NCBI GenBank assembly: GCA_951812745.1
Contig: OX638327.1
Coordinates: 2,009,501 to 2,073,500 of the forward strand
Direction of reading: 5' to 3'
Source of the DNA: an uncultured Nitrospirales bacterium
Lineage (GTDB): Bacteria; Nitrospirota; Nitrospiria; Nitrospirales; UBA8639
DNA length: 64,000 bases
Position numbers and translations under genes: made by a program. Shown piece by piece: positions 1-64,000 of the stretch (its first letter is position 1; each line of letters starts with the position of its first letter). The notes under the pieces were generated by a model, which did no database searches, was not told the origin of the DNA, and was given only the letters and a program-made list of their open reading frames with translations.

Positions 1-680
1 AAATCACCCCTTTCGTGACCATTGGGTTTCTGGTTGCCTGTGTAGTGGTCTTCCTGAATCAGGCGATGCTGGGTCAGCAGAGCGGGCAAGCCTTTGTGTA
101 TCAGTATGGGGCCATTCCCGCGGTCGTGTTCGGGTATGCCGAACTCCCGAGTGAACTCGTGGCGGTGTCACCCTATGGCAGTTTGTTCACCAGCATGTTT
201 CTGCACGGCGGATGGATGCACCTGATCGGGAACATGCTGTATCTGTGGATTTTCGGGAACAACGTTGAAGACGTCATGGGGCATGGCAAGTTCATCATCT
301 TTTATCTCCTGTGCGGGATTATTGCGGCGTTGAGTCATGCCGCCATTGACCCGGTTTCGACGATTCCGATGGTTGGGGCCAGTGGCGCCATCTCGGGGAT
401 TCTGGGTGCCTATGTGTTGCTCTACCCCCGCGCCCAGGTGTTGGTGCTCATTCCGCTGGGGTTCTTCAGCCAGATGCTCTATGTCCCGGCCTCGATCGTG
501 TTGGGCCTGTGGTTTGTGCTACAAGTCTTGAGCGGCGGCATGAGCCTCGGAACCGAAGGCGGCGGCGTGGCGTTTTTCGCGCATATTGGCGGATTTCTGG
601 CTGGAATCCTGTTAATCGGGTTCTTCAAACACCCACGCGTCAAGTTTTTTAATCCTCCCCATCCGCATGACCGACGCTAG
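1..680 (+). CDS. Rhomboid family intramembrane serine protease (5' partial)
   Basis: The reading frame is open to the window edge (codons from base 3: I-T-P-F before the first GTG at 15), so the true start lies upstream; rhomboids typically have a TPFVTIGL-like segment a few residues after the start. Visible family marks are several membrane segments, HGGWMHLIGNML in TM2, the catalytic-serine motif GASGAISG (about residues 120-127 from the GTG) and the catalytic histidine in AFFAHIGGFLAG of the last TM. Rhomboids cleave transmembrane substrates inside the inner membrane; the substrate cannot be read from the sequence. The soluble C-terminal tail is short and ends shortly after FFKHPR. Nothing looks broken. 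Identification is secure, substrate unknown. Confidence 0.93.
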   Translation, partial: ITPFVTIGFLVACVVVFLNQAMLGQQSGQAFVYQYGAIPAVVFGYAELPSELVAVSPYGSLFTSMFLHGGWMHLIGNMLYLWIFGNNVEDVMGHGKFIIFYLLCGIIAALSHAAIDPVSTIPMVGASGAISGILGAYVLLYPRAQVLVLIPLGFFSQMLYVPASIVLGLWFVLQVLSGGMSLGTEGGGVAFFAHIGGFLAGILLIGFFKHPRVKFFNPPHPHDRR

Positions 681-1067
681 CGATAACGGCACGGAACCGG
701 TTGCTGCAGAATGGCGCAAGTCCTCACGTTTGGTAATCGTCCCCAAGCCTCATTCTCTCGTCCAACGTTGAGATTCTTTACCCCGACCGGGCAAGGCTGC
801 GAGCCTGTCTCTCGGCGCAAGCGGCCCATTGGTAGCAGATGGGCATTCGTTTACCGGGCCAACGCGTAACAATCTCGTGGTCTTGTTGGTGGACGACAAC
901 CCCTCCAGCCAGGCCTGAGACCGCACCCCACGCCGACGCACGTCCCGTTCAAGGGACCTATTCGGAACCCCCACTGATTTTATGCTATTATGCTATAGTG
1001 CGTCTCTCTATGAAACACACCACTAGAGTGTATTCTATGGGTCGTGTTTAGTTATCTCAGAGCTGAC
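681..1067. other. Intergenic region, no gene recognised
   Basis: About 390 bp between the rhomboid gene and the anti-sigma-type gene. Short open frames on both strands have no recognisable protein character. The only signal I can support is a possible extended -10 promoter near its right end, listed separately. Confidence 0.5.
991..999 (+). promoter_or_regulatory. Possible extended -10 promoter (TGCTATAGT)
   Basis: TGC followed by TATAGT (994-999) resembles an extended -10 element; no good -35 is present at 16-18 bp. Start of transcription would fall near 1006, about 60 nt before the ATG at 1068. This is a visual match only. Confidence 0.3.
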
Positions 1068-1487
1068 ATGAAGCCGATTACCCTTACCCCAGATTTGTCC
1101 TCGATTGCGGAACTGGAGCAGGTGCTGGAAGACTTTGCCAGTGCCCACGAACTGGATATGGGATTGCAAAATCGCCTGAATCTGATGCTCGAAGAACTAA
1201 TCACCAATAGCGTGAACTACTCCCTGCAAACGGTGTCCGAACCGGAACTGGAGTTATGGCTGTCTCTGGAAAAAACGTGTGTCGTGGCTCGGCTTGAAGA
1301 TAACGGACCCGCGTTCAACCCGTTCGACGACGCACCCGAAGCGGATACCACATCATCCCTGGAGGATCGGCCCGTTGGGGGGCTGGGCATCTATCTCACG
1401 AAAAAGTTTGCGGATGAATACGCTTACGAGCGGGTTAGCGAGCGTAACCGCGTGACCTTGCGGTGCAAAATTGGAAAACTCCCCTAA
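1068..1487 (+). CDS. Anti-sigma-factor-type ATP-binding protein (HATPase_c_2, RsbW/SpoIIAB-like)
   Basis: A single-domain GHKL ATPase of about 139 residues. The N-box region reads NRLNLMLEELITNSVNYS (Asn coordinates Mg-ATP), the G1 box is ARLEDNGPAFNPF, and the G2 region is GGLGIYLTKKFADEYAYE. This layout matches serine-kinase anti-sigma factors of the RsbW type, which phosphorylate an STAS-domain antagonist and hold a sigma factor. No STAS partner or sigma gene lies next to it, so the partner is unknown. An upstream GTG at 1044 would add eight residues (FSYLRAD) outside the family; the ATG giving MKPITL is preferred although its ribosome site is weak. The neighbouring remnant at 1599-2273 also ends in a degenerate ATPase-like domain, which may or may not be related. 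Confidence 0.8.
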   Translation: MKPITLTPDLSSIAELEQVLEDFASAHELDMGLQNRLNLMLEELITNSVNYSLQTVSEPELELWLSLEKTCVVARLEDNGPAFNPFDDAPEADTTSSLEDRPVGGLGIYLTKKFADEYAYERVSERNRVTLRCKIGKLP

Positions 1488-1598
1488 GCTGTCCATGCGG
1501 ACCGTATGAATAGCGTCTGGTGGCTACAAGGCCATTGAGACAACCGTCCGGTATCAGGCCTGTTCTGCCTCACAAACGTCTTGTAGCCCGGGGATCAT

Positions 1599-2273
1599 TC
1601 ACGTCCGGCCGCTGCGAACCGGCCCTGCGGCTTCCACGCGGAGGGTCACGATGTCCGTGCCATGGTATTGCTGGTGGCGAACCGAGGACGCAAGGTGCCG
1701 TAACAAGCGCAGTGAAATTTCCTGTTCGACCAGGGCTTCGTCGATCCGTGCGCCAAGCAGCGCGATCCGGTCCTGCAGGTTTTCTGCGCCGGTCGAGGCA
1801 ATGAACTCAAGGACTGCCCCGTTCTCTTCCTTGTAGGCAACCAAAAGCAAGCGTCGTGTGCGGCCCTCTCCGGCCTCGTCCCGTCGTATGAGCGTCAGTA
1901 GCGTCTCCTCGCCGCCGGCGTCGAGCCGGTTCGCCGTGTCCGTATCCCAACCGCTTTGGGCCGCGAATCCGAAAAGAAACTCCCTGATCCTCGGCAGAGC
2001 CGAGACCGTGAACTCCACTTCCAGCCGGCGGCGGGGTTTTGTCAGATCCGTAAACAGGGTCATGAGGATGGCCACACATCCGCCGGCCGTCAACAAGACC
2101 CCCGGCAAGGAGACATAGGTGGACAGATCATGGGGGCACGACGAACCATTGTTCCCTCTCTGCCCAAGCGTGTCAATGACGAGTTCATCCCCGCCCTCAC
2201 TCATCTCCGAATGGATGAATTCCTGCCAAGTCTCTACAGGGTGCCTGGTGACGCCCCTCATATGGGGGCACAA
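1599..2273 (-). pseudogene. 5'-truncated remnant: last TM and C-terminal ATPase-like domain of a probable NCS2/SLC23-type permease
   Basis: The open frame encodes 224 residues, but only from about residue 54 does it look like protein: one hydrophobic segment (SLPGVLLTAGGCVAILMTL), a basic stop-transfer (KPRRR), then a soluble domain containing ANRLDAGGEETLLTLI and, near the end, LRLLRHLASSVRHQQYHGTD. From memory, that soluble tail occurs on bacterial xanthine/uracil-type permeases and resembles a HATPase_c_2 fold with the N-box Asn lost. The roughly 400 residues of membrane domain expected upstream are absent; upstream DNA is instead non-homologous sequence leading to the mreB promoter on the other strand. 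I therefore call it a decayed 3' fragment. The permease assignment is tentative; the truncation reading depends on it. Confidence 0.45.
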
Positions 2274-2277
2274 AATT

Positions 2278-2306
2278 TTGAGGTTAAGCGGAAGGTCTGC
2301 TATACT
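2278..2306 (+). promoter_or_regulatory. Sigma70-type promoter for the mre/mrd operon
   Basis: TTGAGG (2278-2283), a 17-bp spacer, then TATACT (2301-2306) preceded by TGC, an extended -10. Predicted transcription start is about 2313, giving a leader of roughly 175 nt before mreB. It is the best promoter-like sequence upstream of the five-gene rod-shape operon. Confidence 0.6.
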
Positions 2307-2487
2307 AATTGGCTCATCGTGTGGGCGATTCCCGTGTTGGGGTTGATTGGAGAGTGAATAAGCCTTGTTCGCCCTGCTCTTTGAACGTCCGTCTCTCCGA
2401 AAAGTGGTCTTCCCTTTGTTGCCGGACGTGAGTCATCGTCTTCCATGAGCTTGAACCCGAGGTTTCATCTTTGCTGGTGAAAAAGTT

Positions 2488-3531
2488 ATGGGATTATTCA
2501 GTCGATTTCTGAGCCTCTTCTCGAGTGATATGGCCATTGATCTGGGGACGGCCCATACCTTGGTCTATGTCCAGGGGAAAGGCATTGTGTTGAATGAGCC
2601 GTCCGTCGTGGCTATTGAACAGCAAACGAGTAACATTTTAGCCGTGGGCAGCGAAGCCAAACGAATGGTCGGACGGACCCCTGGAAACATTTCCGCCATT
2701 CGCCCGATGAAAGAAGGGGTCATCGCGGACTTTGATATGGCCGAACGGATGCTTCGCTATTTTATTAACAAGGTTCACAATCGTACGACGTTTGTCCGGC
2801 CTCGGATCATCATTGGCGTCCCTTCTCGAATCACGCAAGTGGAACAGCGAGCCGTGAAAGAATCGGCGGAGTTAGCCGGTGCGCGCGAAGTCTATTTGAT
2901 TGAAGAATCCGTCGCGGCGGCCATTGGAGCGGGGCTGCCCATCACCGAGCCGTCAGGGAACATGGTGGTCGACATTGGGGGGGGCACGACCGATATTGCC
3001 GTCATTTCGTTGGGGGGCATTGTCTACAGTGAATCCGTGAAAGTGGCTGGTGACCAAATCGATTCGGCTATTATGAATCACGTGAAGCGGGAACATAATT
3101 TATTGATCGGCGAACATATGGCTGAGCGAGTGAAGGTGGGCGTTGGCTCCGCCTATCCATTGGAAGAGAAAGCCCAAATGATGGTCAAAGGGCGTGATCT
3201 GGTTTCCGGGATTCCCCGGACCATTGCGCTGGAAGACGGTGAAGTCCGGGAAGCCCTGCAAGAATGTATTGCGGCCATTGTGTCGGCGATCAGGTTGGCT
3301 TTGGAACATACCCCCCCTGAATTGGCGGGAGATATCGTTGATCGAGGCATTGTGTTGACGGGGGGCGGAGCGCTGTTACGCGGGTTGGATGCCCGGTTGC
3401 GGGAGGAAACCGGCCTTCCGATTGTCACCGTCGATGATCCACTCACGTCTGTCGTCTTAGGGGTCGGGAAAACGCTCGAAGAGCTCACCCTCCTGCGGAG
3501 TGTCTCCTCTATGGCGACGGTCAGTTCGTAA
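2488..3531 (+). CDS. mreB: Rod shape-determining protein MreB
   Basis: Actin-like ATPase of 347 residues, the normal family length. It starts with an amphipathic membrane-targeting stretch ([11 protein letters not shown]), then phosphate-1 [10 protein letters not shown], phosphate-2 [16 protein letters not shown], and the adenosine motif [15 protein letters not shown]. MreB polymerises under the inner membrane and guides the elongasome (MreC, MreD, PBP2, RodA), all encoded directly downstream in the usual order. The ATG is in the expected place for the family; the ribosome site is weak (GGTGAAAAAG). First gene of a co-directional operon; mreC follows after 14 nt. Confidence 0.98.
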
Positions 3532-3545
3532 AGGAACAACTTCTT

Positions 3546-4448
3546 ATGAGTGGCCGGTTTCGGCCCGGGGTGTTTTGGGGTTCCGGCGTGAAGTGGGTCA
3601 GCGTGGCCGTCTTGGCTGTCGCCTTTGTCGTGTTCGCCCTTCTGCCCCGGCAATCGCAATTCCTTCTCCACACGATAGGCCAACCCTTTGCCGATCTCGT
3701 CGCCATTCCTCTTGAGGGCATGGCAACCCTTGATCGAGACATGCGTGAATGGTGGATGCAGTATATTGCCCTCCAGGGCCTTTCCGAACAAAACCGCGAG
3801 CTTCGGGAAACAGTCCAGCAACTCACGGGCGAAGTGAATCGCTTGCGAGCACAGGCGTTGACAGCGGAACGGTTAGCCGCGTTATTGAAATTTCAGACGG
3901 ACGAGTCGATCCGGACGGTGGCCGCAAAGGTCATTGGCCGAAGTCTGTCGAATTGGTATCAAGGCGTGATTCTGAACAAAGGAGAAGAGGATGGTATTCG
4001 AGAGCAAATGGGCGTCATCACACCGGCCGGAGTGGTGGGGCGAATCGTCAGAACCTCGGGTTCCACGAGTATTGCCTTGTTGGTGATCGACCCGAACGTG
4101 GCTATCACGGGAATGGTCCAACGAACGCGAGATGAAGGCATGGTTCAGGGAACGTCGCAAGGGCGGGTGCGCATGAAATATCTCCCCCCGCTTTCCTCGG
4201 TCAAAGAAGGCGATGCCGTGGTCACGTCAGGGTTGACGGGCGGATTTCCGCGGGGGGTGTTGATTGGGGAAGTCTCCCGCGTTGAAGAAAGTGAAGACAA
4301 TTTGTTCCAAACCGCCGAGATTGTGCCCACGGTGCCGTTGCGACATTTGGATGAAGTGCTCATCGTCGTTTCTCCTCGGTCGCCTGACGCCATGATTCCC
4401 CTTGATCAAGCGTTGGTTTCCCCAGGGCTCCAGAATCCAACTCCATGA
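3546..4448 (+). CDS. mreC: Rod shape-determining protein MreC
   Basis: 300 residues: short cytoplasmic N-terminus, one TM (about residues 16-36), a periplasmic coiled coil (about 75-115, LSEQNRELRETVQQL and following), then the two-barrel MreC domain with GVVGRIVRTSGSTS and VVTSGLTGGFPRGVLIG. It links MreB filaments to PBP2 in the periplasm. GGAAC about 6 nt ahead of the ATG is a usable ribosome site. The stop codon overlaps the mreD start in ATGA (4445-4448), implying translational coupling. Confidence 0.97.
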   Translation: MSGRFRPGVFWGSGVKWVSVAVLAVAFVVFALLPRQSQFLLHTIGQPFADLVAIPLEGMATLDRDMREWWMQYIALQGLSEQNRELRETVQQLTGEVNRLRAQALTAERLAALLKFQTDESIRTVAAKVIGRSLSNWYQGVILNKGEEDGIREQMGVITPAGVVGRIVRTSGSTSIALLVIDPNVAITGMVQRTRDEGMVQGTSQGRVRMKYLPPLSSVKEGDAVVTSGLTGGFPRGVLIGEVSRVEESEDNLFQTAEIVPTVPLRHLDEVLIVVSPRSPDAMIPLDQALVSPGLQNPTP

Positions 4449-4933
4449 AAATCAGTGTGTATGCGATTTTCATTCTGTTCCTTTTTTCCTTTCAGGTCAC
4501 TTTGTTGCATTCTCTGAATCCTTTTGGGATTCAGCCGGATCTGTGTCTCGTCATTGCCTGTTTGGTCGGATTTCGGACGGGACAGGTTCGAGGAGTGCTG
4601 GTGGGATTCTGCCTGGGGTTTTTCCAGGATGTATTTTCTGCCGGGCCGTTTGGTCTGAATACGTTCACCAAAGCCGGGGTGGGATTCCTGGCCGGTGTTT
4701 TCGCCAAGAATTTGGCCAATAGGGCCTCCTATGCCGCCTTTGTGCCGATTGTGGCGTGTTCCGTTCTTTCGGCGATCGTGCTTTTACTGTGGTCCCGTAT
4801 GGGAATGGGTCTGGGAGAGATATTTCATGGGTTTTTCTCTATCTTACTGCCTCAAGCGATATTGGATGGACTCGTGGCCATCGTGGCCAATTGGGTCATT
4901 ATTCGGTGGCTGGTCGAAGCGCCGAGTGCGTGA
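4445..4933 (+). CDS. mreD: Rod shape-determining protein MreD
   Basis: 162-residue hydrophobic protein with about five TM segments, matching MreD in length and position between mreC and mrdA. Family-typical features include the PDLCLVIACLVGFRTG stretch and FCLGFFQDVFSAGPFGLNTF, where G-x-x-x-G-x-x-Q/x-D-x-x is the most conserved part. MreD is an integral membrane part of the elongasome; its biochemical role is not settled. The start overlaps the mreC stop by four bases. Confidence 0.93.
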   Translation: MKISVYAIFILFLFSFQVTLLHSLNPFGIQPDLCLVIACLVGFRTGQVRGVLVGFCLGFFQDVFSAGPFGLNTFTKAGVGFLAGVFAKNLANRASYAAFVPIVACSVLSAIVLLLWSRMGMGLGEIFHGFFSILLPQAILDGLVAIVANWVIIRWLVEAPSA

Positions 4934-4969
4934 AGGACGTTCTGAGACGCGTCAAGGTGAGGGTTGTCG

Positions 4970-6862
4970 GTGAACCAGGCGATGAGTGATCCGAGGCTTC
5001 AATCAACTGGCTTAGCAGATATCCAGGGACGATTGTTGCTTATCAAAATCGTCGTGTTGATCATTGTGGGGCTGTTGGTCGTGCGGTTATGGCAGCTTCA
5101 AGTTCGTGATGGGACATACTATCGAAGTCTTGCTCATGATAATCGGACCCGATCGGTTTCATTACATCCTGTTCGCGGACTGATTTATGACCGAAACGGG
5201 ATATTGCTGGCGAATAGCGTCCCGAGTTTCAACCTGTACGTCCAACTCAGCGACGTGCCGGACCGGGAAGCTTTGAAGGGGAAACTCGTCGAGTTGTTGT
5301 CGCTGGACAAGAGGGAGTTGAACAAAAAGATTCAGGCCCCGGGAACGGGAACGCCGATACGCCTGAAGAAAGGCGTCAGTCTCAAAGAAGCGGCCATTGT
5401 CGAATCACATCGGTTGGATCTGCCCGGCGTGGTGATTCGTCCGGAATTTCATCGGAACAATCCTCAAGGTGTCTATGCCGCACACGTGCTCGGGTACGTG
5501 GGGGCCGCTTCAGAGGAACAACTGGCACGAGAAGAGTTTCAAGGGCTTCCCTCCGGCAGCGTTATCGGCCAATATGGCGTCGAACGGATCTATGAGAGGA
5601 CATTGCGAGGACGGGCAGGGCGAAAACTCATCGAAGTCGATGCCTTGGGTCATGAGAAGCGAATGATCTCCGTGGATAAGCCGCAAGTGGGACATGACGT
5701 GCATCTGACGCTTGACTTTCGTTTACAGAAATTGGCGGAAGATTTGCTGGGAGAAGAAGCCGGCGCGATTGTTGCCCTGGACCCGCAAACGGGGGAAATG
5801 CTGGCCTTGGCGAGTCAACCGAGTTTTGACCCCAATGCCTTATCCCGTGGGTTACGCGCCGATGAATGGAACACCATTCTTCAGGACGCGCGTCATCCTC
5901 TGACGAATCGAGCGACTCAAGGGCAGTATCCTCCAGGTTCCACGTTTAAAATCATTATGGCGACGGCCGCCCTCGAGACCAATGCGATCGGCCTCACCGA
6001 GACGGTTCATTGCAGGGGAAAGTTTCGATTCGGCAACCGAACCTTTCGGGATTGGAAGAAGTATGGTCATGGCGAGGTCGATGTACATCAGGCCATCGTC
6101 CACTCGTGTGACGTGTATTTTTATCGAATAGGCAATCGCATGGGTGTGGAGACCATTGCGGCCTATGCGAAACAATTCGGGTTGGGAGCGAGAACGGGCA
6201 TTGACCTTCCTGCCGAAGCAACGGGACTCATCCCGTCCCCGGAATGGAAACGACAAACACGCGGAGAACCATGGTACCCGGGTGAAACCATTTCCGTGGC
6301 GATCGGACAAGGCTATGTCACGGTCACACCGCTTCAAATGGCGAAAGTGATCGCCATGATCGGGAATGATGGAAGATCGGTTCAACCGCATGTCGTTCGT
6401 GGAGTGAGGGAACGAGATGGTGAATGGATTCAGAAGTGGGCTCCGACACAAGCGCCTTCTCTTGCGTTACGACCGCATCAACTGGAAGCGGTGCAGGCGG
6501 CTCTTGCGGCGGTGGTCACCGAAGGAACGGCGCGACGGGCCCGATCGTCGATGGTCAGGATTGCGGGAAAAACCGGGACGGCGCAAGTGGTCTCATTACG
6601 CTCGGAATCCGAAGAAGAGACTCCCAAGCGATTTCGAGCCCATGCCTGGTTTGTCGCCTATGCGCCGTTCAAACATCCCCGCATTGCCGTGGCGGTGTTG
6701 CTCGAGCACATGGGTCACGGCGGGTCTGCGGCGGCCCCCCTGGCCAAGGAACTGATTGAGGCGTATTTGTCATTTGGGATCGATGAGCAAGACAAAACAC
6801 GCACTTCTCGTACGTCGCCTGCCCACAAGATAATGAAAGAAAGGACGCGGTTTGATGGGTGA
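4970..6862 (+). CDS. mrdA: Penicillin-binding protein 2 (elongasome transpeptidase)
   Basis: About 630 residues: N-terminal TM (LLIKIVVLIIVGLLVVRLWQL), pedestal domain, and C-terminal transpeptidase. Catalytic motifs are STFK (around residue 324), SCD in the SxN position (HSCDVYFYR), and KTGTAQ (around 534). It crosslinks lateral-wall peptidoglycan with RodA. Three starts are possible: TTG 4964, GTG 4970 and ATG 4982. The purine-rich AAGGTGAG at 4954-4961 is well spaced only for GTG 4970, so that start is chosen. The end overlaps rodA by eight bases. The C-terminal tail after the PBP domain is short and unremarkable. Confidence 0.96.
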   Translation: MNQAMSDPRLQSTGLADIQGRLLLIKIVVLIIVGLLVVRLWQLQVRDGTYYRSLAHDNRTRSVSLHPVRGLIYDRNGILLANSVPSFNLYVQLSDVPDREALKGKLVELLSLDKRELNKKIQAPGTGTPIRLKKGVSLKEAAIVESHRLDLPGVVIRPEFHRNNPQGVYAAHVLGYVGAASEEQLAREEFQGLPSGSVIGQYGVERIYERTLRGRAGRKLIEVDALGHEKRMISVDKPQVGHDVHLTLDFRLQKLAEDLLGEEAGAIVALDPQTGEMLALASQPSFDPNALSRGLRADEWNTILQDARHPLTNRATQGQYPPGSTFKIIMATAALETNAIGLTETVHCRGKFRFGNRTFRDWKKYGHGEVDVHQAIVHSCDVYFYRIGNRMGVETIAAYAKQFGLGARTGIDLPAEATGLIPSPEWKRQTRGEPWYPGETISVAIGQGYVTVTPLQMAKVIAMIGNDGRSVQPHVVRGVRERDGEWIQKWAPTQAPSLALRPHQLEAVQAALAAVVTEGTARRARSSMVRIAGKTGTAQVVSLRSESEEETPKRFRAHAWFVAYAPFKHPRIAVAVLLEHMGHGGSAAAPLAKELIEAYLSFGIDEQDKTRTSRTSPAHKIMKERTRFDG

Positions 6863-7976
6863 CCAGTGGAGTCGCAGGCGAGGGTTAGACACGTTTGATT
6901 GGTGCTTTTGCGGGAGCATCCTGGCGTTGTCATCCATTGGGGTCCTGACGATTTACAGCGTGACGGCCGAGGGGACGGGAAATCAGTATCCTCTGTATGT
7001 GAAACAGGCGATCTGGGTCGGTGTGGGAATGTTGGCGTTTCTGGTGGTGTCGCGAATTGATTACCATAAACTCGCGCGATGGTCGTATCTGCTGTACGGA
7101 TTCGCGATCCTTCTCCTCCTCGTCGTGCTATTCAGCGGAAAGAGCAGCCGCGGCGCTCAACGATGGATTGCCCTGGGACCTCTGGCGTTTCAACCTTCGG
7201 AATTTGCGAAGATTCCGATGCTCCTGGTCTTGGCCGTCTATTATGCCAACCAAACCCGGCGAGGCTGGTGGTATCGGGTGATCGTGCCGGCCTTGATCGC
7301 GTTGCCGGGAGTTTTCTTGATTCTGAAACAACCCGATTTGGGCAGCAGCCTCAGCTTTCTGTCGATTTACGTCACCTTGCTGTTTGCCGTAGGCATCAAG
7401 TCCAAAACGTTGGGGGTGGGGCTCTTGTCGGCGCTGATGCTATTCCCCTTTGCCTGGAGTGAATTATGGGGCTCGCTGCATGACTATCAAAAGGAACGGA
7501 TCTTGAGTTTTGTGGATCCCGACTATGATCCGGCGGGAAGAGGGTACCAGGGGTTGCAATCCCGCATTGCCGTGGGCTCAGGGGAATTAATAGGAAAAGG
7601 GTTCCATAGCGGGACGCAAACGCAATTCAAATTTCTTCCCGAAAGCCACACCGATTTCATCTTCGCGGTCTTGGCCGAGGAATGGGGGTTTTTGGGCGGG
7701 GTGCTCTGCATCAGCCTTTTTCTCGCGTTGTTGTTGTTGGGGCTGGAAGTTGCAGCGAAAGCCAAAGATACGTTGGGCGCCCTGTTGGCCATCGGGCTCG
7801 TGGGCATGCTGACCTTTAACATGGTCGTCAACGTAGGGATGACCATTGGTCTGGCACCAATCGTCGGCATTCCTTTGCCCCTACTCAGTTATGGGGGAAG
7901 TGCGACGATTATGACGATGGCCGCGTTGGGCCTGCTGTTCAGTGTGAAGAGGGAAAGACTGTCGTTATTGGCGTGA
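6855..7976 (+). CDS. rodA: Peptidoglycan glycosyltransferase RodA (SEDS family)
   Basis: 373 residues with about ten TM segments. SEDS marks include GRGYQGLQSRIAVGSGELIGKGF and the C-terminal PLPLLSYGGSATIMTM. The conserved loop around FLPESHTDFIFAVLAEEWGF contains the catalytic-region Asp (HTDF). It polymerises lipid II into glycan strands in complex with PBP2. The ATG at 6855 has AAAGGA about 10 nt upstream inside the mrdA end and overlaps that gene by eight bases; a TTG one codon earlier is less likely. Last gene of the mre operon. Confidence 0.97.
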   Translation: MGDQWSRRRGLDTFDWCFCGSILALSSIGVLTIYSVTAEGTGNQYPLYVKQAIWVGVGMLAFLVVSRIDYHKLARWSYLLYGFAILLLLVVLFSGKSSRGAQRWIALGPLAFQPSEFAKIPMLLVLAVYYANQTRRGWWYRVIVPALIALPGVFLILKQPDLGSSLSFLSIYVTLLFAVGIKSKTLGVGLLSALMLFPFAWSELWGSLHDYQKERILSFVDPDYDPAGRGYQGLQSRIAVGSGELIGKGFHSGTQTQFKFLPESHTDFIFAVLAEEWGFLGGVLCISLFLALLLLGLEVAAKAKDTLGALLAIGLVGMLTFNMVVNVGMTIGLAPIVGIPLPLLSYGGSATIMTMAALGLLFSVKRERLSLLA

Positions 7977-8131
7977 GCCGTTCACACAAGACTTTCCCTG
8001 CCGCGTATCGGGATTGACCATTTGACGAAACATAGAATCCATGTCACGCTTTTGGGGGAGACGTCCCCGGACGGGCGGGTTAGGGTTTCCCGCTGAGTCG
8101 CAAGTGCGTCAGGGAATAAAGGAGTAGAGGT

Positions 8132-9655
8132 ATGGGTCTTGAGATTGCCATCAATATGACGCCGCAGGAAACGCGCGTCGCGGTGTTGGAGAATAAGGTT
8201 GTCACGGAATTATACGTGGACCGAGCCAAGAAAAAGGATTTTGTGGGCAACGTCTATAAAGGCAAAGTCGTGAAAGTGTTGCCCGGCATGCAGGCGGCGT
8301 TTGTTGATATCGGGCTGGAGCGCGCCGCGTTTATGCACGTGTCGGATCTGTCGGTGGGCACTGAACCCGGCGATATCCTGGTGGAAAGCGACGAAGATGA
8401 GAAAGGGCCGGAATTCCCGCGTCCTCGACGGCAAACGGTGCTGCCCATTCAAGAGTTGTTGGAACAAGACCAGGAACTCGTCGTGCAGATTTCCAAAGGC
8501 CCGATCGGCACCAAAGGCCCCCGGGTGACGTCCTATTGTTCATTGCCGGGCCGTTTCCTGGTGTTGATGCCGAACGTCGATCATATCGGGATCTCACGAC
8601 GCATACCCGAGGAGGATGAGCGAAGTCGTCTCAAAGACATCATGAAACGCATTCGTGAACCGGGCTATGGATACATAGTCCGGACGGTCAGCGAGGGGGT
8701 CAGCGAGGAGGATCTTAAATCCGACGTCGGGTTCTTAACCGCGATGTGGCAGGATATTGTCAAGAAGCAGAATGTCCATCCTGCTCCCGCCGCGTTGCAT
8801 ACGGATCTGGATCTGACGCTTCGGGTGGTGCGGGATTTATTTACCAAAAACGTCAAGAGGCTGCTCATCGATTCGAGAGAGGAATGTGAAGCGGTCAAAG
8901 AGTTTGTCCGGCGGTATCTTCCTGATCAAACGTCTCGAATTTTTCACTATGACAAGGATGAAAGTTTGTTCGATCATTTGGGGATTGAGATGGAAATCTC
9001 TCGCGCCTTGAGCCGAAAGGTCTGGCTCAAGTCCGGCGGCCATATCGTGATTGATCATACGGAAGCCATGACGGTCATCGACGTGAACACGGGGCGTTAC
9101 GTTGGAAAGCGCGATCAGGAAGAAACGATTTTGAGAAACAACTTGGAAGCGGCTCGGGAGATCGCCTACCAGATTAAGCTTCGCGGAATAGGGGGGATTA
9201 TTATCATCGATTTTATCGACATGGAACGTGGACGGAATCGTGACAAAGTCTATCAAGCCCTCGTGGACGCGATGGCCAATGATAAAGCGCGCACGCGTAT
9301 TTCTCGTATCAGCGACCTGGGATTGGTCGAGATTTCCCGGGAGCGCGTCCGGGAAGACTTGCTCAGGACACTCTCGGATGTATGCTCCGATTGTGATGGT
9401 CGCGGCTATACCAGATCCGCGCTCACGGTGGCGTACGATATTTTTCGCGATATCCGACGCATCGGACGAGCTGCCGGACAACAAACCGTGGTGCTCGGTG
9501 CTCATCCTCATATCGTGGACATGCTGCAAGACACCGAGCCCGAAACGCTTGAGCAACTCCAACGGGAGTTGAATTACCGGATTCTTGTGAATGCCGATCC
9601 CCTGCTCCCGCTCGAGCAGTACGATATTGTGGTGTTAGGAGAAGGGGCCGGCTAG
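8132..9655 (+). CDS. rng: Ribonuclease G (RNase E/G family)
   Basis: 507 residues, the RNase G length, lacking the long scaffold tail of RNase E. N-terminal S1 domain with GKVVKVLPGMQAAFVDIGLE, then the RNase H-like/5' sensor region, the DNase I-like catalytic core with IDVNTGRY and IIDFIDMERGRNRDK (catalytic acidic residues), and a Zn-link like CSDCDGRGYTRS, a variant of CPxCxGxG. It processes rRNA 5' ends and decays mRNA in the cytoplasm. AGGAG sits about 8 nt before the ATG. The gene stands alone after a 155-bp gap from rodA. Confidence 0.96.
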   Translation: MGLEIAINMTPQETRVAVLENKVVTELYVDRAKKKDFVGNVYKGKVVKVLPGMQAAFVDIGLERAAFMHVSDLSVGTEPGDILVESDEDEKGPEFPRPRRQTVLPIQELLEQDQELVVQISKGPIGTKGPRVTSYCSLPGRFLVLMPNVDHIGISRRIPEEDERSRLKDIMKRIREPGYGYIVRTVSEGVSEEDLKSDVGFLTAMWQDIVKKQNVHPAPAALHTDLDLTLRVVRDLFTKNVKRLLIDSREECEAVKEFVRRYLPDQTSRIFHYDKDESLFDHLGIEMEISRALSRKVWLKSGGHIVIDHTEAMTVIDVNTGRYVGKRDQEETILRNNLEAAREIAYQIKLRGIGGIIIIDFIDMERGRNRDKVYQALVDAMANDKARTRISRISDLGLVEISRERVREDLLRTLSDVCSDCDGRGYTRSALTVAYDIFRDIRRIGRAAGQQTVVLGAHPHIVDMLQDTEPETLEQLQRELNYRILVNADPLLPLEQYDIVVLGEGAG

Positions 9656-9703
9656 CCGACTGTGTCCATCTCATTCCCGTCCGTTGTGCCGTTCTTCTGA
9701 ACC

Positions 9704-10831
9704 ATGGAATGGCTAGAAGCATGGCTGATCTTGCGGTCAGTGAAAGGACTAAGTGACGGGACCATCTGTACACTCGTTCGGCATTTTGGCGGGCCGAAGG
9801 AGGTGCTGGCTGCATCTTCGTCCGAGTTGCGGCACGTGGCCGGGCTGCGCTCTTCCGTGGTGACCTCCTTACGGAAAGCCCCCGATCCAAGCGTCGTGGC
9901 GCAGATTCGCAAAGAAATGCGACTGATCGACCAGGGCGCGAGTTCGATCGTCACGATTTTGGATGCCGCCTATCCTCGTCGGCTGGCCATGATCCCTGAT
10001 CCACCGCCCGTATTGTACGTCGGCGGCATACTGCCTTCGGCCGACGAACATGCCGTCGCCATCGTGGGATCAAGAAAAGCGACGCCGGCCGGAGCGCTCA
10101 TGACGCAAGAACTCAGTCAACGTTTGGCCGAGATGGGGTTTACGATCGTGAGCGGATTGGCCAGGGGAATCGACGCGGCAGCCCATCGAGGCGCGCTGAC
10201 GGCCAAGGCCAGGACGATTGCCGTCGTCGGGTGTGGCGTGGATCGAACCTATCCGCCGGAGCATCGACAACTACGGAAGGACATTGAAGTCAATGGCGCA
10301 GTGGTGTCGGAATTGCCACTCGGGTCTCCCCCGCTGCCGTATCATTTTCCTCGCCGAAATCGGATTATCAGCGGGTTGTCGTTAGGCGTGATCGTCTCGG
10401 AAGCCAATCAAAAAAGTGGCGCGTTGATCACGGCACGATTTGCGCTTGAGCAGAACCGTGAGGTGTTTGCCATCCCGGGTTCCGTCAAAAACGGGAAACA
10501 TCAGGGGGCACATGGACTCATCAAACAAGGAGCAAAACTCGTGGAAGAGGCGCGAGACGTCGTGGAAGAATTGCTTCCTCAGCTTGACGGACCCTTTCGC
10601 GATCGAGTAAAGAATGCCGGTTTTCAGGAAACGGCCGCTCCGGTCTTCACCGCCCAAGAAGAGCGAGTGCTGTCTTTGTTTCATGATGAGCCCGTCTCGA
10701 TTGACGAGGTGTTGACGGAAGCGCCGTTTGAGCGTGCCGAGGTGATGAATCTCCTGCTCGGCCTGGAATTGCGAGGCTGTATTCAACAGGTACCCGGTTC
10801 CTGTTACATCAGGAGTTTGGGCCATGGATAG
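9704..10831 (+). CDS. dprA: DNA-processing protein DprA (Smf)
   Basis: 375 residues: N-terminal helix-hairpin-helix/SAM-like region (about 1-75), Rossmann-type DprA core with VGSRKATPAG, SGLARGIDAAAHRGAL, VVGCGVDRTYPPEH and IISGLSLGVIVSEA, and a C-terminal winged-helix region (about 305-370). It binds incoming single-stranded DNA and loads RecA during transformation; it is also found in species not known to be competent. The next gene, topB, begins directly after its stop, which suggests co-transcription. Confidence 0.95.
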   Translation: MEWLEAWLILRSVKGLSDGTICTLVRHFGGPKEVLAASSSELRHVAGLRSSVVTSLRKAPDPSVVAQIRKEMRLIDQGASSIVTILDAAYPRRLAMIPDPPPVLYVGGILPSADEHAVAIVGSRKATPAGALMTQELSQRLAEMGFTIVSGLARGIDAAAHRGALTAKARTIAVVGCGVDRTYPPEHRQLRKDIEVNGAVVSELPLGSPPLPYHFPRRNRIISGLSLGVIVSEANQKSGALITARFALEQNREVFAIPGSVKNGKHQGAHGLIKQGAKLVEEARDVVEELLPQLDGPFRDRVKNAGFQETAAPVFTAQEERVLSLFHDEPVSIDEVLTEAPFERAEVMNLLLGLELRGCIQQVPGSCYIRSLGHG

Positions 10832-10885
10832 ATGGGCTCGTCGTGGAACGGCGGCCCGTCACACATCCCGGAAAATGGTTTGACA

Positions 10886-13546
10886 ATGCCTTCCCGTACG
10901 TCCACTGCACCCAGGAAAAAGAAGGCGTCCCCCCGCCTTGCCGAAGAAACGGGCAAGACCCTGGTCATTACCGAGAAACCCTCGGTGGCCCGCGACATCA
11001 CCAGGGCGCTCGGTGGGTTTCAGAACGAGAAAAACTTCTTCGAAGGGCCGCACCACGTCGTGACGTCGGCGGTCGGTCACATGCTCGAACTGGTTGCGCC
11101 CGAAGGGGTCGAAGTCCAGCGCGGGAAGTGGGCGCTCGCCAACCTCCCGGTGCTTCCCGATCACTTTGAACTGAAACCGATCCAGCAGAATGAATCGCAA
11201 CTCAAACTGATCAAGAAACTCTACGCGCGTAAGGATATTGATAGAGTCATCAACGCTTGCGACGCCGGCCGAGAAGGCGAGCTGATCTTCCATTACCTGA
11301 TCCGCCACTTCAAAGGTTCAAAGCCGGTGCAGCGCCTATGGTTGCAGTCCATGACCCCGCAGGCGATTCGCGAGGGCTTTGAACGTCTTCGCGAAGGCGA
11401 TGCATTGTTGCCACTCCAGCGTGCCGCCGTGTGTCGCTCGGAGTCCGACTGGCTCATCGGGATCAATGCGACCCGGGCGATGACCGCGCTGAATTCGAGC
11501 GGCGGCGGGTTTTCACTGACCACGGTGGGGCGGGTGCAAACCCCGACGCTGGCGCTTCTTGTCGACCGCGAGAAAGAGATCCAGCACTTTGAACCCCGAG
11601 CGTATTGGGAGGTCAAGGCCACCTTCGCGATCGCCTCCGGCCGGTACGAAGGGTACTGGGTTGATCCGCAGTTGCAAGCCCGGCCGAAACAAGGCGCCAC
11701 GCCAGGTGCGGCCAAGGATCAACATGGCACCGCGAAGCCGGAGCGCATTTGGGACAAGGCCCGGGCCGAGGCCATCGTGGCGCAATGCGCGAATCGGGAA
11801 GGCCGTGTGTCCGAAACCACCAAGCCATCGAGCCAGCAGCCACCGATGCTGTTTGACCTGACCTCGCTCCAGCGTGAAGCGAACCGGCGGTTTGGTTTCT
11901 CGGCAAAGAACACGCTCGGCATCGCGCAGGCGCTGTACGAACGCCACAAGGTCCTGACCTACCCGCGCACCGATTCGCGGACGTTACCCGAGGATTATCC
12001 GGAGACGGCCAGAACCATCATGGGGTCGCTGGGTTCGTCTGCAGCCGGCCAGGGTGTCACGTCATCGGACGGCGAAGGCGAGCGACCGATCAGTCACTGG
12101 GCCGAACAGGTCCTTCACAACAACTACATCAACGGCAACAACAAGCGCATCTTCAACAACGCCCAGGTGTCCGACCACTTCGCCATCATTCCCACCGGGG
12201 AGGTGCCCGGCAAACTGAAAGAACAGGAACGTCGCATCTATGAACTGGTTACGCGCTGTTTCATCGCTGCGTTCTACCCTCCGGCCCGCTTTGAAAACAC
12301 GTTGCGCCACACCGTTGTTGAACATCAGACCTTTGAGACCCGCGGGCGGGTGCTGATCGAGAGCGGCTGGTTGCAGGTGATGGGGCGAAAGGAAAGCAAC
12401 GAGACGTTACCTCCGCTCCCGGACGCCGCCAGGGACGGTGCCGGACGGGCCAGGACGGAGACCATCGACATGGAGGGCAAGCACACCAAGGCGCCGCCGC
12501 GCTACAACGAGGCGACCCTGTTGTCCGCGATGGAGGGTGCGGGCAAATTGATGGAGGACGACGAGTTGCGGGAAGCCATGCAGGGTCGCGGTCTGGGCAC
12601 GCCCGCGACGCGCGCGGCGATCATCGAGGACTTGATTCGCAACCGGTACGTCCTGCGCGACGCCCGTGAATTGATTCCAACGTCCAAGGCCACGACGCTG
12701 CTCAGGTTGTTGCGCGCCCTCAAGATCGATGAATTGACCACGGCCGAATTAACCGGCGAATGGGAAAAAAAACTGAAGCAGATCGAAAGTGACCAGTTTT
12801 CTTCCGAGGAGTTTATGCAACACATTCGCAGGATGACCGCGGATATTGTCGAGGCCGCCCGGCAGTGTAACGTTGACCAAATTGACGACGAATACGCCGT
12901 TCTCGCCGTTCCCTGTCCCAAGTGCGGTCAAGGCACAGTACGAGAGAACTATCGCAAATTTGTGTGCGAGTCCTGTGATTTCTCGATTTGGAAATCCATC
13001 GCCGGGAGGGAATTGTCACCCAACGAGGTGTCCATCCTGTTGCGTGACCGGCGCCTCGGCCCGCTGAATGGTTTCCGCAGCCGTCTCGGCCGCGAATTTG
13101 TCGCCGAGTTGATTATCAAGGATGATTTCACCGCGGCCTTTGATTTTGGTGAGACCACTAAGGAGGACGACGTTGATCCGCGGAATTGCGACCAAGTCGG
13201 TCCATGTCCCAAGTGTGGCGCGCCGGTGCTTGATACGCCGAGACGGTACGTCTGTCGCAACGGGCTGGGTGACGAACCGGCCTGTGATTTCAAAATTAGC
13301 CGGCAGATCCTGAATCGCCCTCTTGATGCCGGTGAAGTGCGGCAATTGCTGGACAAGGGGAAGACCGATCTCCTGCAGGGCTTCGTGTCGAAGAAGAATA
13401 GACGCAAGTTTTCGGCCCATCTCACGATCGACCTTGGATCGGGTAAATTGGGCTTCGAGTTCGCGCCGCGCAAAACCGACGTGAATGGCGGCGGCAAAAA
13501 CAAGCGGTTTGCCACCAAGAAAGCCGCTCGAAGCTTCGGCGACTGA
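10886..13546 (+). CDS. topB: DNA topoisomerase III, long form with two C-terminal zinc-ribbon repeats
   Basis: Type IA topoisomerase of about 886 residues. TOPRIM motifs are LVITEKPSVARDI and NACDAGREGELIF; the active-site tyrosine lies in HKVLTYPRTDSRTL. After the core come two cysteine-containing repeats, CPKCGQGTVRENY..CESC and CPKCGAPVLDTPRRYVC, each followed by a topo C-terminal repeat (GxLxGFxSRxGRxFxAxL type). E. coli TopB has about 650 residues, so this is the extended form. An ATG at 10832, abutting the dprA stop, would add 18 low-complexity residues; the ATG at 10886 is preferred but not certain. Its codon use looks more GC-rich than its neighbours, a hint of transfer. Confidence 0.93.
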   Translation: MPSRTSTAPRKKKASPRLAEETGKTLVITEKPSVARDITRALGGFQNEKNFFEGPHHVVTSAVGHMLELVAPEGVEVQRGKWALANLPVLPDHFELKPIQQNESQLKLIKKLYARKDIDRVINACDAGREGELIFHYLIRHFKGSKPVQRLWLQSMTPQAIREGFERLREGDALLPLQRAAVCRSESDWLIGINATRAMTALNSSGGGFSLTTVGRVQTPTLALLVDREKEIQHFEPRAYWEVKATFAIASGRYEGYWVDPQLQARPKQGATPGAAKDQHGTAKPERIWDKARAEAIVAQCANREGRVSETTKPSSQQPPMLFDLTSLQREANRRFGFSAKNTLGIAQALYERHKVLTYPRTDSRTLPEDYPETARTIMGSLGSSAAGQGVTSSDGEGERPISHWAEQVLHNNYINGNNKRIFNNAQVSDHFAIIPTGEVPGKLKEQERRIYELVTRCFIAAFYPPARFENTLRHTVVEHQTFETRGRVLIESGWLQVMGRKESNETLPPLPDAARDGAGRARTETIDMEGKHTKAPPRYNEATLLSAMEGAGKLMEDDELREAMQGRGLGTPATRAAIIEDLIRNRYVLRDARELIPTSKATTLLRLLRALKIDELTTAELTGEWEKKLKQIESDQFSSEEFMQHIRRMTADIVEAARQCNVDQIDDEYAVLAVPCPKCGQGTVRENYRKFVCESCDFSIWKSIAGRELSPNEVSILLRDRRLGPLNGFRSRLGREFVAELIIKDDFTAAFDFGETTKEDDVDPRNCDQVGPCPKCGAPVLDTPRRYVCRNGLGDEPACDFKISRQILNRPLDAGEVRQLLDKGKTDLLQGFVSKKNRRKFSAHLTIDLGSGKLGFEFAPRKTDVNGGGKNKRFATKKAARSFGD

Positions 13547-13642
13547 AGATTGACGGGGCCGTGGCGGATTTGGTGCCGGTGGGGGGCGTGGTGACCGGGT
13601 GCGTCGACCGTCCCGGCGATCAGGATGTCTCCAGTCCTCTCG

Positions 13643-14902
13643 TTACGAGCCAACCGCGGGTTTCATGCTTGTTGACGGTTCAAAAAATGTCAAGGGTTGG
13701 CCCTTCTTCTGAATTACGTCTTCGGTAATCACCACTTCCTTGATCTCGGTTTGAGAGGGAACCTCGTACATGATATCGAGCATGACCTCTTCCATGATCG
13801 CGCGCAGACCCCGTGCTCCGGTTTTCTGCGCATGGGCTTTTCTGGCGATCGCATGCAGCGCCCCATCCGTGAATTTCAATTTCACTTTATCGAAGGACAA
13901 CAGCTTCTGATACTGCTTGGTCAAGGCATTCTTGGGTTCGGTCAAAATCCGTATCAACGCCTGTTCATCCAACTCTTCCAGCGTGGTCACCACCGGCAAG
14001 CGCCCGATGAATTCGGGAATCAACCCGTATTGAAGCAAATCTTCCGGTTGGATATGGGCCAAGAGGGAAGAGGAGCGTTCCTGCGATGAGACGGACCTGT
14101 CCGATTTGAAGCCCACGCGGTTTCGATTCAGCCGCCGTTCGATGATGGGTTCAAGCCCCACAAACGCCCCACCGCAGATGACCAGGATATTTTTGGTATC
14201 GACCTGGATGAATTCCTGGTGCGGATGTTTCCGGCCGCCTTGCGGCGGCACGTTGGCCACGGTGCCTTCGATCAATTTGAGCAAGGCTTGTTGCACGCCT
14301 TCCCCCGACACGTCGCGGGTAATGGAAGGGCCGTCAGCCTTCCGCGTGATTTTGTCGATTTCGTCAATATAAATGATGCCGCGCTCCGCGCGTTCCACTT
14401 CATAGTCCGCGGCTTGCAGCAGTTTCAAAATAATGTTCTCAACGTCTTCCCCGACGTACCCCGCTTCGGTCAAGGTAGTGGCATCGGCCAAGGTAAACGG
14501 CACGTCGAGATAATCGGCGAGGGTTTGGGCCAATAAGGTTTTCCCTGTACCCGTCGGCCCGATCATCAGAATGTTGCCTTTTTGCAATTCGACGTCTCCG
14601 GTTTCACTGGCGGCGATGCGTTTATAGTGATTGTGAACGGCCACCGAGAGAATTTTTTTGGCGCGAGTCTGGTCGATGATGTATTGATCCAGGTGGCGAT
14701 TGATCTCGACGGGTTTTCGCAGTTTCGAGGAGATTTCTTCTTTCGAATCCTGCCACTCTTCGGCCATGATTTCATTACACAGGCCCACGCATTCGTCACA
14801 AATGTACACGGTGGGACCTGCGATCAGTTTACGGACCTGATCGCGGCTTTTCCCGCAGAACGAACACCGAAGATTCTCGTCTGATTTGAGTTGTTTGGCC
14901 AT
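13643..14902 (-). CDS. clpX: ATP-dependent Clp protease ATP-binding subunit ClpX
   Basis: 419 residues, normal length. N-terminal C4 zinc-binding domain (CSFCGKS..CDECV), Walker A GPTGTGKT, pore loop GYVGEDVE, Walker [13 protein letters not shown] loop in GGRKHPHQ, and sensor/arginine-finger region RLNRNRVGF. The hexamer unfolds tagged substrates and feeds ClpP, encoded immediately upstream (24-nt gap). Order tig-clpP-clpX on the minus strand is classical. Substrates include ssrA-tagged proteins by family knowledge. Confidence 0.98.
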
Positions 14903-14925
14903 GGGGATAGTGAGGTGTTCAGAGG

Positions 14926-15537
14926 TTAGGCGCCGTTCGTGCCGGCAGTCGCCTTTTCCGATGTTCTGACGATGACTTCATCGATGAGGCCGTAATCTTT
15001 GGCTTCCGTTCCCGACATGAAATAATCCCGTTCGGTATCCTGGCTGATTTTCTCCAACGCCTGACCCGTGTGGTCCGACAGGATCTGGTTGAGTCGCTCG
15101 CGAATTTTCAGAATTTCACGCGCGTGGATGTCGATCTCCGTCGCCTGGCCCTGAAATCCTCCCATCGGTTGATGGATCATCACCCGGGCATTGGGAAGAG
15201 CGTAGCGCTTGCCCTTGGTGCCGGCAGCCAGGAGAAGGGCCCCCATGCTGGCGGCTTGACCCAAACAAATCGTCGTAATCGGGGGTTTCACGTATTGCAT
15301 GGTGTCGTAAATGCCCATGCCCGCGGTCACGCTCCCGCCGGGAGAATTAATATAGAGGTTGATGTCTTTTTCCGGATCTTCGGCCTCCAGGAACAGCAAT
15401 TGCGCGATAATGAGGTTGGAGAAAATGTCGTCGATGGGCGCGCCGAGGAAGATGATACGATCCTTTAACAGGCGGGAGTAAATGTCATACGCCCGTTCAC
15501 CCCGGTTCGTACTCTCAATCACCATTGGAATTAACAT
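14926..15537 (-). CDS. clpP: ATP-dependent Clp protease proteolytic subunit ClpP
   Basis: 203 residues. Catalytic triad visible as Ser in [14 protein letters not shown], His in VMIHQPMGG and Asp in TERDYFMS; oxyanion-region [10 protein letters not shown] is intact, as is the N-terminal [20 protein letters not shown]. It forms the tetradecameric chamber that works with ClpX. This is the housekeeping copy; a second, divergent ClpP-fold peptidase lies at 35045-35629 inside a mobile element and lacks this gene's sequence signatures. Confidence 0.98.
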
Positions 15538-15578
15538 ATGGTTGTACCCTTTCCGTGCAAAACTGGTTTCGGAGCGCC

Positions 15579-16904
15579 TTATCCTTGAATCACCGCAAAT
15601 TGGTAGACCAACTGCAGCGCTTTGTCGGCCCGGATGCGATCCTCGAATTCCTGACGTGAACTTTGCCCTCCCGATTCCACCATCTTTTGAATGTCCTCCA
15701 GCGGGACTTGAAGGCCTTTGGCAAGTTTGCTGAATTCATCCTGAATTTCCTGTTCACTCACGAAAACCCCTTCCTTGTCCGCAATGGCTTCCAACACCAG
15801 GCCAAGCTTGACTCGCTTCTGCGCTCCCGGAGCGACTTCGTTTTGGATGCGTTTCGCCTCCTCCTCCATGTGGATTTGATCATCCATCGAGAACTGGCCG
15901 CCCTTTTTCCGCTGCTCTTCCATGAGTCGTTGTCGCACCAGCGTGCGAACTTCCCGTTCGACCAGGGCTTCAGGGAGATCAAAATGATGCATGGCCAACA
16001 GGCGTTCGAGAATTTGGTCCTTATAGCCTTCTTCGATGTCCCGTTTGAGGACCGATTCCAATTCGGAACGGATCTTGTCCTTGAGCGCGTCGAGGGTGTC
16101 ATAGGCTCCGCAATCTTTGGCAAATTCGTCATCCAACACCGGGAGCGTTTTCTGCTTCACCCCGAGGATTGAAACCCGAAACGTGACGACTTTCCCGGCC
16201 AGACGGGCATCCGGATGCGTGGCAGGATATTCCTGGGGTATCTCGGCCTGGTCCCCTTCCTGTTTTCCCACCAGCACCTCGTCGATGGTCAGACCCAGCA
16301 CGGGTTCCTGAGACCCCACTTTGTGGAGATGCCCTTCCTTCTTCGACCCGTCGACCGGCTCTCCATCCAAAAACCCTTCAATCGTCACGACCGCATACAG
16401 GCCTTCCTCCAGGCAGGTGCCCGCGGCGGCGGCATCAAGCCGGGACTGTTGTTCGCGAAACCGGTCCAGGGCTTTATCCACGTCCTGGTCGGTAATGGTC
16501 CGGGAATCGGGTTTCAGGGAAATGGGATTGGGGGGACGATAATCGCGTAATTCGATAGACGGCTTGATTTCAACGGTGGCCGTGAAGGTGAGCGACGCGT
16601 TCCGGTTGGCTTTCATTCGCTCCAAAGGCGGAATTTCAACCAGAACGGGTGCCACGCCGGCTTCTTGAATCGCCTTCTGGTAGTAGGTCGGGACCAGGCG
16701 TTGGATCACGTCCTGTGCCACGGCCTTGGCGTAGCGTTTTTCCAACATGGCGACCGGCGCCTTGCCGGGGCGGAAGCCCGGAACGCGCACCTGACGTTTC
16801 AGATCGGTATAGACCCGGTCGAATTCCTGGTTGACGACGTCTTCCGGCACTTCGATTTTGAGCGCACGCTTAACCGGCCCTAATTCCGTGACTTCCAATT
16901 TCAT
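15579..16904 (-). CDS. tig: Trigger factor (ribosome-associated chaperone, PPIase)
   Basis: About 441 residues beginning [13 protein letters not shown]. The ribosome-docking signature [12 protein letters not shown] is in the N-terminal domain; a middle FKBP-type PPIase domain and the C-terminal chaperone arms follow. The open frame extends 22 codons further upstream through non-conserved sequence towards the tRNA-Leu; the ATG at 16902-16904 is the family start. First protein gene of tig-clpP-clpX, 36 nt downstream of tRNA-Leu on the same strand. Confidence 0.96.
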
Positions 16905-16940
16905 AGTGAGTCCGATCGTCGATGAAAGACAGCAGGTAAG

Positions 16941-17023
16941 TGGTGCGAGAGGGGGGATTTGAACCCCCACGGTCTCCCACGAGATCCTAAGTCTCGCGCG
17001 TCTGCCAGTTCCGCCACTCTCGC
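16941..17023 (-). tRNA. tRNA-Leu (UAG anticodon), CCA encoded
   Basis: Cloverleaf read on the minus strand: acceptor GCGAGAG/CTCTCGC, anticodon stem CGAGA/TCTCG with 7-base loop CTTAGGA (anticodon TAG), a long class II variable arm, T arm GGGGG-TTCAAAT-CCCCC, and genomic CCA at 16941-16943. It precedes tig on the same strand and may be co-transcribed with it. Confidence 0.95.
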
Positions 17024-17192
17024 TTCAATGAATTGCTTCCATTTCTCAGGAGCACTCGAAACGGTGCGGCTGGAGCCCCATAGGCAACAGGCTTAGCCAT
17101 TTTTACTATTTACCCATATAGGCGCGAAGGGTGTCAACGCTTGCCCCGCTTTCCGACCGACGGGTTCTTGCCAGAATCCGGTTCGGTAAGCT

Positions 17193-17444
17193 ATGGTGTT
17201 CACTATGGACCTCAAGAAACTGTATCTGAATATTTACGAGCAGTTCATTCAAACGCGCGATACGCACAAAGGGTTTGATTTTCAAGAGGAGCCGCTCAAA
17301 AGCGTGGCGCCCAAAGCGGTTTCGTTTAAGGACCGCGTGAAGTGGTGGACCCTTGACCGCCCCGGCCGGTTAAAGAAGATCGAACAGGAACGGGACCGGC
17401 AACAACAGGAAATTCTGTCCCTCAAGCAGAAGTCGTCAGGTTAA
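17193..17444 (+). CDS. Small conserved-looking hypothetical protein
   Basis: Up to 83 residues, charged and soluble, with an aromatic motif (KWWTLDRPGRLKKIEQERDRQQQ) that suggests a C-terminal helix. I do not recognise the family. The ATG at 17205 (MDLKKLYLNIYEQF) may be the true start; neither start has a strong ribosome site. It lies 27 nt before the next membrane-protein gene on the same strand, so the two may be co-transcribed. Evidence for coding is the coherent amino-acid composition and position only. Confidence 0.55.
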   Translation: MVFTMDLKKLYLNIYEQFIQTRDTHKGFDFQEEPLKSVAPKAVSFKDRVKWWTLDRPGRLKKIEQERDRQQQEILSLKQKSSG

Positions 17445-17471
17445 TCGTTTTCCACCTACCACGACGAACGC

Positions 17472-18287
17472 ATGTCGGAGTTCGTCCCAGCAACCCTTCA
17501 ACTCTATCGTCAAGCGCTGCTCGCGACGTGGCGCTCGTTGACCAGAAACTGGTTGCTCGTGCCGGCGGTCGTGATCCTGGCCGTGCTCATGTACCTGGTC
17601 ACCGGAATGGCCATGGCTCTCGGCATGATTGGAGGCTTGTTACTCGGCCTGGCCAATGCATTCGTGGTCGGGGCGTTTCTGGGGTTGCTCGAACAGGCCG
17701 TGGCGAGCGTACGGACAATGGTCTGGCGCGATCTGTGGGACGTCGCGGGCAACTATTTCTGGGACGTGATCACCGTCGGCTTTATCGTGTGGGTGCCCTT
17801 GCAGATTCTCGAACTCGGCATGCAAGCCAATCCCTACGGACCGGCGGTAGTCTCGGCCGTCTTTCTGCTGTTGTTCATTTTGCTCAATCCCGTCCCCGAA
17901 CTCATTTACCAAGGGCGTTCGGGTGCTCCACTTGAAATCCTCAAAGACAGTTACGAATTCGTCCTGGAAAATTGGATTGAATGGTTCTTACCGCTTGCCG
18001 TGGTCTTCGCGCCTTTTGGGTTGTCCTTTTTCTTTTCGATGTCGAGCCAAAGCGGCCGGCTGATCGGGTTGGATTTCTTACAATTGCTGGGCCTGCCCTT
18101 TGCCGTGTTGAGCCAGTGGTTCCAATATCTCGGGCTTTCCTCGTCGATGGCCGTCATCCTGGTGCTTTGTCTGACGCCTGTCGGGGCGGTACTGATGATG
18201 CTGTTTCGCGGCCATCTCTATAAAGCGCTGACGGGGTCGTCCCGACGACAACGACTCTTTCAACGACGCCAGTCATTGGGGACCTGA
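17472..18287 (+). CDS. Uncharacterised multi-pass membrane protein
   Basis: 271 residues with about six hydrophobic segments, including WLLVPAVVILAVLMYLVTG, GMIGGLLLGLANAFVVGAFL and MAVILVLCLTPVGAVLMMLF, and a basic C-terminus (SSRRQRLFQRRQ) expected to be cytoplasmic. The stretch EILKDSYEFVLENWIEWFLP between TMs is amphipathic. No catalytic or transport motif is recognised and I assign no function. It is followed directly by a dispersed palindromic repeat and then tRNA-Ser. Confidence 0.75.
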   Translation: MSEFVPATLQLYRQALLATWRSLTRNWLLVPAVVILAVLMYLVTGMAMALGMIGGLLLGLANAFVVGAFLGLLEQAVASVRTMVWRDLWDVAGNYFWDVITVGFIVWVPLQILELGMQANPYGPAVVSAVFLLLFILLNPVPELIYQGRSGAPLEILKDSYEFVLENWIEWFLPLAVVFAPFGLSFFFSMSSQSGRLIGLDFLQLLGLPFAVLSQWFQYLGLSSSMAVILVLCLTPVGAVLMMLFRGHLYKALTGSSRRQRLFQRRQSLGT

Positions 18288-18296
18288 ACCGGCCGA

Positions 18297-18336
18297 CTCC
18301 CTCTCCCCTTATGTGGGAGAGGGTTGGGGTGAGGGG
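18297..18336. repeat. Dispersed palindromic repeat, copy 1
   Basis: CCCTCTCCCC paired with GGGAGAGGG across a short loop, followed by TTGGGGTGAGGGG. Nearly the same unit recurs at 55688-55726, and variants occur at 47049-47117, 47204-47242 and 59879-59990. It lies 9 nt after the stop of the membrane-protein gene and could act as a transcription or decay barrier. Confidence 0.75.
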
Positions 18337-18460
18337 AATGGAACAGGAAGGTTCCACGACGTTCGTCAACGAGTGCCGTTCTCCCCAACCAACGAGTTGT
18401 CTTGTTGCTCCGAAGGACCCATGCTAAGATGACGAACTTTTACTGTAATCCCTGCCATGC

Positions 18461-18627
<167 letters not shown>

Positions 18628-18635
18628 GGGGTTCT

Positions 18636-18818
18636 GAAGGGGGTGTGCCCCCTTCATGGGGTGACCGAAGCGAAGCGGAGGCGCGAGGGAAGACGGGTTT
18701 CCCGTCGCTGGGGATGCTCGAAGGGGATGTTTCCCCTTCGAGGGGTTACAGGCCCAGTTGTCAGGGCCGTCCTAGGGGCAGCGCCCCTGGGAAAGCAGGG
18801 CACTAAAAGTGCCCTGCT
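18636..18818. repeat. Cluster of perfect short hairpins between tRNA-linked repeats A and B
   Basis: Successive stem-loops: GAAGGGGG/CCCCCTTC (18636-18655, 8 bp), GACGGG/CCCGTC (18692-18706, 6 bp), an 11-bp stem at 18717-18742, GGCCC/GGGCC (18751-18767), AGGGGC/GCCCCT (18774-18788), and an 11-bp stem with AAA loop at 18794-18818. No credible protein is encoded across 18551-19014. The regular series of perfect stems points to a structured RNA or DNA element rather than a gene. Confidence 0.6.
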
Positions 18819-18864
18819 TGGCTGGCCCCCTAGCGGGAGCGGGAGTGCCCCGCGACGGAGAATG

Positions 18865-18941
18865 CCCACCCTCTCCGCCATACCATCAACAGCAAGGCGA
18901 CGCAGAGTGGAGCCACAGCTTCAACCAATAGCTGGACAAGA
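18865..18941. repeat. tRNA-Ser-linked repeat, copy B
   Basis: CCCACCCTCTCCGCCA at 18865-18880 exactly repeats the last 16 bases of tRNA-Ser. GTGGAGCC follows at the same 36-nt offset as in copies A and C, but the inverted T-arm on the right is not recognisable, so this copy is partial. Confidence 0.7.
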
Positions 18942-19014
18942 CTACTCGTCTTCCTTCCCGGCCTAAATACTCTTGCTTCCCGCCCTCATGGACTCTCACC
19001 AAACCACTCACAGC

Positions 19015-19254
19015 TTAGTCCGTCCTTTGGCAAAGCAGTAACCGTTCCTCGGCTTTCTTCGGCCCGAAAGCCACCCATTTCCCATCTTTGACCGAATAAC
19101 AGAACGCGCAGGTTCGATCCTCAAACGGAGAGAGCCCCATCAACCAATCAGAGGAAAATCCGGATTGATATTCCAAAGGCAAAAAGGCGGCAAAGGATGA
19201 AACCACTCCCGCTGGGCGTGCCGAGGGTTTGTCTTCCGGGAGTTGTTCGGTCAT
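19015..19254 (-). CDS. Small hypothetical protein, last gene of the metal-handling operon
   Basis: 79 residues; no family recognised. It contains two cysteines in CAFC (EDRTCAFCYSVKDGKWVAF) and a third near the C-terminus (LLLCQRTD), compatible with metal or iron-sulfur binding, but this is speculation. Its start overlaps the stop of the CdhB-like gene in ATGA (19251-19254), so it is translationally coupled and probably functions with it. Confidence 0.6.
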   Translation of the reverse strand: MTEQLPEDKPSARPAGVVSSFAAFLPLEYQSGFSSDWLMGLSPFEDRTCAFCYSVKDGKWVAFGPKKAEERLLLCQRTD

Positions 19255-19877
19255 CCGACCCCACCTCCCGTTTCTGCGACCCCCGCTCGATGCAGGTCCC
19301 GCACCGTCTCAGCCAACCGGTCAATGGTTTGCGCCGTAATATCCCGGAACGACAACATGGCATCCTCATGGCCGGCCTGAGCACATAGAGCCATCGTATA
19401 GCAAGAGGTCCCGCCTCGGACGATTTTCAGTGTGAGATTGGCCTGGTGACAATGAACTCCGACAAATAACCCGACATCGATCCGATTATGCCAGATGGTT
19501 AAGTTGGGATGATTGGGGTTAATCTCCACCTCCGGATTAATCTTGGGGTATTTGGGCCGGTAATCAGGCATAGGGATCAACATCGCCCGTTGGTGGGGCA
19601 TCACGCAGGACTTAATCGTCTCATAGAGATGGCGTACCGCCACGGCTTTTTGAGCGGCAGCCTCATTCCATGCCCAGAGCACCAAGGGGCCGGGAAAGAT
19701 CGTCGGCACCTTGGCCAACAAAAACTGTCGCGCGGCCTCTTCAAAGGCCGCCTCCTCGGATACCCGATGCCCATAAAGAATGGCTTGCCCGGGGTCCGGA
19801 AGCCGTACTCCCATATTCGCGGCAGCCGGAGGAAGGAAATGCTCGGGGCCTGGACGTACTTCATAGGATGCTTTCAT
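19251..19877 (-). CDS. CdhB-like protein (CO dehydrogenase/acetyl-CoA synthase epsilon-subunit family)
   Basis: 208 residues. The N-terminus (MKASYEVRPGPEHFLPPAAANMG) and the cores NPNHPNLTIWHNRIDVGLFVGVHCHQANLTLK and ALCAQAGHEDAMLS match, as far as I recall, the bacterial family named CO dehydrogenase beta subunit family, related to archaeal CdhB. In Nitrospirota such proteins occur with 2-oxoacid:ferredoxin oxidoreductases or CODH-type enzymes; neither is visible here. The three histidines in WHN..GVHCH could bind metal. Here it sits at the end of a minus-strand metal-homeostasis operon, after an FmdB-like gene and COG0523 fragments. Family call moderate, function open. Confidence 0.55.
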   Translation of the reverse strand: MKASYEVRPGPEHFLPPAAANMGVRLPDPGQAILYGHRVSEEAAFEEAARQFLLAKVPTIFPGPLVLWAWNEAAAQKAVAVRHLYETIKSCVMPHQRAMLIPMPDYRPKYPKINPEVEINPNHPNLTIWHNRIDVGLFVGVHCHQANLTLKIVRGGTSCYTMALCAQAGHEDAMLSFRDITAQTIDRLAETVRDLHRAGVAETGGGVG

Positions 19878-19896
19878 TCATTCACTCCGCTCCTGG

Positions 19897-20194
19897 TCAT
19901 TCATACGATTTACATGGCTCGGTGATGACATCAATGACATCTCCCACCTGGGCCATACCGCAACATTCCAGCACGACAACTTCAACCTGGCAGTCGACGA
20001 CTAAACTCCTTGAGCCTCCAAGCAATCTCATCCCGCGCATCACAACAGACGCATCCGCCACTGATCTCCCGGATCTCCTCAACCAGGTTCGCCGCAAGAG
20101 GTCCGTCGACACTGACAGCACCCGCTTCGTTCATCACGGAAACCTCAGTGCTTGCGAGGTACATGCCCTCCATGCGACCGGCAATCATGTCCAC
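19897..20194 (-). pseudogene. COG0523 (CobW) N-terminal GTPase-domain fragment, frameshifted and lacking the P-loop
   Basis: Two overlapping frames together read as the middle of a CobW GTPase domain. Frame one (20194 to 19982) gives VMNEAGAVSVDGPLAAN, EEIREISGGCVCCDARDEI (the CxCC metal motif). Frame two (ending 19897) continues with LVVDCQVEVVVLECCGMAQ, equal to the usual ExxGLADP region. The join needs a frame change near 20000. The Walker [10 protein letters not shown] that should precede this is absent; the 5' part instead overlaps the FmdB-like gene. Probably non-functional, or the gene has been rearranged, since a matching CobW C-terminal domain lies on the other side of the FmdB-like gene. 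Confidence 0.6.
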
Positions 20195-20459
20195 AGCCCT
20201 GTATGCCTAACCCGCCACCGTAAATGTTTTTGAGCGTGGGAGGAGGAGCGGTCGAACCCGGTGGAGGATCCGATGACGCCCGGCTTTGGGCCATAACATC
20301 AGCCCCTGCCGAAAACACCGATGGGGTCTTCTCCAACGGTGCCCCGCATTCGCGACAGGCCGTCACCGGCGCATCACGCATGTTCTGCCAAAAGGCAAAC
20401 CGCTTGGGACAAAACAGCGATTTCAAACAATATTCGGCTTGATATTCATAGATGGGCAT
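20145..20459 (-). CDS. FmdB-type zinc-ribbon protein with unusual C-terminal tail
   Basis: About 104 residues starting MPIYEYQAEYC, the hallmark of the FmdB/putative regulatory protein family. Cysteines C-x(6)-C and C-x-x-C (ACRECG) form the zinc ribbon, followed by KTPSVF. The tail (IYGGGLGIQGCGHDCRSHGG) is His/Cys-rich and overlaps the CobW fragment by 50 bases, so it may be a product of rearrangement. AAGGGAAG precedes the ATG. Its start overlaps the end of the CobW C-domain gene by 14 nt. The function of FmdB-like ribbons is not firmly known. Confidence 0.7.
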   Translation of the reverse strand: MPIYEYQAEYCLKSLFCPKRFAFWQNMRDAPVTACRECGAPLEKTPSVFSAGADVMAQSRASSDPPPGSTAPPPTLKNIYGGGLGIQGCGHDCRSHGGHVPRKH

Positions 20460-20748
20460 ACACTTCCCTTTCTCCTTGCCCAATCAGCACCAAGGCATGA
20501 TCCGGTTCTTCCCGGAGTTGAATGGCGCCGACCCACCGCCATGCGGGTCGTGAAAATTGCACCTCATGCAAAACATTGGAGTCAGCAAATCGACAAAACC
20601 CTTTCACCCGTTCGATCCCATCGGGCAGGCGTTCAAACCATTCAAGAAACCGTGCACGATTCAGGGGACGCGGCAACGGAATCGTCGCCACCATCGGATG
20701 AGAAGACGGATAAGAAAAACCCGTCCCCCGCCTTGCTTCATGCCTCAT
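20446..20748 (-). CDS. Stand-alone CobW C-terminal domain (split COG0523 protein)
   Basis: About 100 residues with the CobW_C pattern: PLNRARFLEWFERLPDGIER, VKGFCRFADS, WRWVGAIQ and the closing ALVLIGQGERE strand. No GTPase domain precedes it; the 53 nt upstream lead straight to the pyrC stop. The ATG at 20748 (MRHEARRG) is the most reasonable start, though without a clear ribosome site. The missing GTPase half is partly found downstream at 19897-20194. It may be a remnant, or a genuinely separate domain protein. Confidence 0.6.
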   Translation of the reverse strand: MRHEARRGTGFSYPSSHPMVATIPLPRPLNRARFLEWFERLPDGIERVKGFCRFADSNVLHEVQFSRPAWRWVGAIQLREEPDHALVLIGQGEREVYAHL

Positions 20749-20801
20749 ACTCGCCAAGCAGGGGTTACGGAACGGGCTGTTTGACTGCAGTATGACCCAC
20801 C

Positions 20802-22103
20802 TTATTCGTCTTTCGTTCTTTGAAACACCGTCACCCCGCCGACCAAGGTCCGGACAACCGCACCGCGAAGTCGCCACCCAGCGAACGGGCTGTTTCGCCC
20901 CTTCGACCGAAACCGCTCCGGATCAACCGTCCATTCCATCCTTGGATCGATCAACACCACATCAGCCTGCGCACCGGCAGCCAACGTCCCGCACGATAGG
21001 CCAAGCAAGCGGGCCGGGGCTGACGTCAGTTTTTCTATCATGGATTCCAGGGACAACAGGCCCCTTTCTACCAGCCGAAGAGAAAGCCCTAAGGCCGTTT
21101 CAAGCCCGACTATTCCAAATGGAGCCTTGGACAATCCCCACTGCTTCTCATAGGCAGCATGCGGAGCATGATCGGTGGCTATGGCATCAATGGTGCCATC
21201 CTGCAACCCGTCGCGGACCGCCTGGACATCCGCATTTCGACGGAGGGGAGGATTCATTTTCGCCAATGCGCCCTGCTCCCGCACCGCCTCTTCGGTCAAC
21301 ATGAAATGATGGGGGCAAGCTTCCGCGGTCACCCGAACTCCGGCGGCTTTGGCCGTCCTGACGGCCTCCACGGCATTCGCCGTACTGATATGCGCGATAT
21401 GCAGATGACATTCCGTTGCCTTGGACAACGCGATATCCCGTTCCACCATCCTGGATTCCGCTTCAGAAGGGATGCCTCGGACTCCCAAGAGACGGGAAAG
21501 GGGGCCCTCGGCCATACATCCGCACCCGGCCAATGACAGATCTTCGCAATGATCGATCACCGGCAGATCCAAGGCCCGAGCCTCTAACATCGCCTGTCGC
21601 ATGACGGCGTACTCCATCACGGGACGGCCATCATCCGAGACAGCCACACATCCGGCCCCACGTAAGCCCCGAAGGTCTGCCGGCTCTTTCCCTTGTAATC
21701 CCTTGGTGATGGCCCCGATTGGATGTACGCGAACCAGCCCGGTAGCATTCACCCGGTCATGAATGGTCTCGGTCACAGCAGGGGAATCATTAACGGGATT
21801 GGTATTGGGCATGCAACAGACGGTCGTAAACCCACCGGCAGCGGCTGCAGCAGTTCCAGTCTCGATGGTTTCTTTGTACTCATAACCCGGTTCCCGTAGA
21901 TGGACGTGCAGATCGACCAATCCCGGCGCCACGATCAACCCGTCCGCCTTGATAAGGTCGGCATGTGAGGGAAGCGCCGTCTGTGGAGGCGTCACCTCGA
22001 CGATACGCCCTTGGCTGATCCAGACATCCCCCACACCATTCCACCGTCCAGGGTCGATAACCCAACCGCCTGAGATGATGCATAAGTCGGCAGGATGGTT
22101 CAG
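20802..22103 (-). CDS. pyrC: Dihydroorotase, class I (pyrC type), with no canonical start codon at the family N-terminus
   Basis: Zinc amidohydrolase of about 433 residues: first metal motif DLHVHLREPG, later metal histidines in DHCEDLS and HIAHIS, and the closing aspartate in ATDHAPHA. It cyclises carbamoyl aspartate in pyrimidine synthesis. The conserved N-terminal strand (LCIISGGWVIDPGR) must be included, but no ATG, GTG or TTG sits just before it. CTG at 22101-22103, eight bases after the ZIP stop and behind AGGGGG, is the best candidate; the open frame also runs on through the ZIP gene. Position among zinc genes suggests a zinc-linked paralogue, but whether another pyrC exists cannot be seen here. 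Confidence 0.85.
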   Translation of the reverse strand: MNHPADLCIISGGWVIDPGRWNGVGDVWISQGRIVEVTPPQTALPSHADLIKADGLIVAPGLVDLHVHLREPGYEYKETIETGTAAAAAGGFTTVCCMPNTNPVNDSPAVTETIHDRVNATGLVRVHPIGAITKGLQGKEPADLRGLRGAGCVAVSDDGRPVMEYAVMRQAMLEARALDLPVIDHCEDLSLAGCGCMAEGPLSRLLGVRGIPSEAESRMVERDIALSKATECHLHIAHISTANAVEAVRTAKAAGVRVTAEACPHHFMLTEEAVREQGALAKMNPPLRRNADVQAVRDGLQDGTIDAIATDHAPHAAYEKQWGLSKAPFGIVGLETALGLSLRLVERGLLSLESMIEKLTSAPARLLGLSCGTLAAGAQADVVLIDPRMEWTVDPERFRSKGRNSPFAGWRLRGAVVRTLVGGVTVFQRTKDE

Positions 22104-22111
22104 GGATCCCC

Positions 22112-22906
22112 CTAGTGCGGGAGCATGGTCAGCATGCCGATGGTCACCATTCCGGTCAGCATCATGGCAAACGGCCAAGCCCCACTGGCCGCCCCGTGCC
22201 GGCCATGTAAGTCGGGAACCAGATCGGCAAGACCGATATACAAAAAACTGGCGGCGGCCAACATCAGGGCATAGGGCACGATCGGCTCCGCATAGGCCAA
22301 GCCCCCAAACGCCAACACCACCCCTGCGAGGGTCGCCATACCAGACAGGGTATTGGCCCAAAACGCCTGCCACTGGGAAAATCCGCTCGACAGCAGAATG
22401 GTGAAGTCACTCAACTCCTGCGGAATTTCATGACCCAGAACCGCCAACGTCGTGACCAGACCCAGGGCAGGGGACGCGACACAGGCCACGCCGATGGCAA
22501 TACCGTCGGCAAAGTTATGAACGGCATCGCCGACCAGGATCAATGCTCCGGCTTCTCGGCGAACCATCGAGCCCTTCGCATGTCCATGAGGCTTGAGCTC
22601 AGCAGCCTCCCCGTGCGCATGACGCCAGATCACCATCCATTCCAGAATAAAGAACAGGACCAGCCCCGCCAACAAAGCGATGCCCGCCTCATGAATCGAA
22701 ATGGCTTCGAGTGCCTCGGGAAGCAGCCCGATGGTCGCGGTCGCCAGCATCGTGCCGGTCGCAAACCCCAGCAGATTCGGCATCATCCATTGCCGCCACC
22801 CATCCGGTATAAACAGCACCAGACCGGCAGGTAATAAGGCGCCCAGGCTGCCCAGCAACCCCATCAAGATGACAAACATCCATGTGGATTCTTGGGGCAG
22901 GCTCAC
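22112..22906 (-). CDS. ZIP family metal transporter
   Basis: 264 residues with about eight TM segments. The metal-path motifs are intact: VGDAVHNFADGIAIG in TM4 and LGHEIPQELSDF in TM5. A His-rich cytoplasmic loop (RHAHGEAAELKPHGHAKG) lies between TM3 and TM4, as in zinc or iron importers of the family. It takes divalent cations, most often zinc, into the cytoplasm. Encoded between moaB and pyrC within the COG0523 operon, which supports a zinc role by context. Confidence 0.9.
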   Translation of the reverse strand: MSLPQESTWMFVILMGLLGSLGALLPAGLVLFIPDGWRQWMMPNLLGFATGTMLATATIGLLPEALEAISIHEAGIALLAGLVLFFILEWMVIWRHAHGEAAELKPHGHAKGSMVRREAGALILVGDAVHNFADGIAIGVACVASPALGLVTTLAVLGHEIPQELSDFTILLSSGFSQWQAFWANTLSGMATLAGVVLAFGGLAYAEPIVPYALMLAAASFLYIGLADLVPDLHGRHGAASGAWPFAMMLTGMVTIGMLTMLPH

Positions 22907-22969
22907 ACGTTTGGCCCGATCTGGTCAGGCCCACAAACCTGACCATGATACATCGAAACCCGCCCGGTG

Positions 22970-23548
22970 TTAGCCATGTCCATGGACCGGTGGCCGTTCA
23001 TGTTTGACACGTGGCAATAATTCGGTGAGATTGCAAGGGCGATGATCTATGTCGAGCTGGGGAAGGATGATCTGTTCCATGCCCAAGCGGCAGGCTCCGG
23101 TCGACCCCGGCAGCAGAAACACAATGGTGTCGCCGCACACCCCGGCATCCGCCCGGGATTGAATGGTAGAGGTCCGGATTTCACGGTAACTCAGCCAGCG
23201 AAATAATTCACCGAAGCCCGGAATCGACTTGGAAAACAGCGAACGGACGGCCTCCGGCGTCACATCCCGTTGGGTCACGCCGGTCCCGCCCGTCACGATC
23301 ACGTATTCCACCGCCGGGTCCGCCACCCAGGCGGCGATCGTTTCCCGAATGGTCTCATATTCATCCGGACACAGTTTGCGGTCGGCCACGCGATGCCCGG
23401 CCCGCATCAATCGATCAACGATGGCGGAGCCACTCGTATCCGTTTCGATCGTTCTGGAATCCGAGACCGTCAAGACCGCCACCGCCACGCTGAGGCCGGC
23501 TCTTTTAAGGTCTGCTGTTTCCGTGGCTGCACCGTCTGCCCGACTCAT
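22970..23548 (-). CDS. moaB: MoaB/Mog family molybdopterin-binding protein
   Basis: 192 residues; the MPT-binding core reads [35 protein letters not shown] and [21 protein letters not shown], then FLLPGST. MoaB-type proteins bind or adenylate molybdopterin. The N-terminal 20 residues are variable and the C-terminus is His-rich ([11 protein letters not shown]), unusual and possibly metal-binding. The start overlaps the DUF3386 gene stop in ATGA. A Moco gene inside a metal-chaperone operon is notable. Confidence 0.88.
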
Positions 23549-24240
23549 TCCATCACCTCATGGTTCGACAATATAATCATCCGTGTGCTGACTCCGCCGT
23601 TCTCTCCGAACGACACACGCCGGACGGCCGGAAGCCAGATGCCAGCCACCTCCACAAATTCGTTGACATAACTTTCCATCCCGATCACCGTCTGACCATC
23701 CAGCGAAAAGTAGGTCATGACGTAATGACTGGACGCTTGCCGGCCATCCGGGGCGGTGTCGTACCGTTCTATGGTATTCACCCGGTGTTCGGTCATGGGG
23801 GTGATGCGCCCGATTTGCGTATATTGTCGGTTCTTGAGGCGGTACCAGGACTCGAGTCGTCCTCCGGTCAACAGCACACGGCGCCCCCGGGGATGAGCAC
23901 AACCGGCATCCTCTTCGGAATCGAAGGATAAGATGTAGCGGCCGTCACCATCCTCAAACGGCGAATAGGCCAAATGCATGCCCTGCGTCCACAACCGTTC
24001 GCGCACCCATTCCTGTAACGCCGGATCGGCACCGGGCAAGTCCACGGTGGTTTCTTGTCGAGGCACCAGCTGAACCGTTCCGAGGACAATCGTTCCGTTG
24101 TCGTTGAGGGTGACGTCGGCTCGATATCCGCCAAACTCTTTGGGCCACTTGTACATCCGGGCATGGGCCTCCCGAATCAGACGTCGCGCCTCGGGGTCGT
24201 CGGTCAGCTTCAGGTCGTTTGCTGTTGTTGCGTCAGTCAC
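23545..24240 (-). CDS. DUF3386 family protein
   Basis: 231 residues, soluble. [29 protein letters not shown] and the later [42 protein letters not shown] match the DUF3386 pattern known mainly from cyanobacteria. No catalytic residues are assigned to this family. It overlaps both neighbours by four bases (ATGA at each junction), so it is tightly coupled to moaB and to the small His-rich protein. Confidence 0.75.
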
Positions 24241-24551
24241 GCCGTTTCCCGCTTCTCCGATACATCGTGGCTTCTATCATCATGATGATGTTCCCCATCC
24301 AGCGCCAGGGCTTGCACATCCTGTTGCGTCACCTCATCCGTCGTTTTATGAACCTTGAACTGGGTCGTCTTTCCCGGTCCTTCCAAAAACGCGATGACCG
24401 TTTCAATGGGCGGACAACCGGGCTCCCGGCACTCCAATTCGGTCACCATGACCGTGGTCTCTTCCGGCAAAGACCAGGCCGAACGAGCCCAGGATTTGAT
24501 GCGATCCGCCTGATCCGGGTCGATGCGGCGTCGCCCTCCAAATAAATCCAT
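24237..24551 (-). CDS. Small COG0523-associated protein with His-rich tail
   Basis: 104 residues. The core ETTVMVTELECREPGCPPIETVIAF with KVHKTTDEVTQQDV is, from memory, a small conserved family found beside CobW-type GTPases; it has no assigned activity. The tail EHHHDDRSH could bind zinc or nickel, and the CREPGC pair could add thiol ligands. The start overlaps the WD40 stop by one base (TAATG). Context suggests a partner or client of the COG0523 chaperone; this is inference. Confidence 0.6.
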   Translation of the reverse strand: MDLFGGRRRIDPDQADRIKSWARSAWSLPEETTVMVTELECREPGCPPIETVIAFLEGPGKTTQFKVHKTTDEVTQQDVQALALDGEHHHDDRSHDVSEKRETA

Positions 24552-25618
24552 TATTTCTCCCCCATACCTTCCACGGCAAAGAGCGCCACCGTTCCATCAT
24601 CGGCTCCCGCCGCCAGACAGACATCGGTCGGACTCCAGGCCACACAGGACAGGCCTCCCGACACAGGCAACTCCTGATTCACCCTCGGCTTCGCCTTCCC
24701 GGGCTCCCACAAGCAGAGCAACCCGTCTTCTCCTACCGTCGCCACCACCGGCTGGCGAGGGTGACAGGCGATTGCCTGAATCCACCCCAGATGGCTGCTC
24801 AAAAGCCGACCACTGGATCCTTCGAATTTTTGGGCCGACCACGCCACCAAATCAGGGCCGGCTGCAGTCCATAAAGATTTACCATAGGGATCGAAGACCA
24901 CATGCCCGACCTTGCAGGGATAACCGGCCATATGCCAGTTCTGCTCTGTCGAGAGACTCCATAAATGGACCGACCCGTCCAAATTTCCCGCGGCCAGATA
25001 CTGTCCGTTCGAACTGATTGATAACGACAGGAGTGCCCCATCATAGGGAAACGTCTTCACAGGAGAGTCCATCCCAACCTGCCACAGCGTCGCTCCTCCG
25101 TAACAGGAGGAAAAAATTTGGCCCGGATACCCCTTTCGCCAACAAAGATGAGACACGGAACTCTTATGATCAGAGGTCTCCCATTCCACAGAACACCCGC
25201 CCGACTCCGACCACTTCAGGATCTGCAGGGTTTTCCCCGAGGTCATCGCCAACCGTTCGCCGCCGGACTCCCACGCCAGATGTTCCACCCAGCCCTTTCC
25301 ATCTCCAACCGGAACCACGGCACGCTCTTCTCCGGAATCGACGTCCCACACACGCCCCACTCCGTCTTCCCCGGCGGTTGCGAGAATTTGTCCTCCGGGA
25401 TGCCATCCCTCCGCCAGTACCGCGCCTTGATGTGTCGGGTTACGGAAGACACACCGCTGGGATCCCACATGCCACACCACGACTTGGCCGCTTGCATCCG
25501 CAGCCGCCAATCGGCTGCCGTCCGGCGAAAACATGACACCATGGATGTATTCATCCAATGGAAACGTCCCGATCGACTGCAATTGAATTTTGGCCCGAGG
25601 CCGCACTAAACGAGGCAT
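24551..25618 (-). CDS. WD40-repeat beta-propeller protein
   Basis: About 355 residues composed of WD40-like repeats: [74 protein letters not shown] and [16 protein letters not shown], around seven blades. No signal peptide, so probably cytoplasmic. Such a protein often accompanies a COG0523 GTPase. The start MPRLVRPR overlaps the GTPase gene by 13 bases; a longer frame upstream is out-of-family. Likely a scaffold for the metal-insertion machinery, by inference only. Confidence 0.8.
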
Positions 25619-26577
25619 AATCGAAACCCTTCGATCAGCCGATCGCGATCGAGGTTGCGGCCAATGAACACCAATTGGTTCCCCCTCGGCTCCGTGGCCC
25701 GCCATGGCCTGTCAGGGCGACCGTCGAACAACATATGCACGCCTTGAAAGACAAAACGTTCATCCCGTCCTTTCACATCCAGGATGCCCTTCATGCGAAA
25801 AATGTCGGTCCCCATGCCCGACAGCACGTCCCGAAGCCAATCATTCATCCGAGCCTCATCCACCTGCCCTGGTTCGGCAATCGACACGGAGTAGACCGAC
25901 GGATCATGCTCGTGGGCTTCCTCGCCTAAAAAGTTCGGGTCGATTTCCAGTTTCCGGCCCAGATCAAACGCCCCCACATTCAACAGGCGTTCGATTTCCA
26001 ACCGGGCATCCCGGGTCCGGTAGATTTTGGTCATGGGATTGATGGCCCGCACGCGGGCCTCCAGCCGCTCCACCTCCCCGTCGTCCACCAGATCGATTTT
26101 ATTCAGGAGAATCACGTCCGCAAATGCGATCTGCTCCTTGGCTTCAGGACTTGTGTCCAGATGCTCCCAGATATGTTTGGCATCCACCACCGTCACAATG
26201 GCATCCAGCATCAACCGGCGCTTCATGTCATCGTCCACAAAAAAGGTTTGTGCGACGGGTGCCGGATCGGCCAGCCCCGTGGTCTCGATGATCATATAGT
26301 CGAACCGCTCTTTCCGTTTGAGTAAATTGGAAATTATCCGGATCAGGTCTCCGCGAACGGTACAACAGATGCACCCATTGTTCATTTCAAAGATTTCTTC
26401 GTCCGCCCCTACCACCAACTGATTATCAATTCCGACCTCACCGAATTCATTCACAATCACCGCCACCCGTTTCCCATGCTCGGTGGTCAGAATACGATTC
26501 AACAAGGTTGTTTTGCCCGCACCGAGAAATCCCGTCAACACAGTGACCGGGACTAGAGCTTGCTCTTCGACTTTCAT
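25606..26577 (-). CDS. COG0523 (CobW-family) GTPase, putative metallochaperone
   Basis: 323 residues. Walker [10 protein letters not shown], conserved [11 protein letters not shown], metal site [12 protein letters not shown] (CxCC), ETTGLADP (switch II), NKID for guanine recognition, and an intact CobW C-terminal domain ([31 protein letters not shown]). Members deliver zinc or other divalent metals to client enzymes using GTP. This is the first gene of a minus-strand operon that includes WD40, DUF3386, ZIP and pyrC, an arrangement consistent with zinc homeostasis. No Zur-type box was recognised upstream. A His-containing insertion (EEAHEHDPS) is short compared with some relatives. Confidence 0.92.
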
Positions 26578-27023
26578 ACTTGCCCCCTTTCTGTTCGAAC
26601 ATCTTTCCAGCGCGACCGAGCCCGCTTATCCCCGCCTCCGGAATGGTCGGTCCGTGCGATTCCTGAAACTTTTACCCCGGGACTCCCACGGATAATGGTG
26701 AGTCTTACCCGGACGGCGAAGCGAATATGAATCGCTTCGGAACTGAAGCAACCTGGTGGGTTAAACTTAGCCGAAGACACGAAAACGGCAACGAGATTTT
26801 CATGAATGGTCCAATTGTTTCCTTGATCCTCCCCAATACGGTTATGAAGCAGTCTATTCTGTTTTTTTTCTCCTGGCTGCAAACAGGGGAACCTGTGAGC
26901 CCAAGAGAATGGATGAGACAGGAGAAGATATCTATTGCAAATATGTCAGCGATCCTTGGCGGGCACTACCTTGGTAAACGAGGACGTCTTGATGCCCTTT
27001 TGTTAGGGTGGGAGTATTTCTGG
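26578..27023. other. Intergenic region upstream of the COG0523 operon
   Basis: About 445 bp. It holds one clear inverted repeat (26717-26739, listed separately). A plus-strand frame of 168 codons crosses it (26727-27233) but shows no family character and runs antisense to the ATPase fragment, so it is not called. Confidence 0.5.
26717..26739. promoter_or_regulatory. Inverted repeat CGAAGCGA-N7-TCGCTTCG, possible operator
   Basis: Perfect 8-bp arms with a 7-bp spacer about 140 bp upstream of the COG0523 start. It could be an operator or a small hairpin. It does not resemble the usual Zur consensus. Confidence 0.35.
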
Positions 27024-27245
27024 TTACTGATGATCACTCGTAAGCTTCCCCGTCAAGGAGACAGTTCTCAAGTCGAGTGTCTGGTCGAGCAGGTTATAGG
27101 TGCGGACATCCGCGAGTTGCTGGCGGATCAAGGTGGATTTGCCCGTCTGTCGAGGGCCGAACAGGAAACAGGACTTCTGTTTCAACATCTCTCGTGCTTC
27201 GAGGTAACGCGCAATGATGGGGGGTCGGCATAGGTATGAAATCAA
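27024..27245 (-). pseudogene. N-terminal fragment of an AAA_14/DUF4143-type ATPase
   Basis: About 60 residues match the start of the common bacterial AAA_14 ATPase family: IIARYLEAREMLKQKSCFLFGPRQTGKSTLIRQQLAD with Walker A GPRQTGKST, then YNLLDQTLDLR. The frame then ends at 27024 and no Walker B or DUF4143 domain is found further on in any frame I examined; complete members have 380-420 residues. It is a truncated remnant in a stretch of decayed DNA. Confidence 0.65.
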
Positions 27246-28030
27246 GCTGAGTTATTGCTAACTATCATGACAATAAGCGACACATTTGCCAATTTCATGC
27301 CATCTGGCAGTTCGAGCACGACACCATCGTCCTCAGACGATGTGACGGGCGACCGGAAGACCAACGGCTCTGCCCCCCGGCAGAGCCGACGTGAGGCCAA
27401 GCCCCAGCGACGCCTCACGGGTTGGGCTGCTGCGCTGTCGCGGCGCACGGCAGGGCGACGGCAGTAGTACGACATTGACCGACCAGTTTCCCTGAGAAAC
27501 TGCGCGGTATTGTGGGGGACAGGTTCACGTCGCGTGATGGGCTCCATGGATGAAGGCGACCATTCACATCGTGACGCGGAGTGCCCCATCATCGGACTCT
27601 GTGCCGACACAACTACGGGGCGACCTGGTCAAACGTCATGGGTTCGATGGAGGGCACGACAAAAGTTCGCGATCGAAAGACGGGTTTACTGTAGCCCTTT
27701 CGATATGAATGCTGCTACTATGGTTGACGGCTGCGGGTCGAGCGTCGCACAGGTCCCATCTTCGTTTGACCGACGAGCACCCACGGCCGACGACGTGTTG
27801 ATCAACAAGATGTCGGACCACGGGTCGGGGCCACTTCAGGACCAGAGCCGTGATGCCCGTCCGCCGAAGTGAACTCCAGGTCTGGCAGCAAGAGCCTGGC
27901 CTGAGCCCCGTCGCACGGCGTCCCATTCTGCGGGGGCCGCGCCGACGGATGGGGGAACAAACTGGGGAACACACATGACATGATCGGCGAAACGCTCCTG
28001 TTTATAGGGGTTTCGCGTATCGTTGAAAGA
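27246..28030. other. Decayed or non-coding stretch with two hairpins
   Basis: Nearly 800 bp without a recognisable gene; open frames here have no family-like sequence. Two adjacent stem-loops are visible: GGCTCTGC/GCAGAGCC (about 27366-27387) and CGTGAGGC/GCCTCACG (27390-27419). It lies between the ATPase fragment and repeat copy C and is probably debris of former insertions. Confidence 0.5.
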
Positions 28031-28032
28031 AC

Positions 28033-28122
28033 ACCCTCTCCGCCGTCACACCAAAAGCAGGAGAAGAGACAGTGGAGCCTCAACCTCTTTCACTGGCTGT
28101 AGAAGAGGGTGGGGTTCGAACA
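28033..28122. repeat. tRNA-Ser-linked repeat, copy C (imperfect palindrome)
   Basis: CACCCTCTCCGCC (28033-28045), GTGGAGCC at the same 36-nt offset as copies A and B, then CACTGGCTGTAGAAGAGGG and an inverted T-arm-like GGGGTTCGAAC. It lies 9.5 kb from copy A and its right end supplies the sequence just ahead of the YciI-like gene, including a possible ribosome site (GGGGAGA). Confidence 0.75.
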
Positions 28123-28131
28123 GGGGAGAAC

Positions 28132-28461
28132 ATGCCGAAATTCATGCTGGCGTATTGCGGAGGAAACAAACCTCGTTCTCAAGAAGAGGGCATGGCTCAA
28201 ATGGAAAAATGGAGTGCATGGGTCAAAGGTCTTGGCGAAACGATCGTGAATCCGGGAACACCGTTACCCGTTTCAAAAATTGTCACATCCAGTCGCGTCG
28301 AAGATGATACTGATCCCAATTCGATGAAGGGCTTTGCCGTGGTTCAGGCGGACAGCATGGCGGCCGCCGTTGACATCGCCAAATCGGATCCGTTTCTGGA
28401 AAACGGCGGGACAATACGTGTTTCGCAGATGATGGAGATGAACGAGCAGGGCTCATGTTGA
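28132..28461 (+). CDS. YciI/YCII-related domain protein
   Basis: 109 residues with the YCII pattern: MPKFMLAYCGGNKPRSQEEG, MEKWSAWVKGLGETIVNPGTPL, GFAVVQADSMAAAVDIAKSDPFL, GGTIRVSQMMEM. Members are small dimeric alpha-beta-barrel proteins; some act on small substrates but most have no known reaction. GGGGAGA precedes the ATG. The open frame extends 20 codons upstream through repeat copy C; that part is not conserved and is left out. Confidence 0.85.
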   Translation: MPKFMLAYCGGNKPRSQEEGMAQMEKWSAWVKGLGETIVNPGTPLPVSKIVTSSRVEDDTDPNSMKGFAVVQADSMAAAVDIAKSDPFLENGGTIRVSQMMEMNEQGSC

Positions 28462-28544
28462 ACATCCATGTTGGGTGAATGAAAAAGCAGACAAACCACG
28501 GCGCGTTTTTCGTCTTCTTTGGCTCTCATCACTGACAATGGAAA

Positions 28545-28627
28545 GGGGCTGGGCCCTGTGCAGCAGAATCTTGTGAACCCCGCCAGGTCCGGAAGAAAGC
28601 AACAGGATAGAGAAAGGAGCCAGCGTT
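28545..28627 (+). ncRNA. ffs: Signal recognition particle RNA (4.5S, small bacterial type)
   Basis: Carries the universally conserved domain IV core CCAGGTCCGGAAGAAAGCAAC (28573 onward) with the GGAA tetraloop flanked by the asymmetric internal loop; the closing helix is formed by GCTGG (28548-28552) and CCAGC (28620-28624). Ends are approximate. It binds Ffh for co-translational membrane targeting. AGAAAGCAAC instead of the more common AGGAAGCAGC is a small deviation. Confidence 0.88.
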
Positions 28628-28659
28628 TCAATTAAAGGCTGTTTAAGATCGTGGGGCCG

Positions 28660-30144
28660 ATGAGCCCGTCCGGGTGTGTGATCCGTTCAATGCTGTTCAT
28701 GAGCGGGGTTGCGATGCTCGCGCTGCCGGTTGACGCGGCCGAGCCCTTTGGCCTGCCTGATCCTTCACGCATGGTGCAGGATATTCAAGTCCTGAGTCAC
28801 CTCGACTTTGCCGGACGGCAAACCGGCACGGAGGGCGGACGTCGATCAGCGGAGTACGTGGCCGATCGCTTTGATCGGTTGGGCCTGACGCCTGCAGGTC
28901 CCCAGCGCATGGGCACTGAACGGAAGGCATGGGAACAAACCGGCCCCGTGACGGTCACGCAGATCGAGGCCCCTGCAACCCTGGTGTTTTCTTTTCCCGA
29001 GGCGCATCCACCCGGCACCATCGTCTCGCAATTGGGCTCACAGTTTCTTCCGGTCCTTGACTCTCCCTCTATCAATCTCACGGCCCCTTTGGTCTTCGTG
29101 GGGTACGGCATCGCGGACCCTGCGCGTGGCTGGGATGAATACGAAGGTGTGGCGGTCCGCGACCGCGTCGTCATGTTCTTACGAGGGAAACCACCACATT
29201 ATCCTCTCCACGTGCAGCACGCGGAAAAAGAACAAATCGCACGGGCAAAAGGCGCCGTGGGGTTTGTCACCTTCACCGGGCCAGTGTTGAGTCGATACGC
29301 CGCGCGCCGCGGCATGGGACACCAGCCTTTGGCGTTTTATACCAATGCCGAGGACGACCGGCCCTTACCCGGAGTCTGGATCAGTGGGGAGATCGGAGCG
29401 GCCATCTTCCACGCGCAAGCCTTATCCGTCACGGACGTCCAAATCAGCTTAAACAACGACCGCGTAGTCCACTCGAAAGCGCTCAATGGCCTGGTCCACA
29501 TGCAATGGACGAGTCAACGTCAGGCGCGTTCGCTGGTGAACGTGCTGGGCTCGATTCCAGGCCGTGATCCTGTCCTGAAAGACGACGTGGTGATTCTCGG
29601 AGCCCATCGCGATCATTTCGGCAACCAGGCGGGCCTGCTCTTTGCCGGTGCCGACGACAACGCGTCGGGGACAGCCGTGTTGTTGGAACTCGCACGTATG
29701 CTGAAGAACCGTCCGGCGTCCAAACGAACGATTCTGTTCGCGTCGTTCAGCGGGGAAGAACAAAACCTGCTGGGATCGACTTGGTACGTTCAGCATCCCA
29801 CGCACCCCTTGGCGCACACCGTCGCCATGATCAACGTGGATCACGTGGGCCTCGGCAATGGCGAACTCACCGTTGGGGTCGCCAACATGTCGAAAGACGT
29901 TGCCGTCCGGGCAGCCAAGCAGGCCGGGCTCTCCGAGGTCGTCAAACTCTATGGGTTCTTTCCCGGAGGCGATCACGTGCCGTTTACCAAAGCCGGCGTT
30001 CCCACGGTGGCGGTGGTCACGGCCGGCACGCACCCTCACTTTCATCAGGCCTCCGACACCCCCGACACCATCCAACTCGACAGGCTCGATACGGCCGCCC
30101 GCTTCGTGCTCGCCCTGACCCAACGTCTCGCCAATGCCCCTTAA
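28660..30144 (+). CDS. Secreted M28-family metallopeptidase with PA domain
   Basis: About 494 residues with an N-terminal signal peptide (SMLFMSGVAMLALPVDA-AEP). A PA domain (about 130-255) precedes the zinc peptidase core. The co-catalytic zinc ligands are visible: GAHRDHFG, GADDNASG, SGEEQNLLG, INVDHVG and HPHFHQASDTPD. M28 enzymes are aminopeptidases or carboxypeptidases; substrate unknown. GTG 28651 would add three residues; ATG 28660 is preferred. It follows the SRP RNA by about 30 nt, so promoters may lie inside that region. Confidence 0.9.
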   Translation: MSPSGCVIRSMLFMSGVAMLALPVDAAEPFGLPDPSRMVQDIQVLSHLDFAGRQTGTEGGRRSAEYVADRFDRLGLTPAGPQRMGTERKAWEQTGPVTVTQIEAPATLVFSFPEAHPPGTIVSQLGSQFLPVLDSPSINLTAPLVFVGYGIADPARGWDEYEGVAVRDRVVMFLRGKPPHYPLHVQHAEKEQIARAKGAVGFVTFTGPVLSRYAARRGMGHQPLAFYTNAEDDRPLPGVWISGEIGAAIFHAQALSVTDVQISLNNDRVVHSKALNGLVHMQWTSQRQARSLVNVLGSIPGRDPVLKDDVVILGAHRDHFGNQAGLLFAGADDNASGTAVLLELARMLKNRPASKRTILFASFSGEEQNLLGSTWYVQHPTHPLAHTVAMINVDHVGLGNGELTVGVANMSKDVAVRAAKQAGLSEVVKLYGFFPGGDHVPFTKAGVPTVAVVTAGTHPHFHQASDTPDTIQLDRLDTAARFVLALTQRLANAP

Positions 30145-30503
30145 CCGTTAGAAGGTCGGGGTACACGGTGCGAACCCACTCGACATCGTTCCTGCAATCA
30201 ATGCAGGGCAGACAGAACAGGCGTTCACGGCAGACACGTACCATCGGACTTGCTAAATTAGGAACGCATCGGTCACCCTATGTCTCTCAGTGGAATCAAG
30301 GACGGCATCGACTCCAGAGGCGGCAGCCCGTCTGTCACCATTGGCTTTCAGAAGCGGAGCGAGTTGCCGACAACTCACTTAGGCGGCTGAGGCGCCGGTT
30401 CCGCCTGAACGCCGCCTGAACGGCAAATCATGACTCCGGAATGTGTTCGAAAGCATCGGCTGCCTTCAGCAACAGGAAACCCGGCATCACATAATCTCAT
30501 CGG
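30145..30503. other. Intergenic region, no gene recognised
   Basis: About 360 bp between the M28 peptidase and the glycosyltransferase. Open frames that cross it on both strands are antisense or out-of-frame extensions. No RNA gene, repeat or clear promoter was recognised. Confidence 0.45.
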
Positions 30504-31712
30504 GTGAGGAAAGTGCCACGTCCAGATGCCTCCCCAGCACTTGATCGGGACGACTGCGAGCGATCCCATCGGTACCAAGCCCTCTCCATTATCGTCCCGA
30601 CGTTTCGCGAGGCAGCGAACATTCCGGCCTTGGCCGAGGGCCTACACGCCGTCTTGGCCGAGAGCGGCATCGAGTGGGAGCTGCTCCTGGTGGACGATAA
30701 CTCGAACGACGGGAGCCAGGGCATCGTGGCCGAGTTAGCGCGGCGGTTGCCGGTACGGCTGGTGGTGCGCCGTGGGCAACCGCGCGACCTCTCACTCGCC
30801 GTGCTGGAGGGGATCCGGCTCGCTCGTTTCGACCGGCTGGTGGTGATGGATGCCGATCTGTCCCATCCCCCGGAACGCATCATCGCCCTGCTCGACGCCC
30901 TGGACAACGGCTACGACCTGGTCATCGGCAGCCGCTATGCACCAGGCGGACGGGTCGATCGCCGTTGGAGCCCGTGGCGCGTTCTGAATTCTCGTGTGGC
31001 GACGATCTTAGCGTGGCCACTTGTCCGCTGTGCCGATCCCATGTCTGGATTTTTCGCAACGGACCGCCGCGTGCTGCCGGATCCGCAGACGTTGCACCCC
31101 CTCGGCTACAAGATTGCGCTCGAACTCATGGTCCGCGGGCAGTTGCGGGTCAAGGACGTGCCAATTGAGTTTCGTGACCGCACCCTGGGAGCGAGCAAAA
31201 TGAACTGGCGACAGCAACTCAACTTCATTCGCCACCTGTCCCGTCTGTACCTCTACCAGTTCGGGGGGGTAACCTGTGTGCTGTGTTTCGGGCTTGTGGG
31301 AGGCAGCGGTTTCATGATCGACGTGGCCTGCTACCTGTCCCTGCAATGGATGGGCGTCGAGCACCGCGTGGCGCGGTTCCTCTCGTTTTGGCCGGCGGTC
31401 AGTTGGAACTGGTGGCTCAATCGAGGCATCACCTTCAGCAAGCGGCGGCAGCAGCCTCACGCGCGCCAGTGGTTGAAATTCGTCGCCAGCAGTCTCCTCG
31501 GACTCGGCGTGAACGTCGGCGGCTATACGGTTTTGACGAGTTTGGTCGATGTTTTCGCCCGACAACGCTTGCTCGCGTTTGTTTGTAGCGTTGGCCTCGG
31601 CGGGCTCGTCAACTTCTTGGTTGCCAACCTGTACGTCTATCGCCGGCATACGGCGTCGACACAAAGCGCCGAACGGAGTCCCGGATCGTACTCGACGAGT
31701 GGTTCATCATGA
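30504..31712 (+). CDS. GT2 glycosyltransferase fused to GtrA-type membrane domain (DPM1-like)
   Basis: 402 residues. The GT2 domain (about 25-250) shows SIIVPTFREAANI, ELLLVDDNSNDGS, VVMDADLSHPPE (metal-binding DxD as DAD) and VIGSRYAPGG, typical of polyprenyl-phosphate mannosyl/glucosyltransferases. The C-terminal GtrA domain has four TMs with FLSFWPAVSWNWWLNRGITF. It probably makes a lipid-linked sugar donor for a membrane glycosyltransferase; the adjacent TMTC-like gene that could have used it is broken. Start codon is GTG with weak ribosome site. Confidence 0.87.
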   Translation: MRKVPRPDASPALDRDDCERSHRYQALSIIVPTFREAANIPALAEGLHAVLAESGIEWELLLVDDNSNDGSQGIVAELARRLPVRLVVRRGQPRDLSLAVLEGIRLARFDRLVVMDADLSHPPERIIALLDALDNGYDLVIGSRYAPGGRVDRRWSPWRVLNSRVATILAWPLVRCADPMSGFFATDRRVLPDPQTLHPLGYKIALELMVRGQLRVKDVPIEFRDRTLGASKMNWRQQLNFIRHLSRLYLYQFGGVTCVLCFGLVGGSGFMIDVACYLSLQWMGVEHRVARFLSFWPAVSWNWWLNRGITFSKRRQQPHARQWLKFVASSLLGLGVNVGGYTVLTSLVDVFARQRLLAFVCSVGLGGLVNFLVANLYVYRRHTASTQSAERSPGSYSTSGSS

Positions 31713-31755
31713 ACGTCACCTGTATTCGATGCTTCCAGGGAAGTGGAAACAGCAG

Positions 31756-32772
31756 ATGGAGAAGAACAAAACGAAACTGACGCGCCGTGAGCGATTGGCC
31801 GGAGAACGAGTGGCCCTGCGACAGGCCAACACGTCCGGCGACGAGGCCAGCGAGCCACGATCTTCACTCTTATCTTCCGGGCGGTACGGGGGATCTCGGG
31901 CTTCGATGCCCTGGTCGCTCTGGCGTTTGTCCTGCTGGTGGCCGTCAGCGACGTCCCGGCCCTGTCAGGCGGCTTTGTCTGGGATGATGTGATCTCCAGT
32001 GAAGAGCCCGTCATTCACAAGGCGTCTGGCCTGTGGAATATCTGGTTCTCGCCGCGTGCCATCAAGAACGAAGGGCACTACTGGCCGATCGTGTACACGA
32101 CCTTCTGGCTGGACCACCAGCTGTGGGGCCTCGCGCCATTCGGCTATCATCTCGTCAACGTGCTACTGCACGTCGTGAATTGCTTGTTGGTGTGGCACCG
32201 GTTGCTACGGCTGGCCGTGCCCGGGCCTGGGTCATCGAGCGCAAGGATCTGCTCTCGGCGCTGTTCTACCTGACCGCGGTGCTGCTCTATGGCTTCCGGT
32301 ATCGGATCGGCCGTGGACCGCTGGCCGGCGTGCTGTTCTTCGCGGTGACCCTGTCGCCGGTACTCGGCTTCATCGACTACGGCTACATGCAATTCTCCTT
32401 TGTCGCCGACCGCTATCAATACCTGGCTGGCAGCGGGATGCTGGCCGTGGTTATCGGCGGCGCAGCGCAGGGCACGGCCCAACGGTCGGGTGCGATACGG
32501 CTGGGCGTGCAGGGTATCGCGCTGGTCGTGTTAATTCTGATGGGAACAATGACTTGGCGCCAAGCCGACATCTACCAGATCAAGAGACATTTTTCCGCCA
32601 CATCACCTCTCTCAATCCTCGGGCGCGGGCTTTCTACCTGAAAGGCATTGTGAAGCTCAAACGCGGGAAGAAAGAGGACACCGCAGCGTGATTTCGCGCA
32701 TCCCGTGCGCTTCATGCCCATCCGGGCAACCCGGCCATTACAGCACTCGAACAACTCAGGCTCGCGCCCTAA
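31756..32772 (+). pseudogene. Broken TMTC/PMT-like membrane protein with TPR tail
   Basis: Homology passes through at least three frames. It starts MEKNKTKLTRRERLAGE (31756), shifts near 31850 into a frame giving GFDALVALAFVLLV, GGFVWDDVISSEE and PIVYTTFWLDHQLWGLAPFGYHLVNVLLHVVN, shifts again near 32230 into ERKDLLSALFYLTAVLLYGF and FVADRYQYLAGSGMLAVV with an apparent internal deletion of the middle TMs, and shifts near 32580 to FFRHITSLNPRARAFYLKGIVKL and a TPR-like end at 32772. Intact relatives have 10-12 TMs plus TPRs and transfer sugars from polyprenyl carriers. A dead gene, next to a plausible donor synthase. Confidence 0.7.
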
Positions 32773-32790
32773 CGCTGGTCGGATATTGCA

Positions 32791-33774
32791 CTAACCCCTT
32801 CTTGTTCGGCGCCAGATGCTGGCCAGCAGGGGCCCGGTCACGTTGTGCCAAATACTGAAGATCGCGCCGGGCACGGCAGCCACCGGGCCGAAATGGGCCA
32901 CGGCCAGGGCGACGGCCAGCCCGGAATTCTGCATACCGACTTCGAGGGCCACGGTCCGACAGTGGCGAAGCGAGACTTTCCGCAGTCGAGGACCCCAATA
33001 CCCGAGCGTCAGGCCCAAGGCGTTATGCACGATTACGGCCAGCACGACTATACCGGCCACGTGGCGTTGCCCATGATTTAATCCGACGATCACCCCGACG
33101 ATCCACGCGATGATGACCATCGACACGAGCGGCAGCAGGCCTTCAAAAAACCAGGGGCTCGGTTGCCACACGCGGCGAAGGAGCACGCCCACCACCACCG
33201 GCAACAGCACGATCTTCGTGACCGTCCAGAAGAGCGTGAGCGGATCAATCGCTAACCACGCGGAGGCGAGCAGCCAAATCCACAGGGGCGTTAAAAGCGG
33301 GCTGAGTAAGGTCGAGACCGTGGTCATGCCCACGGATAACGCCACATCGCCCCGTGCCAGGTAGGCCACCACGTTCGAGGCCGTTCCCCCAGGACACGCC
33401 CCGACTAAAATGACCCCGAGTGCCAACAATTTCGGCAGGCCTAAGGCTGTCGCGATGGCCCACGCACCTAGCGGCATCACCACGTACTGCAAGGCCACGC
33501 CCAGCAGCAACGTCCGGCCTCCATGGCGTAGGGCGAGAACGTCCCGATGCGTCAGCGTCAAGCCCATCCCGAGCATCACGGCGGCCAACGCTTCGGGAAT
33601 CCAGCTTTTCCCGGAGGCGGAGAGCTCCGGCAGAAACCAGCCCCATGCGGCTCCGAGCACGACCCACACGAGAAACCCGTCTTGAACCAGCCGCAGCCAG
33701 GACGGAATGCTGCTCACCGGACCATCGTTCGCCGAACGCGACTTCCCGTTCGGTTGGTTCGCGCAATCATCCAT
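32791..33774 (-). CDS. Bile acid:sodium symporter (BASS) family transporter
   Basis: 327 residues, about ten TM segments. BASS marks are MLGMGLTLTHRDV, VGACPGGTASNVVAYLARGDVALSV and the crossing motif EVGMQNSGLAVALA. Bacterial members import sodium with organic anions such as pantoate, pyruvate or other carboxylates; substrate cannot be predicted. The N-terminal 25 residues are variable and polar. Convergent with the broken TMTC gene. Confidence 0.9.
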   Translation of the reverse strand: MDDCANQPNGKSRSANDGPVSSIPSWLRLVQDGFLVWVVLGAAWGWFLPELSASGKSWIPEALAAVMLGMGLTLTHRDVLALRHGGRTLLLGVALQYVVMPLGAWAIATALGLPKLLALGVILVGACPGGTASNVVAYLARGDVALSVGMTTVSTLLSPLLTPLWIWLLASAWLAIDPLTLFWTVTKIVLLPVVVGVLLRRVWQPSPWFFEGLLPLVSMVIIAWIVGVIVGLNHGQRHVAGIVVLAVIVHNALGLTLGYWGPRLRKVSLRHCRTVALEVGMQNSGLAVALAVAHFGPVAAVPGAIFSIWHNVTGPLLASIWRRTRRG

Positions 33775-33917
33775 CGGACAGGTATTGTGGCAAATCTTCC
33801 AGAGCGAGGGCCACCTCTTTTTACAAGGTCGGCGTCACAATGTTCACGTATTCGTTGACAACTCCCGCTCCAACACCCTCTTCCTCCGGTAGGAAAAAGG
33901 CACAACGCGCCAAGGAT

Positions 33918-34000
33918 GTCACCCTGAACGAAGTGAAGGGTCTGCTTTTTGAGGCGCTCGGTTGTTGCGTGAGAGATTTTTCGCTACGCTCAGAATGACC
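33918..34000. repeat. Short inverted-repeat element (MITE-like)
   Basis: Imperfect inverted repeat of about 83 bp: left arm GTCACCCTGAACGAAGTGAA, right arm GATTTTTCGCTACGCTCAGA then ATGAC, which read reversed gives GTCATTCTGAGCGTAGCGAA. Such units are scattered in many environmental bacterial genomes. It lies 55 bp from the left end of the transposable unit. A solitary arm-like piece (TGTCCTGAGCGAAGGAAGG) occurs near 40224. Confidence 0.65.
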
Positions 34001-34048
34001 ATGGTGCGTGAGTGGTCATGTTCGACCCGACTGTTTCATATGGGCCGC

Positions 34049-34054
34049 ACAAGT
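34049..34054. repeat. Target-site duplication, left copy (ACAAGT)
   Basis: ACAAGT lies directly outside the left terminal inverted repeat and matches the six bases outside the right repeat (37962-37967). Confidence 0.75.
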
Positions 34055-34077
34055 GGGTAGTGTCTCAGTTTGAATTT
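34055..34077. repeat. Left terminal inverted repeat of the transposable unit
   Basis: 23 bp, starting GGGTAGTGTCTCAG and ending TTTGAATTT; exact reverse complement of 37939-37961. Confidence 0.9.
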
Positions 34078-34120
34078 GCCGCCTCTCTTTTTCCCAGTTC
34101 CGTTGTGTTACAATCCGCAC

Positions 34121-34735
34121 ATGTCAGACTATTTTAACTACATTATTGATACCTCTCAGAAAACCTATGATGAGTATGAGGAAGAATATCGGCGATTGAA
34201 TCGGTTGATTATTGGTTTCTCTGCCGGTGCCATTGCTTTTGTTGGTTCGATGTTTGCTCCCAGTGCTGGGCGCGTTCCGTGGTTAATGACGACCGCCCTA
34301 ATCCTCTACCTTTTGTCCTTTTGGTTCGGCCTAACCGTTGAATATATGCTTTTGACTCGGTTAGAGAACAGGCTTGAAAAGCTTTCCCAGCGTGTTCCTG
34401 AGGATGAGGGTTCTCCTGCTTCTAACGACGAGTATATGGAAATTCCCTTTTCCATTTATCAAAGTCTCTCCCATGAATTTCCTTCATGGAAGCTCCACTC
34501 CCAAATAGTTGCGTTTTTTATCGCCACCGTGTTGGTGCTTCTTGACTTTTTGTTACCACGAAACCCTGATTACTTGGACGTTGTGAAGGTGGTTTTGTGG
34601 GGCGCAGGTTTGGCCGTCGGTACTGTTTTCATTGGTCTTGTGCTTTCCCGAATAAGAGACGATTCCAAACGAATGAATGAAAAACTATGGAGTTTCTATG
34701 CCAAAAGGACCGACAGGACAAAGACGACCCGGTGA
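34121..34735 (+). CDS. Four-TM membrane protein, passenger of the transposable unit
   Basis: 204 residues starting MSDYFNYIIDTSQKTYDEYEE, an acidic amphipathic N-terminus. Four hydrophobic segments are arranged as two pairs: LIIGFSAGAIAFVGSMF and MTTALILYLLSFWFGL, then IVAFFIATVLVLLDFLL and VLWGAGLAVGTVFIGLVL, with a charged linker between the pairs. No family recognised; the general layout resembles small membrane effectors of bacterial conflict systems, but this is inference. A -10-like TACAAT at 34109-34114 would place transcription start at or beside the ATG (possible leaderless mRNA); no ribosome site is present. A longer frame to 34070 begins in the terminal repeat and is rejected. Confidence 0.65.
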   Translation: MSDYFNYIIDTSQKTYDEYEEEYRRLNRLIIGFSAGAIAFVGSMFAPSAGRVPWLMTTALILYLLSFWFGLTVEYMLLTRLENRLEKLSQRVPEDEGSPASNDEYMEIPFSIYQSLSHEFPSWKLHSQIVAFFIATVLVLLDFLLPRNPDYLDVVKVVLWGAGLAVGTVFIGLVLSRIRDDSKRMNEKLWSFYAKRTDRTKTTR

Positions 34736-34940
34736 CGTGATCGGAGCCGCGATCAAGGTTGCCAGGATCGCTACCGGTGAGGTTGAGGAACAATACACAA
34801 CACCAATAGAGAGGGGAAAAGCTGGCGGTTTAAAGGGTGGAAAGGCTCGTGCATCAAAACTCACGGCTAGAGAGCGGAGCGAAATAGCAAAAAAAGCCGC
34901 CGAAACAAGATGGCGCAAGAATCATCTTGATTTGCCGTAG
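34698..34940 (+). CDS. Small basic protein, passenger of the transposable unit
   Basis: 80 residues: MPKGPTGQRRPGDVIGAAIK, ARIATGEVEEQ, then GKAGGLKGGKARASKLTARE and RSEIAKKAAETRW. This is a widespread small family (MPKxPxGxxRPxDVIGxAxxVxxIATGE, ending in RSEIAKKAAxxRW) without known function; the Lys/Gly/Ala-rich middle suggests nucleic-acid binding. GGAG lies six bases before the ATG. It overlaps the end of the 4-TM gene by 38 bases in another frame, so the two are probably co-expressed. Confidence 0.7.
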   Translation: MPKGPTGQRRPGDVIGAAIKVARIATGEVEEQYTTPIERGKAGGLKGGKARASKLTARERSEIAKKAAETRWRKNHLDLP

Positions 34941-35044
34941 ATATTGATTCTTCCTTTCATTTGAACTGCTTGACAAAAGAGAATTTCTTGTACTACTTTG
35001 TAGTGGTACCCCCCAGTGTGGGTATTGTTATGACTCCCTTCAAA

Positions 35045-35629
35045 TCAAATGCGTTGGCGTTCGAATACAAAAGAAATTACGGGGACGCCTGCAGGAAGTT
35101 GGAACTCTGCGACATCGTGAACTATCCCCCATTGGCGAGCGAATTCCGCCGTCTTGGTTTGCGCCTCCCTGAAGAAACCCTCAACTTGGTCCTGCTTGAT
35201 CGAAGTCCGATCGACAATAATGTCTCCAATTCGTTTTTGATCGGATAAGATTCCGTCAAGCATTTCTCTTAAAGGTTTCTCTTCGTACCGACCAGCTTGC
35301 TGGTCGAACCCCACACCATGAAACATGAATGTGGCATTGGGACAGGCGACTCGTCTGTCTGCTGCGAGAAAGATAGCATTCCCAATAGAGTCAACATTCC
35401 CAATATTGTGTGCGGTTAAATTGAACGGAACTGATCTAAGAAAATTATAGAGTGCGATCCCAGCTGTTACTTGACCGCCTGGAGTTGATATTACCAAATA
35501 TACATCACGTACTTTTTGCTGCGCGAGATTCGACATCGCCTGCATTAAGGTCTCAACCGTATTCGGATTAATTTCAGCCGTGAAGAGAACATAGACTAGG
35601 TTTGGGATTTGTTGATCTGGTGATGCCAT
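35045..35629 (-). CDS. Divergent ClpP-fold serine peptidase, passenger of the transposable unit
   Basis: 194 residues. ClpP-like landmarks: DVYLVISTPGGQVTAGIALYNFL (oxyanion strand), catalytic Ser in NVDSIGNAIFLAADRR, catalytic His in FMFHGVG, and a possible Asp in IKQDQVEGFF. The sequence differs strongly from housekeeping ClpP at 14926-15537: it lacks the ASMGA and MIHQP signatures and the ClpX-docking N-terminus. The family is known as a set of Clp-like proteins with no proven function. A strong ribosome site (GGAGGT) precedes the ATG. It follows the ATPase gene after 17 nt, so the pair forms an operon; the ATPase may recruit or gate the peptidase. Confidence 0.85.
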   Translation of the reverse strand: MASPDQQIPNLVYVLFTAEINPNTVETLMQAMSNLAQQKVRDVYLVISTPGGQVTAGIALYNFLRSVPFNLTAHNIGNVDSIGNAIFLAADRRVACPNATFMFHGVGFDQQAGRYEEKPLREMLDGILSDQKRIGDIIVDRTSIKQDQVEGFFREAQTKTAEFARQWGIVHDVAEFQLPAGVPVISFVFERQRI

Positions 35630-35646
35630 ATTCTTGTACCTCCCTC

Positions 35647-36900
35647 TTACTGCCCATTTACTGCATCTCTAGACTTTTCCTTAGATTCTTCTAAGAATTG
35701 GTTTGTCAGCATTCCAATCGAGTAATCGTGAATGATTACATATGGTTGTAGCATCGCATCAATAAAGCGGTATCTTCGATACCATTTGGCTCCAGTGCTC
35801 TTTAATATTGGCCCTCGCTTTGGCTGACAAAACTCGGAAAGATGCCGAGAAAAATCTGAAATTTGGCACTCCCGAAACAGTATCTTTGATAGCTGTTCAC
35901 ATACCGCCTTCGCCGTGAAATAGCCAAACTCATCCGTTTTTGCGAGGGCGCAGGCGCTTAAAACCTTTGCATAAATATTTCCTGGTCGCGGGCTTAACAC
36001 CGCTTTGCTGTAAGCACTCGCAATTATTTGACTTGTCTGAACAATTGATGTCGTTGCCGCAAGGACATCATTGATCGTTATCTCTTTTCTCCCTTCCTCT
36101 ATTGCCGAGAAGGATGAATAGAGTCCCAATAAGTGTGTGTAATGTGGCAATCCTCGCGATAAGTGAGTGATCCATGTCTTGCATTCTTCTGGAATTGTAA
36201 TTCCTGAGCCCTCTTCGCCTGTTTCCAATATCTTAATCAGTTCCGTAGGAGACATGCGTTGCATTGGGACTGGTACAAGTGATCGTTGAATGGACTGATG
36301 TTCGGCAACCAGTTCATCTACAGAATCTCCAACTCCAACAAGAACTAATGTCGCGTCCACTGCATGATCAGACAAATTTTTTATTGTATCTGCTAACTGT
36401 GAACGGGATATTTGGTCGAACAGACGATCAAGTTCATCGATGATCAGTACAATCGATTTATCAATCTTGGAGGATAAGAAATAACGAATGTCGTCGGGCT
36501 GAAGAGGATGTTCTGGTAGGATGCTGGCAATAGGAACGGCAGATGTCACCTTCGATTTCTCAAATCCTGCATCTTGCGATTCCATCGCAAAAGACAACTC
36601 TCGGAATATTTTTCTCCATAGTTTGTCAAAATTGTCCGTTGGATCACAGTTTATTGTTCCAGAGTTAAGCGTCTTGAAACTTTCTGCTCTTCGCATCATG
36701 TCAGATACGACCTTGGCCAGTGATGTTTTCCCAACCCCTCTGTCTCCAAAAATGATGACATGTTGGCCGGGCTGAATTATTGCATTGAGGACCTTCCTAA
36801 TTTGCAACTGCCTGCCAGCGAAGAGTTGTTGTCTGTCGATTGGAGTGCCTGGCTTAAAAAAGGCAGCTGCGGCAGCTTTCAGGTTTATCATTTCAGACAT
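35647..36900 (-). CDS. ORC/Cdc6-like AAA+ ATPase, passenger of the transposable unit
   Basis: 417 residues. LFAGRQLQIRKVLNAI leads into Walker A GDRGVGKTS; Walker B is IVLIIDELDRL; a sensor-like stretch is ATLVLVGVGDS. After the AAA+ lid (LSRGLPHYTHLLGLYSS) comes a C-terminal winged-helix-like region (GPILKSTGAKWYRRYRFIDAML). The type is AAA_16/ORC-like, seen in signal-transducing and DNA-binding ATPases; transposition ATPases (TniB/TnsC) share the Walker pattern, but no DDE partner of that kind is here. First gene of the ATPase-peptidase operon, driven by the promoter at 36953-36981. Confidence 0.82.
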   Translation of the reverse strand: MSEMINLKAAAAAFFKPGTPIDRQQLFAGRQLQIRKVLNAIIQPGQHVIIFGDRGVGKTSLAKVVSDMMRRAESFKTLNSGTINCDPTDNFDKLWRKIFRELSFAMESQDAGFEKSKVTSAVPIASILPEHPLQPDDIRYFLSSKIDKSIVLIIDELDRLFDQISRSQLADTIKNLSDHAVDATLVLVGVGDSVDELVAEHQSIQRSLVPVPMQRMSPTELIKILETGEEGSGITIPEECKTWITHLSRGLPHYTHLLGLYSSFSAIEEGRKEITINDVLAATTSIVQTSQIIASAYSKAVLSPRPGNIYAKVLSACALAKTDEFGYFTAKAVCEQLSKILFRECQISDFSRHLSEFCQPKRGPILKSTGAKWYRRYRFIDAMLQPYVIIHDYSIGMLTNQFLEESKEKSRDAVNGQ

Positions 36901-36952
36901 GTCAACACCGTTCTCTTTGTTCCCCGAGCGGATGCGTATACGATGGTGTCAA

Positions 36953-36981
36953 TATATACAAGTTTTTTAAGATAATGTAAA
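36953..36981 (-). promoter_or_regulatory. Promoter for the ATPase-peptidase operon
   Basis: Reading the minus strand: TTTACA (36981-36976), a 17-bp spacer, TATATA (36958-36953). Predicted start near 36946, a leader of about 46 nt. Strong match by eye in an AT-rich region, so chance matches are possible. Confidence 0.5.
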
Positions 36982-37030
36982 GTTTTGTAATTATACAAAA
37001 AGTAAATGTACATTATGGTAAACTTATTGC

Positions 37031-37059
37031 TTGACAAACTAATAAAAGTTCATTATGAT
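37031..37059 (+). promoter_or_regulatory. Consensus promoter for the transposase, apparently leaderless
   Basis: TTGACA (37031-37036), exactly 17 bp, TATGAT (37054-37059). Transcription would begin near 37066, one base before the transposase ATG at 37067, implying a leaderless mRNA. The earlier ATG at 37055 lies inside the -10 element and cannot be used from this promoter. Confidence 0.65.
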
Positions 37060-37066
37060 TATCGTC

Positions 37067-37951
37067 ATGAACACACTGACAAACACCAAACGCATTCAGA
37101 TTCTCTCCATGTTGGTCGAAGGCTCCAGCATGCGGACCATTTCACGCATTGTGGGCGTCAGCATCAATACAGTTACGAAACTCCTGGTGGAAGCAGGCCA
37201 AGCCTGCGAAGCCTTCCATGATGAACACGTTCAGGCTGTTCACGCTTCCAAAGTGCAATGCGATGAGATTTGGAGTTTCTACTATGCCAAGCAAAAGAAC
37301 GTCAGGCATGCCCAAGCCGCGCCAGAAGAAGCCGGTGACGTGTGGACCTGGACAGCCCTTGAGAGCGATTCCAAGTTGATGCTGTCGTGGATGGTGGGTG
37401 ATCGGGACGCGGGCTACGCCACGGAGTTCATGCGGGATTTGGAGTCACGGGTAGCAACCCGCGTTCAACTGACAACGGACGGCCACCGAGCCTACCTGGA
37501 AGCTGTAGAAGACGCCTTCGGGAATAACATTGATTACGCCCAGTTAGTGAAACTCTACGGGGAATCGTCAGAGCCGGGACCGGAACGGAAGTACAGCCCG
37601 TCCGTTTGTAACGGCACACGTAAGCAGAGGATTCAAGGCAATCCTGAAAAGAAATACGTCTCAACGTCTCACGTGGAACGCCACAACCTCACCATGAGAA
37701 TGAGCCTGCGACGGTTCACCAGGTTGACGAATGCCTTTTCCAAGAAGATCGACAATCATTGTCATGCGCTGGCCTTATACTTCGTCTTCTATAATTTCGT
37801 GAAGATTCACAAGACCCTGCGGGTGACTCCATCCATGCAAGCAGGATTGACGGATCGCGTGTGGGAATGGGAAGACGTGCTGGCAATGATTGATTCCAGG
37901 AAACTGGCACCGAAGAAGCGTGGACCGTACAAGAAAAGAAATTCAAACTGA
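37067..37951 (+). CDS. IS1-family-type DDE transposase
   Basis: 294 residues starting [19 protein letters not shown]. The N-terminal helix-turn-helix ([20 protein letters not shown]) binds DNA; the catalytic acidic residues sit in [19 protein letters not shown] and [11 protein letters not shown]. Single-frame transposases of this group are annotated as IS1 family; no programmed frameshift is needed here. The stop codon lies inside the right terminal repeat. It looks intact and is probably responsible for moving the whole 3.9-kb unit. Confidence 0.9.
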
Positions 37952-37961
37952 GACACTACCC
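37939..37961. repeat. Right terminal inverted repeat of the transposable unit
   Basis: 23-bp exact reverse complement of 34055-34077; contains the transposase stop codon. Confidence 0.9.
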
Positions 37962-37967
37962 ACAAGT
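37962..37967. repeat. Target-site duplication, right copy (ACAAGT)
   Basis: Direct repeat of 34049-34054 immediately outside the right terminal repeat; 46 bp before tRNA-Val. Confidence 0.75.
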
Positions 37968-38013
37968 GCGATTCATTGTCAGGAATCAACGGGCTATGCT
38001 AGACTCGTTGCGT

Positions 38014-38088
38014 GGGCGATTAGCTCAGTGGGAGAGCGCTTCCCTCACACGGAAGAGGCCACTGGTTCGATACCAGTATCGCCCACCA
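38014..38088 (+). tRNA. tRNA-Val (CAC anticodon), CCA encoded
   Basis: Cloverleaf: acceptor GGGCGAT/ATCGCCC, D arm with GCTCAGTGGGAGAGC, anticodon stem CTTCC/GGAAG with loop CTCACAC (anticodon CAC), T arm ACTGG-TTCGATA-CCAGT, discriminator A, CCA at 38086-38088. The insertion at 37967 left the gene body intact, though its promoter region may have been altered. Confidence 0.96.
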
Positions 38089-38183
38089 TGTCACCATTCT
38101 TCTTTGAACGACGCAGGTCGAGCTTGAGGTTTTTCCTCTCTCTTTCAGCAGTGAAACCACCAAGGTTCCGGAACCTTCCCCTC

Positions 38184-39338
38184 ATGGTAATCACAGCGGC
38201 CAAACATGTGGGGCAGTGGATTGTTGTTCTGTGGCTGGGCCTACTCACGGCATGTGGGACTCCATCAGCACCGCCTCGCGACCCCATGCTCCCCCCTTCG
38301 GCGAGCGACCTCGAACTGTTGGGAGCGGCTCATCTCTGCGACGCCGAGGGGACCATTGTCAAACGCTGGGAGGGCATCCGCTATCAACGGGTGCCCTGGG
38401 GTACGGGAGAACAACTCCAACGTTTGGCACAAAGTGGTCAGCCCGACCACGACCGGTTTTACTTTTTCAACGATGAACAGCGCCTGGTCGGCGCCGTGTT
38501 TCGCTACAACCAGGGTCTCTCCTTAAAGCCCTATCCCCTGCTGCGACAAACCTTATCCGAACTCATGCCGTCGTCCACGTTTTATATCGACCCCACCCAA
38601 CTCCTCTCCAAGGAAGGCGCGAAATCCGCCGTGCTGTATCGGACCGGGGATTACACCAGCACGACCCAATACCTGGTACTGGAGACTGACGGTGACCCGG
38701 CGTTGCTTGTGGCCTCCCTGGCGATCGATCCGTACGAGCAGCTTCTGTCGAGTTATCGTGAAACCTTTCTGCCGGGTCTCAACCGAAGCCGGTCCGCAAC
38801 GCCCGGAGGACCCTCACTAGAGGCGGACCAGAGGGACGATTTTCTGGGCCTTCAGCAATTCGCACGAGGGGAAGCCGCGTTATTCGGGTCGTGCGGAACC
38901 GCCCAGCCGGCGATCGCCATTGAAGCCTACCGGCAATCCATTCAGCACGGGCTCACGGACGAGGCTCGTTTAGCCGAAGCCCACAATCACATGAGCCTGG
39001 CGCTTCGGGATCAAGGCCATCTGGCCGACGCGCAACGCGAACTGGAGCAAGCTCTTTCGCTTCGCCCCAACTCTCCGGCGATCATCAGCAATCTCGGCCG
39101 GGTCCTGGCCGAACAACACCAGCCATCCCGCGCCATCGAACTCTTTAAACGGGCACTCGTCTTGCGCCCGAACTATGCCGAAGCGCGGTTCAATCTGGCC
39201 AAGAGTCTGGAGCGGATCGATACCCGACGGGCGATCGAAGAATACGAAACCTATCTCGCCTTGGCCGAGGGGATCCGCCGGGAAGCCAAGCGAATCAAGT
39301 TCGTGCTAGAACGTGTCAGACAGTTGAAGGATGAATAA
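38184..39338 (+). CDS. TPR-repeat lipoprotein
   Basis: About 384 residues with a lipoprotein signal (VGQWIVVLWLGLLTAC, lipobox LTAC). The N-terminal half is an unrecognised domain (about 30-230). The C-terminal half holds tandem tetratricopeptide repeats: EAHNHMSLALRDQGHLADAQ, NSPAIISNLGRVLAEQHQPSRAIE and NYAEARFNLAKSLERIDTRRAIEEYE. Likely anchored at a membrane as a scaffold. The open frame runs back through the tRNA-Val; that part is spurious, and the ATG at 38184 directly before the signal peptide is chosen. The RNase HI gene follows after 5 nt. Confidence 0.8.
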   Translation: MVITAAKHVGQWIVVLWLGLLTACGTPSAPPRDPMLPPSASDLELLGAAHLCDAEGTIVKRWEGIRYQRVPWGTGEQLQRLAQSGQPDHDRFYFFNDEQRLVGAVFRYNQGLSLKPYPLLRQTLSELMPSSTFYIDPTQLLSKEGAKSAVLYRTGDYTSTTQYLVLETDGDPALLVASLAIDPYEQLLSSYRETFLPGLNRSRSATPGGPSLEADQRDDFLGLQQFARGEAALFGSCGTAQPAIAIEAYRQSIQHGLTDEARLAEAHNHMSLALRDQGHLADAQRELEQALSLRPNSPAIISNLGRVLAEQHQPSRAIELFKRALVLRPNYAEARFNLAKSLERIDTRRAIEEYETYLALAEGIRREAKRIKFVLERVRQLKDE

Positions 39339-39343
39339 GCACC

Positions 39344-39994
39344 GTGAAATTCTACGTCGTGCGCAAGGGGCGCCAGCCCGGGATCTATACGAGCTGGCCT
39401 GAGTGTGAAGAACAGGTCAAGGGGTTTCCCGGAGCCGTCTATAAAGCCTTTCCCACGAAAGCCCAAGCCCTGGCGTACGTGGGAGAATGCCTGCCCGATT
39501 GTCTGACCGTCATTCCTTCATTCACTTTCGAGCCCCTGGCCGCCCCCCTGTCCACCGGCATACATGTCTGGGTCGATGGATCCTGTCTGCAGAACAGCCG
39601 TGGCCGCCTGCACTTCGGCTGGGCCTACATCATCCTCGATGGCGAACGGGAACTTCACCGGGCGAGTGGGCATGACGTCCCGACCGAGGCGCGTCGGCAT
39701 CGAAACGTAGCCGGAGAAATTCAGGCGGTCTTGCAGGCGCTGGCGTGGTGCCGGGCACACGGCATTGCCGAGGCCGCGATCCATTTCGACTATGAGGGAT
39801 TGGCCTGTTGGGTGGAAGGCACGTGGAAGACCAGGACGGCCTTTACCCGGGCGTACACGGAATGGGTCCGGGCCTTGGGGATGACCCTCACGTGGCACAA
39901 AGTCCTAGCTCACTCCGGCAACCCGTATAACGAGTTGGTGGATCGACTGGCGAGAGAAGCCGCCCGGTCCGTATCGGAAAAAGAGAAGACATAA
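39344..39994 (+). CDS. rnhA: Ribonuclease HI with N-terminal RNA:DNA hybrid-binding domain
   Basis: 216 residues. The N-terminal domain MKFYVVRKGRQPGIYTSWPE with VKGFPGAVYKAFPTKAQALAY is the viroplasmin/RNase H1 hybrid-binding domain found in eukaryotic and some bacterial enzymes. The RNase H domain carries the acidic residues in VWVDGSC, AGEIQAVLQAL, IHFDYEGLACW and ELVDRLARE. It removes RNA from RNA-DNA hybrids. GTG start, five bases after the lipoprotein gene. After the stop, GCTGCC and GGGCAGC could form a weak hairpin. Confidence 0.92.
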   Translation: MKFYVVRKGRQPGIYTSWPECEEQVKGFPGAVYKAFPTKAQALAYVGECLPDCLTVIPSFTFEPLAAPLSTGIHVWVDGSCLQNSRGRLHFGWAYIILDGERELHRASGHDVPTEARRHRNVAGEIQAVLQALAWCRAHGIAEAAIHFDYEGLACWVEGTWKTRTAFTRAYTEWVRALGMTLTWHKVLAHSGNPYNELVDRLAREAARSVSEKEKT

Positions 39995-40386
39995 AAAAGC
40001 TGCCTGCCTCTCCTGACGGCATCAGGCATGTCCCGGGCAGCCCCCTCAGCCATCCTATGATGCCACATCTATACCGTCTGTTACCTTAGTGGATCATTTT
40101 TAGATTATTTTGTAGTCGTCATTGCATCTTCTGTTGCCCCGATGCCTTTTGGGCACCTGGCACGAAACATCAGCGTGGTCATCCGGCGCAGCACACCAAA
40201 ATGGGCATTCCCAGCGAAGCGCTTGTCCTGAGCGAAGGAAGGAATCTGCTTCCTGTCTGCTCTGTATGCGTTCACTCATTCGCGGGGAATTGCCGCCCCA
40301 CTTTTTCCCCTCCTTGCCACCCTCCTCAATCTGACCATTCTGTGCAACACATCAGTGAAGATCTACGACGGGAAACGGTCGGAACG
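39995..40386. other. Intergenic region, no gene recognised
   Basis: About 390 bp. Plus-strand frames here are antisense or low-complexity; one crosses the toxin-antitoxin genes from the other strand and is rejected. A MITE-arm-like piece lies near 40224. Nothing else recognised. Confidence 0.45.
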
Positions 40387-40731
40387 TTATGCGCCGACAC
40401 GGAGTTTGTCCTGTCGCCGGGAACGAGGCTTTCGTATGACGATATTTACGTCGTACCCCATAGCCATCAGCAAGCACAGGAGATGCTCCACGGAATATTC
40501 TCGAAAGCCGCCCTGCAGGAGGCGCGACACGCCGGACTGGGACAGGCCGAGCTGTTTTGCGGCTTCACCCGGTTTGAGCTTGTATCGGCGGATGATCTCG
40601 TCAATGCGGGTGACGAGTTCCGCCTTGAGCATGTGACTCTTCGCATTAGGGCGGTCCAGGTCCGCAAACACGTTTCCACTGCCACGTTCGAACTTCATTG
40701 TGTCTATCTGTACGGAACGGTCTTTCGCCAT
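40387..40731 (-). CDS. XRE-family antitoxin (HTH_37 type) of a HigBA-like module
   Basis: 114 residues. VFADLDRPNAKSHMLKAELVTRI and the helix-turn-helix KPGEAAKQLGLSQSGVSRLLQGG, then YSVEHLLCLLMAMGYDVNIVI, match the HTH_37 antitoxin family. It should bind the toxin and repress the operon. It lies 30 nt downstream of the toxin gene, the order toxin-antitoxin being typical of higBA and relatives. The N-terminal ten residues could be shorter if a later start is used. Confidence 0.88.
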   Translation of the reverse strand: MAKDRSVQIDTMKFERGSGNVFADLDRPNAKSHMLKAELVTRIDEIIRRYKLKPGEAAKQLGLSQSGVSRLLQGGFREYSVEHLLCLLMAMGYDVNIVIRKPRSRRQDKLRVGA

Positions 40732-40761
40732 GGGTCTCGGATTGCCGGTGCGGTGCCGCCT

Positions 40762-41070
40762 TCAGCCTGCTTCGACGGGATCACGTTCCTGGGTCGGGGT
40801 CGCGCGCCCTCTCTGCCTTTTTTCTTGGAGAGCATACAGGACATAGACGGCGGCCTCGAACCCGAACGTATATACGGTTCGATAGGTGTCGCCCGCTCGA
40901 TGTAAGACGATTTCCAGGAGGTTCGCAGATCCCTTGAGCGGTTTGGTGTCGCGGTGTTTAACTCCGTTCTGCGCCTGATACAGGGCAAAGCCGATGGCGT
41001 CCTGCACGGTGGCCGGAAATTTCTTCAGGTCCGCTTTGCTCGAACCGATCCAGTCGACAGGTTTCAGCAT
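40762..41070 (-). CDS. RelE/HigB-type toxin (phage-derived Gp49-like family)
   Basis: 102 residues: KPVDWIGSSKADLKKFPATV, KPLKGSANLLEIVLHRAGDTYRTVYTFGFEAAVYVLYALQEK, then RGRATPTQERD. The family normally ends with a helix after the TPxxE motif; here the protein stops about ten residues early, so the C-terminus may be slightly truncated. Members are ribosome-dependent or independent endoribonucleases that inhibit translation. First gene of the pair. Confidence 0.87.
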   Translation of the reverse strand: MLKPVDWIGSSKADLKKFPATVQDAIGFALYQAQNGVKHRDTKPLKGSANLLEIVLHRAGDTYRTVYTFGFEAAVYVLYALQEKRQRGRATPTQERDPVEAG

Positions 41071-41476
41071 GTCCGCGACCTTCCGTTAGCATGCACCAGA
41101 TTCATATGCAGATCACTCAAACGCAACTCTGGCACATTGTGAGATTCATTCGTCTATGGTCATCGGGGGGAAACGTACCTAAAAGAGACCGTGAGAAACT
41201 GTTTATCGCAAATGACTCTGAACGCACCCCGCCTCGCAGGCGCGTTTGTGAAAGTTTGTGAAAAGAAGGACTTGCTATTATACTTAATAATGTGTGAATA
41301 TAACGCCAATTATCTTTGTCTCAACGTGACTATCGCGTGAATTTCAGACATTTTTGAAGACGTGGGCGACGATCAAGCGCGATCGCCGCGTGTCCCGGAA
41401 CCTATAGCTCCAGCAAATTCACACCCAGCGGGCGCGAACTGTGTTCGGCGCCGCGGGTGACGGAGACGACCGGATA
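41071..41476. other. AT-rich intergenic region before the hybrid kinase
   Basis: About 400 bp with no gene. It contains AT-rich stretches (for example around 41275-41300, with TTATACTTAATAAT) that could hold a promoter for the kinase, but no element with good spacing is clear. Its composition differs sharply from the GC-rich kinase gene. Confidence 0.45.
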
Positions 41477-43843
41477 ATGACACCCGCCGATTCCATGCCC
41501 GTGAATGAGGCGCCGAAGGAGCGCACCTCCAGCCTGACCGCAGCGATGCTGCGCATCAGCGCGAGCCTAGACCTCGAGACCGTGCTACGCGAGGTGGTCG
41601 AGAACGCCCGGGCGTTGACCGGCGCACGCTACGGCGGCATCGTCACCATCGACGAGACGGGGACGCCCCAGGATTTCGTTACCTCCGGTTTCACGGACGA
41701 GGAGCACCGGCGGCTGGCCGAGTGGCCCGAGGGGCAACGGCTGTTTGAGCATTTCCGCGACCTTCCTGGCATGCTGAAGCTCGCGGACGTCCGCGCTTAT
41801 GTGCACTCGTTAGGCTTCTTCCCGGACTGGCTGCCGGCCTCACGTGCCTTCCAGATTACGCCGATGCGTCATCACGGCGTGCACGTCGGCAACTTCTTTC
41901 TCATCGAGAAGGCGGGCGGGCAGGAATTCGCCAGCGAGGACGAGGAGGTCCTGTTGCTGTTCGCCGCGCAGGCCGCGGCCGCGATCGCCAACGCCCGCGC
42001 CTATCGCGCCGAGCAGCGCGCGCGCGCCGACCTGGAAGCCTTGGTCGAAACCTCGCCGGTCGGCGTCCTGGTCTTGGATGCGCGGACCGGTCGCCCGGTC
42101 TCGTTCAACCGCGAGGCGCGGCGCATCGCGGAGAACCTGCGCACGCCCGGCCATTCTCACGAGCAGCTGTTAGAGGTGGTGACGTGCCGTTTCGGCGACG
42201 GGCGCGAGATTGCGCTCGACCGCTTCCCGCTCGTCGGCGAACTGAGCAGTGCCGCGCCGGTGCGCGCCGAGGAGATCGTGCTGTCGACCCCAGACGGGAG
42301 AAGCGTCACGACGCTCGTCAACTCGACGCCGATCCATTCCGAGAACGGCAAGGTCGAATCGGTGGTGGTCACCATCCAGGACCTAGCGCCGATCGAGGAG
42401 CTGGACCGGATCCGCGCGGAGTTCATCGGCATGGTGAGTCACGAGCTTCGCACCCCGCTTGCCGCCATCAAGGGTTCGACCGCCGCGGTGCTCGGTGCCG
42501 CGCGGGGCTTCGATCCGGCCGAGACGCAGCAGTTCTTCCGCATCATCGACGAGCAGGCCGACCGCATGAGCGGGCTCATCAGCGACCTGCTCGATGCGGG
42601 GCGCCTCGACACCGGCACGCTCTCGGTCTCGCTCGAGCCCTCGGAGGTGGGGGTGTTGGTGGACCAGGCGCGGACCACGTTCCTTTCCGGCGGAGTGCCG
42701 CACCCCGTGCTCATCGACCTGCCGCCGGATCTGCCGCGGGTGATGGCCGACCAGAAGCGCATCGTGCAGGTGCTGACCAACCTCCTCTCCAACGCCGCCC
42801 AGAACTCTCCGGAGTCCACGCCGATTCGGGTCGCGGCGGCGCACGACGGCAGGTACGTCGCGCTCTCGGTCTCCGACAAGGGCCGGGGGGTGGCGCCGGA
42901 GAACCTCTCGCAGCTTTTCCGCAAATATGCCGGCGCGGGGGACAGGAAGCGCGGGGTAGGGGGCGGGCTGGGACTCGCCATCTGCAAGGGGTTGGTCGAG
43001 GCGCATGGCGGGCGCATCCAGGCCGAGAGCGCCGGGCTCGGCAAGGGCGCGCGCTTCACCTTCACGGTCCCGGTGGCGCCGGAGGCGGGCGGCGACGTAC
43101 GGAGCCAACCCGCGGCGCCCCACGAAGCCGGGGAACGCACGCGCATCCTCGTGGTAGACGACGACCCGCAGGTGCTGCGCTACGTGCGCGACACACTCGT
43201 CGATGCGGGCTATGCGCCGCTCGTCACCGGCGACCCTCGCGATCTGCCCCACCTACTCGAGATGGAGAAGCCCGCGCTGGTCCTGCTCGACCTAATCCTG
43301 CCCGATGCCGACGGCATCGAGCTGATGCAAACCGTGCCCAAGCTAAGCGACCTTCCGGTTATCTTCATCTCCGGCTACGGGCGCGACGAAACCATCGCCA
43401 AGGTGCTCGAGGCCGGGGCCGAGGACTACATCGTCAAACCCTTCTCGCCGACGGAGCTCACGGCGCGGATCCGCGCAGCGCTTCGCCGTTGCACCGAGCC
43501 CGACCCGTTCGTGCTGGGCGAGCTTACCATCGACTACGCCCGGCGCTGGGTGCGCGTCGCCGGGCACAACGTGGAGTTGACGGCTACCGAGTACGAGTTG
43601 CTGCGTGTGCTCTCACTGGGCGCGGGACGGGTGTTTCCCCACGATTCGCTGCTGCGCCAAGTCTGGGCGGGTCGGTCCTACGGCGAACCGAAGAAGCTCG
43701 TGCGGGCCTTTATCAAGAGACTCCGCCGGAAGTTGGGCGACGACGCAAACGCCCCTGTCTACATCTTCAACGAACGCGGTGTCGGCTACCGCATGGCCAC
43801 ACCGGCCACCCCGCAGGAGCCCTCCCGTTTTGGTCGAAGCTGA
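41477..43843 (+). CDS. Hybrid GAF-PAS histidine kinase with C-terminal receiver and winged-helix output domain
   Basis: 788 residues. Order: GAF (about 20-185), PAS-like (about 190-305), HisKA with VSHELRTPLAAIKG (His near 321), HATPase_c with NLLSNAAQNSP, SDKGRGVAPENL and GGGLGLAICKG, then receiver (about 555-675, DDDP and phospho-Asp in LVLLDLILPDADG), and an OmpR/PhoB-type winged helix (about 685-780, ELTATEYELLRVLS, GVGYRM). Kinase and DNA-binding response regulator are thus one chain; normally these are KdpDE- or PhoRB-like pairs. The gene is much more GC-rich than its neighbours. ATG at 41477 with GGAG upstream preferred to GTG 41441. Signal unknown; no TM present, so cytoplasmic. Confidence 0.9.
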   Translation: MTPADSMPVNEAPKERTSSLTAAMLRISASLDLETVLREVVENARALTGARYGGIVTIDETGTPQDFVTSGFTDEEHRRLAEWPEGQRLFEHFRDLPGMLKLADVRAYVHSLGFFPDWLPASRAFQITPMRHHGVHVGNFFLIEKAGGQEFASEDEEVLLLFAAQAAAAIANARAYRAEQRARADLEALVETSPVGVLVLDARTGRPVSFNREARRIAENLRTPGHSHEQLLEVVTCRFGDGREIALDRFPLVGELSSAAPVRAEEIVLSTPDGRSVTTLVNSTPIHSENGKVESVVVTIQDLAPIEELDRIRAEFIGMVSHELRTPLAAIKGSTAAVLGAARGFDPAETQQFFRIIDEQADRMSGLISDLLDAGRLDTGTLSVSLEPSEVGVLVDQARTTFLSGGVPHPVLIDLPPDLPRVMADQKRIVQVLTNLLSNAAQNSPESTPIRVAAAHDGRYVALSVSDKGRGVAPENLSQLFRKYAGAGDRKRGVGGGLGLAICKGLVEAHGGRIQAESAGLGKGARFTFTVPVAPEAGGDVRSQPAAPHEAGERTRILVVDDDPQVLRYVRDTLVDAGYAPLVTGDPRDLPHLLEMEKPALVLLDLILPDADGIELMQTVPKLSDLPVIFISGYGRDETIAKVLEAGAEDYIVKPFSPTELTARIRAALRRCTEPDPFVLGELTIDYARRWVRVAGHNVELTATEYELLRVLSLGAGRVFPHDSLLRQVWAGRSYGEPKKLVRAFIKRLRRKLGDDANAPVYIFNERGVGYRMATPATPQEPSRFGRS

Positions 43844-44094
43844 CGGGCAGCGGCGGATGGAGGGGGCGCGGCGTAAGGTTCAGTAGCGCGCGGAGCGCTT
43901 AGCCACTCACGGCGCTCGGGCCGGCAGCCATGAGCGCGCGCTTCATGCATCGTGCCGACCTGGTCGTGCTTTTCTTAAAACAAACAATGAGTGATGGCCA
44001 TCAACCGATCGCAGGCGGGTTGCCCCTCCTGACAAAGGAGGGAAACGGGGCGCAGAAGGAGAGTGAACAAGACAGGGATGATACCCGTTGTCTC

Positions 44095-45702
44095 CTACTT
44101 GAGGATGGTCCGGAAGGGTCTGGTGAAGCTCCGGACGGGCATGTTTCCAACCTGTGTTCTCTGACGCAGCAACCAGGCATTGGCCGTCACTTCGATGCCC
44201 ACGGCACGGCGACAAAAACTTACCGTCATGATGTGCTCCCGTGTCCGGTCTCTAGGGTACGCCGACAGCCAACGGCCTTTCCGGGATGAGACAAAAAATC
44301 GGCCTCTGGCCCCTTCGTTTTTGTAATAGTTCACCTTCCGGGACTGCCACCCCAGAACACTGGCGGTTGGGTCATCCGGGAACCGGTTGGGCCTGTCCGT
44401 AGCCACGCTGGTAGCCAGTCCATTGAGACCGGTTAGATTGGACATCGGTGATGAGATGATCTCGACGAGGCGTGCGCCCTTGGTGCCGATCGGAACGCTG
44501 GCAATGCGCCCGAAATGGACGTCGCCGCTGAGGACCACGACGTCGTGGGATACGGAGCCCAGCGCTTTCAGCAACCGGGCATATTGGGTTCCGTAACCGC
44601 GGAGGTTCCGCTCGACTGTATTTTGCTCCACGATCAGCGGCTGCGGGATGACGAGTATGCCCGGGCAGGCACGGCGGCCCGCCCACTCGAGTAATGTTTT
44701 GAACGGCGCCTCCGGAAGGAACTTGTGCTCGGAACGGTACGAACGCAAGTCGGCCAGGCATACGGACAGATCGTCTCCAAGCGTAAACGATTCGACCACG
44801 GGGGAGCGCTGGACGTTCTTGACGCCGTCGGACGCCGCTCTCGTCCAACTGTTGCGTACGTGCGGCAGTTTGAGGGCCAGCAGGGTCGGGAGGAGGGAGT
44901 CGGTAAACGGGTAGTCGTTCCAGTATTCGTGATCGTCGGGCAGCATCCACGTGCCGCCCCTGCTCAGCATGCTGCCGAGCGCCTGCCAGTGCAGGGCATA
45001 GTCGTCCGCGACGCGTTCGCGGATCTCTTCTTCGATCAACGACAGGGAATCGAAGCCGATGTCCAGGTAGATCTGGTCGCCGGCCAACACGGTCACGTCC
45101 GGGCGAACGGTGTTGCTCCCACGCTCGTAGAGCGCCTTGTAGGAGGCCGCGGCCCGGCCGCCGTCCCGATGGTTGTAGAAGCAACTGCCAAGCGCGATCG
45201 TGAAGGCGTCCCGGCCCTTCTCGGGTACGCGCGACGGCAGCGTGCGAAACGTGCCGGAGCGAAGCCGTTGCCAGCGACGCCTGATTCCGGCGCGGGGCTC
45301 CGCCTCGATGCGGCGCCCGAACTCAAGGCGATATTCGTTCCCGGCTCCGAGTCCTCGAAACGTGACCATGGCGAAGAAACGCTGCTTCATCCCCGTAAAC
45401 GGACGCTGCCACTTGCGGATGACTCGTGTTCTGACCTTGCCGTTTTTCGTAATGAGGCAGACGCGTGCGCGTTCAGGCTTTTTCAAGGTGGGGAACAACG
45501 TACCCACCCACACTTCCACGGAGTGCTGACTGACGCGCTGGACGACCAGCGACCATTGGGCCGTTGACGAATACGCGTCTGGGTTCGTCCTGGATCGTTC
45601 CACGTTGTCCTGACGGCCGACCGGTAGCCTGAGAGTTGCCGATCCGTTCTCTAGCCGCGGCGGTTGGGAAAACGAGAACCCCTGTCTGCTGACAGGCGGC
45701 AA
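44095..45702 (-). CDS. PhoD-like metallophosphatase
   Basis: 535 residues. Core motifs: ALGSCFYNHRD, VLAGDQIYLDIG, LPDDHEYWNDYP, CLADLRSYRSEHK and VVLSGDVHFGRIAS, the metal ligands of PhoD-family phosphodiesterase/phosphatases. An N-terminal beta-domain (about 40-150) precedes the catalytic part. No signal peptide or Tat motif is visible, so it may be cytoplasmic, or the start is misplaced. Lies 12 nt after the PCP_red gene and is probably co-transcribed with it. Confidence 0.85.
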   Translation of the reverse strand: MPPVSRQGFSFSQPPRLENGSATLRLPVGRQDNVERSRTNPDAYSSTAQWSLVVQRVSQHSVEVWVGTLFPTLKKPERARVCLITKNGKVRTRVIRKWQRPFTGMKQRFFAMVTFRGLGAGNEYRLEFGRRIEAEPRAGIRRRWQRLRSGTFRTLPSRVPEKGRDAFTIALGSCFYNHRDGGRAAASYKALYERGSNTVRPDVTVLAGDQIYLDIGFDSLSLIEEEIRERVADDYALHWQALGSMLSRGGTWMLPDDHEYWNDYPFTDSLLPTLLALKLPHVRNSWTRAASDGVKNVQRSPVVESFTLGDDLSVCLADLRSYRSEHKFLPEAPFKTLLEWAGRRACPGILVIPQPLIVEQNTVERNLRGYGTQYARLLKALGSVSHDVVVLSGDVHFGRIASVPIGTKGARLVEIISSPMSNLTGLNGLATSVATDRPNRFPDDPTASVLGWQSRKVNYYKNEGARGRFFVSSRKGRWLSAYPRDRTREHIMTVSFCRRAVGIEVTANAWLLRQRTQVGNMPVRSFTRPFRTILK

Positions 45703-45714
45703 AGGAGAGAAAGG

Positions 45715-46701
45715 CTAGAGCTTGCCTTCGCCTTTGAGATACTTGCGAAAGCGGTCCATGAGTTCTTCGCCGAGCACGCCGACTTCCGGTTTTTCTTTTG
45801 TCATGAATTCCCGGATTTCTTCCAGACGTTGTTCGGCCTGGTTGTTTCCTTTCAAGCGCTTGACTTTCACCAACGCATCATCAAAGGCGTCAAAGGTCAA
45901 TTCCTGATAGCCGAAACTTCTGATCCGCTTGACGGCTTTCATCATGGCTTCGTTCCGAAACGTGGTCAGGTGTTCGGAATCGATTTCCCGCAACCCGAGT
46001 TTTCTGGCGCGCCGCTCCGCGGCCTTGCGGATCCCGCTACGCACGAAATCCGGGGACGTGAGCAGCCGTTTCCAGGCGTCGTCCGTCCAGGCCACGTTTT
46101 CCTGCGGGGCTTCCCAGAACTTCAACAGCGTCCCCTCATCAATCGTGGTCACTTCTGCTTCCCGCGCCAGGTCTTCCGCGTCCCGCTTCAGCATATCCGT
46201 GACGAACTCCAGGGCGATGGGTGGGGAATCCTTCACTTTTTCCTGGAGCATCGCCTTCGCCCCCTCGGTCCATTCCACCGGCGCCACCCGGGTTTCGGCC
46301 TGTTCCCCCATGGCCTCGACTTTTTCGAACAATTCCACGTTGACTTCCAAATGGCCCCGTTCCCGCGCCACCTCTTCGGTGATTTGCTTGATCATGGCTC
46401 GCATGAACTCCGGCACGGTCTCCAACCGTTTGCTGGCTTCCGCGGTCCAGGGTAATTTGCCTTGGGCCATTTGGTCGGCGGCCTCGGCCATCCCCGCTTC
46501 CCCGCCCATGCTCCCCATCATTTGCCGCTTGAACCGGTCCAACAATTCCCCGGTAATCTCGCTTTCTCCCAATTCGCGGGCTTTCTTTTCCGCCAAGCGC
46601 CTGACCATGCCCCGTAAAAAGACGGGCGCACGCTCAAGGCGCGTGAGGGCCTCAGGGGTCCAGGTTGGTGCCGCCAACGTGGGGTCAGGATTGTTGCTCA
46701 T
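45715..46701 (-). CDS. Tandem PCP_red-domain protein
   Basis: About 328 residues made of four related blocks, each starting W-T and carrying a three-helix pattern: WTPEALTRLERAPVFLRGMV, WTAEASKRLETVPEFMRAMI, a divergent WTEGAKAMLQEKVKDSPP, and WTDDAWKRLLTSPDFVRSGI. This matches the PCP_red domain, the C-terminal module of light-independent protochlorophyllide reductase subunit ChlB/BchB. No other photosynthesis gene is visible; stand-alone PCP_red repeats occur in Nitrospira-like bacteria with unknown function. ATG at 46701 chosen; an earlier start adds six residues overlapping the HU/IHF end. Confidence 0.75.
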   Translation of the reverse strand: MSNNPDPTLAAPTWTPEALTRLERAPVFLRGMVRRLAEKKARELGESEITGELLDRFKRQMMGSMGGEAGMAEAADQMAQGKLPWTAEASKRLETVPEFMRAMIKQITEEVARERGHLEVNVELFEKVEAMGEQAETRVAPVEWTEGAKAMLQEKVKDSPPIALEFVTDMLKRDAEDLAREAEVTTIDEGTLLKFWEAPQENVAWTDDAWKRLLTSPDFVRSGIRKAAERRARKLGLREIDSEHLTTFRNEAMMKAVKRIRSFGYQELTFDAFDDALVKVKRLKGNNQAEQRLEEIREFMTKEKPEVGVLGEELMDRFRKYLKGEGKL

Positions 46702-46990
46702 GCGTCGGCCCTTCCGCATTCAGCAGTTCCTTGATCTCTTTGCCCGCTTTAAAAAACGGCATGCGTTTTTCAGGCACGGACACGGTCTCTCCGGTTTTTG
46801 GATTCCGCCCGTCTTTGGTGCGCCGGATGCGCAATCGGAAACTTCCAAACCCGCGGATCTCCGTTTTCTCACCACGCTTCAAGGCGTCACGGATGGAATC
46901 GAAAATGCCGTTCACCACCTTTTCCGCGTCACGGCGGCTGAGGGTCTTGCCTTTTTCCACCACTTTCTCAATCAAGTGTGCCTTGGTCAT
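46685..46990 (-). CDS. HU/IHF-family nucleoid protein (IHF-beta-like)
   Basis: 101 residues: MTKAHLIEKVVEKGKTLSRRDAEKV, the DNA-intercalating arm region GFGSFRLRIRRTKDGRNPKTGE, and PFFKAGKEIKELLN. Sequence and genomic place (after sppA and rpsA) resemble IHF beta/HimD. It bends DNA in replication, recombination and transcription. Its end overlaps the next gene by 17 bases. The short acidic tail after LLN is unremarkable. Confidence 0.92.
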   Translation of the reverse strand: MTKAHLIEKVVEKGKTLSRRDAEKVVNGIFDSIRDALKRGEKTEIRGFGSFRLRIRRTKDGRNPKTGETVSVPEKRMPFFKAGKEIKELLNAEGPTHEQQS

Positions 46991-47048
46991 GACTCCTCTC
47001 CTTGATCGAAAGGGCCGGCGTCCCTTGCGCTCACGCCTGTCGTTCCCG

Positions 47049-47242
47049 GCTTCCCCCTCACCCCAACACCCGGATCAAGTCCGGGGCAGGGAGAAAAGCT
47101 CCTCACCCCTGATGGGAGTCCGGTAGGTTTGGGGTAGCCGAAGGCGTAACCCAACACCGCGGCTGGGATTGTCGGATTACGCAATGCTAATCCGACCTAC
47201 TTCCTCTCTCCCCTGCCCTCTCCCATCAGGGGAAAAGGAGTA
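47049..47242. repeat. Composite of dispersed palindromic repeats
   Basis: Between the HU/IHF and sppA genes: CCCTCACCCC with CCGGATCAAGTCCGG (47049-47090), a GTCGGATTACGC/GCTAATCCGAC palindrome with AACGTAA-like spacer (about 47172-47200), and CCCTCTCCCATCAGGGG (about 47214-47234). Similar CCCTCTCCC units occur at 18297, 55688 and 59879. Confidence 0.65.
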
Positions 47243-47244
47243 TT

Positions 47245-48138
47245 CTACAACGCCATGAAATACATGAGGTTCATTCCCGTTTGCAGGGGCAATGAGGGCG
47301 CCTCGCCGAACAGGGACCCGACTAGCCAATTCCGGAATGAAAATTCCGGGGTCGACTCGATCACCGGCGGAACACCTTTCATCCCGGTCATCTCCGCCGC
47401 CAGTCTGACGGCGTCTTTCAGGTCTCCCAGGTCATCGACGAGCAGCACGTCTTTGGCTTGTTGCCCGGTCAACACGCGGCCGTCGGCTAAGGTCTCGACG
47501 TCGGCGACGTCCAGCGCGCGCCCTTCGGCCACGGCTTCGACAAACTGCCGATGGGCATCATCCATGACCGATTGCAACAGGTTCCGTTCCTCTTCGCCCA
47601 TCATGCGAAACGGGGACCCCACGTCTTTATACCGTCCGCTCTTGATCACGAAGTTCTTCACACCGATTTTGGCCATGAGCTCTTCGAAATTGGCCAATTG
47701 CATAATCACGCCGATACTGCCCGTGAGCGTTCCGGGATTGGCCAGGATCCGGTCGGAGGCCACCGCAATGTAATACCCGCCGGAAGCGGCCACCGTGCCC
47801 ATGGAGGCCACGACCGTTTTCTGCTTTTCTTCCCGCACCCGTTTGACCGCATTGTAAATCTCCTGAGAGGCCGCGACTCCGCCGCCCGGAGAATCGATCC
47901 GAAGGACAATGGCTTTCACGAGCGGGTCCTGGGCATACGCTTCCAACTCGTCCACGGTGGAGCGGGAATCCAGAATGGGGCCTTCGATCCTGACGAGCGC
48001 GATGCGCTCCTTGCCGACCGTGGCGAGTTCCGGTAACAACGCATTCCCCACCACGGTCAACGCCACCCCAGCGACCACGATCCATACGACCCGTCGCCAC
48101 CTGGAACGGGTTTTGCCTGAATGTACGTCGTCCGCCAT
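47245..48138 (-). CDS. sppA: Signal peptide peptidase SppA (short form)
   Basis: 297 residues, the single-domain (36K) type. N-terminal TM (WRRVVWIVVAGVALTVVGNALL); catalytic serine in TVAASGGYYIA, general-base lysine in FVIKSGRYKD, and IDSPGGGVAASQEIY. It cleaves residual signal peptides in the membrane. Lies 24 nt after rpsA on the minus strand, part of the cmk-rpsA-sppA series. Confidence 0.95.
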   Translation of the reverse strand: MADDVHSGKTRSRWRRVVWIVVAGVALTVVGNALLPELATVGKERIALVRIEGPILDSRSTVDELEAYAQDPLVKAIVLRIDSPGGGVAASQEIYNAVKRVREEKQKTVVASMGTVAASGGYYIAVASDRILANPGTLTGSIGVIMQLANFEELMAKIGVKNFVIKSGRYKDVGSPFRMMGEEERNLLQSVMDDAHRQFVEAVAEGRALDVADVETLADGRVLTGQQAKDVLLVDDLGDLKDAVRLAAEMTGMKGVPPVIESTPEFSFRNWLVGSLFGEAPSLPLQTGMNLMYFMAL

Positions 48139-48162
48139 ACGCGCCTGCCCTGCGATACGCCT

Positions 48163-49854
48163 CTACGTCCTTTCCGCGTCGGACGAGGCCGTGACATCCT
48201 GCTCCCGGTCGGCCTCGCCCGGGTCGCTCACCGCTTCGGGTTCCTTGCTCTCCGGTTCCTGGGGACAGTCTTTCACGCTCAACGCGATTTTCCGTTCTTC
48301 ACAATCGACTTTGACGATCTTCGCAGTCACCTTCCGACCTATCGAAAAACTCTCTTCCAGCTTGTTCGCCCCATCGGGTCCGACTTCGCTGACGTGGATC
48401 AACCCTTCCACGTCTCCGTCCAGTTCGACGAACACGCCAAAATCCGCGATCTTGGACACCGTCCCGGTTGCCACGCTCCCCACCTGGTATCGTGAAGGGA
48501 TGTCCGCTTCCCACGGGTCCGCCGTGAGCTGCTTGTAGCCCAGCGACAACCGCTCTTTTTCTTTGTCGATGCGCAAAATGACCGCGGACACCCGTTGACC
48601 CTTCTTGAACAATTCCGAGGGATGCTTGATGTGTCTGGTCCACGACATATCCGAAATATGAATGAGCCCGTCGATCCCTTCGTCCAATCCCACGAAGGCT
48701 CCGAAGTCCGTGACGCTTTTGACTTTGCCCTCGATTTGTGTGCCCACCGGGTAGCGGGCCTGAATGACGTCCCACGGATTGGGCGCGGTCTGTTTCATGC
48801 CCAGAGAAATTTTGCGACCTTGCTGATCCACGTGCAGCACTTGGGCGTCGATGGCGTCTCCCACCGCGACCACCCGGGAAGGATGGCGCACTTCATGCGT
48901 CCAGGACATTTCCGAGACGTGGACGAGCCCCTCCACACCCGGCTCCAATTCCACAAACGCGCCATAATCGGTCAGGCTGACGACCTTGCCGTTCACGCGC
49001 GACCCTTCGGGGTATTTGGAAGCAATGTTCATCCAGGGGTCGGCTGTCTTTTGTTTAAGCCCCAAGGAAATTCTTCCGGAGTCCCGGTCGTACTTGAGCA
49101 CGAGCACTTCCAACCGGTCCCCCACGGCAAACATATCGGAGGGATGGCCGACCCGTCCCCAGGAAATATCGGTGATGTGCAGGAGGCCGTCAATGCCGCC
49201 CAGATCCAAAAACGCGCCGTAGTCGGTGATGTTTTTCACGGTTCCTTCGAGGAGTTGCCCTTCGGCGAGGGTCGATAACGTGTTTTGCCGCCGCTTGTCC
49301 CGCGTTTCTTCCAATAACGCCCGGCGGGAAATCACCACGTTGCCGCGCCGATGATTGATCTTAATGATCTTAAACGGGAAGGTTTTTCCGACCAGGGAGT
49401 CCAGGTCACGGACGGGCGTCAGGTCGATTTGCGAACCAGGCAAAAAGGCCTTGACCCCGATGTCCACCATCATCCCGCCTTTTATGCGCGACACCACTTT
49501 CCCGTGGACTTCCTGCTCCTCCTGATGCGCCACCTCGAGCTCATCCCAAATTTTCATCTTGTCCGCTTTTTCCTTGGAGAGGAGTAAGTTCCCTTCCGAG
49601 TCTTCCCGCTGCTCGATGTACACCTGGATGCGGTCGCCGACCGTCAGCGCCTCCAGTTCGTCCGGCATAAACTGATTGGTCGAAATGATGCCTTCGGATT
49701 TATACCCGATGTCCACGATGACTCTGTCTTTTTGAATGACCACGACCCGGCCTTCCGTGATCGTACCTTCTTCAAAATTCTTGAAGGTTTCTTCATACAG
49801 GGCCTCCAAGGCTCCCCTGTCCATTTCTTCAACGACGTTTGACACTGTACTCAT
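48163..49854 (-). CDS. rpsA: 30S ribosomal protein S1
   Basis: 563 residues with six S1 domains; repeats 3-6 show the pattern GTVKNITDYGAFLDLGGIDGLLHITDISW, GKVVSLTDYGAFVELEPGVEGLVHVSEMSW, GKVKSVTDFGAFVGLDEGIDGLIHISDMSW, GTVSKIADFGVFVELDGDVEGLIHVSEVG. It unfolds mRNA on the 30S subunit. The leader contains a hairpin-forming repeat (49874-49895). C-terminal tail is acidic (EPESKEPEAVSDPGEAD). Confidence 0.98.
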   Translation of the reverse strand: MSTVSNVVEEMDRGALEALYEETFKNFEEGTITEGRVVVIQKDRVIVDIGYKSEGIISTNQFMPDELEALTVGDRIQVYIEQREDSEGNLLLSKEKADKMKIWDELEVAHQEEQEVHGKVVSRIKGGMMVDIGVKAFLPGSQIDLTPVRDLDSLVGKTFPFKIIKINHRRGNVVISRRALLEETRDKRRQNTLSTLAEGQLLEGTVKNITDYGAFLDLGGIDGLLHITDISWGRVGHPSDMFAVGDRLEVLVLKYDRDSGRISLGLKQKTADPWMNIASKYPEGSRVNGKVVSLTDYGAFVELEPGVEGLVHVSEMSWTHEVRHPSRVVAVGDAIDAQVLHVDQQGRKISLGMKQTAPNPWDVIQARYPVGTQIEGKVKSVTDFGAFVGLDEGIDGLIHISDMSWTRHIKHPSELFKKGQRVSAVILRIDKEKERLSLGYKQLTADPWEADIPSRYQVGSVATGTVSKIADFGVFVELDGDVEGLIHVSEVGPDGANKLEESFSIGRKVTAKIVKVDCEERKIALSVKDCPQEPESKEPEAVSDPGEADREQDVTASSDAERT

Positions 49855-49873
49855 TCCTGGTTCCTCATTCCTC

Positions 49874-49895
49874 GGGCGGACACGCGGGTCCGCCC
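49874..49895. repeat. GC-rich hairpin repeat in the rpsA leader
   Basis: GGGCGGAC and GTCCGCCC arms separated by ACGCGG, followed by CCTACA. It lies 20 bp upstream of the rpsA ATG. The sequence type (GTAGGGGCGGACC..) is known as a scattered repeat in several bacterial genomes; here it could act as a leader structure. Confidence 0.55.
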
Positions 49896-49970
49896 CTACA
49901 CGATCGCTTGCCGGCGACCGTTGTAACGGGGATTGAGCCGTGACCGACGTGGACGCTCAATCTCTCGGGT

Positions 49971-50630
49971 TCATGTTGTCGGTACTGCCGAATGATCCAC
50001 GTCCCGCAATTCGGCAATCCGAGCCATTACTGTGTCACTGATCCGTTGGTACAATTCTTTTCCCTGGTAGCGTCGACATTCCTCACGAAAATCCATGGAC
50101 TCCCCAAACGATACTTCCACCGGATGCCGCCTCAGCCATGAGGCACCCGTCGGGAGAACCTGATACGTCCCACTGAGATAGACCGGCACCACGGGACATT
50201 GGGTTTGAGCCACCAGCCGCCCGATTCCCGGTTTCCCCGGCTGCAGCGCTCCATCCAGTGTTCGCGTTCCTTCCGGAAAAATGACCACGGCCTTTCCCGC
50301 CTTGAGTAACTCCACCGCGGACCCGAACGCTCTTCGATCCCAGCGCTCGGTCCTTAAAGGAATCCATCCCAGCGAGCGAAGGATGCGACCGACCACGGGA
50401 TAGGGAAACAAATTCGCCCGCCCGAGAAAAAAGAGGCGACGCCGCACCCCGCATCCCAATAACGGAATATCCGCATAACTCGCGTGATTCGCCGCCAACA
50501 ACACCCCACCCGTCGCCGGGACGTGTTCAGCGCCCCGCGTACGATAGCGCAGGAACACGCGGCCGACCACGCGTGTGAGAATCCACAGGATTCCATACAC
50601 CAAGCCGCTCACGAGTGACCCGGAATCCAC
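49971..50630 (-). CDS. plsC: 1-acyl-sn-glycerol-3-phosphate acyltransferase
   Basis: 219 residues. Acyltransferase block I is NHASYAD (HX4D), block II about RANLFPYPVVGR, block III FPEGTRTLDG, block IV VVPVYLSGTYQ. It adds the second acyl chain to lysophosphatidic acid at the inner membrane. Overlaps the cmk end by 22 bases, in line with cmk-plsC-rpsA clusters. Confidence 0.93.
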   Translation of the reverse strand: MDSGSLVSGLVYGILWILTRVVGRVFLRYRTRGAEHVPATGGVLLAANHASYADIPLLGCGVRRRLFFLGRANLFPYPVVGRILRSLGWIPLRTERWDRRAFGSAVELLKAGKAVVIFPEGTRTLDGALQPGKPGIGRLVAQTQCPVVPVYLSGTYQVLPTGASWLRRHPVEVSFGESMDFREECRRYQGKELYQRISDTVMARIAELRDVDHSAVPTT

Positions 50631-51295
50631 TCCATCATGTTCTCCACCACCTGGTCAACCGTCAAGGACGAAGAATCGATCACCACCGCGTCGGCGGCCG
50701 GCTTCAACGGCGCGGTCGCCCGCGAGCGATCGTTGGCATCCCGTTCCTCAATGGCCCGCCGGATCTCACCCTGGGTGTCGGGATGACCGGCCTGCACCGC
50801 TTCCTGATGCCGGCGAGTCGTGCGCGTTTCGAGGTCCGCTTCGAGAAAAAATTTCACGTCCGCGTCGGGAAACACCCTGGTGCCCGTGTCGCGGCCTTCC
50901 GCCACGATCCCGCCCTCACGACTGTATCGAGCCTGAATCGGTAACAGCCGGTTGCGAACGTGCGGCAGCGCCGACACGGTTGACGCTAAGCGACTGATCT
51001 CCGGAGAACGCAATTCTTCGGTGATTTCCTCGTTGTCGATAAAGGTTCGCGTCACTCCCTCTTCGAGAGACACGTGAAAATCGATCGAGGACAAGAGCGC
51101 CTCCATGGCCCCGGCATCGGCACAATCAATCCCCGTCCGTCGGACCACCCATGCGACCGCGCGGTAGAGAGCGCCCGTATCCAGATAGGCGTAGCCCAAC
51201 CGTGACGCCAAGGCCCGCGCCGTCGTACTTTTCCCTGCTCCGGCAGGGCCATCAATCGTGATGAGCAAGCCTCGCCTTTGGGCAAACGTCTCCAC
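50609..51295 (-). CDS. cmk: Cytidylate kinase
   Basis: 228 residues. P-loop DGPAGAGKSTTARALASRLGYAYLDTGALYRAV, then AEGRDTGTRVFPDADVKFFLEA and RRHQEAVQAGH in the CMP-binding and lid regions, ending with VIDSSSLTVDQVVENM. Converts CMP/dCMP to diphosphates. Placed between aroA and plsC as in many bacteria. Confidence 0.97.
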   Translation of the reverse strand: METFAQRRGLLITIDGPAGAGKSTTARALASRLGYAYLDTGALYRAVAWVVRRTGIDCADAGAMEALLSSIDFHVSLEEGVTRTFIDNEEITEELRSPEISRLASTVSALPHVRNRLLPIQARYSREGGIVAEGRDTGTRVFPDADVKFFLEADLETRTTRRHQEAVQAGHPDTQGEIRRAIEERDANDRSRATAPLKPAADAVVIDSSSLTVDQVVENMMEWIPGHS

Positions 51296-51325
51296 GGTCC
51301 TCGGAAAAGGATAGTATTATAGAAT

Positions 51326-52621
51326 TCAGAGTGAAATTGTCAATAATTCCAACAGGTTGTCATGAAAATTCGGAAAGGAGGTCGCAATGCAGTCGGTGTC
51401 GAGAATGGTGGTCGGCGCGTCGCCGGTCAAGGCGGTGATCGCCAGCGCCATGGCCACTCGATGGTCGCCGTGGCTCGTGCAGGTTCCGCCTTTGACAACG
51501 GCACCCCCGTCCAAAACAAATCCGTCCGGGGTTTCCTGAATGGGGACGTTGAGTTTGGTCATCTCCGTGGCCATGGCATGGATTCGGTCGGTTTCCTTGA
51601 CTCGTAATTCTTCGGCCCCGGTCACGACGGTCCGGCCTTCGGCCAGCGCCGCCGCCACGCAAAAAATGGGAAATTCGTCAATCATCTTCGGAACGTCTGC
51701 CGCTTCGATGGTCACGCCGCGAAGCGGGGCCGCGCGGACCACCAGATCACCCACCGGCTCCCCGGCATCTTCTCGTTGGTTGACGATCCGGATATCGGCA
51801 CCCATTTCGCCGAGAACGTCCAATATCCCCGTTCTGGCCGGATTGAGACCAATATTCACGATCCGTACCTCCGAGCCGGGAACCAGGGAAGCGCCGACAA
51901 TAAAGAAGGCGGCGGCGGACAGGTCACCGGGGACCGACACATCTTTGGCCGTATAAGTGGGACGGCCCGACAGGACGACGTGACACCCGTCGGTTTCGAG
52001 CGGAATCCCCAGGTACCGGAACATCCGCTCGGTGTGATCCCGGGATGGCGCGGGCTCTGAGAACCGCGTCTCCCCTTGGGCGAAGAGGCCGGCGAAGAGG
52101 ACTGCCGATTTGATCTGGGCACTCGGCACCGGCGATCGATACTCGATGCCCTGTAAGGTCCCTCCCTGAATGGCCAGCGGCGCCAGTTCGCCCCCTTTCC
52201 GACCCTGGATGGCCGCGCCCATCATGCGCAGGGGGTTGACGATCCGCCCCATAGGGCGGCGGCGAAGCGAGTCGTCACCCGTCAGGATGGAGAAAAAGGG
52301 TTGACCGGCAAGCACCCCGGCCAACAGTCGCAGGCCCGTCCCGGAATTGCCGCAATCCAAAGGCAGAACGGGCTCGGTCAACCCCCCCAACCCTTTGCCC
52401 CAGACCCGAACCGTGTCCGTTTCGACTTCGATGGCCACGCCCAACGCTTGCAAGGCCCGCAGGGTATTGAGGCAATCGTCTCCGCGACAATATCCCGTAA
52501 TCGTGGCGGAGCCTTCGGCCAAGGCGCTGGTCAGCAGGGCGCGATGGGTGATGGATTTGTCCCCTGGCACCCGAATCGTCCCACGCAGGGGGCCGTTCGG
52601 TGTGATCGTGAGCGCACTCAT
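51326..52621 (-). CDS. aroA: 3-phosphoshikimate 1-carboxyvinyltransferase (EPSP synthase)
   Basis: 431 residues, with the PEP-binding signatures LDCGNSGTGLRLLAGVLAG and VKETDRIHAMATEM; N-terminal GDKSITHRALL binds shikimate-3-phosphate. The motif DEFPIFCVAAALAEG is intact. The residue pattern LDCGNSGTG-x-R carries Gly at the glyphosate-contact loop. Sixth step of the shikimate route. Its start overlaps the tyrA stop in ATGA. Confidence 0.97.
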   Translation of the reverse strand: MSALTITPNGPLRGTIRVPGDKSITHRALLTSALAEGSATITGYCRGDDCLNTLRALQALGVAIEVETDTVRVWGKGLGGLTEPVLPLDCGNSGTGLRLLAGVLAGQPFFSILTGDDSLRRRPMGRIVNPLRMMGAAIQGRKGGELAPLAIQGGTLQGIEYRSPVPSAQIKSAVLFAGLFAQGETRFSEPAPSRDHTERMFRYLGIPLETDGCHVVLSGRPTYTAKDVSVPGDLSAAAFFIVGASLVPGSEVRIVNIGLNPARTGILDVLGEMGADIRIVNQREDAGEPVGDLVVRAAPLRGVTIEAADVPKMIDEFPIFCVAAALAEGRTVVTGAEELRVKETDRIHAMATEMTKLNVPIQETPDGFVLDGGAVVKGGTCTSHGDHRVAMALAITALTGDAPTTILDTDCIATSFPNFHDNLLELLTISL

Positions 52622-53484
52622 TTCAGCCGCTGCCGCGCCTCCCGCGCCCTGGCGATTTCCTGCTCCAGACCCGGTCCATCCTTCGCTTGGATCAACGTCT
52701 TGAAGCGTTGTAATTCTTTTTCCAAGGCTTCAATCATGACCGAAAGATTTTCCTGATTACCGAGAAAAATATCGCGCCACATTTCCAGAGAGCTTTCTGC
52801 AATGCGGGTGGTATCCCGCAAGCCGCTGCCGGCATATGCCAGCAACTCCGCCCCGCCTCGTTGTTCAAGAGCCGTCAAGGCATTCATGAGGGCGAAGGCT
52901 GCGACGTGCGGAAGATGGCTGACCGCTCCCAATATCCAATCGTGCACAAAGGGATCGATCGACCGGACGACGGAGCCCGCGGCTTCCCATACGTGCTGCA
53001 CCGTGAGGAGGGCCTGAGGATCGGTGTGGGCCGTCGGCGTGATGATGCACAGGGCGCCGGTGAACAAATCCGTGGATGCGGCCATCACCCCCGACGTTTC
53101 CTTTCCGGCGATGGGATGCGCGCCGACGAAATGCACACCGGCCGGAATCAACGCTTCCACCTGTCCCACCAGGGAGCCCTTGACGCTTCCCACGTCGCTC
53201 ACGATCGTGCCGGGTTCCAGGACGCGTCCCCACTCTTTGAGATGGCCGGCGTAACTTTCCACGGGCGTGGCGAGAATCACCAATTCCGTGCCTGGCATCG
53301 CCGCTTTGGGATCACGTTCAAACGCATCGATGGCCCCGCGTTCCACGGCCAAGTCCAGGTTCGCCAGACTCCGGCCCACGCCTACCACGCGATCGGCCAG
53401 ACCCTGACGCTTCAGGATCATCCCCAGGGAGCCCCCGATCAAGCCGACCCCGACTATCGTGACTTGTTTGAAATGGACGGTCAT
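52618..53484 (-). CDS. tyrA: Prephenate dehydrogenase
   Basis: About 288 residues. N-terminal Rossmann motif VGVGLIGGSLGMILKRQG, then VSDVGSVKG, HFVGAHPIAGKETSGV (catalytic and substrate His), and VSHLPHVAAFALM in the helical dimer domain. It makes hydroxyphenylpyruvate for tyrosine. The ATG at 53484 (MTVHFKQ) is at the family start; the open frame continues upstream in unrelated sequence. No ACT domain is fused. Confidence 0.95.
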   Translation of the reverse strand: MTVHFKQVTIVGVGLIGGSLGMILKRQGLADRVVGVGRSLANLDLAVERGAIDAFERDPKAAMPGTELVILATPVESYAGHLKEWGRVLEPGTIVSDVGSVKGSLVGQVEALIPAGVHFVGAHPIAGKETSGVMAASTDLFTGALCIITPTAHTDPQALLTVQHVWEAAGSVVRSIDPFVHDWILGAVSHLPHVAAFALMNALTALEQRGGAELLAYAGSGLRDTTRIAESSLEMWRDIFLGNQENLSVMIEALEKELQRFKTLIQAKDGPGLEQEIARAREARQRLK

Positions 53485-53534
53485 GTTCTGAAGAAGAAAC
53501 GGCAGTGTGTCACGCGGAGACCGAAAACCAAGGG

Positions 53535-54548
53535 CTACAATTCTCTTCCCACGGCGTGCGCAAGGATTTTCAGGTCGTTCATCAACTCCGTGAACCGTCG
53601 AGGCTTGAGCGATTCCTCTCCGTCGCAGAGGGCGCATTCCGGATTCGAATGGACCTCGATCAGGAGCCCGTCGGCACCCGCCGCCACGGCGGCCTTGGCC
53701 ATGGGAGCCACCAGGTTCCATTTCCCCGTCGCATGACTGGGATCGACGATCACCGGCAAATGCGACAGTTCTTTCAACGTGGGAACCGCGGCCAGATCCA
53801 GCGTATTGCGATAGTGGGTTTCAAAGGTGCGAATGCCGCGTTCACACAACATCACGTTTCGATTACCGCGAGAGACGATGTATTCGGCCGACAACAAGAA
53901 TTCCTTGATCGTGGCGGACAGCCCCCGTTTCAGGAGGACCGGCTTGTCATAGGCCCCGACTTCCTTGAGCAATTCGAAGTTCTGCATGTTCCGCGCCCCG
54001 ATCTGAATCACGTCGGCTTTTTCCAGGAACACGTCCGTGTCACGAGGATCCAAAATTTCGCTGACCACGGGCATCCCCGTCTGCTTCTTCGCTTCAACCA
54101 GGAAATCGAGCCCTTCCCGGCCCAAGCCTTGAAACGAATAGGGAGAGGTTCGCGGTTTGTACGCGCCACCTCGCAGGATCGCGCCCCCTGCGGCTTTGAC
54201 CTCATGCGCAATCCCGACCGTCACTTCCAATTTTTCGACGGCACAAGGTCCGGCCATCACTACCAATCGGTTGCCGCCCACCGTCACCCGGTCCACCGTG
54301 ATTGCCGAGTCCTGGGCTTGAAATTCACGGCTCACGAGCCTCCACGGAGCCAAAATGGGCGTCACGCTTTCGACGCCGGAGAACACCGTGAGCGGTTGGT
54401 TTTCCAACAGACGTTCGTCGCCGATCACCCCGATGATGGTACGCTCCTCTCCACGGGACATCTGCGATTTCAGGCCCAGTTCCCTGAGTCGATCCGTGAC
54501 GTGATCGATGTCCTCATCCGTGGCCGTCGGCTTGAACACGATAATCAT
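53535..54548 (-). CDS. aroF: 3-deoxy-7-phosphoheptulonate synthase, type I-beta with ferredoxin-like N-domain
   Basis: 337 residues. N-terminal 70-residue ferredoxin-like (ACT-like) domain ([21 protein letters not shown]), then the KDOPS-like TIM barrel with [46 protein letters not shown] and [12 protein letters not shown]. It begins the shikimate route from PEP and erythrose-4-phosphate; the N-domain usually gives feedback control by Tyr/Phe. Overlaps hisC by four bases. Confidence 0.95.
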
Positions 54549-55648
54549 GAGGACTCCTTGTCCCGCGGCAGGGTTTCCATGACGCGCCTCAAGGCTTCGA
54601 GAAATCGACGGTTCTCCTCCGGCCGCCCGATCGTCACGCGAAGCATCGACCCGTTGATATGCCGAACGATGACCCCTTCACGCAGAAGCCGGTCAAACAC
54701 GGCGCGACCGTCCCGGTGCGTCTCGAAATAAAGAAAGTTGGCTTGGCTGGGAAGGGGCGCCAACCCCAAAGCTCGAAGTCCGATATCCACCGACGTCATT
54801 TCCGCTTCATTGAGCGCTCGACTGGCGGCCACGTGTTGTTCGTCTTCCAACGCGGCCCGTGCCGCGCATTGTGCCAGGGTATTAGCGTTGAAGGGATTTC
54901 GCACGCGGTGCAGGTACCCGACGATGTCCGGCGTCGTGATCCCGTATCCGATCCGCAACCCCGCCAACCCGTAAATCTTGGAAAACGTCCTCAACACCAC
55001 CACCGGCCGGTTTTGTCGAACGTAGTCGAGGGTGTCGGGATAGTGCGGGTCCCGGACGTATTCATAATAGGCTTCATCAAACACCACGATCACGTCATCG
55101 GGGACGGCCGCCATGAACGCCCGGACTTCATCGCGGGTCACCATGGTGCCCGTGGGATTGTTGGGATTGCAGACGAACACCAACCGCGTGCGACCGGTCA
55201 CGGCCCTCGCCATGGCCGGGAGATCGTGACGCCAGTCGTTCAAGGGGACCTCCACGCAGACCCCGTGCCCACCGGTCACGGCGAGCTGATACATGACGAA
55301 GGTGTGGTCCGCCATCACGGCTTCCTCGCCTGGAGACACGAACGTCTTGACCAACAGGCTGATGATTTCATCGGACCCGTTGCCCACGATGACGTGATCG
55401 CCGGGCACTTTCCACCTGTCAGCCAGCGCGCGGGTCAGATGATGCGCCCCGCCGTCCGGATAGAGATGCAGGGTCTCTTTGCCTTCATCCAATGCCGCAA
55501 GCGCTCTGGGGGAGGGGCCGAGCGGATTTTCATTGGACGCGAGTTTCACGGCTCCGCTAATGCCCAATTCCCGCTCCAATTCATCAAGAGGTTTCCCAGG
55601 TGAGTACGGAACGAGCTTGGCTATACTGGGATGAACTCGGATAGGCAT
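54545..55648 (-). CDS. hisC: Histidinol-phosphate/aromatic aminotransferase
   Basis: About 367 residues, fold type I PLP enzyme: KLASNENPLGPSPRA, VCNPNNPTGTM, FDEAYYEYV and FSKIYGLAGLRIGYG (PLP lysine). In this aromatic cluster it may serve mainly as the aromatic aminotransferase acting on prephenate or phenylpyruvate, a role HisC homologues can have; sequence alone does not decide. The ATG at 55648 is used; a longer frame reads through the palindromic repeat upstream (MPPHPNPLPPGER) and is spurious. Confidence 0.93.
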   Translation of the reverse strand: MPIRVHPSIAKLVPYSPGKPLDELERELGISGAVKLASNENPLGPSPRALAALDEGKETLHLYPDGGAHHLTRALADRWKVPGDHVIVGNGSDEIISLLVKTFVSPGEEAVMADHTFVMYQLAVTGGHGVCVEVPLNDWRHDLPAMARAVTGRTRLVFVCNPNNPTGTMVTRDEVRAFMAAVPDDVIVVFDEAYYEYVRDPHYPDTLDYVRQNRPVVVLRTFSKIYGLAGLRIGYGITTPDIVGYLHRVRNPFNANTLAQCAARAALEDEQHVAASRALNEAEMTSVDIGLRALGLAPLPSQANFLYFETHRDGRAVFDRLLREGVIVRHINGSMLRVTIGRPEENRRFLEALRRVMETLPRDKESS

Positions 55649-55687
55649 GTGCAACTCACACGTTCGTTGCCCATTCCTGCTCCTCAA

Positions 55688-55726
55688 CTCCCTCTCCCCT
55701 GGTGGGAGAGGGTTGGGGTGAGGGGG
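55688..55726. repeat. Dispersed palindromic repeat, copy 3
   Basis: CCCTCTCCCCTGGTGGGAGAGGG followed by TTGGGGTGAGGGGG, between pheA and hisC. Nearly identical to 18297-18336. It separates otherwise tightly packed genes of the aromatic operon. Confidence 0.75.
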
Positions 55727-55732
55727 CACCTC

Positions 55733-56815
55733 TCAGGAATGGACGGGATACGAACCGAGCACTTTCAGAAACAAACACCGGCTCTTCAGTTCCTCAATGG
55801 TCCGGCGGATCCGATCTTCTCGCAGATGCCCCTCAATGTCGACAAAAAAGAGATATTCCCAGGCCTTGCGACGCGAGGGTCTCGATTCGATTTTGGTCAT
55901 GCTGATGCCGTTGGAGGCAAAAGGCCGCAGCAAATCATAGAGCGCCCCGGCCTTATCTTTTACCGAGAGCATGATCGACGTCTTATCTTTTCCCGTCGGA
56001 TCGGAACCATGCTTGCACAACACTAAAAATCTCGTGAAGTTGTTGACGTTATCCTCGATTCGCGATTTCAAAATGTGCAAGCCGTACATCTGCGCCGCGA
56101 GTTCGGAAGCAATGGCTGCCGCGCGTGGTTCCTCCCGGCACCGTTCGGCCGCGCGCGAGGTGCTGGGGGCTTCCACCACCGGCACCGCGGACATATGGGT
56201 TTTCAACCAATTCCGGCACTGCGCCAGGGCATGGGAATGTGAATAAATCGTCTCGATGTCCTCGGCTCGCTCGCTCTTCGACATCAGGTGATGGGAAATC
56301 TCCTGCATGACTTCTCCGTAGATCATCAGGCTGGAATCGATAAACATGTCGAGGGTGTAATTCACCACGCCCTCGGTGGAGTTTTCGATCGGCACGACTC
56401 CGTAGAGCGCGCGCCCGCGTTCCACTTCATCAAACACTTCTTTAATCCCGCTGACCGACGTATATTGGGCAGACTCGCCGAACTTTCCCAGAGCCGCCAA
56501 ATGCGTAAACGTAGCAGGGGGACCCAGGTACGCCACGGTCTGGAGGCCTTCCAACGACAAGGAGGCGGACATAATTTCCCGATAGACCGGACGAATCGCC
56601 TCGTTGGGAAAGGGACCGGGGTTCTGACGCGCCAGACGTTCCACAATGAAGGCCTCTCGTCCGGGGGTATGGAGCAGGGCGTGAGGGTCGGCTTTCCGCT
56701 TCGTTTTGCCAATCGTGATGACGTGCCGAGAACGCTCATTCAGAAGCCGCAAAATCTCATTGTCCAGCCGATCGATCTCTTTGCGAGACGCTTCTATTTG
56801 TTGGTGTTCAGACAT
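55733..56815 (-). CDS. pheA: Bifunctional chorismate mutase / prephenate dehydratase
   Basis: About 360 residues. Chorismate mutase AroQ domain (about 1-85: SRKEIDRLDNEILRLLNERS), prephenate dehydratase (about 90-270: YLGPPATFTHLAA, PIENSTEGVVNYTLD, SHSHALAQCRNWL) and a C-terminal ACT domain (about 280-355: SIMLSVKDKAGALYDLLRPFA, KIESRPSR) for phenylalanine feedback. First gene of the aromatic cluster; ATG at 56815 is at the family start. Confidence 0.96.
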   Translation of the reverse strand: MSEHQQIEASRKEIDRLDNEILRLLNERSRHVITIGKTKRKADPHALLHTPGREAFIVERLARQNPGPFPNEAIRPVYREIMSASLSLEGLQTVAYLGPPATFTHLAALGKFGESAQYTSVSGIKEVFDEVERGRALYGVVPIENSTEGVVNYTLDMFIDSSLMIYGEVMQEISHHLMSKSERAEDIETIYSHSHALAQCRNWLKTHMSAVPVVEAPSTSRAAERCREEPRAAAIASELAAQMYGLHILKSRIEDNVNNFTRFLVLCKHGSDPTGKDKTSIMLSVKDKAGALYDLLRPFASNGISMTKIESRPSRRKAWEYLFFVDIEGHLREDRIRRTIEELKSRCLFLKVLGSYPVHS

Positions 56816-57155
56816 GTTATGGCCTACAGCAACGTACGATTGAGCATACGCAGACGCACCCATCTTTGCAAGAGAGCGTGAGGAACACGGAAACGATTGG
56901 TTGCTGTCATGCTCGAAAGATGACGGGCAGTGATCGCACACGTGCCTCTAGGGACGGCAGGGGACCGAATTCGTCGTCGAAACCCGATCGGCTTTGCTGT
57001 ACACTGGGAGCGTTCCACAGTCTTGACGACTTTCAGTGAGCCTTGCGTCCACAACCGAATGCCGACGTTCATCTGCGGCGTGGGGCTCGGCAGTATGGCT
57101 ATCGTGAGGATGCAACGCCGACTGAAGTTGTCAGCTCGTCGGTGATTGAGAACGC
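56816..57155. other. Divergent intergenic region between pheA and the DUF2723 gene
   Basis: 340 bp that should hold promoters for both directions. A TGTACACT-like -10 near 56998 on the plus strand is possible but lacks a convincing -35. No gene recognised. Confidence 0.45.
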
Positions 57156-59198
57156 ATGCGATTCACCCTGCCAAGCCCACGTCGCTCAACCGGTGACGTG
57201 AGCGGCGCCCTGGCTTTTGCCGCAGCCCTGATCGGTCCCCTCGTCCTGTACGTCCTCACCCTGCCCCGCACCGTGGTGCTGGAAGACGACGGTCTATTCC
57301 TGATGGCCGGCGCCTCCCTGGGGGTCGCTCACCCGCCCGGCTACCCGCTCTATACCGCGATCTGCCACCTGTTCATGCAGTTGCCGTTTGGCACGCCGGC
57401 GTTCCTGGGGCACCTGTCCAGCGCGGTGCTCGGGGCGCTCGCCTGCGGAGCCGTGTACGTCTGTGCGCGGCTGCTGGGGGCATCCAATACGCCGGCGCTG
57501 ACCGCGGCCTGGTTGTTCGGCGCCTCGGAGCACGTCTGGTCTCAGGCGATCATCGCCGAGGTCTATACCCTGAATGCCCTGCTGTTTTTTGTCATCTATA
57601 CCCTAATATTATACGGCGTTCGACAACCAGACCGTGCTTGGGTATGGCCCACGACCGCGGTGGTCTACGGACTGAGCCTGACCAATCACTGGCCGCTGAT
57701 GCTGCTGGCTACACCCGGGTTGGTGCTGGCGGCGGTTCCTGCCTGGCGGGCGATATTCCGCAGATGGCCATGGCTCCTTGCCGGCTTTCTGCCGAGCGTA
57801 GGGCTACCCTATGCGTGGCTAGTGTGGCGCTCCTGGCAGAATCCGTTTTTCAACTTCTACGGACCGATCGACACTCTGCAGGAGCTGTGGTTCTACATCA
57901 GCCGGAGCGGCTATTCCCACGTTGACGCGAGTCCCAGCGCGGGCTGGGGCGACCGGCTTCAGTTTCTGCAGTGGCTCGGCCACGAGGTGGTCTGGCAGGT
58001 GACGCTGCCGGGGTTTCTCCTGGCGGCGGTCGGTCTGTGGGTCCTGCTGCATCGGCGGCAGTGGGTGGTGGTTGGCTCCGGGTTGCTGGTGTTCCTGGGC
58101 AACAGCGTGGGGTTGATCGCCTTGCTCTCATTCGATTTCGAGCATTTACAGGTGGCTGTCTTTCGCCCCTACTCCCTGGTCTGTTATGGACTGACGGCTC
58201 TGTGGCTGGCCGTCGGGTTTCATTTCCTGCTCGACCGGCTGCCGGGCTGGCTCTCCTTCGCGTTGGGCCGGCCCGTATGGTTACAGTCTTTCGTGGCGGT
58301 GCTGGTGGGTGCAGGGTTAGCCGCATTTTGCGTGCAGGCGCACTGGCAGTCGAACGATCGCGCCGGTAGCAACTTTGCCGAGCGCTATGCGGAAGTGATG
58401 TTTGATTCCCTGCCACAAGACGCCGTGCTGTTCACATACGCCGACACGGACAGCGGCCCGCTCGGCTACTATCGCTTCGTGGAAAATCGCCGTCCGGATC
58501 TCACGCTTTTCAATACCCAGGGGCTCGTCTTCGGCCATCGCCTGTATGACTGGCGACTTTCCGAAGAGCGCAAACGGGACGCTTTACGCACATTCGTGAA
58601 CAAGACCGAACGCCCCGTTTTCTTCACGAACGCCAAGATCATGTCCACGCTCGGATTCGGGGTTCGCTACCACGGCTTCGTCAAGGAAATCGTCCGCAAT
58701 GAGACCACTGTCAAGCTGACAGTCGTCCAATCGCAGGGAGAACGATATATTGAGGAACTCCTGAGCCACCCCTTCCAGGATCGCTGGGAACAGCAGAGGC
58801 GCAACCAATTGATTTACGGGTTCGGCACGTATCTGGGCTTAGCCGTGTTATCGGGTCACGCAACTTTACTGAAACGGCTGCAGCGTCCCCTGGCGCTTGC
58901 AGAACAAAACTTCTACAGCCTCACGAGTATGACGGAGGTGCTGCTGGAGCATGGGAATACCTCGCACTACGCACAAATCGAAGAATGGCTGGAAAAAGCA
59001 GCGCGCCTACAGGACGAGACCCTGAGCAAGGAGCGGCTTGCCCGCTTTCTGTATATGCGGGGATTCCTGCATCATCGCATGGGCGAGACAGAAGCCGCCG
59101 AGGCCCTGTTCGAGGCGTCACGCGCCGCCTATCCCCATCCGGAGAATGCGGCCATCAATGCGCTTCAGCAGTTGCATGCGGCTCCAGGAAATCCCTAA
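57156..59198 (+). CDS. DUF2723-type membrane glycosyltransferase-like protein
   Basis: 680 residues: about 10-11 TMs in the first 390, including the DUF2723 signature HPPGYPLYTAICHLF in the first loop after TM1 with EDDG upstream, then a soluble periplasmic part and a C-terminal helical region that resembles TPRs. DUF2723 proteins are related to PMT/GT-C enzymes that use polyprenyl-phosphate sugars; substrate unknown. The last 25 residues (FEASRAAYPHPENAAINALQQL) resemble the remnant end at 32700-32772 (FRASRALHAHPGNPAITALEQL), so the two genes may be distant paralogues. Start codon ATG, weak ribosome site. Confidence 0.8.
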   Translation: MRFTLPSPRRSTGDVSGALAFAAALIGPLVLYVLTLPRTVVLEDDGLFLMAGASLGVAHPPGYPLYTAICHLFMQLPFGTPAFLGHLSSAVLGALACGAVYVCARLLGASNTPALTAAWLFGASEHVWSQAIIAEVYTLNALLFFVIYTLILYGVRQPDRAWVWPTTAVVYGLSLTNHWPLMLLATPGLVLAAVPAWRAIFRRWPWLLAGFLPSVGLPYAWLVWRSWQNPFFNFYGPIDTLQELWFYISRSGYSHVDASPSAGWGDRLQFLQWLGHEVVWQVTLPGFLLAAVGLWVLLHRRQWVVVGSGLLVFLGNSVGLIALLSFDFEHLQVAVFRPYSLVCYGLTALWLAVGFHFLLDRLPGWLSFALGRPVWLQSFVAVLVGAGLAAFCVQAHWQSNDRAGSNFAERYAEVMFDSLPQDAVLFTYADTDSGPLGYYRFVENRRPDLTLFNTQGLVFGHRLYDWRLSEERKRDALRTFVNKTERPVFFTNAKIMSTLGFGVRYHGFVKEIVRNETTVKLTVVQSQGERYIEELLSHPFQDRWEQQRRNQLIYGFGTYLGLAVLSGHATLLKRLQRPLALAEQNFYSLTSMTEVLLEHGNTSHYAQIEEWLEKAARLQDETLSKERLARFLYMRGFLHHRMGETEAAEALFEASRAAYPHPENAAINALQQLHAAPGNP

Positions 59199-59317
59199 GG
59201 GGAACGAAGGCGGGATGCTTCTGTCTCTCCACGGACAAGAGGTCGGCACGGAGCTGTCGTTGACACGGCAATCATGGTACCATAGCGTCGCCTCATACAG
59301 GATCCGTGTTGAGGGAC

Positions 59318-60031
59318 ATGACCCGTCGCACTCCAAGCAACGTTCCCCTTTCCGTCGAGCACCTACAGGCGATCTGGCGAGCGTTGAACGATTCGTATTT
59401 CCGGAACCGGCTGCCGGCCATTGAGATTCAGTGGAGCACCCGCCTGACGGCGTCGGCCGGACTGTTTCGGAGCAGAACGGGTCCGCGCACCTCGTGGGTG
59501 GCTCCGGAGGAACGGCATGGCACAGGGCGCGTCATTCGTTTGTCGGTCCCGCTCCTTTCCGGGCAATCGTTTGAAGAGATACGGGGAACTTTGGCCCATG
59601 AAATGATTCATCAATGGCAGTTTGACGTGAAGAAATGGTGTCCGTCGCACGGGCGGGAATTTCGACGGATCATGACCCTGATGAACGCCGATGGCTTGGG
59701 GATCACGATTTATCATACGCTCGGCGAGGAAGCCCAGGACTCCGCGAAGTTCACGTGGCGCTGTGTGCGGTGCGGGCACGCGTATCGTCGCCAACGCAAC
59801 TCCCTCTCGACGAAACGGCATCGTTGCGGGTTGTGCCGTGGGCCTCTTCAGGAAATTGCCGCCCGCAACACGGGCGGGGAGCCCTCACCCCAGCCCCCGG
59901 ATCGATCCCCGATTAGATCCCCGATCAAGTCGGGGACAAGCGTCGAGGACAGGGTCCGGGGCAAGCTCTCTCCCAGTGGGAGAGGGAGTCACGAGCTCGA
60001 CGGACCTATTCAACTGGCCTTTGATTTTTGA
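59318..60031 (+). CDS. SprT-like zinc metallopeptidase with palindromic repeat inside its frame
   Basis: About 237 residues. SprT domain: IWRALNDSYFRNRLPAIEIQWS, zinc motif LAHEMIHQWQ (HExxH), third ligand region HGREFRRIM, and a C-terminal zinc ribbon WRCVRCGHAYRRQRNS..CGLCRGPL. The next 40 residues are translated repeat (59879-59990), and the gene then ends QLAFDF, a typical family C-terminus. The insertion keeps the frame. Related to SprT/Spartan, which act on DNA-protein crosslinks in eukaryotes; the bacterial role is unclear. ATG 59318 with GAGGGA upstream preferred to TTG 59306. Confidence 0.85.
   Translation: MTRRTPSNVPLSVEHLQAIWRALNDSYFRNRLPAIEIQWSTRLTASAGLFRSRTGPRTSWVAPEERHGTGRVIRLSVPLLSGQSFEEIRGTLAHEMIHQWQFDVKKWCPSHGREFRRIMTLMNADGLGITIYHTLGEEAQDSAKFTWRCVRCGHAYRRQRNSLSTKRHRCGLCRGPLQEIAARNTGGEPSPQPPDRSPIRSPIKSGTSVEDRVRGKLSPSGRGSHELDGPIQLAFDF
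59879..59990. repeat. Dispersed palindromic repeat, composite copy 4, within the SprT-like gene
   Basis: Starts with CCCTCACCCCAGCCCCCGG, continues with GATCCCCGATTAGATCCCCGATC, and ends CTCTCCCAGTGGGAGAGGGAG. It is the same family as 18297 and 55688 plus extra GATCCCC units, and lies inside an otherwise conserved reading frame. Confidence 0.7.
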
Positions 60032-60836
60032 ACGTTGCGGGGGACGTCGGTGGCGTGGATGAGGCTCGATCCTCTTTTTCCCGTGCGTGGAGGAGGGCGA
60101 GGCGTTGTTGATCGTTCTCGATTTCCGGGAGGTGATACCGCCGGTCAACGTGAACGGCCCGTTCCATGCAGCGCAACGCGGACACGTGGTCGTCTCTGGT
60201 TTCGTAGATATCGGCCAGGAGACGGAGCACCGCGGCTTCGCTGGGTTCCTGCCCGAGTTTGATAAAGTGTTCGCTGGCGTTATTGAGACAGCGTTCCGCT
60301 TGCTGCCGGTCGCCTTGAGCGAGCAGGGCCTTGCCGAATTGGCTGAACGTGTTGGCCAATCCCAATTCGTCACCGACCACGCGGTGGCACTCCAGCGCCC
60401 GTTGAAAACAGGTGACGGCGGCATCGGGTTGCTTGGTGGCGAGTTCCATTAACGCCAGATTGTTGTACAGGATGCCCAGGGCGCGATCGTGTTCAATGGG
60501 GTGCAGGACGTCAATCGCCTCCAGATAATACGCCTTGGCCGTTTCGAAGTTGCCCGTATCGGCTTTAAGGTTGCCGAGATTCACCAAGGTTTCTCCCACG
60601 GTCGAGGGATTGTGTTCGCGGCGTTGAAGCGACAGCACTTCGTGATAACAGGCTTCCGCTTCGGCATATTCTCCCATCTGCGCGCACACGTTGCCGAGGT
60701 TTCCCAACGCGGAGGTCAGGGTCTGATCCGTCTCGTTGTTCCGCGCTTCTTTCACGGCTTCCCCGTACCAATGGCGCGCTTGGGTGAGATTGCCGCGATG
60801 CAAATGAATGCGGGCGCGTTGTGAGGCGTGACTCAT
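60006..60836 (-). CDS. TPR-repeat protein
   Basis: 276 residues, cytoplasmic, almost entirely tetratricopeptide repeats of the TPR_12 kind: SALGNLGNVCAQMGEYAEAEACYHEVL, GETLVNLGNLKADTGNFETAKAYY, GILYNNLALMELATKQPDAAVTCF, GLANTFSQFGKALLAQGDRQQAE, AAVLRLLADIYETRDDHVSALRCM. Likely a protein-interaction scaffold; no partner is evident. Its 3' end overlaps the SprT-like gene tail-to-tail by 26 bases. Confidence 0.8.
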   Translation of the reverse strand: MSHASQRARIHLHRGNLTQARHWYGEAVKEARNNETDQTLTSALGNLGNVCAQMGEYAEAEACYHEVLSLQRREHNPSTVGETLVNLGNLKADTGNFETAKAYYLEAIDVLHPIEHDRALGILYNNLALMELATKQPDAAVTCFQRALECHRVVGDELGLANTFSQFGKALLAQGDRQQAERCLNNASEHFIKLGQEPSEAAVLRLLADIYETRDDHVSALRCMERAVHVDRRYHLPEIENDQQRLALLHAREKEDRASSTPPTSPATFKNQRPVE

Positions 60837-60978
60837 GATGGGGACGGTGCGGAGAACACGGAGAGAGGGGCTCCCTCACGACTCGAAGAAACGTCGAGTG
60901 CGCGGTGTTGCCAAAGCTAGCCGGGGTTTGATACCTACGCGCGTGAGTTCGTCCCGGCTGCCGAATGGGGATCCCGTA

Positions 60979-61131
60979 TCACCGGCGAAAGGCGTCCTTG
61001 CTTTTTACAATGTTGGAGAGAAGTTCATCGGCTTGTTTGGCTGCCTTTCGTTTACGCCACCACCGGATCCCGAATCGACAGGCGAGAAGCCCGGCCAAGC
61101 CACCCACGATGACTACCATCTCTTCACTCAT
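60979..61131 (-). CDS. Small single-TM protein (50 residues)
   Basis: Reads MSEEMVVIVGGLAGLLACRF then GIRWWRKRKAAKQADELL to the end KDAFRR: a short N-terminus, one hydrophobic helix, then a strongly basic cytoplasmic segment. The composition is that of a genuine small membrane protein and follows the positive-inside rule, but no ribosome site is visible and no family is recognised. The remaining 60837-61217 region holds nothing else I can support. Confidence 0.45.
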   Translation of the reverse strand: MSEEMVVIVGGLAGLLACRFGIRWWRKRKAAKQADELLSNIVKSKDAFRR

Positions 61132-61217
61132 GACGATAGTCTAGGGCAACCGCATGCCGTGAGCAAGGTCCACGGTGTCATGTCACCGACGGCGGTTCAT
61201 CAAGGAATCCTTACCCT

Positions 61218-62222
61218 ATGGAATTGTGGATTTTACTTATTTCGTTGATTGTGATCCTGGTCGGCGCGGAAACGTTTACCAACGCGCTCGAGCATTTAGG
61301 AGAACGGCTGAACATTTCGGAAGGGGTCACGGGCTCGGTGTTTGCGGCCGTGGGCACGGCATTGCCCGAAGCGATGATCCCGGTCGTGGCCGTGTTGGCC
61401 GCCAGCGGGGATTTGTCGGTTCGGCATGACGTCGGGGTGGGCGCCATTTTAGGGGCGCCGCTGATGCTTTCGACCGTCACGTTTTTTTTGATGGGGACGT
61501 TTGCCGCCCAGCGTCGCGGGTGGGCTGAAGCCTTTCGTCCCGAGCCCACGGGCGTGCACCGGGACCTGGATTGGTTTCTCTTCGCCTTCGCGTTGGCGAC
61601 TCTCGCGATCTTCGTGCCCTCGGAGTGGCGATGGGCACGGGTGTCGTTGGCGTTGGTATTGACCTTGAGCTATTTTGTTTATTTACTGTTGACGATCCGC
61701 GCCTCACAGGGCCTGGTTGAGCAGGGCCATGGTACCGAGGCGGATCACCCTCTGTTTTTGAGCCGGTTACGCATCCCCGAGAACCTCGCCACGATCCTCC
61801 TGCAACTGGTCATCGGATTCGGGTTTATCGTCGGAGGGGCCAAGGGCTTCGTGTACGGCGTTGAACATTTGGCCGCCTGGCTTGGGCTTTCCACCTTGGC
61901 CTTGTCGTTGTTGATTGTGCCGGTGGCGACTGAATTGCCGGAAAAAGTGAATAGCATCATTTGGGTGCGGCGTGGTCGGGATACCTTGGCCTTTGGCAAC
62001 ATCACCGGAGCGATGGTGTTTCAAGGGAGTCTGCTTCCTGCCTTGGGGGTGTTGTTAACGCCATGGGTTCCACGGAAAGAAGCCCTGTGGGGAATAGGGT
62101 TGACGATCCTGGCCACGGTCTATCTCAAATTTCATTTACGGTCCCATGCCTTGAGGCCCTACCATCTGATTTTCAATGGCCTGTGCTACCTCGCGTTCGG
62201 CTTACTCATTGCTTTTGGGTAA
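61218..62222 (+). CDS. Calcium/cation antiporter (CaCA) family exchanger
   Basis: 334 residues, about ten TMs in two inverted halves. Alpha-repeat 1: FAAVGTALPEAMIPVVAVLAA, alpha-repeat 2: VPVATELPEKVNSIIWVRRGRDTLAFGNITGAMVFQGSLL. These GTxxPE/ATELPE motifs bind the exchanged cations. Exchange of calcium, sodium or potassium against protons or sodium is expected, ion specificity open. ATG start 61218; weak ribosome site GGAATC. Confidence 0.9.
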   Translation: MELWILLISLIVILVGAETFTNALEHLGERLNISEGVTGSVFAAVGTALPEAMIPVVAVLAASGDLSVRHDVGVGAILGAPLMLSTVTFFLMGTFAAQRRGWAEAFRPEPTGVHRDLDWFLFAFALATLAIFVPSEWRWARVSLALVLTLSYFVYLLLTIRASQGLVEQGHGTEADHPLFLSRLRIPENLATILLQLVIGFGFIVGGAKGFVYGVEHLAAWLGLSTLALSLLIVPVATELPEKVNSIIWVRRGRDTLAFGNITGAMVFQGSLLPALGVLLTPWVPRKEALWGIGLTILATVYLKFHLRSHALRPYHLIFNGLCYLAFGLLIAFG

Positions 62223-62274
62223 ATGAGTGGACGTACGCGCCGGGATTCCGGGGCCGTGTTCGGGATGAAAAGGT

Positions 62275-62303
62275 TTGTAGTCTCTCTCCGATTTTTATAC
62301 AAT
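62275..62303 (+). promoter_or_regulatory. Possible thrH promoter
   Basis: TTGTAG (62275-62280), 17-bp spacer, TACAAT (62298-62303). Predicted start near 62310, leader about 68 nt. The -10 is good, the -35 weak. Confidence 0.4.
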
Positions 62304-62377
62304 ACAAGACTTTCTAAAGTTCTTGCCGTGTCGTCCGTTTACTTTTCATCTGAAATTTCCGTGGTTTTGAGGGGCGT

Positions 62378-62998
62378 ATGAAATCACCCGTGGTGACCTG
62401 TTTGGATATGGAGGGTGTGCTGACTCCTGAAATTTGGTTGGCGTTGTCCGAGAAAACGGGGATTGCCGATTTACAGGTCACGACCCGGGACATTCCCGAC
62501 TATGACGAGCTCATGAAGCTTCGCCTGGACATTCTGGCCAAGTTTCATCTCAAGCTGTCGGATATCACGGAGGTGGTCGCGGGGCTGAAACCCCTGGATG
62601 GTGCCGTGGAATTTTTAATGTGGTTGCGAGAGCGGTGTCAGGTCATTATTTTGTCGGACAGCTATTATGATCTGGTCAGTCCCCTGATGCGACAACTGCA
62701 CTATCCTTCCATATTTTGTCACACCCTGGAGATTGACGACGAAGGCTATATTCGGAATTATTCGCTTCGGCAAAAGGACCAGAAACGTCATGCGGTGGCA
62801 GCCCTCAAGAGTCTGAACTTTCACGTGCTGGCTGCGGGAGATTCCTATAATGACGTGTCGATGCTGCAAGAGGCCGATGCCGGGTTTTTCTTTCGTCCCC
62901 CGGATACGATTTGTTCCGAATATCCTCAATTTCCGGTTACCCGCTCCTATCCCGAGCTTATGGAGCAGTTCGTCAGTGCCGGAGGGTTCAGGCACTGA
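62378..62998 (+). CDS. thrH: ThrH-type phosphoserine phosphatase / homoserine kinase-like phosphotransferase
   Basis: 206 residues, HAD superfamily: motif I CLDMEGVLTPE (catalytic Asp; DxE rather than DxD is typical of ThrH), motif II ILSDSYYD, motif III lysine near LRQKDQKRH, motif IV AAGDSYNDVSML. ThrH dephosphorylates phosphoserine and can transfer the phosphate to homoserine. Full family length. Confidence 0.93.
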   Translation: MKSPVVTCLDMEGVLTPEIWLALSEKTGIADLQVTTRDIPDYDELMKLRLDILAKFHLKLSDITEVVAGLKPLDGAVEFLMWLRERCQVIILSDSYYDLVSPLMRQLHYPSIFCHTLEIDDEGYIRNYSLRQKDQKRHAVAALKSLNFHVLAAGDSYNDVSMLQEADAGFFFRPPDTICSEYPQFPVTRSYPELMEQFVSAGGFRH

Positions 62999-63116
62999 AG
63001 TCGCATCGTCATCCCGTTCAGTGTGATAGTTGAGGCAACATGCCAAGTCGTGGTCGTACATGCATTACCCATCATTGCAACGGTTGGAGACTGTTGCTTG
63101 CCAAAGGAGGCAATAT

Positions 63117-63860
63117 ATGAGTCGCCTGTCTGTCGTGCATAAGGCGTGCGGTATTCTCATGATCGTGTCATTGACGATAACGGGCTGCTTGGGCTCACGG
63201 GATTGGCAGTATCCGCCTCCACCGGATAAGACGTATTTGGACGCGACGGCTGACCAGCAGGTGGCCGGCAGTCTGGTGGTCGTCCCACTTGAGGATAAGC
63301 GGGGCACGGAGGTGCGCGAGCAATATTGGGCGTCCGTGATTCCCTTCATCCCTCATGCCTCCACGGTCTATGATCGACCTGAGGAGGTTTCGAGCCCCGC
63401 ACCCGTCGACAAAGTGACCTTTTCCCCGACACGCGATTTTGCGCGTGCCTTGGCGGATGAAATTCGAAAGACGAACGTGTTTTCTTCCGTGACGTTTGTC
63501 GACCATGGCCAACCCATGCCGCCCACTGATTTTGTCTTGCAAGGGCGTCTCTATTCGACGCGGTGGGAGCGGAACATTTCCACGTACGGTTTAGGTCCCG
63601 CCGGCACGCTTTTGTGGCTGGCCGGTTTGCCGATGGGAACGACCGAGACTGAAGTGGAAATGTTCGTGCACTTAACCCCGGCGGGTGAGTCGGACAACGT
63701 GCTGTGGGGTTTTGCCATGGAATTTGAGGCGCAGGAAACGGATAGCCTCTATCGTGGGTTGGAGGATTCCGTCACGAATTACCCGACAGGCCTTCAGGAT
63801 GCGCTACGGCTTGCCGTTAAGGATTTGGTGGAAAAAGCTCCCGAACGTCTCAAGCGCTGA
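63117..63860 (+). CDS. Putative outer-membrane lipoprotein of unknown function
   Basis: About 247 residues. Lipoprotein signal (CGILMIVSLTITGC, lipobox ITGC) followed by SRDWQYPPPPD. The body has a pattern (VVVPLEDKRG..., FARALADEIRKTNVFSSVTFV, FVLQGRLYSTRW) seen in periplasmic lipoproteins that share structure with curli/LPS-transport-type alpha-beta domains, but I assign no function. A perfect AAAGGAGG precedes the ATG at 63117; the longer frame from 63030 is rejected. Confidence 0.8.
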   Translation: MSRLSVVHKACGILMIVSLTITGCLGSRDWQYPPPPDKTYLDATADQQVAGSLVVVPLEDKRGTEVREQYWASVIPFIPHASTVYDRPEEVSSPAPVDKVTFSPTRDFARALADEIRKTNVFSSVTFVDHGQPMPPTDFVLQGRLYSTRWERNISTYGLGPAGTLLWLAGLPMGTTETEVEMFVHLTPAGESDNVLWGFAMEFEAQETDSLYRGLEDSVTNYPTGLQDALRLAVKDLVEKAPERLKR

Positions 63861-63909
63861 GACAGCCGGAGGTTCCCAGGGTCATGGTCTTGCAAGGTGA
63901 GGGTCGATC

Positions 63910-64000
63910 ATGGACACCCTTATCGTTTTGGTAACGGCTTCGAGCCAGGAAGAAGCGCTTCGGATCGGTCGCCGCGTTGTGGAAAAAAAACTGGCGGCTT
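63910..64000 (+). CDS. cutA: CutA1-like divalent-cation tolerance protein (3' partial)
   Basis: Only the first 30 codons are in the window: MDTLIVLVTASSQEEALRIG then RRVVEKKLAA, matching the start of CutA1 proteins (M-x-x-x-IVLxTxxxxExAxxIAxxLVExxLAACVN). CutA1 is a small trimeric protein linked to copper and other divalent-metal tolerance. GTGAGG lies about 8 nt before the ATG. The rest lies beyond the window. Confidence 0.85.
   Translation, partial: MDTLIVLVTASSQEEALRIGRRVVEKKLAA

Follow-up and report, generated by a model that had tools for sequence, protein, structure and literature searches.

The AT-rich block of 3.9 kb upstream of a tRNA-Val gene in the window (the whole 64,000-nucleotide stretch of DNA analyzed here) is very probably a transporter insertion sequence (IS) of the IS1 type, which encodes its transposase in a single ORF, would move as one unit and holds a replaceable cargo slot. 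A second element in the same genome, element-free loci in related genomes, and 36 related elements with both ends identified all speak for a self-contained IS1-type unit that carries cargo. Among these elements, the contents of the slot vary even when the frame around it is nearly identical. According to the mechanism that we propose, the single-ORF DDE transposase would act on 22-bp ends beginning with GGTAGTG and insert the whole block with an 8-bp duplication; ends, block, and duplication are visible in the sequence, from which the activity is predicted.

Boundaries, gene content, and transposase of the window element

The element spans positions 34056–37960 (3,905 bp). It is bounded by perfect 22-bp inverted repeats, GGTAGTGTCTCAGTTTGAATTT on the left and its complement on the right, and by an 8-bp target duplication, CACAAGTG (table 1). 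A first-pass annotation of this DNA had described perfect terminal repeats of 23 bp and ACAAGT as the direct repeat. The inverted repeats are indeed perfect, but their 23rd base is part of the target duplication. Both figures arose because one base of the direct repeat had been counted into the inverted repeat, and ACAAGT has to be replaced by the 8-bp sequence, a boundary that the second genomic copy sets in the same way. When searched with up to three mismatches in the 2.35-Mb single-contig genome, the 22-bp end occurs four times, as two facing pairs, against no occurrence of a reversed control pattern. The inverted repeats of the window element are therefore not a chance match.

The main traits attributed to the block by the first-pass annotation are confirmed. 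Its GC content is 46%, compared with 59% in the flanks. One intact transposase gene lies at the right end as a single ORF, for which the IS1 models are the best-scoring family models, and its stop codon falls within the right inverted repeat. The four other genes, which had been counted as non-transposition genes, encode a predicted membrane protein, a small basic left-end protein (LEP), a ClpP-like protease, and an AAA/ORC-like ATPase. The membrane protein has a SLATT-like match far under the cut-off, and its gene overlaps the LEP gene by 38 bp.

Table 1. Features of the window element and its surroundings (positions in the window)
Feature	Position	Strand	Evidence or remark
Left target-site duplication CACAAGTG	34048..34055	.	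Sequence repeat; two relatives have the related CACAAGCG once at the matching position
Left terminal inverted repeat, 22 bp	34056..34077	+	Repeat search
Predicted membrane protein, 204 aa from ATG, left module	34121..34735	+	Homologue in the L019 element
LEP, small basic left-end protein, 80 aa, pI 10.5	34698..34940	+	Homologue in 40/43 related loci
Cargo: ClpP-like serine protease, 194 aa	35045..35629	-	Ser81 in DSIGN, His104 in FMFHG
Cargo: P-loop AAA/ORC-like ATPase, 417 aa	35647..36900	-	Walker A GDRGVGKT, Walker B LIIDE; phrog_6841 match
Single-ORF IS1-type DDE transposase, 294 aa; alternative ATG 37055	37067..37951	+	D66, D138, E204
Right terminal inverted repeat, 22 bp	37939..37960	-	Repeat search
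Right target-site duplication CACAAGTG	37961..37968	.	Sequence repeat
tRNA-Val(CAC), downstream of the insertion	38014..38088	+	Insertion upstream of the tRNA, not within it

The three acidic residues of the transposase lie within the conserved blocks CDEIWSF, LTTDG, and HVERHN. The protein scores 24.4 bits against the Pfam model DDE_Tnp_IS1 (cut-off 24.1). NCBIfam IS1 is its best family, with 71.4 bits from model position 44 onward (IS1595, 24.4 bits); as this score is under the cut-off of 100, we use the name IS1-type and not a firm assignment to IS1. Members of the IS1 family have ends of the form GGnnnTG and generate duplications of 8–9 bp, a pattern that the GGTAGTG ends and the 8-bp duplication of the window element fit. 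Classical members express overlapping insA and insB frames through a −1 frameshift. A single-ORF branch need not have these features, and the window transposase is one uninterrupted ORF, with no pair of overlapping frames. The single-ORF branch of IS1, which we take to be the ISMhu11-like group, presumably with a size range up to several kb, resembles the elements described here in its best match by IS1 models, its GGnnnTG ends, its 8-bp duplication, and its one ORF. Our elements differ from it by the 1.2–3.1 kb that separate the left end from the transposase, by the presence of LEP and, for the window transposase, by the incomplete NCBIfam match under the cut-off.

Second copy and the tRNA-Val locus in related genomes

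The second facing pair of ends in the genome delimits an element of 2,853 bp with identical ends and its own 8-bp duplication, CACCTGTT, on both sides. It encodes its own LEP and a transposase 89% identical to that of the window element. Its cargo is different: a Gp49-type gene, an HTH gene whose best Pfam hit is just under the cut-off, and one gene without a family. The same repeats bounding other cargo, proposed earlier as a check on the unit, are thus found within the same genome.

We searched 14 genomes of the genus, 13 besides the window's own, with the two flanks joined into one query. tRNA-Val and the right flank were recovered from all of these 13 except G008, which gave 12 loci. At ten of the 12 loci, the left neighbor gene aligns as well, and with 22–540 bp between it and the match to the right flank, these loci lack a 3.9-kb insert; at the other two (L097 and L099), the left side did not align. 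In G003 and G005, CACAAGCG stands where the window has CACAAGTG. The left intergenic side varies among relatives, and the exact junction is therefore resolved in part. A locus without the element, proposed earlier as a check, is thus present in ten relatives.

A common frame with variable cargo

Related transposases were identified in 12 of the 48 genomes of the window's family (E ≤ 1e-30) and at 34 loci of a named genome collection; of 11 plasmid records, four were examined. We defined a full-length transposase as at least 250 residues matched in one piece, which led to a census of 43 loci with 49–100% identity. L048, L050, L051, L052, L061, L062, and L063, with fewer than 250 residues in one piece, are outside the census, and L053 was left out as the same locus as L019. 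Many of the loci come from metagenome assemblies, L026 included, in which joins at repeats can be false. Both ends were found in 36 of the 43 loci, at a spacing of 2,095–4,224 bp (median 3,140). At the seven loci with no end pair (L032, L033, L041, L042, L043, L047, and L060), the contig breaks off no more than about 1.3 kb from the transposase on a side that lacks an end. The target duplication matches at seven or eight of eight positions in 30 of the 36 two-ended elements, exactly in 29, the exceptions being L026, L027, L035, L039, L055, and L121. A control with shifted 8-mers reached at least 7/8 in 2 of 2205 comparisons; the choice of end pairs also made use of a good duplication, which this control does not.

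None of the 36 two-ended elements is cargo-free. Left end and transposase are never closer than 1,171 bp, and the GC content of the DNA between them is below that of the flanks in all 36. In a wider search for ends, 12 of them also proved to have over 200 bp separating the transposase from the right end. Two-ended elements with LEP were found in records named Nitrospira, Alpha- and Betaproteobacteria, Flammeovirgaceae, and Chloroflexi, among others. The first-pass annotation had set the window element, as a passenger-carrying form, apart from ordinary cargo-free members of about 1 kb. It does carry passengers, but cargo is the rule and not the exception in this branch of transposases (at least 49% identity), with the reservation that distant cargo-free members could be missed by a census seeded with the window's transposase.

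This regularity bears on whether the cargo was acquired by accident, a short IS1-type element having taken up neighboring host genes by a one-off rearrangement, for instance through a new outer end, with no conserved arrangement. A transposase with its ends alone would be the size of an ordinary IS, about 1 kb, and the genus does contain short derivatives that have these ends: copies of 230, 193, and 253 bp, each with an 8/8 duplication, and one of 1154 bp with other content. We nevertheless regard this scenario as highly improbable, given the cargo in 36 of 36 two-ended relatives and the recurrence of LEP to the left in 40 of the 43 loci. Moreover, a search of 198 sampled genomes from the window's phylum detected the ATPase in the window genome alone (E ≤ 1e-20), which argues against a local host gene.

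Even less credible is a half-decayed composite transposon, in which the cargo once lay between two IS copies, one of them now reduced to a bare end. Such decay would leave a lone transposase facing a bare repeat, as seen here, and in one of the 36 elements, L030, a fragment of a transposase lies immediately beyond the left end. However, no second transposase match (E ≤ 1e-3) occurs inside any of the 36, the window element included, or within 2 kb outside either end of the latter. The window element is thus not flanked by two IS copies as a composite transposon is, and its left end holds LEP instead of a transposase remnant.

The frame of the element consists of the left repeat, LEP, the transposase, and the right repeat. 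The slot, whose contents differ between elements with nearly the same frame, extends from LEP to the transposase; in the 12 relatives with additional DNA right of the transposase, it includes that DNA too. In the window copy, the protease and the ATPase form the cargo and the membrane protein belongs to the left module. At the DNA level, the window element and L019 (Nitrospira sp. SB0662_bin_26) have in common their first 734 bp (82%) and last 915 bp (85%). With L005, the common parts comprise 61 bp at the left end, 87 bp within LEP, and the terminal 933 bp on the right. The three elements share only the left end with the LEP region and the last 915–950 bp. The genes between LEP and transposase differ even at 89–91% transposase identity, and L034 and L037, from one genome, like L020 and L022, combine the same frame with a different middle. 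In all five element pairs listed, the middle differs and the shared length never exceeds 50%.

The cargo itself is diverse. Thirteen of 30 scanned proteins, a hand-picked subset of the reading frames of the elements, have no family at 0.001. Among the types recognized are YafQ with RelB (L036), a PemK/MazF-type toxin with an AAA_21 ATPase (L027), HigB (L055), Gp49 with HTH (L005), HTH with an M78 metalloprotease (L019, L038, and L054), an SDH/ClpP-like protease (L029), P63C (L044), DUF5343 (L045), and a nuclease domain (L057). By sequence clustering, HTH/M78-type cargo is present in seven elements, the P63C type in six, and an HTH gene with its neighbor in four. Such cargo, often toxin–antitoxin or other conflict-type genes, would probably aid the persistence of the element or the protection of its host.

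Clustering also revealed a relative of the window ATPase in the Nitratireductor element L035. The plasmid relatives of the window ATPase are at most 44% identical, and a distant one (27%) adjoins phage portal and terminase genes. The ATPase further matches a phage family of unknown function, phrog_6841, with 158 bits. A PADLOC search assigned the window cargo to no defense system. The ATPase aligned over short stretches only, and none of the other three proteins (the membrane protein, LEP, and the protease) gave a match. That the ATPase and the ClpP-like gene might form a fixed pair is unproven, since by eye the L035 relative has no ClpP-like neighbor and none is annotated next to two plasmid relatives, whose gene tables are incomplete.

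Cargo would most likely be exchanged by homologous recombination between related elements, through their common left module and transposase gene. L025 and L026 have the same right junction, beyond which some 9 kb of flanking DNA align at 74–77% identity. Their LEP-to-transposase cargo and left flanks differ, and L026 has no duplication. This may be the pattern left by recombination between two related elements or a false join in the metagenome assembly of L026. At another locus, insertion into the end of another copy was checked as an origin of the repeat-like target CACTACCC of L056 and rejected. Among the elements compared, no cargo recurred in copies inserted at unrelated sites, and the joint movement of the window cargo is therefore deduced from structure. 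The first-pass statement that the whole block must have moved in one event is accordingly retained as far as a self-contained cargo unit is concerned, with "must" weakened to a deduction.

The left-end protein and comparison with known systems

A profile built from nine copies detects LEP in 40 of the 43 census loci, these nine counted, on the transposase strand and upstream of the transposase. It was missed in L041, L042, and L047, with 1,340 bp, 2.9 kb, and 124 bp of upstream DNA, respectively; in L042, these 2.9 kb hold neither LEP nor a left end. Neither is found at L050, where the transposase is broken, and in L029 LEP is split across two frames. When 18 transposase-bearing genomes were searched whole, 22 LEP matches were obtained in 16 of them, and 17 of the 22 are copies beside known transposases according to a comparison of coordinates by hand. 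The window's family yielded 23 matches in 16 of 48 genomes. A same-strand end lies within 2 kb upstream of LEP in 15 of the 23 (up to three mismatches) and in three more at four to five mismatches; five have none (hand comparison).

The amino acids of LEP are kept while silent sites are near saturation, with rough dN/dS values of 0.07 and 0.13 for the two of three comparisons that were computable. Its structural model consists of three helices, with low overall confidence (pLDDT 76, pTM 0.37). Comparison with protein families gave no match above any cut-off, and a search of solved structures returned nothing useful (best E 0.89).

Most likely, LEP is a DNA-binding accessory or regulator of transposition. 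There is a smaller, though appreciable, probability that LEP is itself cargo, for instance an antitoxin, an anti-silencing protein, or a DNA-protecting protein that stabilizes the element, and is not part of the transposition machinery. The protein is small and basic (75–80 aa and pI 10.3–10.5 in three Nitrospira copies), its C-terminal part matches the start of the phage family phrog_2384, and its profile weakly matches some P63C-type cargo genes. LEP also occurs beside ends in genomes without a transposase match, such as G004, G009, G010, and G012. Yet it stays at the left side while other cargo changes, and this constancy fits a part of the frame better than cargo.

Transporter ISs, that is, ISs with passenger genes, are a recognized category in the accessible text of PMC3129680 and PMC9330008. 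The window block shares with them IS-type terminal repeats and a target duplication around the whole, one transposase, and passengers unrelated to transposition inside the unit. It differs in that all two-ended members found in this branch carry passengers and LEP is nearly constant, no constant accessory being described for transporter ISs in the same text. Tn3-family transposons, as presented in the accessible text of PMC7157771, carry toxin–antitoxin passengers near their transposition genes following several independent acquisitions. Their transposase belongs to another family, the window element has no resolvase gene, and the elements of our branch measure 2.1–4.2 kb. No conserved LEP-like accessory or always-filled slot is described in the accessible text of the matches listed in an open-licence library. 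The category of transporter ISs is thus already known, and the conserved LEP and slot are the new part.

We consider it possible, if somewhat doubtful, that these elements constitute a distinct compact family of cargo transposons. Its frame would be made of an IS1-type transposase and LEP around a dedicated, always-filled slot. LEP would then act as a second protein of transposition, either required or regulatory, and the slot would circulate toxin–antitoxin and other conflict genes, including the ClpP-like protease with the AAA ATPase, between phyla. The elements described here would give IS-sized elements a routine role as carriers of changing cargo in several phyla. The 22-bp ends combined with LEP provide a searchable signature for finding unknown conflict genes, and LEP is a conserved small protein whose role in transposition is directly testable.

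Among the end matches in the window's family, single weak ones mean little, because a 19-bp end pattern with up to three mismatches also gives chance matches in several family genomes and its control is not zero. In G004, which has no transposase match, a 1,912-bp unit with these ends and a 7/8 duplication carries what is, by eye, a ribbon-helix-helix/PIN toxin–antitoxin pair.

Related units without a transposase match and a possibly nested or recombined unit

The transposon of the window, an IS1-type cargo element, has related units in genomes of the same genus. For the 1,912-bp unit, whose ends are those of the window element, a transposase match was looked for and none was found; by eye, we judged that it carries a ribbon-helix-helix/PIN toxin-antitoxin pair. 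The 5.1-kb unit harbors several small genes and two genes resembling that of LEP, the small basic left-end protein of the window element, in opposite orientation. It possibly represents nested or recombined elements. Three MITE-like copies were also found in genus relatives.

Units related to the window element (locus-internal coordinates)
Unit	Location	Length	Ends	Target duplication
Unit without transposase match	L101:1873-3784	1,912 bp	window-element type	7/8
Unit with internal end	L104:1560-6676	5.1 kb	internal end present	8/8
MITE-like copy	L103:1039-1268	230 bp	window-element type	8/8
MITE-like copy	L109:988-1180	193 bp	window-element type	8/8
MITE-like copy	L114:838-1090	253 bp	window-element type	8/8

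LEP homologue and adjoining repeat

The LEP homologue of a Mesorhizobium loti plasmid (L120:2075-2284) is annotated as 'histone H1'. An intergenic repeat (33915-34011) adjoins the insertion of the window element; present once within the 64-kb window, it has numerous partial copies in genus genomes and in the rest of its own genome.
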